The translations under genes and the position numbers were made by a program. From Fischerella muscicola PCC 7414 (GTDB lineage: Bacteria > Cyanobacteriota > Cyanobacteriia > Cyanobacteriales > Nostocaceae): a stretch of 39,217 bases of DNA. Where the stretch lies: contig NZ_AJLK01000005.1 in assembly GCF_000317205.1 (NCBI RefSeq), forward strand, positions 1-39,217, read 5' to 3'. The first letter of the stretch is position 1. The number at the start of each line of letters is the position of its first letter. This document shows, in pieces, positions 1 through 39,217 of the stretch. The notes beneath the pieces were generated by a model, which saw only the letters and a list, made by a program, of their open reading frames with translations, was not told where the DNA came from and did not search any database.

Positions 1-195
1 CACAGCGATCGCTGTGCATCTGTGTCAAGTTTTTTGAGATTGTGGCGAGGTGGAAGGGATAGTAATTATCGAACACCGATGAACACAGATGAACACAGAT
101 GTTTTTGGCGTTGGCTTTCTGTGGTTTATCGGTCTGTATCGGTGTGCCATGAGTGTTCGATTTTCTACCCACAGACTAGAACTCACTGACAACTG
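1..195. repeat. Intergenic DNA with HIP1 palindrome and AACACAGATG-type repeats
   Basis: No gene is visible here. Bases 1-16 form a perfect palindrome centred on a HIP1 octamer (CACAGCGATCGCTGTG). Around 70-101 there are tandem, slightly varied copies of AACACCGATG/AACACAGATG, and 124-150 carries the related reverse-orientation wording (TTTATCGGT, TATCGGTGTG). The same family recurs near 10614 and 22645. It is probably non-coding interspersed repeat. Confidence 0.6.
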
Positions 196-3072
196 TTAAA
201 ACTCTCCCGCTAATGCAGCCACGCACCGTTCACAAATGAGTGGATGTGCTACATTCTCTCCCACATGAATAGAGTAATTCCAACAGCGATCGCATTTTTG
301 CCCGTCTGCTTGTAGTACACCAATCCGCCACTTATCGGCTTGCAAGTTGTATTTTGAACCTTGCAGTTTTTCTGGTGCATCTACCAATTCCACCTGGGAG
401 GTAATGAATAAGTAGCGAAGTTCGTCTACACCGTTGCTGTTGCTAGCATTCAGTGATCTGATTGCACTCAATAATTCTGCATCACTGATGTAGAGCAAGA
501 TTTTTGCTTCTAGGGAGGAACCAATCATTTTTTCTACCCTAGCTTGTTCTAATACCTTGTTGACATCAAGGCGAATCTCCCGTAGTTGTTGCCAAAAAGC
601 TGCTAGTTCTGGGTTATGCCAATTTTGTTCCAATTGTACCCAACCAGATTCAAATACTGATTTATAAGGAGTCTGGTAGGGAAGATACTGCCAGATGTCC
701 TCGGCTAAGTGACATAATACAGGTGCGATCGCTTTTGCTAAGTTTTCCAGTGCATACCAATACACTGTCTGACAACTGCGACGGCGCAAAGCATTGGGAG
801 TACTGATGTACAACCGATCTTTGGCGATATCCATATAAAAGTTGGATAAATCCACCACACAGAAGTTCTGCACTGTTTGGAAAAAGCGGAAGAATTGGAA
901 GCTATCGAATGCTTCAGTAACTTCCTGGAATACCTCTGTCATCCGGTGCAGCATGTATTTGTCTAGCTGCGGTAATTGTTCATAGGGTACAGCATCTTTT
1001 GCTGGATCAAAATCATGCAAATTACCCAGTAAATTCTTGGCGGTGTTACGAATTTTGTTCCGGATATCAACCAGTTGTTTGATGATATTGCTACCCAGGC
1101 GCACATCGGAGGTATAGTCTACCGACGATACCCACAACCGCAACACATCAGCACCGTAAGCCGGCTCTTTTTTCTGATCTTTGCCACCTTCAATGACAAT
1201 AGCCGGATCGACAACATTTCCCAGCGACTTACTCATTTTCCGCCCTTGTTCATCTAGGGCAAAACCATGAGTCAACACGGTTTTGTATGGCGCACAGTTG
1301 TTAACAGCGACACTGGTAAGCAAACTCGACTGGAACCAACCCCGATGCTGATCTGAACCTTCTAAGTACATATCCGCAGGGTAGCGTAATTCTGGACGCT
1401 GCTTGACTACAGATGCCCAAGATGAGCCAGAATCAAACCACACGTCCATCGTATCTGTACCTTTACGGTAGGTGCGGCCATTATTGCGGTATGTTTGGGG
1501 TAGCAACTCCTCAACAGATAATTCCCACCAAGCGTCAGAACCTTTTTCAGCAATAATTGCTTGGACGTGGGCGATGGTTTCCTCATTCAGCAGTGGTTCT
1601 CCACTAGCTTCATCGTAGAATACCGGGATGGGTACACCCCAACTCCGCTGACGGGAGATACACCAGTCAGAACGATCCGCAACCATCGGTGTGATTCTAT
1701 TTTCACCTTGGGCAGGAATCCATTTTACAGAAGCGATCGCTTTGAGTGCTTCTTCGCGAAATCCTTCTACAGAAGCAAACCACTGTTCTGTCGCCCGGAA
1801 AATCGTTGGTTTTTTTGTCCGCCAGTCGTAGGGGTATTTGTGGACGTAGGGTTCTTCTTTCAATAAGGAACCAGCACTAGTCAAAGCATCAATTACCGCC
1901 TGGTTCCCATCACCAAGCACATTCAATCCAGCAAACTGTCCTGCCTCGTCGGTAAAGTTACCATTGTCATCAACTGGGGCTAAAATGGGCAAACCGTAAC
2001 GCTGACCAACAATGTAGTCTTCTTGACCATGCCCAGGGGCAGTGTGGACTAAGCCAGTACCAGATTCAGTAGTAATATAATCGCCACCAATAACAATCGG
2101 ACTTTCACGGTCATACAAGGGATGACGATAAGTAGAATGTTCTAAATCTTTGCCTTTGACTGTGGCTTTTACTGAGAGTGGAGTTTCCAGGGTGGCAGAC
2201 AGGCGTTCTACTAAATCAGCAGCGACAATAAGGTATTTAAACCCTAAACCTTCTCGTGATGAAGTAACTTCTACAACTGCGTAGTTAAGTTCTGGATTCA
2301 ACGCCACTGCCAAGTTACCAGGAATTGTCCAAGGTGTAGTTGTCCAAATTGCTACACCTAAATTTGGTAAAAATTCTGATAAAGCAGGTTTTACCGCCTC
2401 TGCCAAACTCGTCACTGGGAAAGCGGCGTAGATACTGCGAGAAGTATGGCCCTCTGGATATTCCAACTCAGCTTCTGCCAAAGCAGTTTTAGAACTAGGA
2501 CTCCAGTGTACTGGCTTCAAGCCACGATAGATGTAACCTTTTAACACCATCTGTCCGAAAACACCGATTTGGGCTGCTTCGTATTCCGGTGTTAAGGTCA
2601 AATATGGATGTTCCCAATCACCCCAAACTCCGTAGCGTTTGAAACTATCACGCTGTTCATTGACAGCATTTAGGGCAAATTCTTTCGCTTTCTGCCGCAG
2701 TTGTAAAGGTGTCAAATTTTGCCTTTCGGCAGCTTTCATATTCTGTAAAACTTTGAGTTCAATCGGCAAACCATGACAGTCCCAACCAGGAACATAGCGC
2801 ACTTTCCGACCACGTAGCAGTTGGTAGCGATTAATAATATCTTTGAGAATTTTATTTAAGGCATGACCAATATGCAGAGAGCCGTTTGCATAGGGAGGCC
2901 CATCGTGCAATATAAATAATTCGCCGGGATTATTTTGAGATAGGCGATCGTAGATTTTATTCTCTTCCCAAAATTTTTGGATTTCGGGTTCACGCTTGCT
3001 AGCGTTTGCCCGCATATCAAATTTAGTTTTGGGTAGGTTTACAGTATCCTTGTAGCTTCCAGTTTCTGTCAC
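196..3072 (-). CDS. ileS: Isoleucyl-tRNA synthetase, type 1 (housekeeping)
   Basis: Cytoplasmic class I aminoacyl-tRNA synthetase that charges tRNA-Ile with isoleucine. The 958-residue product has the usual length for the bacterial form. The HIGH motif is at about residues 67-70 (LHIGH) within the HDGPPYANG block, and KMSKS is near residue 612. The editing-domain signature TTTPWTIPGNLAVALN lies between them. The C-terminus carries the zinc-binding knuckle of bacterial type 1 enzymes (CDRCWNY followed by CERC). The ATG start fits the start of the alignable protein (MTETGSYKDTVNLPKT). It stands alone, with no convincing operon partner and no T-box in its leader. A second, differently built isoleucyl-tRNA synthetase lies about 10 kb away at 12912-16193, so this is presumably the constitutive enzyme. 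Confidence 0.97.
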   Translation of the reverse strand: MTETGSYKDTVNLPKTKFDMRANASKREPEIQKFWEENKIYDRLSQNNPGELFILHDGPPYANGSLHIGHALNKILKDIINRYQLLRGRKVRYVPGWDCHGLPIELKVLQNMKAAERQNLTPLQLRQKAKEFALNAVNEQRDSFKRYGVWGDWEHPYLTLTPEYEAAQIGVFGQMVLKGYIYRGLKPVHWSPSSKTALAEAELEYPEGHTSRSIYAAFPVTSLAEAVKPALSEFLPNLGVAIWTTTPWTIPGNLAVALNPELNYAVVEVTSSREGLGFKYLIVAADLVERLSATLETPLSVKATVKGKDLEHSTYRHPLYDRESPIVIGGDYITTESGTGLVHTAPGHGQEDYIVGQRYGLPILAPVDDNGNFTDEAGQFAGLNVLGDGNQAVIDALTSAGSLLKEEPYVHKYPYDWRTKKPTIFRATEQWFASVEGFREEALKAIASVKWIPAQGENRITPMVADRSDWCISRQRSWGVPIPVFYDEASGEPLLNEETIAHVQAIIAEKGSDAWWELSVEELLPQTYRNNGRTYRKGTDTMDVWFDSGSSWASVVKQRPELRYPADMYLEGSDQHRGWFQSSLLTSVAVNNCAPYKTVLTHGFALDEQGRKMSKSLGNVVDPAIVIEGGKDQKKEPAYGADVLRLWVSSVDYTSDVRLGSNIIKQLVDIRNKIRNTAKNLLGNLHDFDPAKDAVPYEQLPQLDKYMLHRMTEVFQEVTEAFDSFQFFRFFQTVQNFCVVDLSNFYMDIAKDRLYISTPNALRRRSCQTVYWYALENLAKAIAPVLCHLAEDIWQYLPYQTPYKSVFESGWVQLEQNWHNPELAAFWQQLREIRLDVNKVLEQARVEKMIGSSLEAKILLYISDAELLSAIRSLNASNSNGVDELRYLFITSQVELVDAPEKLQGSKYNLQADKWRIGVLQADGQKCDRCWNYSIHVGENVAHPLICERCVAALAGEF

Positions 3073-3339
3073 AGCTTCATGCCTGAATTAGCAGCAAATG
3101 ATGTTGTTCCAATCATTATAGAATCCACGCGTCCAGAACGGCTAACTAGTACAAGAAGGTACGCGAATTGTTTGATAGTTCGGCTGTGCTAGATTTGGAA
3201 AAGATAGTAGTGAAGTTGCAAAGCTGTAGTTCGGGTTCTGTAAGCCCGACTGGTGCGCTGACCTCTGGTCTAATTGCGTATACCGCCAAGCACTGCATAC
3301 TATTCACCGTTTGATTAGCTGAATCCTACATCAAACTCC
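3073..3339. other. Intergenic region upstream of ileS and of the tRNA
   Basis: No coding sequence was recognised. It holds a small GC hairpin near 3230-3252 (TCGGG paired with CCCGA). The promoter of the minus-strand ileS should lie here, but no clear -10/-35 pair could be assigned. I could not fold a second credible tRNA in it. Confidence 0.4.
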
Positions 3340-3414
3340 CCAAAGTTAGCTCACTGGTAGAGCGATCGGTTTCCAGCCGATTGGTTGTAGGTTCGATTCC
3401 TATACTTTGCACCA
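3340..3414 (+). tRNA. trnG(UCC): tRNA-Gly (anticodon UCC), isolated, CCA encoded
   Basis: A cloverleaf can be folded by eye. D-stem: GCTC (3349-3352) with GAGC (3360-3363), containing the GGTA D-loop. Anticodon stem: ATCGG/CCGAT around loop TTTCCAG (3370-3376), giving anticodon TCC. Variable loop is 5 nt. T-stem: GTAGG/CCTAT around TTCGATT. Acceptor strand: CAAAGT (3341-3346) with ACTTTG (3404-3409), then discriminator A3411 and an encoded CCA at 3412-3414. The outermost acceptor pair would be C-C, and the acceptor stem is AT-rich, so the gene may be a diverged or unusual tRNA, for example a relic of a tRNA array. An encoded CCA is uncommon among cyanobacterial tRNA genes. Whether it is functional is uncertain. 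Confidence 0.8.
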
Positions 3415-3934
3415 ACCCTGTCCGGGTCAAAAGACACTACCACTTTCATGGTAGGGAGAAATCCCAAATTACAAACTCTGTGATGTAGGTATTCCACAAC
3501 TGATGTCACCCTGTGATCTTCAGTAGTGGCAGTTAAGGAGCCAGCGCGAGTGTATTCTTCTCTTACTTGAGTATGTCCCTTCGTTTTTCTCATCTGGTTT
3601 CTCAACGAGATTCGCCGAACGGAAAGACTGAACGGCATATCAGAGAGTTGTTTTCTTTTTCTTGATCGCCCACGGGTAGTCTAGGAAAAGAAGCAACAAT
3701 CTTAATCCAGTTTGGGAAATGCCTTCGCCCGCACCGAAACTGTAATATACCTACATTGGCAGAGTTAAAAATTTTTGTAGCATTTGTAGTACTAGAGCCA
3801 GATAAAATGCTATAACTTGGATATTCAAAAAACATTTATTATGTGTTGCTTGGGTTCTCAATACCAAGTAACACTTATTCATATCAAGTATTTTCCATCA
3901 AGTAAAGTTGCCCAAATTACCTATTGAAATTTCT
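3415..3934. other. About 500 bp without a recognised gene
   Basis: Two open minus-strand frames cross this stretch, but their translations look random and one runs through the tRNA antisense. A hairpin CTACCA/TGGTAG around CTTTCA (near 3438-3455) resembles a tRNA-Glu anticodon arm. With GTC...GAC in front it might be a decayed tRNA, but the T-arm and acceptor could not be matched. The last 100 bases are AT-rich and probably contain the promoter of the following gene. Confidence 0.4.
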
Positions 3935-5461
3935 ATGTGGAAAACCTTTTATATTAAACCCAACGAAATTGGAATTTTATATCACCGTAGTGATTTTAAG
4001 AAAGTTTTACAGCCTGGTTACTACAGATATTTTGGTTGGCATTGGCAGGTGAAAACTTATGACCTCAATCAGCCAGAAGCAGAGATTGAAAACCTAGAAA
4101 TTTTGCTGCAAAATCACAGTTCAGACCTCAAACAATATCTATTGGTAGTAAGAACAACATTTAATCAAGCAGCTTTAGTTCGCTTAGGTCAAAATTGGCT
4201 AAGTATTGGGCCTAATCAACTACGGGCTTTCTGGCGGGGTTTTATTGAGGTAGAATCCCATCTCTTCAACTTGGAAGAAAATTTAGAACTACCTGCTGAG
4301 TTTGTGCAGCAATTACGTGGAATTGATTTGTATGGGCTGAAAAAGTTCCAAATCTTCGAGTATGAGATTGGTTTACTTTATGTACAAAATAATTTTGTAC
4401 AACCCTTAGAACCAAGGGAGTATGCATTCTGGTCTGTAGACAAAGATGTTACAATTCGCACTCTTGGCCGGATTATACCAAACCCAAGCTTTCCTTTAGA
4501 AGATGTGCTGATTGAACGACATTCCGAATTTGTAGCAGTATACTGCAAAACGGTACAGCTAATAAGTCAGCAGGTAGCAATTGCACGTTATCAAGGTAAG
4601 GTCATTTCTATCCTCCCACCTTATAGCCGTAAGCTGTTTTGGCGAGAAGTTGAGGTAGAAATTATTGACATCAGCAATGATGCTAAGCTCCCGCCTCATC
4701 TAGTTGCAGAATTAGTATCTGGTTCGCCAGAGGTAGTGTCTTTGAGCAGTAATTGTTTGCATATTCGGGAAGTACCAGCACAGCACATTGGGCTACTGTA
4801 CATTAATCAAGAATTTCAAGCGCAACTCCCACCGGGGATACATGCTTGGTGGATATTTGGACGTTCTTTGCAAACCGAAACAATTGATCTACGCTTGCAA
4901 AGTATGGAAGTATCCGGACAAGACATTCTCTCTAAAGATAAAGTGCCTCTGCGCTTAAATTTAACAGCTGGCTTCCGCATACTCGATCCATTGAAAGCAA
5001 AAAATGGTTTATCAGATATCAATGGTTTCTTGTACAAAGAGCTACAGTTTGCCTTACGTGCTGCTGTTGGTGAAAGAACCCTAGATGCCTTACTGGAAAA
5101 TAAGGGGGCAATTGATACAAGCGTTGCTGAATACATTCGTGAGAAAACCGCAGACTACGGAATTGAAATTGACTCAGTAGGGGTAAAAGATATTATTCTC
5201 CCTGGTGAGATTAAGACTATCTTGAGCAAGGTAGTAGAGGCAGAAAAAGCTGCTCAAGCAAACGTAGTGCGTCGCCGTGAAGAAACTGCTGCGACTCGTA
5301 GTATGTTGAACACCGCCAAAGTAATGGAAGATAACCCCGTTGCCCTGCGTCTGAAAGAACTGGAAGTGCTAGAACGGATTGCAGAGAAGATAGATAGAAT
5401 TCAAGTCAATGGCAGTTTGGATAGCATTTTAACGGAGTTAATTCGTATCAACAGACAATAA
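3935..5461 (+). CDS. Slipin / SPFH (band 7) domain protein with repeated N-terminal modules
   Basis: Predicted member of the SPFH (stomatin, prohibitin, flotillin, HflK/C) superfamily, whose members form membrane-associated ring or scaffold assemblies. The SPFH core runs from about residue 280 to 455: an ETIDLRLQSMEVSGQDILSKD segment, an RTLDALL motif, then an alpha-helical stretch EAEKAAQANVVRRREETAATR typical of the coiled part. The N-terminal half is unusual. A module of the form x-x-IGxLYxxxxFxxxLxPGxYxxW occurs at about residues 8-35, again near 145-170 and again near 285-310, with a weaker copy (IARYQGKVISILPPYSRKLFW) between. ATG at 3935 is preferred because homologous sequence begins at MWKTFYIKPNEIG. 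An in-frame TTG at 3908 would add nine residues. No hydrophobic anchor is obvious. It appears monocistronic. Confidence 0.8.
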   Translation: MWKTFYIKPNEIGILYHRSDFKKVLQPGYYRYFGWHWQVKTYDLNQPEAEIENLEILLQNHSSDLKQYLLVVRTTFNQAALVRLGQNWLSIGPNQLRAFWRGFIEVESHLFNLEENLELPAEFVQQLRGIDLYGLKKFQIFEYEIGLLYVQNNFVQPLEPREYAFWSVDKDVTIRTLGRIIPNPSFPLEDVLIERHSEFVAVYCKTVQLISQQVAIARYQGKVISILPPYSRKLFWREVEVEIIDISNDAKLPPHLVAELVSGSPEVVSLSSNCLHIREVPAQHIGLLYINQEFQAQLPPGIHAWWIFGRSLQTETIDLRLQSMEVSGQDILSKDKVPLRLNLTAGFRILDPLKAKNGLSDINGFLYKELQFALRAAVGERTLDALLENKGAIDTSVAEYIREKTADYGIEIDSVGVKDIILPGEIKTILSKVVEAEKAAQANVVRRREETAATRSMLNTAKVMEDNPVALRLKELEVLERIAEKIDRIQVNGSLDSILTELIRINRQ

Positions 5462-5515
5462 AAAAACTCTGCGTTACTCCGCGCTTACCTTTGCGTTCCT
5501 CTGTGTTAAAAAAAC
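5462..5515. repeat. Interspersed repeat of the CGCAGAG/CGCGGAG type
   Basis: Just after the slipin stop codon lies a tract that on the minus strand reads as AACACAGAGGAACGCAAAG followed by CGCGGAGTAACGCAGAG. This resembles the short AACCACAAAGACACGAAGAA-like repeat at 24917 that starts the rimM reading frame. It is probably a dispersed cyanobacterial intergenic repeat. Confidence 0.4.
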
Positions 5516-5533
5516 TATATATCGTCAAAGTAA

Positions 5534-7159
5534 TTATTTCCTGTCTTTTTTGAGATGATTATAATTTCTTTTTAACTTCACTTTTATCCTGTGCCTGGTT
5601 TGCCGAGTTTGAGTTTTACGTCTTATATTTTGAGTAACTAATAGCTTTTTGGATTTTTGAACCTTAATGACTATTGTTGGTGTTTTTTCACTTGGCAATG
5701 TATTTGTTATAACTTTGATTGTTCTAAAGTCTCTATTTACATTTAGCTCTGTTTTTTCCTTTTTTGGTCTACTTTTTATTTTTTGCCGATTTTGGAGTAT
5801 GACTGAGCGTTTTCTTTCTTGAATTAAATTATTTTTTTTATTTTCATGAGTATTAGCAGTTTTTAATAATTTTGATTCTGATTTTAAATTTGCTTGTAAT
5901 TCTTGCTGTGGTTGAACTTGAGATTTTTTTTGTTTTACTTGTAATTGTGTTGCGATCGCTGCATTTTTAGCAACTACAGTAGCAGATGGTTTAATGTCTC
6001 TAGTTTGTTGAGATTTTTGATTAACAATGGAAACTTTTGAAGGAGTTAAAACAGAGGGTTTGGTAGTAGGAACTGAGTTTTTAGTGCTAATTGGATTAAT
6101 CAGTGCTGTAACAGCAGCAATTAATCCTACTCCTGAACCGAGAAAGAGTTTCCAGGTTTTTTGGTCTGTCTGGCTAGGATGAGAAAACATTGTAGTGGCA
6201 AAAGATAACGCTGATTTTGGCAATGTTTGCAGTAAAGTTTTTTGTGAGCATATATCTGTCTGATTGATATCTTGCTCAATTTTTTCTAGCCATTGCCAAA
6301 TTACCTGCGTATTCTCAGGGCGTTGATTTGCAACTGGAGCCATTAAACAGTCGATTAAATCTGCAAATAGTGGCGAAATCTGCAATGCATGAGGACGCCA
6401 GTCCAGTTGATTAGTTAAAGGATTATAGATAGCTAAATCTTGGGGTTCTTTACCTGTAAGTAGAAAAACAAAAGTGCGTCCGAGAGCAAAAAAGTCAGAT
6501 TGCTGCACTGAGTAACCATTTTGTTGCTCTGGGGGAGAATAGCCTTTAGAAACAATTCTGGTATGACAAACGCCTTCTAAGATAGTTGTGGTAACTTGCC
6601 GTACTGCTCCAAAATCGATTAAAACCAGCTGTCCATTGGGTCGGAGCATAATATTTTGAGGTTTAATATCTCTGTGAAAATACTGCTGGTTATGTATCAC
6701 AGATAGAATATTAACTAATTGTTTGAGCCAATCAAAAGCTTGAGTTTGAGAAATAGGCTGACAATGACGAGATTTCATCCATTTTTCTAAATCAACCCCC
6801 TCTATTTTTTCCATTACCAGACAATGCAAGGGTACAGAGCTATTGTTTGGTAGGACTGTAAAATAACCGTCAGGATCTACTTTAGGAATACCAGCACATT
6901 GCAACTGGCTCAAAACCTGTGCTTCCTGCTGAAAAAGCTCAATTGCTTTTGAGTTATCATCTGTGAGAACTTTTAAAACTTTGCGTGTACCGCGATCATC
7001 TACTGCAAAAGTAGTGCCAAAACCACCTTTGCCTAGTTTTTCAACAACTGTATAACGACCTTGCAGGAGTATTTCTGATCCACAGTTGTGACAAGTTGAA
7101 TTATTTACATTTTCAGGAGCAAGAGGATTTGGACAACGGGGGTTAATACAGTAGGGCAT
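5534..7159 (-). CDS. Membrane-anchored Ser/Thr protein kinase with N-terminal zinc ribbon
   Basis: Hanks-type (PknB-like) kinase of 541 residues. The N-terminus has a four-cysteine zinc ribbon (CINPRCPNPL, then CHNC, residues 4-27) often found on cyanobacterial kinases. Glycine-rich loop GKGGFGTTF is followed by the ATP-binding lysine in RKVLKVL. The catalytic HRD is at residues 162-164 with KPQN, then DFG (LIDFGAVRQ) and an APE-region equivalent SPPEQQ, so the kinase looks active. After residue about 300 a hydrophobic segment (WKLFLGSGVGLIAAVTALI) is the single membrane anchor. The remaining roughly 190 residues are Lys/Arg/Gln/Thr-rich, low complexity and probably disordered. The substrate is unknown. 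A small unknown gene follows in the same orientation upstream at 7267, but the 107-base gap does not prove an operon. Confidence 0.93.
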   Translation of the reverse strand: MPYCINPRCPNPLAPENVNNSTCHNCGSEILLQGRYTVVEKLGKGGFGTTFAVDDRGTRKVLKVLTDDNSKAIELFQQEAQVLSQLQCAGIPKVDPDGYFTVLPNNSSVPLHCLVMEKIEGVDLEKWMKSRHCQPISQTQAFDWLKQLVNILSVIHNQQYFHRDIKPQNIMLRPNGQLVLIDFGAVRQVTTTILEGVCHTRIVSKGYSPPEQQNGYSVQQSDFFALGRTFVFLLTGKEPQDLAIYNPLTNQLDWRPHALQISPLFADLIDCLMAPVANQRPENTQVIWQWLEKIEQDINQTDICSQKTLLQTLPKSALSFATTMFSHPSQTDQKTWKLFLGSGVGLIAAVTALINPISTKNSVPTTKPSVLTPSKVSIVNQKSQQTRDIKPSATVVAKNAAIATQLQVKQKKSQVQPQQELQANLKSESKLLKTANTHENKKNNLIQERKRSVILQNRQKIKSRPKKEKTELNVNRDFRTIKVITNTLPSEKTPTIVIKVQKSKKLLVTQNIRRKTQTRQTRHRIKVKLKRNYNHLKKDRK

Positions 7160-7266
7160 TGTAAAAATAATATTTGCCTGTGTTGGTGATTGCGATCGCT
7201 CATCAGTCTATTCGACTGCCTTTAATTTTACATTATGCGTATTTTCACTGGACAGCACTGCCAAAA

Positions 7267-7794
7267 TCAGTAAGTATAGAACTCAAGAAAGGTTTCTAAA
7301 GGTGTATCTATTTGAAATCGTTTGGATAAATTAAAACCTTCTAACTGCCAATTTAAATAGCTTCTAAATATTAATCGCGTATTACAGCTAGTAATCAGTT
7401 CTACAACACTATCACCCTCGAATGTTAATCCTTTCGGGATTGTAACCTTGCGAAAATTGATTGAGTTACGTCTTAGTTCCCTCTCTGCTTCCACCACTGT
7501 CAGACCATTGCAAATAATCCAAGGGTCAAGAGGAATTAATCCTGCATCGGGTAAATAAGGTTCGTAGGTGTAGATATGAGTCTGCCAACCAATTTCAGCT
7601 AAAACGTAATTTTTAAAGAAAAACGCAATATTTCCGTAAACCCACATTAACTCATCTGGATTAGATAGATTATATTGATACTCAGCCGTTGCTATTCCAA
7701 GCAACAGACGAACTTTCTCAGGGTTCATTCCTAAAACCACAGAACCAAATGAACCATTAATAAACAAATTTTTCAGAGAAACTGGTTGAGACAC
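7267..7794 (-). CDS. Conserved-looking hypothetical protein, 175 aa
   Basis: I do not recognise the family. The product is a soluble mixed alpha/beta protein rich in aromatic and hydrophobic residues, with no signal peptide, transmembrane helix or cysteine motif. It contains GSVVLGMNPEKVRLLLG followed by YGNIAFFFKNYVLAEIGWQT, a pattern reminiscent of small immunity-like or regulatory proteins, but this is not strong enough to name a function. The ATG start has no strong Shine-Dalgarno sequence. Codon usage matches neighbouring genes, which with the long uninterrupted frame supports a real gene. It could be co-transcribed with the downstream kinase. Confidence 0.65.
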   Translation of the reverse strand: MSQPVSLKNLFINGSFGSVVLGMNPEKVRLLLGIATAEYQYNLSNPDELMWVYGNIAFFFKNYVLAEIGWQTHIYTYEPYLPDAGLIPLDPWIICNGLTVVEAERELRRNSINFRKVTIPKGLTFEGDSVVELITSCNTRLIFRSYLNWQLEGFNLSKRFQIDTPLETFLEFYTY

Positions 7795-8023
7795 TGCCTT
7801 TACTGGTGTTGATTAGCCAACTCTTACATCGCTAATAAGTTTGCCGTGCCAACTAACTGCTTTATAGAGAAAAACTTTACTCTTCCCAACCCATTTCAAC
7901 AAAGTCCATGCTCGAAATTACCTCTATGAGATTTTGCCACTGATAAGAGACAGAAAGCTGAAAAGCCTATGTTATTGACTTCTGACCCTCTATCTCCAGC
8001 TTTCTCGTCTGTTTGTACCCTCT
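7795..8023. other. Intergenic region, nothing recognised
   Basis: About 230 bases separate the 175-residue unknown gene from ycf66. No RNA, repeat or terminator hairpin could be identified with confidence. A HIP1 site overlaps the 3' end of ycf66 near 8034. Confidence 0.4.
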
Positions 8024-8764
8024 TTAACTAGGGCGATCGCTCGGTGGTGTTTGTTCGGGTGGTGCTTCGGCTGGTGGGGCGAGTTCGGCATCCGGTGCAA
8101 TTTCTTCTACAGGAATTTGTTCTAATTTTTCTGCCACTTCCTCGGCTTGAGCAGCAGCTTCTTGGGCAGCTTCTACCAAGTCAGGTGATGGCGGGTGAGG
8201 GGGAATTGCCTCCGGTACACTCTCTGTTTTAGCTTCAGTATCAACAGGTGTGGGTATATCTGCTGACGGTGTTGCTTCTACTGTAGTAGTATGATGATCG
8301 GTAATCTCAACAGCGGGTTCTTCTGTAGGTTGAGGGGTTTCTGGTGTCTTTGTACTGACACTTTGTTGGACGCGATTCTTGGCACCAGAGAAAATTCCAC
8401 CCAGTCTGCTTTGTATCTGTCCTAAACGTTCTGGCAACGATAATTTAGTCACCTGTTCCTGAATCGTATTTTGCACTGCTTCCGTACTGGGTACAGGGGT
8501 TTGTTGTGCAGAAGGGGCTAACTGACGACGCAATGAAAGGGTTTGCCAACCAAACCAAACCAAAAGCGCCACACTGGCAATATGACCTAGTAACAGACCC
8601 CCGGTAATGCGTGGCGCAAACACCCATAACATTAATGCGTAAAACAGTCCTATACCGCTCCAGATAAAATCATTTTTACGATGAATTTCTGGGAAAAAGA
8701 AAGCCGCTAAATAAATGGCTATACTACCAAGACCTACTGTTAGTGCTAGGACATGTGCCAGCAT
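8024..8764 (-). CDS. ycf66: Ycf66 family protein
   Basis: Ycf66 is a membrane protein family of cyanobacteria and some plastids with no settled function. The N-terminus (MLAHVLALTVGLGSIAIYLAAFFFPEIHRKNDFIWSGIG) is the family hallmark. Three hydrophobic segments lie in the first 100 residues (about 4-24, 35-52 and 60-80), followed by a soluble tail. The tail, from about residue 95, is rich in Pro, Glu, Ala and Thr and acidic towards the end (repeated AEE, PAEAPPEQTPP), so it is probably disordered. Translation is placed at ATG 8764, after AAGGAGAAACACGAA. A longer open frame upstream to 8884 runs through repetitive AACAAC sequence and is not credible. The product is 246 residues. Confidence 0.9.
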   Translation of the reverse strand: MLAHVLALTVGLGSIAIYLAAFFFPEIHRKNDFIWSGIGLFYALMLWVFAPRITGGLLLGHIASVALLVWFGWQTLSLRRQLAPSAQQTPVPSTEAVQNTIQEQVTKLSLPERLGQIQSRLGGIFSGAKNRVQQSVSTKTPETPQPTEEPAVEITDHHTTTVEATPSADIPTPVDTEAKTESVPEAIPPHPPSPDLVEAAQEAAAQAEEVAEKLEQIPVEEIAPDAELAPPAEAPPEQTPPSDRPS

Positions 8765-8778
8765 TTCGTGTTTCTCCT

Positions 8779-8896
8779 TAACTACGTCATGGGACTGGTG
8801 ATTGTTGGTAATTGGTGATTGATAGTTGGTTATTGGTGGTTGGTAGTTCGAAACAACAAACAACAAACAACAAACAACAAACAACTAACCACTAAC
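8779..8896. repeat. Low-complexity TTGGT / AACAAAC repeat tract
   Basis: Upstream of ycf66 the plus strand runs through degenerate TTGGTGATTG/ATAGTTGG words and then five tandem AACAACA-type units (about 8850-8885) ending in AACTAACCACTAACTAA. The two halves are roughly complementary and could pair into a long weak hairpin. The same AAC-rich vocabulary occurs at 21236-21268 and 21505-21615. Confidence 0.6.
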
Positions 8897-9064
8897 TAAT
8901 TTTGCAAGATAATTGTTGATTTCGATACAAATTGAAATTACTTATCTGTGTAGTTTGTGCATTTATACTCTGTCGCTGAACTTTTAATGTCTTCTTTAGG
9001 AAAGAAGCGAAAATCTCGGACTACCCTTAAAGATAAAAGATCACGAAGAGTTAGCCAAAAATTT

Positions 9065-10495
9065 ATGACCCTACAAAGCTTTGGTGTGATTGGCTTGGCC
9101 GTCATGGGGGAAAATATCGCGCTCAACGTAGAGCGTAATGGCTTCCCAATTGCTGTTTACAATCGCTCACGCGAAAAAACCGACAAGTTCATGGCAGAAC
9201 GTGCCCAGGGCAGAAACGTCAAAGCTGCTTTTACCCTGGAAGAGTTTGTCGCTTCTCTGGAACGTCCCAGAAAAATCTTAATCATGGTACAAGCTGGTAA
9301 ACCTGTAGATGCAGTAATTGCCCAGCTCAAACCTTTGCTTGATGAAGGCGACATCATTATCGATGGCGGTAACTCTTGGTTTGAAGATACAGACAGACGC
9401 ACCCAAGAACTAGAACCCGCTGGCTTCCGATATATCGGTATGGGTGTAAGTGGTGGTGAAGAAGGGGCGCTCAATGGCCCTTCTTTAATGCCAGGAGGTA
9501 CTGAAAGCTCTTATCAGTATCTGTCTCCTATCTTCAATAAAATTGCCGCCCAAGTAGATGATGGCCCTTGTGTTACCTATATTGGTCCTGGTGGTTCTGG
9601 TCACTATGTGAAAATGGTACACAACGGCATTGAGTACGGCGATATGCAGCTAATTGCTGAAGCCTACGATTTGCTGAAAAATGCTGGGGGATTGGATCAC
9701 AATCAGCTACACGAAGTTTTTGCCGAATGGAACACCACCGATGAACTCAATTCATTTTTGATTGAGATCACCGCTAATATCTTCCCCTACATCGACCCAG
9801 ATACAAATTTACCTTTGGTCGAATTAATTGTGGACTCGGCTGGGCAAAAAGGTACTGGACGCTGGACAGTGCAGACAGCATTGGAATTGGGGGTTTCCAT
9901 ACCTACAATCACAGCAGCAGTAAACGCTCGCATTATTTCTTCCTACAAACAAGAACGGGTAGCTGCATCTAAGGTACTTACAGGTCCTTCTGGTAAGTAC
10001 AATGGGCAAACCAAGGACTTCATCAACATGGTGCGTGATGCCTTATATTGCTCAAAAATCTGTTCTTATGCTCAAGGGATGGCACTACTATCCAAAGCTT
10101 CACAAACATACAACTGGAATTTGAAGCTGAGTGAATTAGCACGAATTTGGAAAGGTGGCTGTATTATTCGCGCAGGATTTTTGAACAAGATTAAGAAGGC
10201 TTTTAACGAAGATCCAGCATTACCTAACCTGTTGTTAGCGCCAGAATTTAAGCAAACAATTCTCGATAGACAGGCAGCTTGGCGGGAAGTCTTAGCAACT
10301 GCTGCAAAATTAGGAATTCCCGTACCTGCATTTAGTGCATCTTTAGATTACTTTGATAGCTATCGTCGCGATCGCTTGCCCCAAAACCTTACTCAAGCAC
10401 AACGCGACTACTTCGGCGCACATACCTACGAACGCATCGACAAACCAGGTACTTTCCACACCGAATGGGTTCCGATTACTGAAAAGTCCCATTAA
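9065..10495 (+). CDS. gnd: 6-phosphogluconate dehydrogenase, decarboxylating
   Basis: Oxidises 6-phosphogluconate to ribulose 5-phosphate and CO2 with NADP+ in the oxidative pentose phosphate pathway, which is central to night-time and heterocyst metabolism in cyanobacteria. The product (476 residues from ATG 9065) has normal length. The N-terminal Rossmann fold begins GVIGLAVMGENIALNVERNGF. The substrate-binding region GGNSWFEDTDRR and catalytic region GPGGSGHYVKMVHNGIEYGDMQ are intact. The family signature near residue 250 reads IVDSAGQKGTGRWT. The frame is open back to 8957, but the extra 36 residues (basic, Ser-rich) do not fit the family, so the internal ATG is chosen. A strong intrinsic terminator follows 30 bases after the stop, so it is monocistronic. 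Confidence 0.96.
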   Translation: MTLQSFGVIGLAVMGENIALNVERNGFPIAVYNRSREKTDKFMAERAQGRNVKAAFTLEEFVASLERPRKILIMVQAGKPVDAVIAQLKPLLDEGDIIIDGGNSWFEDTDRRTQELEPAGFRYIGMGVSGGEEGALNGPSLMPGGTESSYQYLSPIFNKIAAQVDDGPCVTYIGPGGSGHYVKMVHNGIEYGDMQLIAEAYDLLKNAGGLDHNQLHEVFAEWNTTDELNSFLIEITANIFPYIDPDTNLPLVELIVDSAGQKGTGRWTVQTALELGVSIPTITAAVNARIISSYKQERVAASKVLTGPSGKYNGQTKDFINMVRDALYCSKICSYAQGMALLSKASQTYNWNLKLSELARIWKGGCIIRAGFLNKIKKAFNEDPALPNLLLAPEFKQTILDRQAAWREVLATAAKLGIPVPAFSASLDYFDSYRRDRLPQNLTQAQRDYFGAHTYERIDKPGTFHTEWVPITEKSH

Positions 10496-10524
10496 ATCTT
10501 CATCAAGTTTTAAGCTGGGAAGCT

Positions 10525-10556
10525 AAAAGTGGCCCGAGTTTCAGGGCCACTTTTTT
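10525..10556 (+). terminator. Intrinsic terminator of gnd
   Basis: A perfect hairpin with AAAAGTGGCCC (10525-10535) pairing to GGGCCACTTTT (10544-10554) around an 8-nt loop, running into TTTTTT. This is a textbook Rho-independent terminator for the plus strand. Confidence 0.9.
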
Positions 10557-10604
10557 AAGTTGGTGGTTAATTGTCATTTGTTAGGGGATTAATTTGAGAA
10601 GCAA

Positions 10605-10650
10605 ACTCATGATCTATCTGTGTGCATCGGTGTTTATCGGTGGTCGATTT
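10605..10650. repeat. Copy of the ATCGGTG/AACACAGATG interspersed repeat
   Basis: The tract TCTGTGTGCATCGGTGTTTA followed by TCGGTGGTCGA matches, in reverse orientation, the repeat words at 70-150 and 22645-22676. Nothing else was recognised between the gnd terminator and the next gene at 10817. Confidence 0.5.
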
Positions 10651-10816
10651 TTCATGCCTTCGTTGTGGGCAAAAAACCCGTGAGGGTCTTCTTCAAATCG
10701 AGATGATATCCTTATTTAATTAGCTTACCTGCACTATCAAACTTGAGTATCAGTGCATATTCACCAGGTTAGTTCCCTAAATAATTTGATTTTCACAAAC
10801 CAAATATAATTGCTAT

Positions 10817-11335
10817 ATGCAACGTATTTCCGTCGTAGGGACCACTGGTTCAGGTAAAACGACTTTGGCGCGGCAAATTCAACAGCGCCTTAACATTCCC
10901 CATGTAGAGTTAGACTATCTGCACTGGGAACCCAACTGGACAGAAGTAGCAGATGATATTTTTCAACAGAGAGTTTCTCAGGCACTGTCAGGTGATAGTT
11001 GGGTAGTAGATGGTAATTACAGCAAAGTACGGGAAATTATTTGGCGAAAAGCAGATACAATTGTTTGGCTAGACTATGCTTTTGTTTTAACTATGAGTCG
11101 TCTGCTGAAACGGACATTTTGGCGCGTAGTGACGCAACAACCAGTCTGTAATGGCAACCGCGAAACATGGAAAACTACATTCAGTCGTGATTCTATTTTG
11201 TTATGGGGACTAAATACCTACCACAAAAGGCGAAAAGAGTACCCAATTTTGTTTAGTCAACCGGAATATGCTCACCTACAAGTAGTACATTTGCGATCGC
11301 CACAAGCGGCACAAGATTGGTTATTTAGTTTATAA
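10817..11335 (+). CDS. P-loop NTPase, nucleotide kinase-like (topology modulation/FlaR-like)
   Basis: Small 172-residue ATPase of the adenylate-kinase-like group. Walker A is GTTGSGKTT at residues 8-16. It is followed by LARQIQQRLNIPHVELDYLHWEPNW, the pattern of proteins annotated as topology modulation protein or AAA-type kinase-like. A Walker B-like strand is TIVWLDYAF near residue 80. An Arg/Trp-rich helical lid (RLLKRTFWRVVTQQ...NRETWKTTFSRDSIL) is characteristic of this group. The substrate is not known. It starts at ATG 10817 without a strong ribosome binding site and seems to be a single-gene unit. Confidence 0.8.
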   Translation: MQRISVVGTTGSGKTTLARQIQQRLNIPHVELDYLHWEPNWTEVADDIFQQRVSQALSGDSWVVDGNYSKVREIIWRKADTIVWLDYAFVLTMSRLLKRTFWRVVTQQPVCNGNRETWKTTFSRDSILLWGLNTYHKRRKEYPILFSQPEYAHLQVVHLRSPQAAQDWLFSL

Positions 11336-11639
11336 GGTCTTGTTGAAATCAGAAAGCTTAGGCAGAATAGGTTAAAAACACAGACTCATCGGTAATTCGG
11401 TTCCCTATCGTTGATATGACAAAATCAAGCCAAAGGCAAAATCTTAGCTGATCAGTGATGCGTAACCCAGAAGTAATGAAAACGTAAATATTGGCAGCAA
11501 CAGATTTGTTGGTGACGCTAAAAGAAGCGATCGCCACACAAGTTATGCCATCAAATATCCCTATCATATGGAGATTCAAACCCTATCTCCGGGAAACTAC
11601 TGTCAAAGTGAGCGTCTGATAAATATAAACTGTAACTAA
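11336..11639. other. Intergenic region of about 300 bp, no supported gene
   Basis: A 73-codon minus-strand frame (11358-11579) is present, but it lacks a ribosome binding site and recognisable features. One HIP1-like site lies near 11528. A promoter for the following SpoIID-domain gene is expected near the 3' end but was not identified. Confidence 0.4.
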
Positions 11640-12794
11640 ATGATCAGCGGCATGAAATTCCAACTGTTCTTAGCCTCTTTGTTTTCCCAAATCAAAGGAC
11701 GTCATTGGTGGTTCGGTGTACTTTTATGGATTGCATTATGTCTACCAGCCCAAGCGTCTGTGATCCTGCGGGTGGCAATTGAACGGGATGCCCAGCAGGT
11801 TAAAGTTGGCAGTTCTACAACTGCGATTGTCAAGGATGGTAGCGGGCGTACTCTGGGACAACTACCAGCAATGAATGCGTACTATGCCCAAACAGTTCCC
11901 GGTGGAGTAGCCTTAGATAAGTGGCAATCTGGTTTGTTTTGGATTGAACCAACAGGTAAGGGATTTGTTTATATAGGCGATCGCTGGTATCGAGGAAGAA
12001 CTTTAGTTGTTCCCACAAATAAAGGTGTCACTGCTGTTAACTGGGTAGATTTAGAAGAATATCTCTACAGTGTTTTGGGTGGCGAAATGGATAGCCGTTG
12101 GCCCCTAGAAGCCCTCAAAGCCCAAGCGATCGCAGCTCGTACCTATGCCCTTTATGAACGAGGAAGACAGCGCAACAATCCCATTTACGATTTGGGTGCT
12201 AGCCCTGATCGCTGGCAGATCTATAAAGGTGTGATTAGCGAATCTCGTAACACTTATGCGGCTGTTGACGCTACCGCCGGGCAAGTCCTCACTTACAACA
12301 ACCAAATTATCCTCTCAGTTTTTCATGCTTGTTCTGGTGGACATACTGAAAACGTCGAAGATGTTTGGTTAAGCAAAGAACCCTACCTGCGTGCTGTTCC
12401 CGACTTTGATCAAAATATCCGCGAATGCTATTGGATGAGAAATTTTACCCCTACGGAAATTAGCAGTAAATTTCCAGAAATAGGTAATGCCAAACAAATA
12501 ATTATAGAAAGTCGATCGCCTTTTAACAGTGTGAAAGCTTTAAAAATTGTCGGTGACAAAGGCGAAAAGATACTACGAGGCGAAGAAGTACGTACAGCCT
12601 TAAAGCTAAAAAGTACCCGCTTCAATGTCTCCAACGGTAATGGTGGTTTCACATTCCAAGGGTTAGGTTTTGGTCATGGTATTGGCATGAGTCAATGGGG
12701 CGCTTACAACCTAGCTTTGCAGGGAGCCAGCCACCTGCAAATTTTAGGGCATTACTACAAAGGTGTAGCCCTGACGCCGATTAAGGTGAAATAG
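11640..12794 (+). CDS. SpoIID/LytB-domain protein, exported
   Basis: SpoIID/LytB proteins include amidase enhancers and lytic transglycosylases acting on peptidoglycan. This 384-residue protein begins with a signal peptide (hydrophobic WWFGVLLWIALCLPAQA, cleavage probably after AQA near residue 40). The SpoIID core follows: VNWVDLEEYLYSVLGGEMDSRWPLEALKAQAIAARTYAL, then ATAGQVLTYNNQIILSVFHACSGGHTENVEDVW, and near the C-terminus FQGLGFGHGIGMSQWGAYNLAL. These blocks include the conserved E, CSGG and GHGIGMSQ residues. The role is probably cell-wall remodelling in the periplasm, inferred from the family. ATG 11640 is used, and an ATG at 11652 is also possible. Confidence 0.9.
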   Translation: MISGMKFQLFLASLFSQIKGRHWWFGVLLWIALCLPAQASVILRVAIERDAQQVKVGSSTTAIVKDGSGRTLGQLPAMNAYYAQTVPGGVALDKWQSGLFWIEPTGKGFVYIGDRWYRGRTLVVPTNKGVTAVNWVDLEEYLYSVLGGEMDSRWPLEALKAQAIAARTYALYERGRQRNNPIYDLGASPDRWQIYKGVISESRNTYAAVDATAGQVLTYNNQIILSVFHACSGGHTENVEDVWLSKEPYLRAVPDFDQNIRECYWMRNFTPTEISSKFPEIGNAKQIIIESRSPFNSVKALKIVGDKGEKILRGEEVRTALKLKSTRFNVSNGNGGFTFQGLGFGHGIGMSQWGAYNLALQGASHLQILGHYYKGVALTPIKVK

Positions 12795-12932
12795 GGGATT
12801 GGGGAGTGTGAGGGGTATGAGGAGTGTGAGGAGTATGAGGGGTGTGAGGAGAATAACATAGTAACCATTCCTCCTTGTCTCCCTTGTCCTCCTTGTCTCC
12901 CCATCACCCCATCACCCCACCTCCCCATCACT
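12795..12932. repeat. G-rich/C-rich intergenic repeat element with GGAGAATAA core
   Basis: A G-rich arm of GGGGTATGAGGAGTGTGAG-type heptamers (12795-12850) is followed by the core GGAGAATAACATAGTAAC (12848-12865) and then a C-rich arm of CTCCTTGTCTCCC and CCCCATCA words. The same order with a near-identical core occurs at 17930-18090. The C-rich arm enters the 3' end of the type 2 ileS and encodes its last five residues and stop codon. Confidence 0.65.
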
Positions 12933-15900
12933 AGAAATTTTCTGGAGAGTGACTCTCAACTGTATATCGTTGATGTTCACACAGGTGCTGTAGCACGCCT
13001 CCTTGATCTCCGCAAACCGAATCTCCTGGGCTAATACTTCGTTCTTGACTGTTTCCAGATGAGCTTCAAGAGCCTCTAAAAGTGTTCCTGAGGTTTCCAA
13101 CCCAAGACGAATCCGATCTGAAAGATTGAGTCCTGCTTTTTTGCGTATTTCTTGTAATAGACGAATTGCCTCTCGAACCACACCTTCTTGGATTAACTCT
13201 GGTGTGAGTTGAGTATTCAACGCCGCTAAATAGCCGTATTCTTCAATCGCTGCATAACCTTCTGGACTGTTAACTTCAATCAGAAATGCCTCCGGCTCTA
13301 GGCGATAAGATTTTCCATCTAGATGAATAACTGTCTCTTTACCCTCACGGACATTGTGGACAAGTTCGTGGGTATCAATAGTTTCTAGCTTTTTCTTCAA
13401 CGCAGGTACTTGCTTACCAAGACGCTTACCAACCAGAGGCAGATTTGGCTTGATGGTATAATCAACGAAATCTGTTGCTATGTCTAAATAAGTAACTTTT
13501 TTAACATTAAGTTCTTCCTTAAGTTGTTCTTCTAGGCGCTTGAGTCCAGCAATTTCGGCTTGATTGCGAACCCGCACCAAGATTTCCCCTAGCGGTTGCC
13601 GGATCTTAACCTTTGCTGTGGCGCGGGCAGCACGTCCTAACTCTACAATCCGGATCAGCGTCTCCATATCACGCAACAGATTGGTATCGATGAGCGTGGG
13701 ATCGAATTTTTCCCAGTTAGCTAAATGTACTGATTCTGGTTGCTCAGGAAAGACACTCAGTACTAAATTTTGGTAAATGTGTTCGCTCACAAAGGGAGCC
13801 ATGGGAGCCATGAGTTTAGCAACAATGACCATCGTCTCGTAGAGGGTTTTGTAAGCTGAGAGTTTATCGCCATCATGTTCCGACTTCCAGAAACGGCGAC
13901 GATTGCGACGCACATACCAGTTAGAGAGATCGTTGACTACGAAGTCGCGGATTGCTCGGCTAGCACTGGTGGGATCGTAAGCTTCTAATCGCTCAGTTAC
14001 ATCTCGGATCAGTACATTTACTTTAGCTACCAACCAGCGATCAATCTCAGGACGCTCAAAGACAGGAATATCCTGTTGCAAATCTGGCTGGTCGAGATTG
14101 GCGTAAAGCACTAGGAAACTGTAGGTATTCCATAGTGTCATCAAGAAGTCGCGTAATGTATCTTCAACTAGTCCTTGGGAGAAGCGCTTGGTATTCTCTG
14201 GTGGACTGGTGCTGTAAAGATACCATCGCAGCGCATCGGCTCCTTGAACATCAAGGACAGTCCAAGGGTTAACTGTATTTCCCCTTGACTTAGACATCTT
14301 CTCGCCTTTTTCATCCACAATGTGTCCAAGGACGATCGCATTTTTGAAGGCAGGGGAATCCTGAGCGATATGAGCCAGAGAACCGCCAGTATCTGTAAGT
14401 AAGGTGGCAAGGGCATGTAGGCTATAGAACCAGCCCCGTGTCTGATCGATCGCCTCACAAATATAATCGGCAGGAAAATTCCCAGCCAGCACGTCCTGGT
14501 TTTCAAAGGGATAGTGCCATTGGGCATAGGGCATAGCTCCCGACTCAAACCAGACATCAACTGTATAGGGAACGCGCTGAAAACGCTTACCATTTTTCTC
14601 AAAAACAATCTCATCAATGTAAGGACGATGCAAATCTAACTCTGACAAATCCCGCCCTGTCAATTCTGCCAACTCTTTGACACTGCCTACACAGATATAA
14701 TCACTTTCGTCTTCACTCACCCATACAGGCAGAGGCGCACCCCAGTACCGTTCCCGCGATAATGCCCAATCGATATTATTTCTCAACCAATCCCCAAAGC
14801 GACCATCACGGATATATTCGGGATGCCAGTGAATTTTGTTGTTGTTGGCAATAAGCTTGTCTTTGACAGCAGTTGTCCGAATGTACCAACTCTTTTTGGC
14901 ATAGTTGATCAGCGGTGTTCCATCCCGATAGTTGAATGGGTAAGTGTGGTTAATAGTTGTAGCTCGATAAAGCAGCTGTTTGTCTAGCAAATCCGCGATA
15001 ATTTGCCGATCTGCATCCTTGAAAAACTGTCCAGTGTAAGGTCCCTCACCCTCAGGAGCATCAACTAGCTTCACCTGAGGATAAACTTGACCTAGCAAAT
15101 CCACAGAGAAAAGCATCGGCAAGTTGTACTTGCGCCCCAATTCCAGATCCCCATAAGCTGGAGCGATGTGAAGCACGCCTGTTCCTTCATCGACGATCAC
15201 CTGCTCGTCGCTAACTACACGAAACCCTTGGGAAAGGTCTTCTCCTTCCGGTACATACCCCTGTAAAAGAGGCTGATAGCGAAGTCCCACCAGTGCTTCC
15301 CCTGTAAAAGTTTTCAGCGTTCGATAATTCCCCTCTCCGAAGACTTGATTAGCAAGACTACTAGCAAGAATGTAGAGGTCTGTTTGTGAGCGATCGCCTG
15401 CTTGAGGTGGTGCTGCAAACAGCCCATACATAGCATCTGCCCTCACAGCCAGAGCAACGTTAGCAGGGAGCGTCCAAGGGGTAGTAGTCCAAGCCAGCAG
15501 ATAAACTGGCTGTGTCTCATTTTCCAACAAACCACACTTGACAAGTTCACCAGTATATGCAGGAAACTTCGGATAAATAGAAGGGTCTTCTACATCTCGA
15601 TATCCCTGTGCCACTTCATGGTTCGAAAGGCTGGTATTGTTACGCGGACAGTGCCAAGTTGAGCGGTAGTCTTCAAACAAAAGATCCCGTTCCCACAGCG
15701 ACTTCATCAACCACCAGCAAGACTCAATATATTGATTTTCGTAAGTAATATAAGCGTTTTCTAAATCTAGCCAATAACCAATCCGTTCGGTCATCGCCTG
15801 CCAATCCTGGATGCGTTCAAAGACCGATTGTTTACATAGCTCATTAAACTTAGCAATGCCAAAAGCTTCAATATCAGCCTTCTTGGTAAAGCCTAACTTC

Positions 15901-16193
15901 TTCTCAACTTCCAACTCCACAGGTAAACCGTGAGTATCCCATCCGCCCTTGCGCTCAACTCGATAACCTTGCATCGTTTTGTAGCGCAGGAACAAATCTT
16001 TGTAAGCACGGGAAATTACATGATGGATTCCTGGCTTGCCATTAGCAGTTGGCGGCCCTTCATAGAAGACATAATTTCCTTGAGGTGCATCTTTTTCCAC
16101 TGACTTTTGGAAGATGTGGTGCGTTTTCCAAAAGTCGATCACTTCTTGCTCAAGGCTAGGAAAACTAAGGGTTTTTTCAACTTCTTTAAACAT
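12912..16193 (-). CDS. ileS2: Isoleucyl-tRNA synthetase, type 2 (eukaryote-like), second copy
   Basis: A second enzyme that charges tRNA-Ile. At 1093 residues it is longer than the housekeeping copy. It has the type 2 catalytic signature YEGPPTANGKPGIHH, with the HIGH motif as GIHH at about residues 55-58, and KMSKSRGN near residue 631. The editing domain contains AWTTTPWTLPANVALAV. It has the long C-terminal domain of type 2 enzymes instead of the CxxC zinc knuckle of type 1. Type 2 IleRS enzymes are known to be naturally less sensitive to mupirocin. ATG 16193 (MFKEVEKTLSFPSLE) matches the family start; an in-frame GTG at 16208 would add five residues. The last residues (DGEVG) come from a G-rich repeat. 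A T-box leader precedes it, suggesting induction by uncharged tRNA-Ile and acquisition by transfer. Confidence 0.95.
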   Translation of the reverse strand: MFKEVEKTLSFPSLEQEVIDFWKTHHIFQKSVEKDAPQGNYVFYEGPPTANGKPGIHHVISRAYKDLFLRYKTMQGYRVERKGGWDTHGLPVELEVEKKLGFTKKADIEAFGIAKFNELCKQSVFERIQDWQAMTERIGYWLDLENAYITYENQYIESCWWLMKSLWERDLLFEDYRSTWHCPRNNTSLSNHEVAQGYRDVEDPSIYPKFPAYTGELVKCGLLENETQPVYLLAWTTTPWTLPANVALAVRADAMYGLFAAPPQAGDRSQTDLYILASSLANQVFGEGNYRTLKTFTGEALVGLRYQPLLQGYVPEGEDLSQGFRVVSDEQVIVDEGTGVLHIAPAYGDLELGRKYNLPMLFSVDLLGQVYPQVKLVDAPEGEGPYTGQFFKDADRQIIADLLDKQLLYRATTINHTYPFNYRDGTPLINYAKKSWYIRTTAVKDKLIANNNKIHWHPEYIRDGRFGDWLRNNIDWALSRERYWGAPLPVWVSEDESDYICVGSVKELAELTGRDLSELDLHRPYIDEIVFEKNGKRFQRVPYTVDVWFESGAMPYAQWHYPFENQDVLAGNFPADYICEAIDQTRGWFYSLHALATLLTDTGGSLAHIAQDSPAFKNAIVLGHIVDEKGEKMSKSRGNTVNPWTVLDVQGADALRWYLYSTSPPENTKRFSQGLVEDTLRDFLMTLWNTYSFLVLYANLDQPDLQQDIPVFERPEIDRWLVAKVNVLIRDVTERLEAYDPTSASRAIRDFVVNDLSNWYVRRNRRRFWKSEHDGDKLSAYKTLYETMVIVAKLMAPMAPFVSEHIYQNLVLSVFPEQPESVHLANWEKFDPTLIDTNLLRDMETLIRIVELGRAARATAKVKIRQPLGEILVRVRNQAEIAGLKRLEEQLKEELNVKKVTYLDIATDFVDYTIKPNLPLVGKRLGKQVPALKKKLETIDTHELVHNVREGKETVIHLDGKSYRLEPEAFLIEVNSPEGYAAIEEYGYLAALNTQLTPELIQEGVVREAIRLLQEIRKKAGLNLSDRIRLGLETSGTLLEALEAHLETVKNEVLAQEIRFAEIKEACYSTCVNINDIQLRVTLQKISSDGEVG

Positions 16194-16254
16194 AATTACC
16201 GCGTTCACTATCCATGCAGAAATATTGCAGAGTCAGCCAAAGCCAGACTCTACA

Positions 16255-16516
16255 CCTCCACATTGGGGCGCTGAGGTGAGCGCGGTACCACCCAAATTTA
16301 CCCAAGTCTTACGACTTAGGTCTTTGCAGCTACTCCCGACTGGGAAGAGCGACCCGCTATCACGTGCGGGACACGTCCCTATCTACTTAAAGCCTTTGGG
16401 GCTTTGTTCGGAGGGCGGCTCAGGGAGGATTTTCATTTCTGCCGTGTGGTCAGGCTTACACCATCTCTGACTCGCTTTTGCACCGACTCAAAAACTACTC
16501 GTTCCCGTCATTGCCT
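16255..16516 (-). promoter_or_regulatory. T-box riboswitch leader (Ile, AUC specifier) of the second ileS
   Basis: Read on the minus strand from about 16516, the leader starts AATGACGGGAACGAGTAG, the usual opening of Stem I. It continues with an AG-rich distal arm (GTCAG ... GATGGTG ... CTGAC) and a specifier loop GAAATGAAAATC in which ATC at 16430-16428 is the isoleucine codon, closed by CTGAGCCG. A Stem III-like hairpin CCTAAGTC-GTAA-GACTTGGG precedes the T-box. The T-box is GGGTGGTACCGCG (16293-16281). It folds as a perfect antiterminator: TTGGG (16295-16291) pairs with CCCAA (16267-16263), the 7-nt bulge is TGGTACC, and GCGCT (16283-16279) pairs with AGCGC (16272-16268) around loop CACCTC. 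That loop is complementary to GAGGTG at 16258-16253, a possible competing helix. No poly-U terminator is seen. Confidence 0.93.
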
Positions 16517-16569
16517 TTGATGGGTTATTGATATTGATTATTTAATCATGCCATTAGATTGAAGTTTTC

Positions 16570-16700
16570 AGCAATTGACACAAAGAAGGGGTGTAAGGGT
16601 GCAAGGGTATGAGAGTGTAAGGGTATTAACTACTTTTGGGCGATTGTATTAAGTTTCTACACTTCTATTCCCCTACACCCTTATTCCCTTCCTCCTGCCT
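16570..16700. repeat. Imperfect inverted G-rich/C-rich heptamer repeats
   Basis: Between the T-box and ald a G-rich arm (AAGGGGTGTAAGGGTGCAAG, about 16585-16625) is answered by a C-rich arm (CCCCTACACCCTTATTCCC, about 16671-16690). They could form a hairpin, but it lacks a clean terminator U-run. It is related in style to the arrays at 12795 and 17930. Confidence 0.5.
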
Positions 16701-16705
16701 AATTC

Positions 16706-17794
16706 CTAAACTAAGTCAGGAAACACCTCTTGCACAGCCGGATGCACTAAGCGATGATTCTGCACGTTGACACCTTTGGCTAATGCAGGGTTATTTTTTA
16801 GCGCCTCCATTCCCTGGTTTGCTAATTGCACCACGTATGGTAGAGTACTGTTATTAAGTGCCTGAGTTGCTGTCCAAGGAACTGCCCCCGGCATGTTAGG
16901 AACACCGTAATGCAGCACACCTTCCTCAACGTAAACAGGGTTGGTGTGTGATGTAGCACGCATAGTTTCTACACAGCCGCCTTGGTCAACAGCCACATCA
17001 GCGATTACTGACCCTGGTCGCATTTGTTTGACAAATTCACGAGAGACAATAATTGGTGCCCTCCGTCCTGGTACAAGAACTGCACCAATTAAGAGGTCTG
17101 CTTCACGAACTGCTGCTTCAATATGAGCAGAGTTGCTGTAAAGTAATTCTACTCGTGAGCCAAAAAGAGTTTCCAAGTAGCTCAAGCGTTCTACATTCAC
17201 ATCCAGAATCTGAACGCTAGCTCCCATGCCGACAGCAATTTTAGCGGCTTCTGTGCCAACTACACCGCCGCCTAAAACTACCACCCTGCCTGGTTTAACG
17301 CCAGGTACTCCACCCAAAAGGACACCTCTACCCCCTTGTTGCCGTTCTAAAAATCTTGCTCCGAACTGTACTGATAAACGCCCAGCGATGACGCTCATGG
17401 GTGTCAGCAGAGGTAGCCTGTTTGCACCAGGTTGTTCTACTGTTTCGTAGGCGATCGCACAGACGCCACTATTAATTAAATGCTCGGTCAAATCCCGATG
17501 AGCCGCTAAGTGCAAATAAGTAAATAGAACCTGCTCTTTTTGCAAAAATTTATACTCAGCAGCTAAGGGTTCTTTGACTTTCACCACTAACTCGCGATTC
17601 CAAGCGGCTTCTGGTGTTGGGACTATTTCTGCGCCGGAATTTCTGTAGTCATCATCCGTAAATCCAGCACCTTCACCGGCTTGAGTTTCTACAAAGATAT
17701 TGTGACCACTTTCTTTGAGTACCCTAACACTTGAGGGACTCAAACCAACTCGAAACTCTTGGTCTTTAGTTTCTTTGGGAACACCTATATCCAT
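16706..17794 (-). CDS. ald: Alanine dehydrogenase
   Basis: NAD-dependent enzyme that interconverts L-alanine with pyruvate and ammonium. In heterocystous cyanobacteria it is linked to alanine use and nitrogen metabolism. The 362-residue product has the family length. Substrate-binding segments include [18 protein letters not shown], the lysine in [12 protein letters not shown] (near residue 74) and the histidine in LHLAAH (near residue 95). The Rossmann nucleotide-binding site is [24 protein letters not shown] at about residues 170-190. The Asp-containing block [10 protein letters not shown] and the C-terminal [22 protein letters not shown] are intact. It starts at ATG 17794. The upstream region is shared, divergently, with the hli gene. 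Confidence 0.96.
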
Positions 17795-17929
17795 TCACTG
17801 CCCCTAATTAATTTAATTTTTGTTTAGCTTTAGTTTGTCAGTCTTATCCCTGGTATGTTGAATCCAAAAATACGAATTTACCTGAGTTTGCCCTGATATC
17901 ACCAATTTAACATTGACTCCATTTTGGGA

Positions 17930-18095
17930 TCGGGGATCGGGGAGTGTGGGGAGTGTGGGGAGAATAATATAGCAACTAATTCCCCCTTCCCTTGTCCCCC
18001 TTCGCCCCCTAATCCCCAGAGGGGACCCCGAGTTCCCCCATGTCTCCCTTGTCCCCTCACACCCCTCACACTCCCCACACTTCCCTCCTTCCCTT
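17930..18095. repeat. G-rich/C-rich inverted-repeat element, second copy
   Basis: Left arm GGGGAGTGTGGGGAGTGTGG (from 17939) is matched in reverse by CTCACACTCCCCACACTTCCC near 18064-18084. Between them lie the core GGAGAATAATATAGCAAC (17959-17976) and a C-rich tract. The architecture and core match the copy at 12795-12932. Open frames across it are compositional artefacts. Confidence 0.6.
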
Positions 18096-18177
18096 CCCTG
18101 ATCTCGTATATGGACTTGACGATTTTCTGAGTATTTCTAAAATATATTAAGAATAATAAAAAAATGTAAAACAGTAG

Positions 18178-18195
18178 TTGAGCTACATAGCTCAA
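18178..18195. promoter_or_regulatory. Perfect 8+8 bp inverted repeat upstream of hli
   Basis: TTGAGCTAcaTAGCTCAA is an exact dyad with a 2-bp spacer, about 57 bp before the hli start codon in the AT-rich ald-hli divergent region. The size and symmetry fit a dimeric repressor operator, though a transcript hairpin is also possible. The binding protein is unknown. Confidence 0.45.
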
Positions 18196-18251
18196 TATGC
18201 TTTACCACAAAAGTGTAGTAATTTACATTTCCCAACAAGAGGATTTTTCAA

Positions 18252-18425
18252 ATGATGACACAATCACAACCAAGCGTCACCCCTAAGCTAGAAGAGCCAA
18301 AATTTGGATTTAATGAATATGCTGAGCGCTTGAATGGTCGAGCTGCAATGATTGGCTTTATTCTGATGGTGCTGATTGAATACTTCACCGACAAGGGTGT
18401 CCTATCATGGCTCGGTCTGAAGTAA
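18252..18425 (+). CDS. hli: High-light-inducible one-helix protein (Hlip/Scp)
   Basis: A 57-residue thylakoid protein. Hlips bind chlorophyll and carotenoids, protect photosystem II assembly intermediates and chlorophyll synthase, and are induced by high light and other stress. After a short soluble N-terminus (MMTQSQPSVTPKLEEPKFGF), the single chlorophyll-binding helix has the family motif ERLNGRAAMIGF at residues 25-36 (ExxNGRxAMIGF), followed by LMVLIEYFTDKGVLSWLGLK. The size is normal for the family. An AGAGGA Shine-Dalgarno sequence lies about 9 bases upstream. Two consecutive ATGs (18252 and 18255) are possible starts. Confidence 0.95.
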   Translation: MMTQSQPSVTPKLEEPKFGFNEYAERLNGRAAMIGFILMVLIEYFTDKGVLSWLGLK

Positions 18426-18476
18426 ATTGCTAAAAAGTACTAATGTACTACTTGTAAGTAAATGATAAAGCGATAA

Positions 18477-18571
18477 GGTTCAGTTAAGGTTTTGCTCTAC
18501 CCCTTCGAGTGTCTCGGTGGTGAAAAAGATCATCTTGAAACCACTAAGACATAAAGAGTGCTAACTGAACT
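18477..18571. ncRNA. Candidate structured RNA or small palindromic element
   Basis: A 95-base segment with nested pairing. GTTCAGTTA (18478-18486) pairs perfectly with TAACTGAAC (18562-18570). Inside it, CTCT (18495-18498) pairs with AGAG (18555-18558), TGTCT (18510-18514) with AGACA (18547-18551), and GGTGGT (18516-18521) with ACCACT (18540-18545, one G-T pair). This is a long interrupted stem. A terminator-like hairpin follows at 18596. It could be a small RNA, part of the hli 3' untranslated region, or a MITE whose terminal inverted repeats form the outer stem. I do not recognise the family. Confidence 0.4.
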
Positions 18572-18595
18572 GTATTGAGTTATAAAGAAGATTTC

Positions 18596-18623
18596 AACCA
18601 GTTGGATATTCCAACTGGTTTTC
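18596..18623 (+). terminator. Hairpin terminator after the structured element
   Basis: AACCAGTTGG (18596-18605) pairs perfectly with CCAACTGGTT (18611-18620) around a 5-nt loop and runs into TTTCT. It is a good plus-strand intrinsic terminator for a transcript that includes hli and/or the structured element. Confidence 0.75.
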
Positions 18624-18831
18624 TCATCTGAAAAACAAGACACTTCTTTTCATAGTCAGGGTTCTATGCTGTTCGGAAAACCGCCCAGAAGTGGTTTGTT
18701 GTAATACTCTCGTTTAATAAATAAATATAATATTATGATGTAAATGTAGACTCTAGCTCAGAGCGCTAAATGCAGGTTAATATTTCTCAGTAAATTTACA
18801 TAAAAGGTGAACTGAAATAAACCAAGCTGTG

Positions 18832-19128
18832 ATGAATCCTCTATTGCCTCGTTTTTTAAAGTCAGCCTACCGAAAAGAACCGCTAATCAGCGTAGTGATT
18901 ACGATGGGAGTGGTAGAAGCGCTGATCGGTGGATTTGACGATAAGTGGTCTTTGTTCGCTTTTGGTTTAGGAACAGCAGGAATAACGCTTTTATTAAAAT
19001 TTTGGCTACGTCAACAGCGTCGCCCTCTACCTGCTGAGGAGACTGTGGTGCAACATTACTTGCCTTCCCGTTCTTCTAGTCCGACTTTACCAATGCTGAG
19101 TATTGCTAAGAAGAAACCACCCCAGTAG
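18832..19128 (+). CDS. Small hypothetical membrane protein, 98 aa
   Basis: Unnamed protein with two adjacent hydrophobic stretches (EPLISVVITMGVVEALIGG and WSLFAFGLGTAGITLLLKFWL), a basic turn after the second (LRQQRRP) and a Pro/Ser-rich soluble tail ending in KKKPPQ. The pattern is that of small inner-membrane or thylakoid proteins common in filamentous cyanobacteria, but no function can be stated. The start is placed at ATG 18832. The GTG immediately before it would add one residue. It is preceded by a 200-base AT-rich gap after a terminator, so it has its own promoter. Confidence 0.7.
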   Translation: MNPLLPRFLKSAYRKEPLISVVITMGVVEALIGGFDDKWSLFAFGLGTAGITLLLKFWLRQQRRPLPAEETVVQHYLPSRSSSPTLPMLSIAKKKPPQ

Positions 19129-19277
19129 AATTTAAGTTTAAAATTTTATATTTAAGATTAGAAAATTCACAGAGCATCGCCAAATTTATGGTTTTCACTC
19201 TTGTGGAGTTTTTTTTCTTGACTTACAAAAGTAAAGTAAGTCTTGGGCGATCGCTCGTAGTTCTAATCTAAAAATAT

Positions 19278-20360
19278 ATGAATAATAGTTATAGTAAAGT
19301 ATTTGACAAAATCCTAAATATCAGATTAAAAATTTCCTCTATAAGAGGGGTAAGTATAGCAGGTGCTGTGGCGATCGCTTCCTTGGTACAAATACCACCT
19401 GTAAATCCTGCAACTGTTGAAGCGAGACCAAATCCTGAAACTAGCAACAACTTTTTTCAACCCCAGCGAATTTATACTTTTAAAAATTATTCAGGAAGGA
19501 TTAAATCCCTGACCTTCAGTCCTGATAGCAAAACTTTGGTGAGTGGAGGTTCACACAACGATGGTGTAATTCGCCTGTGGAGTATCAAAAATGGCGATAT
19601 CATAGGAACCATTCGCAAGGCTCAGAAAACAGCTGTCGAATCTGTGCTGATTTCACCAGATGGTCAAACTTTGGCTAGCTGTAGTAACGATTACACTGTT
19701 AATCTTTGGAATCTCAAAACTAACAAATTTACTCGTTCCTTCATCGGTCACACTAGCAACGTTCTATCTTTAGCTGCAACTCCTGATGGAAAAATTCTGG
19801 CTAGTGGTGGTTTAGATGGTATTCGCCTGTGGGATTTGGTAAAAAAGCGTCCCCTAGCTACTTTAGTACACTACAACAATATTTCTAAAATTACGATTAG
19901 TCCAGATGGTCAGATTCTCGCCAGTGGTGAGACTCAGGGTGTAGTCAAATTATGGGAGTTAAATTCTGGTCAACTTATCCGTCAGTTTTCCGCCCACACT
20001 CAAGTAGTCAGTGGTTTAGCTTTTACCCCAGATGGACAAACTTTAGTTACTGCTAGCCATGATGGCAGTATTAAACTGTGGGATGCCAAAACAGGGAATT
20101 TCGCTAGTACTCTTACAGAAAACAATAACTCAATTAATCATAATAATTGGATCAATGCCATTGGGATTAATCCCAATGGACGTACATTAGCTAGTGGTGG
20201 GAAACAGGGCGTAGTACAGTTATGGGATTTAACCACAGGAAAGTTACTGAATACACTTGAGGGACATACCGACTGGGTAAGTACGATCGCCTTTAGTCCC
20301 GATGGAAAGTTATTTGCTAGTGGCGGATATGACAAAAGAATTTTGGTTTGGCGCATGTAA
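19278..20360 (+). CDS. WD40-repeat protein with N-terminal signal segment
   Basis: A 360-residue beta-propeller protein. Residues 20-45 contain a hydrophobic segment (GVSIAGAVAIASLVQIPPV) followed by ATVEA, which looks like a signal peptide or membrane anchor, so the propeller is probably periplasmic or membrane-attached. From about residue 70 there are seven WD40 repeats with the usual SPDGQTLASGGxDGxIRLWDxxTG pattern (examples: LTFSPDSKTLVSGG, LISPDGQTLASC, ISPDGQILASGE, FTPDGQTLVTAS, INPNGRTLASGG, FSPDGKLFASGG). Such propellers act as protein-interaction scaffolds. No catalytic domain is fused. The partner is unknown. Confidence 0.9.
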   Translation: MNNSYSKVFDKILNIRLKISSIRGVSIAGAVAIASLVQIPPVNPATVEARPNPETSNNFFQPQRIYTFKNYSGRIKSLTFSPDSKTLVSGGSHNDGVIRLWSIKNGDIIGTIRKAQKTAVESVLISPDGQTLASCSNDYTVNLWNLKTNKFTRSFIGHTSNVLSLAATPDGKILASGGLDGIRLWDLVKKRPLATLVHYNNISKITISPDGQILASGETQGVVKLWELNSGQLIRQFSAHTQVVSGLAFTPDGQTLVTASHDGSIKLWDAKTGNFASTLTENNNSINHNNWINAIGINPNGRTLASGGKQGVVQLWDLTTGKLLNTLEGHTDWVSTIAFSPDGKLFASGGYDKRILVWRM

Positions 20361-20496
20361 CGCATTTCCCAAAACCAACCACTAGTAGATTTGCTAGTCT
20401 AAGGATATTGGCAAGTGCATTGCTGGCGATCGCACAAATGCGTAATCATTATTAAGTAAAAATACTGATAGTAAAAGTAATAGCAGAGACATTACT

Positions 20497-21000
20497 ATGA
20501 CAGCACCAGAAGATCGATCCACTCGTTTCTATACTCAAGAAGATATACAGAAAATTTTACACTTGGCGATCGCTCGCCAAGCCAAAGACCAAGAAAAAGA
20601 ATTTTCCTATGAACAACTCTTAGAAATTGCTAGAGAATTGGAAATTCCCCCAGAAACCCTTAGACTAGCAGAACGAGATTGGCAAATTACCCAAGGAGAA
20701 ATACAGCAAAGGCAAGCTTTCAACAACTATCGCATAGGAAGATTTAAAAAGCGCTTTGGTAAATTTACCATTGTTAACGGTGTTTTACTCTTAGTTGATC
20801 TAGTTGGTGGCGCAGGTCTATCTTGGTCACTGTATATTTTCTTATTTTGGGGACTAGGTGTAGCCCTTGATGCTTGGAACACCTTCCAAACCAAAGGTGA
20901 AGATTACGAAATGGCTTTCCAAAAATGGTATCGCCAGAATCAGCTCAAACAAACTATTAACAGAGTAGTCAATAAATTCCTTAACGCATGGCAGAGTTAG
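20497..21000 (+). CDS. 2TM-domain protein
   Basis: A 167-residue protein with a soluble N-terminal half. It contains a conserved helical region, FYTQEDIQKILHLAIARQAKDQEKEFSYEQLLEIARELEIPPETLRLAERDW, common to cyanobacterial 2TM proteins. The 2TM module follows: basic RIGRFKKRFGKFTIVNGVLLLVDLVGG, a second hydrophobic helix LSWSLYIFLFWGLGVALDAWN, then a soluble tail with FQKWYRQNQ. The function is unknown. The stop codon is followed at once by a G-rich repeat array. Confidence 0.8.
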   Translation: MTAPEDRSTRFYTQEDIQKILHLAIARQAKDQEKEFSYEQLLEIARELEIPPETLRLAERDWQITQGEIQQRQAFNNYRIGRFKKRFGKFTIVNGVLLLVDLVGGAGLSWSLYIFLFWGLGVALDAWNTFQTKGEDYEMAFQKWYRQNQLKQTINRVVNKFLNAWQS

Positions 21001-21122
21001 AAGAAGGGAGGTGGGGGGCTAGGGGTCCCCACTTTGTGGGGTTGGGGGGGAATGGGGAGGTGGGGAGATGGGGTGATGGGGAGATGGGGTGATGGGGAGA
21101 TGGGGTGATGGGGAGATGGGGA
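21001..21122. repeat. Tandem G-rich array, 16-bp unit
   Basis: From about 21058 to 21122 the plus strand repeats GGGGAGATGGGGTGAT about three and a half times, preceded by less regular G-runs (GGTGGGGGGCTAGGGG, GTTGGGGGGGAATGGGG). The spacing of runs of four G would allow G-quadruplex folding of the plus strand. It belongs to the same vocabulary as 39089-39217. Confidence 0.75.
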
Positions 21123-21204
21123 ACTCACCGGACCCCACGACCGACAGGGAGGAGCCAGTGCGGTGGACGGGTTTCCCGGCATAAAGCACCTGGCGTTGGG
21201 GATT
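21123..21204. repeat. 82-bp interspersed repeat, copy 1
   Basis: Begins ACTCACCGGACCCCACGACC and ends ACCTGGCGTTGGGGATT. It is identical to 21366-21447 except for one base near its start. It contains an imperfect palindrome, with GCCAGTGC facing GCACCTGGC, typical of extragenic palindromic repeats in filamentous cyanobacteria. Confidence 0.8.
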
Positions 21205-21268
21205 AGGGGCAATGGGGAGTGTGAGGGGTAGTGAAACTACTAACCACTAACTACTAACTACTAACCAA

Positions 21269-21300
21269 TGTACAGACGCTTCAAACAGCGCGTCTGTACA
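21269..21300. repeat. Perfect palindromic hairpin (11-bp arms)
   Basis: TGTACAGACGC (21269-21279) pairs exactly with GCGTCTGTACA (21290-21300) around a 10-nt loop. The AGACGC/GCGTCT wording is shared with the palindrome inside the MITE at 22221-22322. Confidence 0.8.
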
Positions 21301-21365
21301 ACTACTAACCCTACCCTTACCTTAAGCCACTACGTGTCTACGGGTTCGTCAGTCGCTCATGGGGG

Positions 21366-21447
21366 ACTCACCGGCCCCCACGACCGACAGGGAGGAGCCA
21401 GTGCGGTGGACGGGTTTCCCGGCATAAAGCACCTGGCGTTGGGGATT
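21366..21447. repeat. 82-bp interspersed repeat, copy 2
   Basis: Near-identical direct copy of 21123-21204, starting 243 bp downstream of the first. It is preceded by a CTTAAGCCACTACGTGTCTA-type word also seen, diverged, at 32480-32505. A shortened relative of its first 17 bases occurs at about 39140. Confidence 0.8.
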
Positions 21448-21504
21448 GGGGGCTAGGGGTCCCCTTTGGGGTTGGGGGAGGGACCCCCCTTGGGGCGCGC
21501 TGAC

Positions 21505-21615
21505 TCACCACTAACCACTAACCACCAACCACTAACTACTAATAACCAACAACCACCAACCACCAACCACCAACCAACAACCAACAACTAACAACCAACA
21601 ACTAACTACTAACAG
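21505..21615. repeat. AACCACCAAC/AACTAC low-complexity tract
   Basis: About 110 bases of degenerate TAACCAC, CCAACCA and AACAACT units just before the nucleoside hydrolase gene. No coding potential was seen. The tract is similar to 8850-8896 and 21236-21268. Confidence 0.65.
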
Positions 21616-21649
21616 CCTTTACCCAAAATCGTGTTTATTCACAGCGTCT

Positions 21650-22642
21650 ATGCGTAAATTTCTGATTGATACAGATACAGCTTCTGATGATGCTGTGGCT
21701 ATAATTATGGCGCACCGATGGGTAGATGTCCATGTAGAAGCGGTAACAATTGTTAGTGGTAATGTCTCAGTAGAGCAAGGGGCAAAAAACGCACTGTATA
21801 CACTTGAAGTATGCAAAGCTTCCACACCTGTGTATATTGGCTGTGCCAAACCAATGTTGCGAGAATGTAGTTATGCTCATTGGTTTCATGGCGACGATGG
21901 TATGGGTAATAAATTCTACGCTGAAGCTAAGAGTAAGCCTCAATCAGCACATGCAGTAGATGTAATTATTGACAAAATTAAAACATACCCTGGTGAAATT
22001 ACCATAGTGACGCTAGGGCCACTTACCAACATTGCTACAGCATTATTACGTGCGCCAGAAATTGCATCACTAGTACAGCGTTGTGTAATTATGGGTGGTG
22101 CAGCCAATACTGTTGGCAACGTTACACCTGCTGCTGAATATAACATTTGGGTAGACCCAGAAGCAGCTAAGATAGTCTTTCACAGTGGTATGCCCTGTGA
22201 AATGGTTGGTTGGGAATTAATACCAATTCGCCAAAAGAATGCGACAGATGGGCCATCTTGTAGAGACGCGATGAATCGCGTCTTTATCCAAGGATGTGTT
22301 GCTATCATTAATTGAATTGGTATAAGTCGCCACAATGCAGCGTTAACTTCCAGAGAAATAGAAACGGTTATGAATTTCGGTACAGAAACAGCACGTCTGG
22401 CTATGGAGTGCAACATCAAAGCCTTAGATGCCAGCATAAACATTCAATCTGCATCTGGTTTGATGTTACCTGATCCCGTAGCAATGGCAGTTGCCCTTGA
22501 ACCAGATATTGTGATCCGTCAAGGCAAATACTTTGTGGATGTAGAAACAACAAGCCAATTCACGCGGGGTGCAACAGTTGTTGATGAGTTGGGTGTAATG
22601 CGAAAAACCTCCAACATGAATGTCAAAGGAATGAAAAGTTGA
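21650..22642 (+). pseudogene. Nucleoside hydrolase (IunH/Rih family) interrupted by a MITE
   Basis: Nucleoside hydrolases cleave the N-glycosidic bond of ribonucleosides in salvage. The N-terminus has the calcium- and ribose-binding motif [14 protein letters not shown] (family DTDxxxDDAxA). Mid-protein blocks [40 protein letters not shown] and [10 protein letters not shown] are canonical. After WEL the frame runs into a 102-bp insertion (22221-22322) and meets TGA at 22313-22315. The same frame then resumes with SRHNAALTSREIETVMNFGTETARLAMECN and LMLPDPVAMAVALEPD, the usual C-terminal active-site region. The insertion plus duplication is 105 bp, so the frame is kept and only the inserted stop breaks it. 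Intact length would be about 295 residues. The truncated 221-residue product is unlikely to be active. Confidence 0.88.
22221..22322. mobile_element. MITE-like insertion with 9-bp terminal inverted repeats and TAA duplication
   Basis: The left end TACCAATTC (22221-22229) is the exact inverse of the right end GAATTGGTA (22314-22322). The element is flanked by TAA at 22218-22220 and again at 22323-22325, which fits a 3-bp target duplication. It encodes no protein. An internal palindrome, AGACGCGAT/ATCGCGTCT at about 22263-22282, would fold as a hairpin. Removing the element and one TAA rejoins WEL to SRHNAAL in the host gene. Confidence 0.82.
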
Positions 22643-22751
22643 ACGAACACAGATGCACACAGATGAACACCGATGGATTATGGGTTTGCCGTTAGGTTAA
22701 TCCCCAATCCCTATTCCTACCAGTAACAGTCCGGCAATAAGTGATATTTAT
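22643..22751. repeat. AACACAGATG repeats and short intergenic gap
   Basis: Immediately after the nucleoside hydrolase stop lie AACACAGATG, CACACAGATG and AACACCGATGG (about 22646-22676). This is the same family as 70-101 and 10614-10648. Nothing else was recognised before the adh stop. Confidence 0.6.
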
Positions 22752-23888
<1,137 letters not shown>

Positions 23889-23973
23889 TCAGCTGATCTG
23901 AGTGTATTGCCGGACGTATGATATGAAATTATTTGTAAATGTTTAGTAAAAAGTCTAAGTTAAGCGATCGCGT

Positions 23974-24801
23974 TTACTGACATTTTTGAGCTATGTGAAA
24001 AGCAGAAATATATGATAGATGAAGACTTCCGCCAAATTCATGCTCTATTCTATCCCGCAGTCCTGTAAATAATGCCTCTTTATTTTGTGGTTCTAGCTTG
24101 AGGTAGGGTGAGTAAGTGTTCAAAAGTGTCAAATATTCATCAACTGTGTAGATGACTTCAGACTCAACGTTTCCGGCTACCAAGTCTTTAAATTGTCCAG
24201 AATCTATGATCATTTGCCCCAATCCTCTCAAGATGTCTTCTTGAGTTTTTCTGTCTTCATATCGATTCAGGGATGGAGCGTGAATTTGATAAACTTCTGA
24301 TAGACGTTGGTAAACCCGATAGCGGGGCTGAAGCTCTTTGTTCCACAATAAAATTAGGTAGCCGTTTTTTTTGAGAGCTTTTGCTGCTTTCGGATATCCA
24401 ACTTCCATGGGTATCCAATGGAAAGAACTCGCTGCTAAAACAGCATCAAACTTTTCAGTCTCTAGCATCCATTCTTCAAAGGATGTGTTTTGAATCTCTA
24501 CGTTAGGATACTGTTGACAATTTTGTTGGGCTAACTGATAAAAATCTGTGTTGGGTTCTAAACTAAGGATTGAACAACCCAATTGAGCAAACGCAACTGT
24601 TGCAGTTGCAGGGCCACATCCCACCTCCAGAATTTTTGAATTCGAGGAGAGTTGAGTAATCTCCACAACCTGACGAATCAAATCTTGAGGATAGCGGGGT
24701 CTGGTTTTGTTATAAGCTTCTGCTGCTGGAGAATACCAATTTTTTCGATGTTCTAAGTCTTTGTTGGAGTAACTGGCAATGATTTCTTTTAGGTTTTTCA
24801 T
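23974..24801 (-). CDS. Class I SAM-dependent methyltransferase
   Basis: A 275-residue protein with the Rossmann-type AdoMet-binding fold. Motif I is KILEVGCGPATATVAFA at about residues 58-74. The acidic residue ending motif II is in ILSLEPN, and a DAVLAASSFHWIP block near residue 115 is typical of the methyltransferase 11/25 (UbiE/SmtA-like) group. The N-terminus (NWYSPAAEAYNKTRPRYPQDLI) is also typical of this group. The substrate cannot be deduced. It starts at ATG 24801 with no obvious Shine-Dalgarno sequence and is divergent from rimM. Confidence 0.88.
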   Translation of the reverse strand: MKNLKEIIASYSNKDLEHRKNWYSPAAEAYNKTRPRYPQDLIRQVVEITQLSSNSKILEVGCGPATATVAFAQLGCSILSLEPNTDFYQLAQQNCQQYPNVEIQNTSFEEWMLETEKFDAVLAASSFHWIPMEVGYPKAAKALKKNGYLILLWNKELQPRYRVYQRLSEVYQIHAPSLNRYEDRKTQEDILRGLGQMIIDSGQFKDLVAGNVESEVIYTVDEYLTLLNTYSPYLKLEPQNKEALFTGLRDRIEHEFGGSLHLSYISAFHIAQKCQ

Positions 24802-24949
24802 AATTCTATAGATAAGTCTTAAAGTCTTGAGGAATTAAACCCAAGGTATAGAATTGTTAACTGATAACTGTATAAGGCTAAGTGTACAAGCGATCGCCTG
24901 TTAGTGTTTGATTTGAATGAACCACAAAGACACGAAGAACGCGAAGAGT

Positions 24950-25594
24950 ATGAAACAAAAGGGTAAAAAGAGAAGAGATAGAAAAAAATCCGACTCTTCA
25001 TCTTCCTATCCTTCCACGTCTACTTCTCCCACTCCCCTGTTGGGAAATTGGATAGAAATTGGTACGATTGTTGCACCTCAGGGTTTACGTGGGGAAATGC
25101 GAGTTTATCCTGATTCGGATTTTCCGGAGCGGTTTGAGGTTCCAGGAAAGCGTTGGTTATTACGTGCAGGAGAGACAGAACCGCAATTAGTAGAATTACT
25201 GGGAGGACGTATAGTTGAAGGTAAAAATTTATATGTAATTAAGTTGGCTGGTGTGAATGATCGCAATCAAGCGCAGGAATTGCGCGGTTGTAAATTATTG
25301 GTTCGTGCCAGCGATCGCCCACAGTTGGGGGAGGATGAATATCATGTATTGGATTTAATTGGTTTGTCAGTTTTTATGCAGGAATCTGGCGAACTTGTTG
25401 GTACAGTGGTAGATGTGATTGCTGCTGGTAATGATTTGCTAGAAGTCAAATTACACCAACAACAAACAACAGACAACAATCAACAAAAAACCGTTTTGAT
25501 ACCCTTTGTGAAAGCGATCGCCCCAACGGTAGACTTAGAAGCTGGCAGGATTGAAATTACACCACCACCTGGATTGTTGGAAATTAATATTTAG
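24950..25594 (+). CDS. rimM: Ribosome maturation factor RimM
   Basis: RimM binds ribosomal protein S19 and assists processing and assembly of the 30S subunit. The conserved N-terminal domain starts at [29 protein letters not shown]. The PRC-barrel domain follows, with [38 protein letters not shown] and the C-terminal [31 protein letters not shown]. Before the conserved part is a 30- to 40-residue Lys/Arg/Ser-rich extension. The frame also has an ATG at 24917, but the intervening 33 bases are an AACCACAAAGACACGAAGAA-type dispersed repeat, so ATG 24950 is preferred. Neither start has a strong ribosome binding site. The insert [13 protein letters not shown] near the C-terminus is also low complexity. 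Confidence 0.92.
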
Positions 25595-25740
25595 GTGATT
25601 GAGAGTGAGTTTTTAGATATCCATATGTTGATAGCCATTTCAGGCGGTCGTGAACGTACAAAGATGGAATTTCAAACTCTGTTTGAGGCTTCCGGCTTCA
25701 AGCTGAACAAAGTGATTACTACAAAAATTTGCAAAAATTG
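25595..25740 (+). pseudogene. C-terminal fragment of an O-methyltransferase
   Basis: Directly after the rimM stop, the frame encodes FLDIHMLIAISGGRERTKME and FQTLFEASGFKLNKVITTK. This matches the end of acetylserotonin-type SAM-dependent O-methyltransferases (D..ML....GGRERT..E...L.EA.GF.L..V..T). Only about 45 residues of the family remain. No AdoMet-binding domain lies upstream, because that space is occupied by rimM. The open frame continues to 25882, but the later residues look random. It is interpreted as a decayed gene remnant. Confidence 0.72.
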
Positions 25741-25836
25741 GCATTATTACACTCAAAGGGATCTACTTTGTGCGATCGCCCTTCTTACTCCTTTATCGAA
25801 AACCGTCTCATCATCGAGCATTTATCGTCCTTGTAA

Positions 25837-25866
25837 AAATCCCCATAATTTTAATTATGGGGATTT
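25837..25866. terminator. Bidirectional hairpin terminator
   Basis: AAATCCCCATAATT (25837-25850) is exactly complementary to AATTATGGGGATTT (25853-25866). The stem is AT-flanked and GC-cored. It separates the rimM region from the CHAT gene and could act on either strand. Confidence 0.7.
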
Positions 25867-25920
25867 CCCTGTTGCCTCTTAAGTTTTATCTGATCGCTCC
25901 TGAAATCTATATCAGTTAGA

Positions 25921-28668
25921 ATGTACTATCGGATACTAAGAATCATATTTTTAATAATTTTAGGACTATTCACAGCCTTATCTATCCCTGTTTTGGCAGG
26001 CCAAAGGGTTGTAGGAAATGATAGTGCGATCGCTCAGATATCCAATGCCCAAGTGTTACTGCAACAGGGTATAGAATTTTATCATCATGAACGCTTTGCC
26101 GATGCAATAAATGTCTTTAAGCAGGCATTTGCCAATAGCCAAACAGATCGACTCAAGGGAGCGCTAGTCCTACGCTATCTTTCCTTAGCGTATCAGCACT
26201 TGGGGCAGTGGCAGGAAGCAGAAAAGGCAATCTTGCAAAGTCGCCAATTGCTGGAAAATCAGAAAAATCTAACTAACACCCCAGCCTACTTAGATGTTTT
26301 GGCTAAAACCTTGAATGCCCAAGGCCGTCTGCAATGGATGAAAGGCGATTGGTCTAAGGCTTTAGACAGTTGGAAGCAAGCAGAGGTTAATTACAAAAAA
26401 AACAGTAACAATACGGCTGTCATTGGTATTTTAATTAACCAAATTACCGCCCTACAATGGTTGGGGTTAAACCGTCAAGCACTTGCCTCTTTCAGCCAGC
26501 AGTCCCTAGTGGAATTCCCAACTGTCGAGCAAGTGATCAGACAGATAGAGCAAATGATCCAACAGCAATCAGACCCCAACCTCAAAGCATTGGCATGGCA
26601 AAGTCTAGGCGAAGCTCTCAGACGCATTGGTAATCTCTCACAGTCTGAGGAGGTTTTGCAAAAAAGTTTGCAAGTGGCTCAAAAATACCAACTCGCGAAA
26701 GCCACTAGTTCTGCACTGCTGGAGTTGGGCAATACCAAACGCGCTTTAGCGAACACAGCTCTTGCAATCAATAAATTAGAAGACGCGAAAAAGTATACTC
26801 ATGATGCGATTAATTATTATCAACAAGCTGCTGTATCTCCTCATTTGGGAATCCAGGCTCAACTGAATTTACTTAGCTTCTGGGTAGAAACTGGGGAATG
26901 GTTAGAAGCTACCAAACTGTGGCCCCAAATTCAGCAACCGTTAGCCAGCTTAGCTGCTAGTTCAACAAACATCTATGCCAGACTTAACTTTGCGAGGAGT
27001 CTGACTTGTCTTGTTCCGAATATTGATAAAAATTCACTTTTGCGATTAGGGTGCGATCGCAGCAACAAACTCAGGAAAAACACCTCTGAACAAAGCTTAG
27101 TCACATCTTTTCCCTCATTCCAACAAATCGACCAGATTATAGCTACTACCCTCCAACAAGCTCGTAGTTTACAAGACCCCAGAGCCGAATCCTATGCTTT
27201 AGGGCAACTGGGTGAATTATACGAGCTAAGCGGAAACTTAGCAAAAGCTCAAACCCTGACTCAGCAAGCTGTTCTGCTAGCCGAGCAGATTCAAGCTCCT
27301 GATATTGGCTACCGTTGGCAATGGCAGTTGGGACGTTTATGGGAAAATCAAGGCGAGAGAAAAAAAGCGATCGCTGCCTATACAGATGCAGTTACATCTC
27401 TCAAATCAATTAAGAACGATTTACTCTCCATTAATGCAGATGTACAGTTTTCTTTTCGAGATCACGTAGAACCCATTTACCGCAAGTTAGTTGATTTATT
27501 ATTGGCAACAGAGGGAAGCATTCAACCAACTCCAGAAAATCTCCAGCAAGCTACTGAAACAATTGATTCCCTACGCTTGGCTGAACTAGAAAATTTCTTG
27601 CGCTGTAACCTATCACGAACTGTACAACTGAACCAAGACATTAACAAAGTAGACTCGAAAGCAGCATTTGTTTATCCAATTATTTTGGAGAACCGAATAG
27701 AAATTATTTTCAAACTTCCAGGGCAATCTCTAAAGCACTATGTGACTTCTGTTGAAAAGACTGAAGTAGAGAAAGCAGTCCTAGAATTGCGAGCAAACGT
27801 ATTAAAACGTAACTACCCAGAGGCAGTTATAGAAAAAGCTACACAGCTATATCAATGGTTAATTTTACCCCTAGAACAAGACTTAGCAAATCACAAAGAA
27901 ATCAAAACTTTAGTATTTGTTCTAGATGGAGCTTTGCGAAATATTCCTATGTCAGTTCTTTATGATGGCAAACGGCAAGAGTATCTGATTGAAAAACAGT
28001 ATGCGATTGCCCTAGTTCCAGACTTGCAACTTTTCGATCTTAGACCTTTAAAACGAGAACAATTGCAAGTATTAACAGCTGGAGTTAGTGATAAGAAAGA
28101 AATTGACGGACGTTTATTTGAGCCACTTCCCAATGTGCCAGAGGAGTTGCAGCAAATTGGGAGTGTAGTGCCAGCAAAACCACTCCTAAATCCAAATTTT
28201 ACTAAAGTCAACCTGCAACAGCAAATTAATTCCGGAACTTTCTCTACTGTTCACATTGCTACTCACGGTCAGTTTAGTTCTGACCCCAAAGAAACATATA
28301 TTCTGACTTACGATAAACTCCTCAAAAGCGATGACTTAAATAACTTGCTGCGTGGTAGCAACGAATACTCCAGACGCAGTATTGAGTTACTGGTTCTCAG
28401 TGCTTGTGAGACAGCCCAGGGAGATAACCGAGCCACTTTAGGATTAGCAGGAATAGCTGTACGAGCAGGGGCACGGAGTACTTTAGCGACACTGTGGCAA
28501 GTGAGCGATCGCTCCACAGCAGAAGTGATGGGGCAATTCTATCAGGAGTTAACGAATCCTGAGATGACGAAGGCTGAAGCACTGCATCAGGCGCAATTGG
28601 CGTTGTTTAAGAGATATAAAGCTCCTTACTATTGGGCACCTTATGTTTTAGTTGGAAATTGGCTTTAG
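25921..28668 (+). CDS. TPR and CHAT-domain protein, exported or membrane-anchored
   Basis: A 915-residue protein. The N-terminal hydrophobic segment (IFLIILGLFTALSIPVLAG) is a signal peptide or anchor. Residues about 40-500 are helical tetratricopeptide repeats (for example LLQQGIEFYHHERFADAINVFKQAF, QLGELYELSGNLAKAQTLTQQA, and GERKKAIAAYTDAV). The C-terminal third is a CHAT domain, a caspase-like cysteine peptidase fold. The dyad is visible as His782 (IATHGQFSS) and Cys829 (LSACETAQG), and it ends with the usual GLAGIAVRAGARSTLATLWQVSD and YKAPYYWAPYVLVG blocks. CHAT-TPR proteins are proteases or candidate proteases in signalling and defence. The substrate here is unknown. Its stop overlaps that of the convergent HopA1-family gene by four bases. 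Confidence 0.93.
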   Translation: MYYRILRIIFLIILGLFTALSIPVLAGQRVVGNDSAIAQISNAQVLLQQGIEFYHHERFADAINVFKQAFANSQTDRLKGALVLRYLSLAYQHLGQWQEAEKAILQSRQLLENQKNLTNTPAYLDVLAKTLNAQGRLQWMKGDWSKALDSWKQAEVNYKKNSNNTAVIGILINQITALQWLGLNRQALASFSQQSLVEFPTVEQVIRQIEQMIQQQSDPNLKALAWQSLGEALRRIGNLSQSEEVLQKSLQVAQKYQLAKATSSALLELGNTKRALANTALAINKLEDAKKYTHDAINYYQQAAVSPHLGIQAQLNLLSFWVETGEWLEATKLWPQIQQPLASLAASSTNIYARLNFARSLTCLVPNIDKNSLLRLGCDRSNKLRKNTSEQSLVTSFPSFQQIDQIIATTLQQARSLQDPRAESYALGQLGELYELSGNLAKAQTLTQQAVLLAEQIQAPDIGYRWQWQLGRLWENQGERKKAIAAYTDAVTSLKSIKNDLLSINADVQFSFRDHVEPIYRKLVDLLLATEGSIQPTPENLQQATETIDSLRLAELENFLRCNLSRTVQLNQDINKVDSKAAFVYPIILENRIEIIFKLPGQSLKHYVTSVEKTEVEKAVLELRANVLKRNYPEAVIEKATQLYQWLILPLEQDLANHKEIKTLVFVLDGALRNIPMSVLYDGKRQEYLIEKQYAIALVPDLQLFDLRPLKREQLQVLTAGVSDKKEIDGRLFEPLPNVPEELQQIGSVVPAKPLLNPNFTKVNLQQQINSGTFSTVHIATHGQFSSDPKETYILTYDKLLKSDDLNNLLRGSNEYSRRSIELLVLSACETAQGDNRATLGLAGIAVRAGARSTLATLWQVSDRSTAEVMGQFYQELTNPEMTKAEALHQAQLALFKRYKAPYYWAPYVLVGNWL

Positions 28669-29783
28669 TTTAGCGGCTTATAAATATCTTCAGAGTTAGC
28701 ATTTAGGTAAGGACGTTGCCAATCAATTCCCAGCACAGAGAAATGCTTGAAGATATTATTCATCCTACTCTCGGAAGAATTGTCCCCTTTGTGCCAAACC
28801 TCTAATAAAGCATCAGCTACTATTTGACAGCGATTCATGCCAAAACTCTCTTGGGCAGTAAATTTGCGGTTAGGTTCTTCTGCCAATGCTAATCCTGGTG
28901 CTAATTGCTTGGTGAATAGAGGGATCTGTGGCTGAAAATGTGCTTGATTTTCAGCATAAACTTTTTGAAGTACTTCCCTGAGTACTGGATAGTGACTGCG
29001 CTCAAAGTAGAGGACGCCTGAATCATAGCGCTTGTAGTCGGTAGGGTTATATAAAACTTTAAAGGAGAAGGGAATTTTGATTTTGTTTAGTTGTTGTGTC
29101 AGGTTTGCCATGACTGCAACTGCACCTTCAGAACTGAAATGGAAGTAGATTCTAACTATGGTAGGACGGCTGTATGAGTTGCCGCGGGATTCTGCACCTG
29201 TATCGCTAATTGCTACATAGAAACCAATCTGTACTAGATTGCGAGGCATTAGGATTGACACTAAGTCACCGACACAGGCAGATTGTTCTACTAGTTTTAG
29301 ATGGCGAACGCGATCAATATGCACTGTCAGTTCGCCTTTTGTAACAGCCAAACTTCCATCGCTCTCTTGTCGTAGCACTTGCCAACCAGGGTCAAAGTAG
29401 CCTTGACCGCAATTGCTTTGGTGCAAGCGATCATAAAATATCATGTCAATTCCCAGAAAAGTATTGTTCTCTAAGTTTGGTGGAACAAACTTGTCTGCTG
29501 TCTCAGTTTCGAGAGCTAATACATCTTGTAGATAGCCGTTGTAATAAATGCCGTAAAGAAAGCTTCGCAGTTGTAAGCTCAGATACTTATGCTGCAATTC
29601 TACTGATAGGTGCTGAAAGCGTTGGACTCCAGAAGGAGACAGTTGGAGCGGTTTGAAAGCTGGATGGCTGATGCAGAAGTTAGGTTGGATTTGAATATTA
29701 TCAGCGATGTCTTGCAGTGATACCAGTAAACGGTTGTCCGCATCTGCTGGTAAGTAATTGGGAACAAGATCTAGCAATTGCAT
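28665..29783 (-). CDS. HopA1-family protein, putative lanthipeptide phospho-Ser/Thr lyase
   Basis: A 372-residue protein resembling the family annotated as T3SS effector HopA1. In bacteria outside pathogen effectors, HopA1-like proteins pair with APH-fold kinases in class V lanthipeptide (LxmY type) and thioamitide pathways, where they help convert phosphorylated Ser/Thr to dehydro residues. Family-like features include the N-terminal SVELQHKYLSLQLRSFLYGIYYNG. The central segment is FGIDM-like (NTFLGIDMIFYDRLHQSNCGQGYFDPGWQV). Next comes PTIVRIYFHFSSEGAVAVMANLTQQLNKIKIPFSFKVLYNPTDYKRYDSGVLYFER, and the C-terminal block is QESFGMNRCQIVADALLEVW. The downstream location, 30 bases after the kinase gene on the same strand, strengthens the assignment. 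The lyase role is inference, and catalytic residues were not assigned. It is probably the last gene of the peptide operon. Confidence 0.82.
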   Translation of the reverse strand: MQLLDLVPNYLPADADNRLLVSLQDIADNIQIQPNFCISHPAFKPLQLSPSGVQRFQHLSVELQHKYLSLQLRSFLYGIYYNGYLQDVLALETETADKFVPPNLENNTFLGIDMIFYDRLHQSNCGQGYFDPGWQVLRQESDGSLAVTKGELTVHIDRVRHLKLVEQSACVGDLVSILMPRNLVQIGFYVAISDTGAESRGNSYSRPTIVRIYFHFSSEGAVAVMANLTQQLNKIKIPFSFKVLYNPTDYKRYDSGVLYFERSHYPVLREVLQKVYAENQAHFQPQIPLFTKQLAPGLALAEEPNRKFTAQESFGMNRCQIVADALLEVWHKGDNSSESRMNNIFKHFSVLGIDWQRPYLNANSEDIYKPLN

Positions 29784-29813
29784 ATTCGTAAAGTTGGTGA
29801 CGACTATAAAGAC

Positions 29814-30962
29814 TTAAACAGGTATGCAGCTATCAACAGTAAGTTCCGACTCAGGTAGACCAAACACAGTCAAGATAGACTGTGCTGGGCGACACAGTAG
29901 ACTTTTAGCAACTTGCAGCGTACAGATAGCGACATTACCGAATGCTTTTTGGTATTGAATACTGGCGTGAATGTGTTGAATCAAGGCAAGCCCAGCAGAT
30001 TGCAGCACTAGATGCAAAAAATTAGGACGATAAACTACAATTTCTGGAAACTGCTTTAAGTAAGCCTGTGTTAATGCTGCAATCGAGGGTTGAAGTAACT
30101 GTAAAGGAGTCATTGCCAAACCAAGAGATTCTTCTATACTAATGGTGTTGCTAACCACGAGACTGTTTAACCAAAGTTGTAGATAGCTACAAATCAGGTG
30201 TCCCAAATCAAATGCTGGATCGCCCCAGCTACAAAACTCCCAGTCAATCAAGCGGATGAAGCTCGAGTTCGATAACTCAGGCTGTTCCCAATCTAAATGT
30301 AATAGGATATTGTTTAGCTTTAGGTCGTTGTGAACCAAGCAACAGGAATCAAAGGCACTAACTAATTTTGCGATCGCCTGCCCTAAGCTATCGTAACGCT
30401 GATATAAAGTAAAGAATTTTAACCCATCTACAGGTATTAAACCAAAAGCTTCAGGAGTAATCCGGTCTAAACCGCGAGCTAATTTTGGCGGTTGACTGTT
30501 CGATAAAAAGTTCTGATAGTCCTGTCGATTGAAAGTTGTGCGGTGAATGGTTGCGAGAATGCGACCAATGTTAGAGGCGATCCCTGTTGAAAAAACATTC
30601 TCTTGTCTGTAGAAATCAGCCAAATCACAATAATTGTCCAGATAGTTAAAAACGATAATAGAATCATCAGCATTAAAATGCACAACTTCTGTCAGCCAAG
30701 GACGAAGATAACTAAGTTCTGAAAAGTGTGCTAAAAATTGCTGAAATCGCCATTCATTCGTAAATTTACCTGCGGTATGTCCTCTGGAGTTGTGCGGTTC
30801 TTGCTTCACTATTAACTGATGCCCATCATTCAGCTTCACTAATAAATTGAAATTTTTAGCTGCTTTTAATTCTATTTGTATCTGGTCTTTGTCTTGCTGA
30901 TCACATAGATTATGCTTAGCTAAATACTCCAAGACATTTTGAGAGCTTAACAAAAAGTTCAT
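29814..30962 (-). CDS. APH-fold kinase, putative lanthipeptide Ser/Thr kinase
   Basis: Aminoglycoside phosphotransferase/choline kinase-fold protein of 382 residues. An ATP-anchoring lysine is in LIVKQE. The catalytic loop VHNDLKLNNIL gives His211, Asp213 and Asn218, and the metal-binding motif IDWEFCSWGDPAFDLGHLI has Asp240, so the active site is complete. In class V lanthipeptide clusters a kinase of this fold (LxmK type) phosphorylates core Ser/Thr, and a HopA1 partner eliminates the phosphate. The adjacent HopA1 and precursor genes suggest the same here. ATG 30962 is preferred because GGGG lies eight bases upstream. ATG 30968 and TTG 30980 are alternatives. On the evidence of sequence alone, a small-molecule kinase cannot be excluded. 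Confidence 0.86.
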   Translation of the reverse strand: MNFLLSSQNVLEYLAKHNLCDQQDKDQIQIELKAAKNFNLLVKLNDGHQLIVKQEPHNSRGHTAGKFTNEWRFQQFLAHFSELSYLRPWLTEVVHFNADDSIIVFNYLDNYCDLADFYRQENVFSTGIASNIGRILATIHRTTFNRQDYQNFLSNSQPPKLARGLDRITPEAFGLIPVDGLKFFTLYQRYDSLGQAIAKLVSAFDSCCLVHNDLKLNNILLHLDWEQPELSNSSFIRLIDWEFCSWGDPAFDLGHLICSYLQLWLNSLVVSNTISIEESLGLAMTPLQLLQPSIAALTQAYLKQFPEIVVYRPNFLHLVLQSAGLALIQHIHASIQYQKAFGNVAICTLQVAKSLLCRPAQSILTVFGLPESELTVDSCIPV

Positions 30963-31105
30963 AGTCATTTCCCCGTCCAATTAAAGCTGCGATCGCCAAA
31001 ATATCTCTCTAGTTAAAGGCGATCGCAACTGTATGTAATTTCAAAGTTTAGTAGTTAGTTGAAGAACTGTGAGCGCATAGAAATAACTACTAACTACTAG
31101 CCGAT

Positions 31106-31354
31106 TTATTTAGATGCATTACTGATCGCTCTATAAGCTCCATAAGCACTAAGAACCATTACCGCAGATCTAACAACTCCAATTGCAAAAGCTGCACACT
31201 CCGCCGATGATGCCGCAGCAAAAGCGCAGACTGGCGAACTGCCACCATGAATTGAATCAAAGTCCTCAGAGGTAACTTCATCAAGATAGCTTTCTCGATC
31301 TACAAACAAGCTAATTCCAGTTAAATCAAGATCAGAAATAGCGATAGATGACAT
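31106..31354 (-). CDS. RiPP precursor peptide A (double-glycine leader), 82 aa
   Basis: Small peptide gene with a perfect GGAGG Shine-Dalgarno sequence about seven bases before ATG 31354. The leader (about 38 residues) contains SDLDLTGISLFVDRESYLDE and ends in DSIHGG, the type of site cut by C39 peptidase-containing ABC transporters. The predicted 44-residue core is Ala/Ser-rich and hydrophobic. It has two Cys, at core positions 5 and 15, and the motif SSAEC, followed by an amphipathic stretch FAIGVVRSAVMVLSAYGAYR. The leader is homologous to that of the neighbouring precursor B, and both share the S-S-x-x-C motif. The proposed modification is dehydration and thioether formation by the downstream kinase/HopA1 pair. 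It is 45-50 bases downstream of precursor B on the same strand. Confidence 0.85.
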   Translation of the reverse strand: MSSIAISDLDLTGISLFVDRESYLDEVTSEDFDSIHGGSSPVCAFAAASSAECAAFAIGVVRSAVMVLSAYGAYRAISNASK

Positions 31355-31403
31355 ACTCATCTCCTCCTATTAATTTCATTTAATTAGTGGTTTCAGACTT
31401 AAA

Positions 31404-31634
31404 TTAGTTGGAACGCTGGCTGAGATAATAAGTGTAAGCAGCACCGATAGCCGCGCCAATTAACTCTCCACAAGCACCTGAAGATCTAGCTATAAATCCA
31501 ATTATTACGTATGGAGTAGCACCACCAGAAATACTTCCTATTTCTTCACCAGATAATTCCGTCAAGAAGCTTTCAGAATCAGAAAATAATCCAAAACCAG
31601 CAGGCTTTAAGTCAGTAACTTGAATAGTAGACAT
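31404..31634 (-). CDS. RiPP precursor peptide B (double-glycine leader), 76 aa
   Basis: First gene of the putative peptide operon, with AGGAGG about nine bases before ATG 31634. The leader follows the same pattern as precursor A (TDLKPAGFGLFSDSESFLTE, then LSGEEIGSISGG). The predicted 38-residue core starts ATPYVIIGFIAR, then has SSGAC with the only cysteine at core position 17, and continues GELIGAAIGAAYTYYLSQR with no further Cys. With a single Cys, at most one thioether ring can form. Core Ser and Thr are candidates for dehydration. The helical, hydrophobic core resembles membrane-active peptides. The two precursors probably arose by duplication and divergence. Confidence 0.85.
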   Translation of the reverse strand: MSTIQVTDLKPAGFGLFSDSESFLTELSGEEIGSISGGATPYVIIGFIARSSGACGELIGAAIGAAYTYYLSQRSN

Positions 31635-31709
31635 CAAAATTTCCTCCTAATTAGAGGTGAAATGGATTGCCAAGAAATAAAAGTCAACAGGTAATAACAG
31701 CACGAAATT

Positions 31710-32339
31710 GTGTCTACAACAGAAAATTTAGGTATCAAGCTAGAAACGGAAGAACTTCAGCAGGCCGCAGATAATTTCCGAATTCTGAAGAAGCTCAAAA
31801 GTGCAGAGCAAACCTGGAATTGGTTGCAAAAATATTATCTATCTCTAGATGACTTTGAGGAATTAGTTTATCTTAATGTTCTTTATGCTAAGTTAGCTGA
31901 ATATCTATTTGCAGATAAAGTTGAGCCATTTTTTATTGAGAATAAACTTAATTACATAGGTGCATATATTTATGAAGCTATTTTGAATGATGAAGATTTG
32001 GCAATTGAGCTTTTTTACGCAATTAATGAAGGTGAGATTAGTTTTTATCAAATTGTTCATCAATACATTCTCGAACCAGAATTACGTCGCTCTGGTGGAT
32101 ATCAGGGAATGCGACTTCGTAAAGATTTGAAACCAGAAATTTCTGCTGCTGTCTTTGCTGCCAAACCACCACAACTTCTTAAGCCTATTGTAACTTCTAA
32201 AGGAATTCATTTGATTTTAGTAGAGGAATTAGTTCAGCCAAAATTGGATGATAAGCTTCGCTCTCAAATCCTTTCAGATTTGTTTTCTCAATGGTTAAAA
32301 AAACAAATTAAGGAAGTGGAAGCAAGACTAAAGTTATAA
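31710..32339 (+). CDS. Peptidyl-prolyl cis-trans isomerase, parvulin type, probably 5'-truncated
   Basis: Homologous to the cyanobacterial PpiC-like isomerases that often sit in peptide or bacteriocin export loci. Diagnostic blocks are LSLDDFEELVYLNVLYAKLAEYLFADKVEPFF, then LAIELFYAINEGEISFYQIVHQYI and the parvulin core ELRRSGGYQGM with AVFAAKPPQLLKPIVTSKGIHLILVEE. The open frame starts at GTG 31710, and a TAA stop lies four codons earlier. Family members normally carry about 40 more N-terminal residues. In the next frame the sequence just upstream reads VITAR, and adding one A in the AAA run before 31710 would continue it as KIVSTTENLGIK, suggesting a frameshift. It may be a recent pseudogene or a shortened but working protein. 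It is divergent from the precursor operon. Confidence 0.78.
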   Translation: MSTTENLGIKLETEELQQAADNFRILKKLKSAEQTWNWLQKYYLSLDDFEELVYLNVLYAKLAEYLFADKVEPFFIENKLNYIGAYIYEAILNDEDLAIELFYAINEGEISFYQIVHQYILEPELRRSGGYQGMRLRKDLKPEISAAVFAAKPPQLLKPIVTSKGIHLILVEELVQPKLDDKLRSQILSDLFSQWLKKQIKEVEARLKL

Positions 32340-32549
32340 CTTTAGTACCCAATGAATTATTGAATAATTTATCTTTGGCGTTGCATATTTGCGGGATGAC
32401 TTTATTTTCTATTTTCATTGAAAAACTCAATTCTTGGCGTCGTGGCGGTTCATTCTACCCTGCACCGAAACCCTACTCTGCCTTGAAGCCGCTTTGCGTC
32501 TACGGGTACTCTACATTCCCATTTTATGCAACGCCTTTTCGTGTCATTC
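32340..32549. repeat. Intergenic region with diverged GTCTACGGGT-type repeat
   Basis: A 79-codon plus-strand frame crosses this stretch and overlaps the end of the adhesin gene. It is not considered coding. At 32471-32510 the words CCTTGAAGCCGCTTTGCGTC and TACGGGTACT resemble CCTTAAGCCACTACGTGTCT and ACGGGTTCGT at 21319-21350, marking an interspersed repeat. Confidence 0.45.
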
Positions 32550-35174
32550 TTATGGATGACAGCGACCTTGGGAAGCAGGAATCTCAGCAACAAGAGTAAC
32601 TTCTCCTGTTTGATTAACTACCCACCCTTGAGCCTCGACAATTTTGTTAGGCGAGTTGATTGTTGAGGCAGAGGTACTTGGAGATGGTACATCTTCCCAA
32701 ATTTGACTGCTGCTTAGTGGTTCGTAGGGATTAGGTGCAATACCTCCTCTGCCAGTGTTATAAAATGCCACAGATGATTGCTCCCCCTGTGCTTGACAGC
32801 CCTGTGCAACTTCCACATTGATTGGTATTGCTGGCAACTGCACTAACCCCTGACTTGGGTCAACATTTGGTGTGTTAATTGCGACAGTGCCATTCAAGCC
32901 AAATTCAGAGCTAGCATCAATGTCATTGCTTCTATTTTCTGAAGTTGCCTTGCGCTCCTCAATGCCGAAAATTCCCTGAGTGGTGATGTTAATTTTGCCA
33001 CCATTTCCCAGAAAAGCATTAGCAACAATGTCATTATTCTGCTCAGGTACGGCAACTACAAAACCTTTGGCAGCATCAACATTGATGTTTCCGCCATTCG
33101 CATCTTGAAAAGCTTGAGCAGAAATCAGGCTTTCATTTTGCATAAATAACAAGTCTAAGTTTTGTAGTTTTATATTCGCACCTTCTCCAGCGTTAGTTTC
33201 AGCGGTGAGTTTTCCTTGGTTAAGGCGGAGGTCGTTAGTTGTAATTGTCAAATTGCCAGCAGAACCAGAACCTTTTCCGCTCACTGTTACTTCTGCCCCA
33301 TCTTTCACATTTAAGCGATTAGTTGTGATAATTAAGTTACCGGCTTTTCCAGAGGCTTGAGCATTAGTAAACAAGATACTGGGGAAGCTATTAGAACCAA
33401 TGCTTCCCGTACCTACGACCTCTACAGAGTCAGCAGCGTTGATGGTTAAAGTTCCACCAGGCCCTTCACCAAAAGAACCCGCTCTGATTTCTCCTCCCTT
33501 TTGAATAACTAACTGCCTGAGATTTAAAGTTGCAGTTCCTCCCTCACCATTACCTAAATTATCGGCTGATATTCTGGCTCCATTCTCGACAGTAAGCAGT
33601 CCAGTGCTTAGGTTCAAGTTGCCAACATTACCTGTAGATCCTGGCTCGGCGGAGACAAAAATCCCACTACGATAGCTATCGAGAAGTGAGGCTGTGGCAA
33701 GTGGTGAAGTTCCACTTAGTTGAATTGAACCGGAGGCGTTGATAGTCAAATTTCCGCCATTTCCTCCATTTCTGGCGGCAGTAGATATTTGCGCTCCATC
33801 CTGGACAGTTAGCTGTCTAGTATCAATCATCAGATTTCCGGCATCGCCTGCATTTTCTATTGCTCCTTGGGCGACTTGAGCAAAAATACCGCTAGGAAAG
33901 GCTCCATCGACTGTTGTTCCTATCAGTTCTACAACATCCAAGGCTTTTACTATCACATTCCCTGCTCGACCTTCGCCAAACGTAGAAGCATCAACAATTG
34001 CTCCATCTCGAATCAGCAACCGTTTAGTTTCAATCATCAAATTACCGCCGTTGCCTGTAGCTTGTTCCAAAACTTGAGACAATAAACTACTGGGAGCCGA
34101 ACCATCTAAGCTTGTTCCTAGTAATTGTACAGAATCTGAGGCTCTGACTAGCACATTCCCTGCTTGACCTCCACCCCAAGTGAAAGTTCCTACGAATGCA
34201 CCCCCTTCGACAGTTAATTTCCTGGCATTTATCACCACATTTCCGCCATTTCCTGTCCCTAAAGTACTAGAAAAAACTAAGGAACCGTCAGTAAGGGTGA
34301 TGTTCCCACCTTGCAGTTGGATATCGCCACCACCCTCGCCACTTCCATAAGCGATCGCACCTTGGGAAAATTGCATATCTGCAAAGTCCCCAACATCTGC
34401 ATAATCGAGAGCGTAGCCTTTATCAATCTCACTGAGCTTGACTAAACCTGTGCCAGCAACGCTAGCTAGCTCAATTCTGCCTCCTGTCGTCGTCAAATTG
34501 CCTCCCTCTAGCGTCACATTACCCCCTACCAATGCCAAGGTTTTACTATTGGGAACTTTCAATCCAATGGGGTTGGGGGGATCTGCATCAGTGAGTTCTC
34601 CATTTGGACTTGCCTGAGATTGATTAACAATCTTGCCAGGATTTGAGCCAAACTGTAGCCCTAAAGGAACACTCACAGTTAATAATGGAGAAGCTTGAGG
34701 AGCAGTTGCACTAAATTCTGTACCGTCGGCAAATTTCAAGCTATTCGCTGTACTTGCAATGAAAGAACCCCCGATATTCAAACTGGCATTCTTTCCGAAA
34801 ATGATGCTATTGGGGTTAATAAAAAACAGATTGGCAGTGCCGTTAGCTCGGATCATACCATCGATGTTAGAGCCTGACCCACCTGTTACCCTAGTGATGA
34901 TGTTCCTAACAGCCGAGTCATTGTTGAAAAAGGCGGTGTCTCCGGTAGTATCACCAGTCAAAACAGAAAACGAAAACTCCTTAAAGCTGTGAAAAAGATT
35001 GTCACCCCGTCGAGTACCTCCCTCAATCAGCCTGATATTGTCTTGGGGTGTAACGGTGGAATTAATAGGGAGTGTCTGATCCGGAACAATTTCTGCCGCT
35101 GTTCGGTTGGAAGCTAACAGCCACAATAAGACGATCCAACTCAAGTTCCAGAATCGAAATTTATAGGAGTTCAT
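32550..35174 (-). CDS. Filamentous-haemagglutinin-type two-partner secretion exoprotein
   Basis: An 874-residue secreted protein. After a signal peptide (WNLSWIVLLWLLASNRTAAE) comes the TPS (haemagglutination activity) domain. Its hallmark segments are GGTRRGDNLFHSFKEFSF, ITRVTGGSGSNIDGMIRANGTANLFFINPNSIIFGKNASLNIGGSFIASTA. The remainder is a right-handed beta-helix of about 20- to 60-residue repeats with the pattern GNGGNLxIxTxxLxVxDGAxI. The C-terminus ends AQGWVVNQTGEVTLVAE, the usual cyanobacterial tail. Such proteins cross the outer membrane through a TpsB (ShlB/FhaC) pore, which is not in this window. ATG 35174 is preferred for its GGAAGG ribosome binding site; the longer frame to 35279 adds unrelated residues. 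It is the last gene of a minus-strand group with the CHASE2-CHAT, DUF928 and 228-residue genes. Confidence 0.92.
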   Translation of the reverse strand: MNSYKFRFWNLSWIVLLWLLASNRTAAEIVPDQTLPINSTVTPQDNIRLIEGGTRRGDNLFHSFKEFSFSVLTGDTTGDTAFFNNDSAVRNIITRVTGGSGSNIDGMIRANGTANLFFINPNSIIFGKNASLNIGGSFIASTANSLKFADGTEFSATAPQASPLLTVSVPLGLQFGSNPGKIVNQSQASPNGELTDADPPNPIGLKVPNSKTLALVGGNVTLEGGNLTTTGGRIELASVAGTGLVKLSEIDKGYALDYADVGDFADMQFSQGAIAYGSGEGGGDIQLQGGNITLTDGSLVFSSTLGTGNGGNVVINARKLTVEGGAFVGTFTWGGGQAGNVLVRASDSVQLLGTSLDGSAPSSLLSQVLEQATGNGGNLMIETKRLLIRDGAIVDASTFGEGRAGNVIVKALDVVELIGTTVDGAFPSGIFAQVAQGAIENAGDAGNLMIDTRQLTVQDGAQISTAARNGGNGGNLTINASGSIQLSGTSPLATASLLDSYRSGIFVSAEPGSTGNVGNLNLSTGLLTVENGARISADNLGNGEGGTATLNLRQLVIQKGGEIRAGSFGEGPGGTLTINAADSVEVVGTGSIGSNSFPSILFTNAQASGKAGNLIITTNRLNVKDGAEVTVSGKGSGSAGNLTITTNDLRLNQGKLTAETNAGEGANIKLQNLDLLFMQNESLISAQAFQDANGGNINVDAAKGFVVAVPEQNNDIVANAFLGNGGKINITTQGIFGIEERKATSENRSNDIDASSEFGLNGTVAINTPNVDPSQGLVQLPAIPINVEVAQGCQAQGEQSSVAFYNTGRGGIAPNPYEPLSSSQIWEDVPSPSTSASTINSPNKIVEAQGWVVNQTGEVTLVAEIPASQGRCHP

Positions 35175-35302
35175 AGACACCATCCTTCCACACAAGCAAA
35201 TAAAAATATTTGGCAGCTTACCGTACCCCAAGTTTCTACGCTTACGGACTAGCTGTAGGGGTAGTACTCTACCACACAAGTTTTGACAGCTTGCGAGACG
35301 TC

Positions 35303-35335
35303 AGATCCCCGACTTTTTTAAAAAGTCGGGGATCT
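35303..35335. terminator. Palindromic hairpin between exported protein and adhesin genes
   Basis: AGATCCCCGACTTTT (35303-35317) is exactly complementary to AAAAGTCGGGGATCT (35321-35335). T-runs on both strands fit a bidirectional terminator. The AGATCCCCGACTTTTT wording is also that of a dispersed cyanobacterial palindrome. It would limit read-through from the upstream minus-strand genes into the adhesin gene. Confidence 0.75.
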
Positions 35336-35351
35336 AGCCAAACTGTCAAAA

Positions 35352-36038
35352 TCAATTTGGTGAACTAGTAGGTTCAGGAGTGGTAGATGCAGGAGATGGT
35401 TGGGAAATGGTAAATATACCCCCGGTGTTCACCTGTGTGTCATCTGTGTCATCAATGTCAACATAACGAGGGAACATTCCTTGTATTTGATTCAATTCAC
35501 TTAAGCTTGTTAAGTTATTGATGAGATTGGAATCATGAGACTGAACAAACCAAATCATTTCCGGCTCAGAACTAGTACCAAAAAATGAAATATCGTACCT
35601 AATTACATCTTGAGAAAAATCAATATCAGAATTCACCGTAGTAAATAACTTCTGAAGCTCCTCTAAGGTAATCGTCTTCCCATCGCCAATTTTGATTCCA
35701 ACAACATTACCATTTGAATCGGTCTTAAGTTTAGTAACCCTCACACGTGCGGGTGGACAAGGATCTTTGCCACAAATTTGAGAATTTGTAAAAGCACCTC
35801 CTGGATCAATATTAAAGTTCTGAATAGCTTTCGGGAAATATCCTTTATTATCCCTTCTATCCCGATCTTTAACGCTGGTGTCTAAATCAAAAGTAAAAGT
35901 AGCAGTGTTAATTGAGTTGCCAGTCCACCTGGCTCTTTGAGCTTGAGAAGACTCCGGAATTAAACAAAATAATGTGGTGAAAACTGCACCTAATGCTATA
36001 ACTTTATTGAAGTTATTTAGTCTTAAGAAATAAGTCAT
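35352..36038 (-). CDS. Exported hypothetical protein, 228 aa
   Basis: Begins with a signal peptide (VIALGAVFTTLFCLIPESSQAQ) and has an excellent ribosome binding site (GGAGG, seven bases before ATG 36038). The mature protein is mixed, with short beta-rich blocks: ATFTFDLDTSVKD, an ICGKDPCPPARVRVTKL pair of cysteines, IGDGKTITLEELQKLF and VIRYDISFFG. It ends in a Pro/Ser/Thr tail TTPEPTSSPN. I do not recognise the family. It sits between the DUF928 and adhesin genes on the same strand, so it may belong to the same surface or secretion system. Confidence 0.78.
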   Translation of the reverse strand: MTYFLRLNNFNKVIALGAVFTTLFCLIPESSQAQRARWTGNSINTATFTFDLDTSVKDRDRRDNKGYFPKAIQNFNIDPGGAFTNSQICGKDPCPPARVRVTKLKTDSNGNVVGIKIGDGKTITLEELQKLFTTVNSDIDFSQDVIRYDISFFGTSSEPEMIWFVQSHDSNLINNLTSLSELNQIQGMFPRYVDIDDTDDTQVNTGGIFTISQPSPASTTPEPTSSPN

Positions 36039-36105
36039 TTAAGTTCCTCCAAATTTTTGCAATTTCATATAATCATCCAATCAAAATTTTATCTCCAGTT
36101 AATGA

Positions 36106-36777
36106 TTATGGCTCATTAACTGAACTAACAATAGGCGCTGATGCCAGTCCTTGCAAACCAACAGATTTTAAAAGATTTTCCCATTTATTTTTAATTTTAG
36201 AATTGTTTGGATTAAACATATAGTTTTTAGCTAAATTTGTGAGTTCATCATACCAAATTACATCATTAGAGTTTGGCTGAATTCGTGTTACCCAACCTTC
36301 CAAAACAACATCATCTTCTTGGGAAATTGCTTGAGAATTACAATTAACTTTAAAGTACCAATGATAGTTCTGGTTCAGTTGCAAGGAGTTTTTGGGATTT
36401 GGTGGTAAGGTAATACCAATTATCCCTGGTGTTTTTGCTAGTTTCGGGAAAGTGCGGTAGAGAGTGGTTTTCTCTTGTTGATCGTGTAATGAAAATTCTA
36501 TAGAGTATATATCTTGGGGACGATAGGGAATATAAAACCAAAAGCTGGGATACTCTGCTGTTGTCAGACCTTTAGCATTTTCAGGTACTAAGGCGGTGAT
36601 GGGTTGGTCTAGCTGTTTACAAGCAACAATTTGTCCAGGACGGGTTCCCCCTGGTACACGTTGACCATTAGGTGTGCCGGTGTCTGGTGCTGATATCAAA
36701 TTCGCTTGTGTCCATGCCAAGCTGAAATTACTCATGAATCCAAATACTATGACAATTGTTACAAATATTAGTTTCAT
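36106..36777 (-). CDS. DUF928 family exported protein
   Basis: A 223-residue protein with a signal peptide (LIFVTIVIVFGFMSNFSLAWTQA). The DUF928 pattern is present: GQRVPGGTRPG followed by CKQL, then TALVPENAKGLTTAEYPSFWFYIPY and an IGITLPPN...L..NQNYHWYFKVNCN block with two conserved cysteines. The function is unknown. In cyanobacteria DUF928 genes often accompany CHAT and haemagglutinin-like genes, as here. ATG 36777 is preferred (AGAGG nine bases upstream), which leaves a 4-base gap after the CHASE2-CHAT stop and implies translational coupling. The longer frame would overlap that gene. Confidence 0.88.
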   Translation of the reverse strand: MKLIFVTIVIVFGFMSNFSLAWTQANLISAPDTGTPNGQRVPGGTRPGQIVACKQLDQPITALVPENAKGLTTAEYPSFWFYIPYRPQDIYSIEFSLHDQQEKTTLYRTFPKLAKTPGIIGITLPPNPKNSLQLNQNYHWYFKVNCNSQAISQEDDVVLEGWVTRIQPNSNDVIWYDELTNLAKNYMFNPNNSKIKNKWENLLKSVGLQGLASAPIVSSVNEP

Positions 36778-36781
36778 GGTT

Positions 36782-39088
36782 TTAAACCTCTTCTGGCTTT
36801 GGTAATGGTATGTAGGCAATTACAACCCCTGTGAGCAATAAAGCTAATGCAGTTGGGATAAAAGGTAGCCAGTAACCATGTATTAAAAAACGCAAGCAAA
36901 TCCAGTATAAACATGGGCTAGTAATGCTGAGGGCTACAACCAGATGTATGGTTGATTCTGTTTGACGCAGATATTGCGATCGCACTAACAAAACACTTAC
37001 TCCACCGATTACCGACCAAGCCAGTATCCAAAGTGCATCTCCCCATTGTGGTAACCACCAAATCAGAGGACGCTGATTCTCAACCGCGCTGAGGATCTGA
37101 CTTACTACGTGAGCATGAATGTCTAATCCCCGCATTTTCCCGTAGGGGGTGGTGTGATTATCTTGCACACTGGCAGCACTGACACCAATCAAAACTACTT
37201 TATTGTTGATCCACTCAGGTTCAAATTTTCCTGTTAAGATTTCCTCAATGCTGATACGTCGAGCAATTTGCGAATGAGCGCGATAATTAATTAAAATTTG
37301 GTTGCCGCGTGCATCCAAATTTTGGTATCCACCGCTATGAGACTGTAGGCGTCGGAAAACTACTTTGCCAAACTGCCAGTCTTTATCAACAGTAATGCTA
37401 ACTGGAATCTTATTTGCTTTCAGATAGCGGCCAGCTAGTTGCAGACTGAAAGCGTAGGGTGTTTTGCAGGGTGAAAGTGAAGATGTCGGGTTAGATGTAC
37501 GGGAAAGTAGTTGACGACGAATGGTATCGCTTTGGTGGTCAACTTCTAAATCATTAAAACCTAATTGACTGGCTGGGCTTTTGGGTGGAGGTGCAATACT
37601 ATTTTTAGTGGTGTTACCGAGTGTACAAACGATTATCAGATGTTGGTTTTGTTCTAACTGACTGACTAGCAAGTCATGACCAGGTAATACAGGTTGGTCA
37701 CGAAAGATATCTAGACCAATGGCGACAGGTTGATATTGTTCTAGTTTGGTAATCAGTCGAGCCAGAATACCATCAGGTAAGGGATATTTGTATTTACGAA
37801 TATCTTCTTCATCAGCACCAACTATCAACAGGCGAGAGTCTGCTTCTTCTGGAGGACGCTGACGCAGTAGGTAATCGTAGCTTGCTAACTCCCACTTTTG
37901 CAGAAATCCTTGCGATCGCACTCCCATCAACAAGCTAGTTACAACCAAACTTGTAGCCAAGACTGTTCGCAAACTACGCCAGATGAACGATCTTGGGTTT
38001 GTGCGTCGTCTTTGACCTACCCATATTAAAGGCTTGGCTGCTGGATTTTGGCAAATTACTGGCAACCAGCTAGCACAGGGAAATTCATCCTCTAGACCTT
38101 GCAGTCTCTGACGGGCTTGTTGTACTGCTGTATAAAGAGACTTACTATTAGCAAATGCCTGCAAAAAATATTTTAAAAATGCTTGTGCAACCATGTCTGG
38201 AACTGGTTCCCGCATCACAATCATTTCTGGGATATGCAGTTGTTTTAACTCGCGTGCTAATCCCAAACCATCACAGGAGTTGAAAATCGCCAATTGCAAT
38301 CCGTTTGTTACTGCTTTTTGCAGGGCATACCTCAGTTCATTCAGCGTTAAGCTATCAGTCTGGTTGAGATATATCCGCCCTTTTTCACCCTCTGTTTGGC
38401 TATGACCAGCAAAAAATAGAATATCCCAGTGTTGCTCCCAAAGCTGATCGTTTAACTCTTGACGTTGCGGTTCTACTAAAAAGGTGATTTCTGCATTCGG
38501 TAAATTCAAAAGCTGTTGTCTGTCTTGTTCAACTTGGATACCTTCACTATTGCCGAGAATCGCTAAGATTTTGAGTTGGTTGCGAATGGGAGACTTCTCA
38601 GCTTTTGGTGAGAACTCTGACTCCAAAGTACTAAGTCCAATTTCAACTTGGCTGTAGCGTTCTAATAAATCCCATTCTTGCCAGGGGAGTTGCCATAGCT
38701 GATAATTTTCCGCACGAATAATCAACCGTACTTCTTCTGTTGTACTGACTTTTTCTAACCATTTTTCTCGGATCGGGAAAAATGGCTCTGCTCTTAACCA
38801 GATATTAAGGCGATCGCATAACTCGGAGGCTTGCTGGCGACATTCCTCACGCTGCTTTTTGAGCGAACCATCAATCCTAGCTCTTTTCAGTTTAATGACA
38901 CGAGTTGCTTTGCTCAAACTACGATATATTGACTGCCAGTCGCTATACATGAGTGCAACCTCAGTGGCGCTGGGCAAGTTGCCAATAATTTCTGTTTCAG
39001 GGCGTTCACCTTCTGAACCAATTTCTAACGTTACCCGAAAGCCCTGATTAAAATCACCATCTAGTTTGAGAACAATTAACTTGGTCAT
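36782..39088 (-). CDS. CHAT and CHASE2 domain transmembrane sensor protein
   Basis: A 768-residue protein joining an N-terminal CHAT peptidase-like domain to an extracytoplasmic CHASE2 sensor. The CHAT dyad is visible as His229 (FFAGHSQTEG) and Cys272 (FNSCDGLG), followed by PEMIVMREPVPDMVAQAFLKYF and CASWLPVICQNP. A transmembrane helix (TVLATSLVVTSLLMGV, around residue 380) leads to CHASE2 (SYDYLLRQRPPEEADSRLLIVGADEEDIRKY, LPDGILARLITKLEQYQPVAIGLDIFRD, VVLIGVSAASVQDNHTTPYG). Three helices close the C-terminus. It probably senses an external signal and controls a protease activity inside the cell; this is inference. ATG 39088 (MTKLIVLKLDG) begins homologous sequence; upstream codons lie in a G-rich repeat. 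It is first in a minus-strand operon with DUF928. Confidence 0.93.
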   Translation of the reverse strand: MTKLIVLKLDGDFNQGFRVTLEIGSEGERPETEIIGNLPSATEVALMYSDWQSIYRSLSKATRVIKLKRARIDGSLKKQREECRQQASELCDRLNIWLRAEPFFPIREKWLEKVSTTEEVRLIIRAENYQLWQLPWQEWDLLERYSQVEIGLSTLESEFSPKAEKSPIRNQLKILAILGNSEGIQVEQDRQQLLNLPNAEITFLVEPQRQELNDQLWEQHWDILFFAGHSQTEGEKGRIYLNQTDSLTLNELRYALQKAVTNGLQLAIFNSCDGLGLARELKQLHIPEMIVMREPVPDMVAQAFLKYFLQAFANSKSLYTAVQQARQRLQGLEDEFPCASWLPVICQNPAAKPLIWVGQRRRTNPRSFIWRSLRTVLATSLVVTSLLMGVRSQGFLQKWELASYDYLLRQRPPEEADSRLLIVGADEEDIRKYKYPLPDGILARLITKLEQYQPVAIGLDIFRDQPVLPGHDLLVSQLEQNQHLIIVCTLGNTTKNSIAPPPKSPASQLGFNDLEVDHQSDTIRRQLLSRTSNPTSSLSPCKTPYAFSLQLAGRYLKANKIPVSITVDKDWQFGKVVFRRLQSHSGGYQNLDARGNQILINYRAHSQIARRISIEEILTGKFEPEWINNKVVLIGVSAASVQDNHTTPYGKMRGLDIHAHVVSQILSAVENQRPLIWWLPQWGDALWILAWSVIGGVSVLLVRSQYLRQTESTIHLVVALSITSPCLYWICLRFLIHGYWLPFIPTALALLLTGVVIAYIPLPKPEEV

Positions 39089-39217
39089 TGGGGATTGGGG
39101 AGGTGGGGAGATGGGGAGGTGGGGAGGTGGGGAGATGGGGAACTCACCGGCCCCCACTCCCCCAAGGGAGTGGGGATTGGGGAGGTGGGGAGATGGGGAG
39201 GTGGGGAGGTGGGGAAC
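39089..39217. repeat. G-rich tandem repeat upstream of the CHASE2-CHAT gene
   Basis: Runs of GGGGAGGT and GGGGAGAT alternate across the end of the window, interrupted near 39140 by ACTCACCGGCCCCCAC, a shortened copy of the start of the 82-bp repeats at 21123 and 21366. The array lies where the promoter of the CHASE2-CHAT gene should be and could form G-quadruplexes on the plus strand. Confidence 0.7.

What the first reader, a model, noticed from the sequence alone, without database searches (positions are those of the whole stretch)
28665..31634. Putative class V-like lanthipeptide operon in a cyanobacterium
Four co-directional genes encode two small peptides with homologous leaders ending in GG, a complete APH-fold kinase (His211/Asp213/Asn218, Asp240) and a HopA1-family protein. 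A kinase plus HopA1 pair is established for class V lanthipeptides (LxmK/LxmY type) and occurs in thioamitide pathways, but no YcaO gene is present, so dehydration plus thioether formation is the simplest reading. I see no LxmX homologue, LanM/LanB/LanC, transporter or protease. The system may be a minimal or split pathway, with export by a C39-type transporter elsewhere. I do not know of a characterised cyanobacterial member.
Basis: partly seen in the sequence, partly recalled or inferred. Interest (0 to 1): 0.92.

Follow-up and report, generated by a model that had tools for sequence, protein, structure and literature searches.

The report
Cyanobacterial two-peptide kinase–lyase RiPP operon
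A cyanobacterium carries two small peptide genes next to a kinase and a lyase that probably turn serines and threonines into reactive residues which staple the peptides with sulfur bridges; the gene family was already predicted in print, but I found no known product, and this copy gives a precise chemical prediction to test.

Summary
Four minus-strand genes encode two homologous double-glycine-leader peptides, an APH-fold kinase and a HopA1-family protein. Their structure models best match LxmK and LxmY of the lexapeptide dehydratase, the lyase model only weakly; the catalytic residues are kept. The set belongs to a cyanobacterial RiPP family already predicted in print (Family 1A, PMC8153245; probably also type-B, PMC9486802); my searches found no characterised product.

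'Lanthipeptide' does not describe the family: 211 of 253 double-glycine cores near such pairs lack cysteine. The window is in the minority that fits. All three core cysteines sit in Ser-Ser-X-X-Cys (shuffle frequency 4e-5), the arrangement from which a lanthionine forms without enzyme in rosin (PMC12291118). The genome shows no LanC-like or YcaO match, but has a C39 transporter with HlyD and PpiC partners on another contig. I predict a two-peptide, cyclase-free lanthipeptide exported in trans.

A sister clade (49 of 153 HopA1 genes surveyed, one in the window genome) had none of these peptides nearby, and its lyase never keeps the catalytic lysine. It often lies among phylloquinone genes and deserves its own study.

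The parts
31404..31634 (-). pepA: precursor peptide, 76 aa from ATG (a TTG lies one codon upstream); leader ends ...EEIGSISGG; core of 38 aa with one Cys, in Ser-Ser-Gly-Ala-Cys, and overlapping GxxxG motifs
31106..31360 (-). pepB: precursor peptide, 84 aa; leader ends ...EDFDSIHGG; core of 44 aa with two Cys, both in Ser-Ser-X-X-Cys (SSPVC at core 1-5, SSAEC at core 11-15)
29814..30962 (-). APH-fold peptide kinase (LxmK-like), 382 aa; K53, E70, H211-x-D213-xxxx-N218 and D240 conserved
   Evidence: PF01636; NF038156 below cut-off; model pLDDT 73.9, best Foldseek match 9dk3_A LxmK E 8.8e-12, TM 0.68/0.75; residues
28665..29783 (-). HopA1-family phospho-Ser/Thr lyase (LxmY/CaoY-like), 372 aa; R211, K242, R252, Y259 correspond to CaoY R187, K219, R229, Y236
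   Evidence: PF17914 E 4.6e-61; LxmY chain 9dk1_B phmmer E 1.5e-9; Foldseek 9dk2_B E 9.9e-9 but TM only 0.27/0.30 on a low-confidence model; residues
31046..31102 (-). imperfect hairpin in the gap between pepB and the kinase gene, possibly separating precursor from enzyme expression
   Evidence: fold -13.1 kcal/mol, z -1.68, 10 of 200 shuffles fold as well: weak
31710..32339 (+). divergent PpiC-type (TIGR04500-like) protein, 209 aa; starts about 35 residues late against its C74 homologue; the other 51 members of its cluster have 244-301 aa; probably a truncated relic of an export-locus gene
   Evidence: PF00639; TIGR04500 58.6 bits, below cut-off; lengths; 59% identical over 202 aa to the 261 aa PpiC on contig C74

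Best explanation
A reduced, two-peptide RiPP operon of the cyanobacterial kinase-HopA1 family. The kinase phosphorylates Ser/Thr in the cores of PepA and PepB, and the HopA1 lyase removes the phosphate to give Dha/Dhb. No cyclase was found. In this strain each core cysteine adds to a dehydroalanine four or three residues upstream within Ser-Ser-X-X-Cys, giving one lanthionine in PepA and up to two in PepB without enzyme; these would staple otherwise hydrophobic helices. A C39-peptidase ABC transporter with HlyD and PpiC partners, encoded on contig C74, cuts after Gly-Gly and exports the pair, perhaps as a two-peptide bacteriocin. Shown by computation: gene content, families, catalytic residues, the motif excess, no LanC-like or YcaO match in the genome, and presence of the export set. 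Inferred: enzyme activity, ring formation, helical cores, use of that transporter, and biological role.
For: Pfam cut-offs met for both enzymes. The best structural match of each enzyme model is the matching chain of the LxmKY complex. R187, K219 and R229, tested by mutation in CaoY, and Y236, conserved there (PMC9486802), have counterparts, mapped through the LxmY alignment. GG-leader peptides lie near 57 of 59 and 39 of 45 HopA1 genes outside clade B, and near 0 of 33 and 0 of 16 in clade B. [ST][ST]xxC occurs in 12 of 31 Cys-bearing cores of the first set against 1.88 expected (0 of 2000 shuffles reach it). Over both sets, 17 of 79 Cys have [ST][ST] starting at offset -4 against 1-5 at each other tested offset; all three window Cys do (4e-5 by shuffle). 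RosK-RosY suffices for the rosin Lan6-10 ring, which forms spontaneously from Dha-Dhb-X-X-Cys (PMC12291118 section 8). Own genome: no LanC-like and no YcaO match; a C39-ABC 70% identical to that of a homologous cluster, beside HlyD and PpiC genes.
Against: Most relatives cannot make lanthionine: 211 of 253 cores lack Cys, and two close relatives of the window in the tree (L048, L050) have no core Cys. Taking one core per locus weakens the motif test: 6.29 of 24 observed on average, shuffled mean 1.72, and 8% of shuffles reach the lowest observed draw of 4. Some motif cores are paralogues or homologues (L051, L054), so counts are not independent. The kinase is far below the LxmK cut-off. The HopA1 model is poor (pLDDT 59) and its match to LxmY is not a good superposition (TM 0.27-0.31, rmsd 17 A). 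The HopA1 R-to-K spacing is 31, against 32 in LxmY. The window lacks the AKR-like and downstream PpiC genes of relatives L047, L048 and L050, so it may be degenerate. Nothing here shows expression.
Confidence: 0.57

Rival explanations
1. Dehydration without thioethers: the pair makes linear Dha/Dhb-bearing peptides, and the few Cys stay free or form disulfides. This is the family's general chemistry and the window is no exception.
For: 211 of 253 cores have no Cys. The window genome has no LanC-like match. None of the ten neighbour proteins of L009 and L012 that I ran through Pfam and NCBIfam looks like a cyclase; this was not a systematic search of all loci.
Against: The [ST][ST]xxC excess is specific to offset -4, and all three window Cys sit in it. 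Such a dehydrated segment cyclises spontaneously in rosin.
Confidence: 0.25
2. A decaying, silent relic: a peptide-kinase-HopA1 piece of a larger cluster that lost its AKR-like, PpiC and transporter genes beside a truncated PpiC.
For: Truncated divergent PpiC. Relatives L047, L048 and L050 carry AKR-like and PpiC genes downstream. The two other genomes of the genus have only a clade B pair.
Against: All four reading frames are intact, catalytic residues are kept, AGGAGG stretches precede both peptide genes (read by eye), and an export set remains in the genome. L059, in the same part of the tree, also lacks the AKR-like gene in its short contig, so the gene may be dispensable.
Confidence: 0.1
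3. An unmodified class IIb-like two-peptide bacteriocin; the kinase and HopA1 act on something else.
For: A related peptide (L009) passes TIGR03949 class IIb at 28.9 bits against 21.5, and PF10439 at its cut-off. The PepA core has GxxxG repeats, which I recall as typical of class IIb.
Against: Window PepA misses TIGR03949 (13.1 bits) and PepB has no match. Leader peptides lie near the catalytic-Lys pairs and near none of the clade B pairs.
Confidence: 0.04
4. A thioamitide or an AviCys-type class Va lanthipeptide.
For: Both use kinase-HopA1 pairs (PMC8153245, PMC12291118).
Against: No YcaO match in the genome. The window core Cys are not near the core C-termini. No LanD-like flavoprotein domain or second APH-like kinase among the flanking proteins run through Pfam. 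The only other homologue of the window kinase found in the genome is the clade B one. LanD and LanX themselves were not searched genome-wide.
Confidence: 0.02

Closest known systems
Family 1A HopA1-associated precursor peptides of Cyanobacteria (Eyles et al. 2021, PMC8153245, section 16)
   Same: Cyanobacterial; HopA1 next to a phosphotransferase; conserved leader ending in GG; several non-identical precursors; cores variable
   Different: The window has only two peptides, both with Ser-Ser-X-X-Cys cores, whereas that paper reports no conserved Ser, Thr or Cys in the family. The paper's supplements were not seen, so accession-level identity is not checked
Type-B putative class V LanA peptides (Liang et al. 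2022, PMC9486802, parts of section 4 and passages read)
   Same: Cyanobacterial Cys-containing ORFs beside LanK/LanY pairs
   Different: That set was filtered for Cys; most precursors near such pairs here have none. Figure S6 not seen
Lexapeptide LxmKY and cacaoidin CaoKY (class Va dehydratases)
   Same: Kinase fold, catalytic residues, stand-alone kinase plus lyase
   Different: GG leader with C39 export in trans, no LanD/LanX seen beside the pair, 17-20% identity to LxmK and LxmY in the structural alignments
Rosins (class Va, PMC12291118; passages and section 8 read)
   Same: Cys preceded by two dehydratable residues at -4 and -3; that ring forms without cyclase
   Different: Rosins also carry AviMeCys made with RosD and RosX; neither is seen here

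Membership tests
Family 1A cyanobacterial HopA1 RiPPs (PMC8153245) | HopA1 protein with adjacent phosphotransferase | tested here: met
Family 1A cyanobacterial HopA1 RiPPs (PMC8153245) | Short precursors with conserved leader and double glycine, in a cyanobacterium | tested here: met
   leader shared with loci of named cyanobacteria; the window genome itself is unnamed
Family 1A cyanobacterial HopA1 RiPPs (PMC8153245) | Falls in the paper's peptide network at 40% identity | not tested
Class V lanthipeptides | Stand-alone LanK (PF01636) and LanY (PF17914) | tested here: met
   structures
Class V lanthipeptides | (Methyl)lanthionine in the product | not testable with these tools
   needs mass spectrometry; core Cys and SSxxC present
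Class Va lanthipeptides | LanD Cys decarboxylase and LanX beside the pair | tested here: not met
   no flavoprotein or further APH-like domain among the flanking proteins run through Pfam; only one further homologue of the window kinase in the genome, in clade B. Not searched genome-wide with LanD or LanX models
Class Vb lanthipeptides | LanC cyclase | tested here: not met
   PF05147: no match in the own genome
NCBIfam NF038156 (LxmK equivalog) | Score at or above 315 bits | tested here: not met
   80.8 bits
Thioamitides | YcaO gene | tested here: not met
   PF02624: no match in the own genome
Class IIb two-peptide bacteriocins (TIGR03949) | Model cut-off 21.5 bits | tested here: not met
   window PepA 13.1 bits, PepB no match; a relative, L009, passes

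The most novel reading that the evidence does not exclude
A minimal lanthipeptide pathway in which two enzymes, a kinase and a lyase, are the whole modification machinery, ring placement being written in the substrate as Ser-Ser-X-X-Cys, and yielding a helix-stapled two-peptide bacteriocin. It would sit inside a much larger cyanobacterial family whose usual Cys-free products are dehydropeptides and not lanthipeptides at all.
Probability: 0.4. Interest if true: 0.65.

Novelty: new member of a known kind. Interest (0 to 1): 0.5.

Why it matters
A large cyanobacterial RiPP family has been predicted from sequence since 2021, and I found no characterised product (searches listed in the full report). 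This member has short cores, three cysteines in a motif with known spontaneous chemistry, only two modification genes, and exact mass predictions, so one co-expression experiment could show what the family's enzyme pair does. The survey also separates two clades: one with the catalytic lysine and precursors, one with neither. That warns against calling every cyanobacterial HopA1–kinase pair a RiPP cluster.

Tried and rejected
Class Vb and LanM/LanL/LanKC routes rejected because the genome has no LanC-like match (that the latter enzymes bear such a domain is recalled). Thioamitide route rejected (no YcaO match). AKR-like partner in trans: only a 30% identical aldo/keto reductase on C11. The AKR-like proteins of relatives align poorly where I recall the AKR catalytic tetrad; not pursued. 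Promoter and terminator scans did not exceed shuffles. The hairpin between pepB and the kinase gene is weak. The HopA1 fold from 9 sequences is low confidence, so only the ranking of its match was used. A profile search of the kinase against the PDB reached LxmK only at E 0.0011, below three other kinases.

Errors and limits of mine: cluster 8 was labelled menF; it is a DUF815 ATPase. The real isochorismate synthase is cluster 12. Men-gene counts were redone; those are not used. Of the 88 places, the own two were already held and 82 others were fetched; left out were two full-length hits in G005, one in G035 and one fragment in G009. Of the places, 60 stretches chosen by me from genomes not were fetched, not all. 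Many stretches are cut by contig ends. The leader profile was trained on peptides of the first set, so only the second set tests it independently. One first-set match (L081) does not look like a leader peptide, so 57 of 59 is an upper figure. Of the peptides found, 11 of 155 and 7 of 116 were dropped from the core counts because my rule found no Gly-Gly-like site near the end of the leader match; several of the 11 do contain a Gly-Gly further on.
Full report
CHECK. The four genes are real and lie on the minus strand in the order pepA, pepB, kinase, hopA1. HopA1 passes PF17914 by a wide margin and the kinase passes PF01636. NCBIfam's LxmK model recognises the kinase as a distant relative only (80.8 bits against 315); HopA1 has no NCBIfam match. 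The two peptides are related to each other, and a search of the own genome with PepA found no third one below E 0.8. The hopA1 stop overlaps the stop of the convergent plus-strand TPR-CHAT gene by four bases.

ENZYMES. AlphaFold models were compared with the PDB. The kinase model (pLDDT 73.9) best matches LxmK (9dk3_A, E 8.8e-12, TM 0.68/0.75), followed closely by other APH-fold kinases. The HopA1 model is weak (pLDDT 59); its only two matches under E 0.001 are LxmY chains, but the superposition is poor (TM 0.27-0.31). The phmmer alignment with LxmY (E 1.5e-9) places window R211, K242, R252 and Y259 at CaoY R187, K219, R229 and Y236. In CaoY, K219A lost and R187A nearly lost elimination, and R229Q was inefficient; Y236 is a conserved counterpart of an active-site residue (PMC9486802, section 4 parts 1 and 2 of 3). 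The R-to-K spacing is 31 here and 32 in LxmY; the other two spacings agree. A working kinase–lyase dehydratase is the natural reading, but it is inferred.

SURVEY. I fetched 80 stretches around hits of the window HopA1 in the relatives (HopA1 in 40 of 60 genomes, the own one included), and added the own second pair and eight genome-contig loci from named cyanobacteria: 92 pairs with the window. A second set of 60 stretches came from the phylum survey, where HopA1 occurs in 56 of 386 genomes: 61 HopA1 genes, 59 with a kinase just upstream. A tree of the first set has a clade, here called B, of 33 pairs (support 1.0); in a HopA1 tree of both sets, 16 of the 61 new ones join it (support 0.985). 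Outside B the lysine is kept in 55 of 59 and 44 of 45. Inside B it is never kept (Q 29, E 2, H 2; then Q 13, E 3). GG-leader peptides lie near 57 of 59 and 39 of 45 genes outside B, and near 0 of 33 and 0 of 16 in B. The window pair is outside B, close to L047, L048 and L050; those three clusters have an AKR-like and a PpiC gene downstream, which the window lacks. Of the 59 non-B pairs of the first set, 38 have C39-ABC- or HlyD-cluster genes in the stretch, 39 a PpiC and 16 the AKR-like gene; 3 of 45 in the second set have the AKR-like gene. The ABC and HlyD clusters also gathered some unrelated transporters, so 38 is an upper figure.

PRECURSORS. 271 leader-profile matches were found and 253 gave a core after a Gly-Gly-like site. 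211 of the 253 cores have no Cys. Thioethers therefore cannot be the family's common product. Among the 42 Cys-bearing cores, two Ser/Thr stand at -4 and -3 before 17 of 79 Cys, against 1-5 for such a pair at each other tested offset. In the first set, 12 of 31 cores have the motif against 1.88 by shuffling. With one core per locus the excess remains on average (6.29 of 24 against 1.72) but is weaker. The motif is present in 8 of the 24 loci that have any Cys-bearing core. The window is the clearest case: its only PepA Cys and both PepB Cys are in SSxxC. The motif recurs with recognisable core similarity in L051, L054 and L047, and in L181, from a different family, as a two-peptide pair.

CHEMISTRY. 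In rosin biosynthesis the RosK-RosY pair alone gives the Lan6-10 ring, and a synthetic dehydrated peptide closes it spontaneously; the authors tie this to Dha-Dhb-X-X-Cys (PMC12291118 section 8). The window cores have the same spacing, with Ser-Ser in place of Ser-Thr. The genome has no LanC-like match, so substrate-directed closure is the economical route to a ring.

EXPORT. The best C39-ABC homologue (70% identical) is on contig C74, followed by HlyD and a 261 aa PpiC and preceded by a 251 aa PpiC; small GG peptides of another type lie downstream. The window's own PpiC gene is 59% identical to the C74 one and starts about 35 residues late. I infer that export is in trans. The genome has further C39-like ABC transporters, so the partner is not certain.

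LITERATURE. Eyles et al. 2021 (PMC8153245; section 16 read whole, other passages by search) describe Family 1A: 570 peptides in 183 clusters, exclusive to Cyanobacteria, with GG leader and variable cores without conserved Ser, Thr or Cys. Liang et al. 2022 (PMC9486802; outline, parts 1 and 2 of section 4 and passages) mention cyanobacterial type-B LanA candidates. PMC12291118 (passages and section 8) describes classes Va and Vb. PMC12141560 (passages) identifies 9dk1 as LxmKY. The searches listed no paper that I recognised as describing a characterised cyanobacterial product of such a pair; HopA1 with Nostoc and HopA1 with phylloquinone gave 0 papers. Only listings and abstract beginnings were seen except where stated, searches listed 20 of 413 and 15 of 239 papers, and most subscription journals are not in the library.

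VERDICT. The set is a new member of an already predicted family.

Noticed in passing
L005 (own contig C65:44772-47105) and clade B loci such as L063, L068, L078: A sister kinase-HopA1 clade without GG peptides nearby (0 of 33 and 0 of 16) whose lyase never keeps the catalytic Lys (Q, E or H). It is present in 33 of 36 same-family genomes (two hits in G005, one of the three without it, were not fetched). 24 of 33 have menA, menC, menE or isochorismate synthase genes in the stretch, against 0 of 59 for the other pairs; TerB_C, BrxC/D-like and DUF815 genes (one representative each identified) often lie upstream. In the three genomes of the window's genus the neighbour is cobS instead. Function unknown; perhaps a kinase with a non-eliminating partner.
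   Followed up: partly
L009:11119-12132 and 15 further loci of the first set: A divergent aldo/keto-reductase-like gene directly after hopA1, usually followed by a PpiC gene, in 16 of 59 non-B pairs of the first set and 3 of 45 of the second. The canonical AKR tetrad, recalled, seems not to be kept.
   Followed up: partly
L052:4202-6497, L055:3749-6039, L120:6910-9261: Divergent pairs, two of them second tandem copies, whose kinases lack the HxDxxxxN motif; in L052 and L120 the lyase Lys is Glu. Possibly regulatory or inactive partners.
   Followed up: no
L009:13288-16156, L051, L054, L062, L074: A nif11-class radical SAM maturase gene (TIGR04103, 849 bits against 725 for the L009 copy) sits near five kinase-HopA1 clusters, with nif11-like peptides by eye.
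   Followed up: no
G334:C119:15837-16343, G067:C1:4504783-4505313: HopA1 domains in open frames of 861 and 834 aa in more distant cyanobacteria, perhaps fusions with other domains.
   Followed up: no
window 196-3072 and 12912-16208: Two class I tRNA synthetases (PF00133), both isoleucyl-type by eye; the first has the zinc finger of FPG and IleRS, the second a DUF5915 end. Two isoleucyl-tRNA synthetase genes of different types so close together is worth a look.
   Followed up: partly
L139:9716-10767: Small GG-type peptides with Asp/Lys/Tyr-rich tails downstream of the C74 transporter, unlike PepA and PepB (by eye).
   Followed up: no
window 28665-29783: Weak phmmer similarity (E 0.02-0.04) of the HopA1 protein, residues 172-293, to a PDB molecule named Broad-range thermal receptor 1 (8ymw and others); may be chance.
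   Followed up: no
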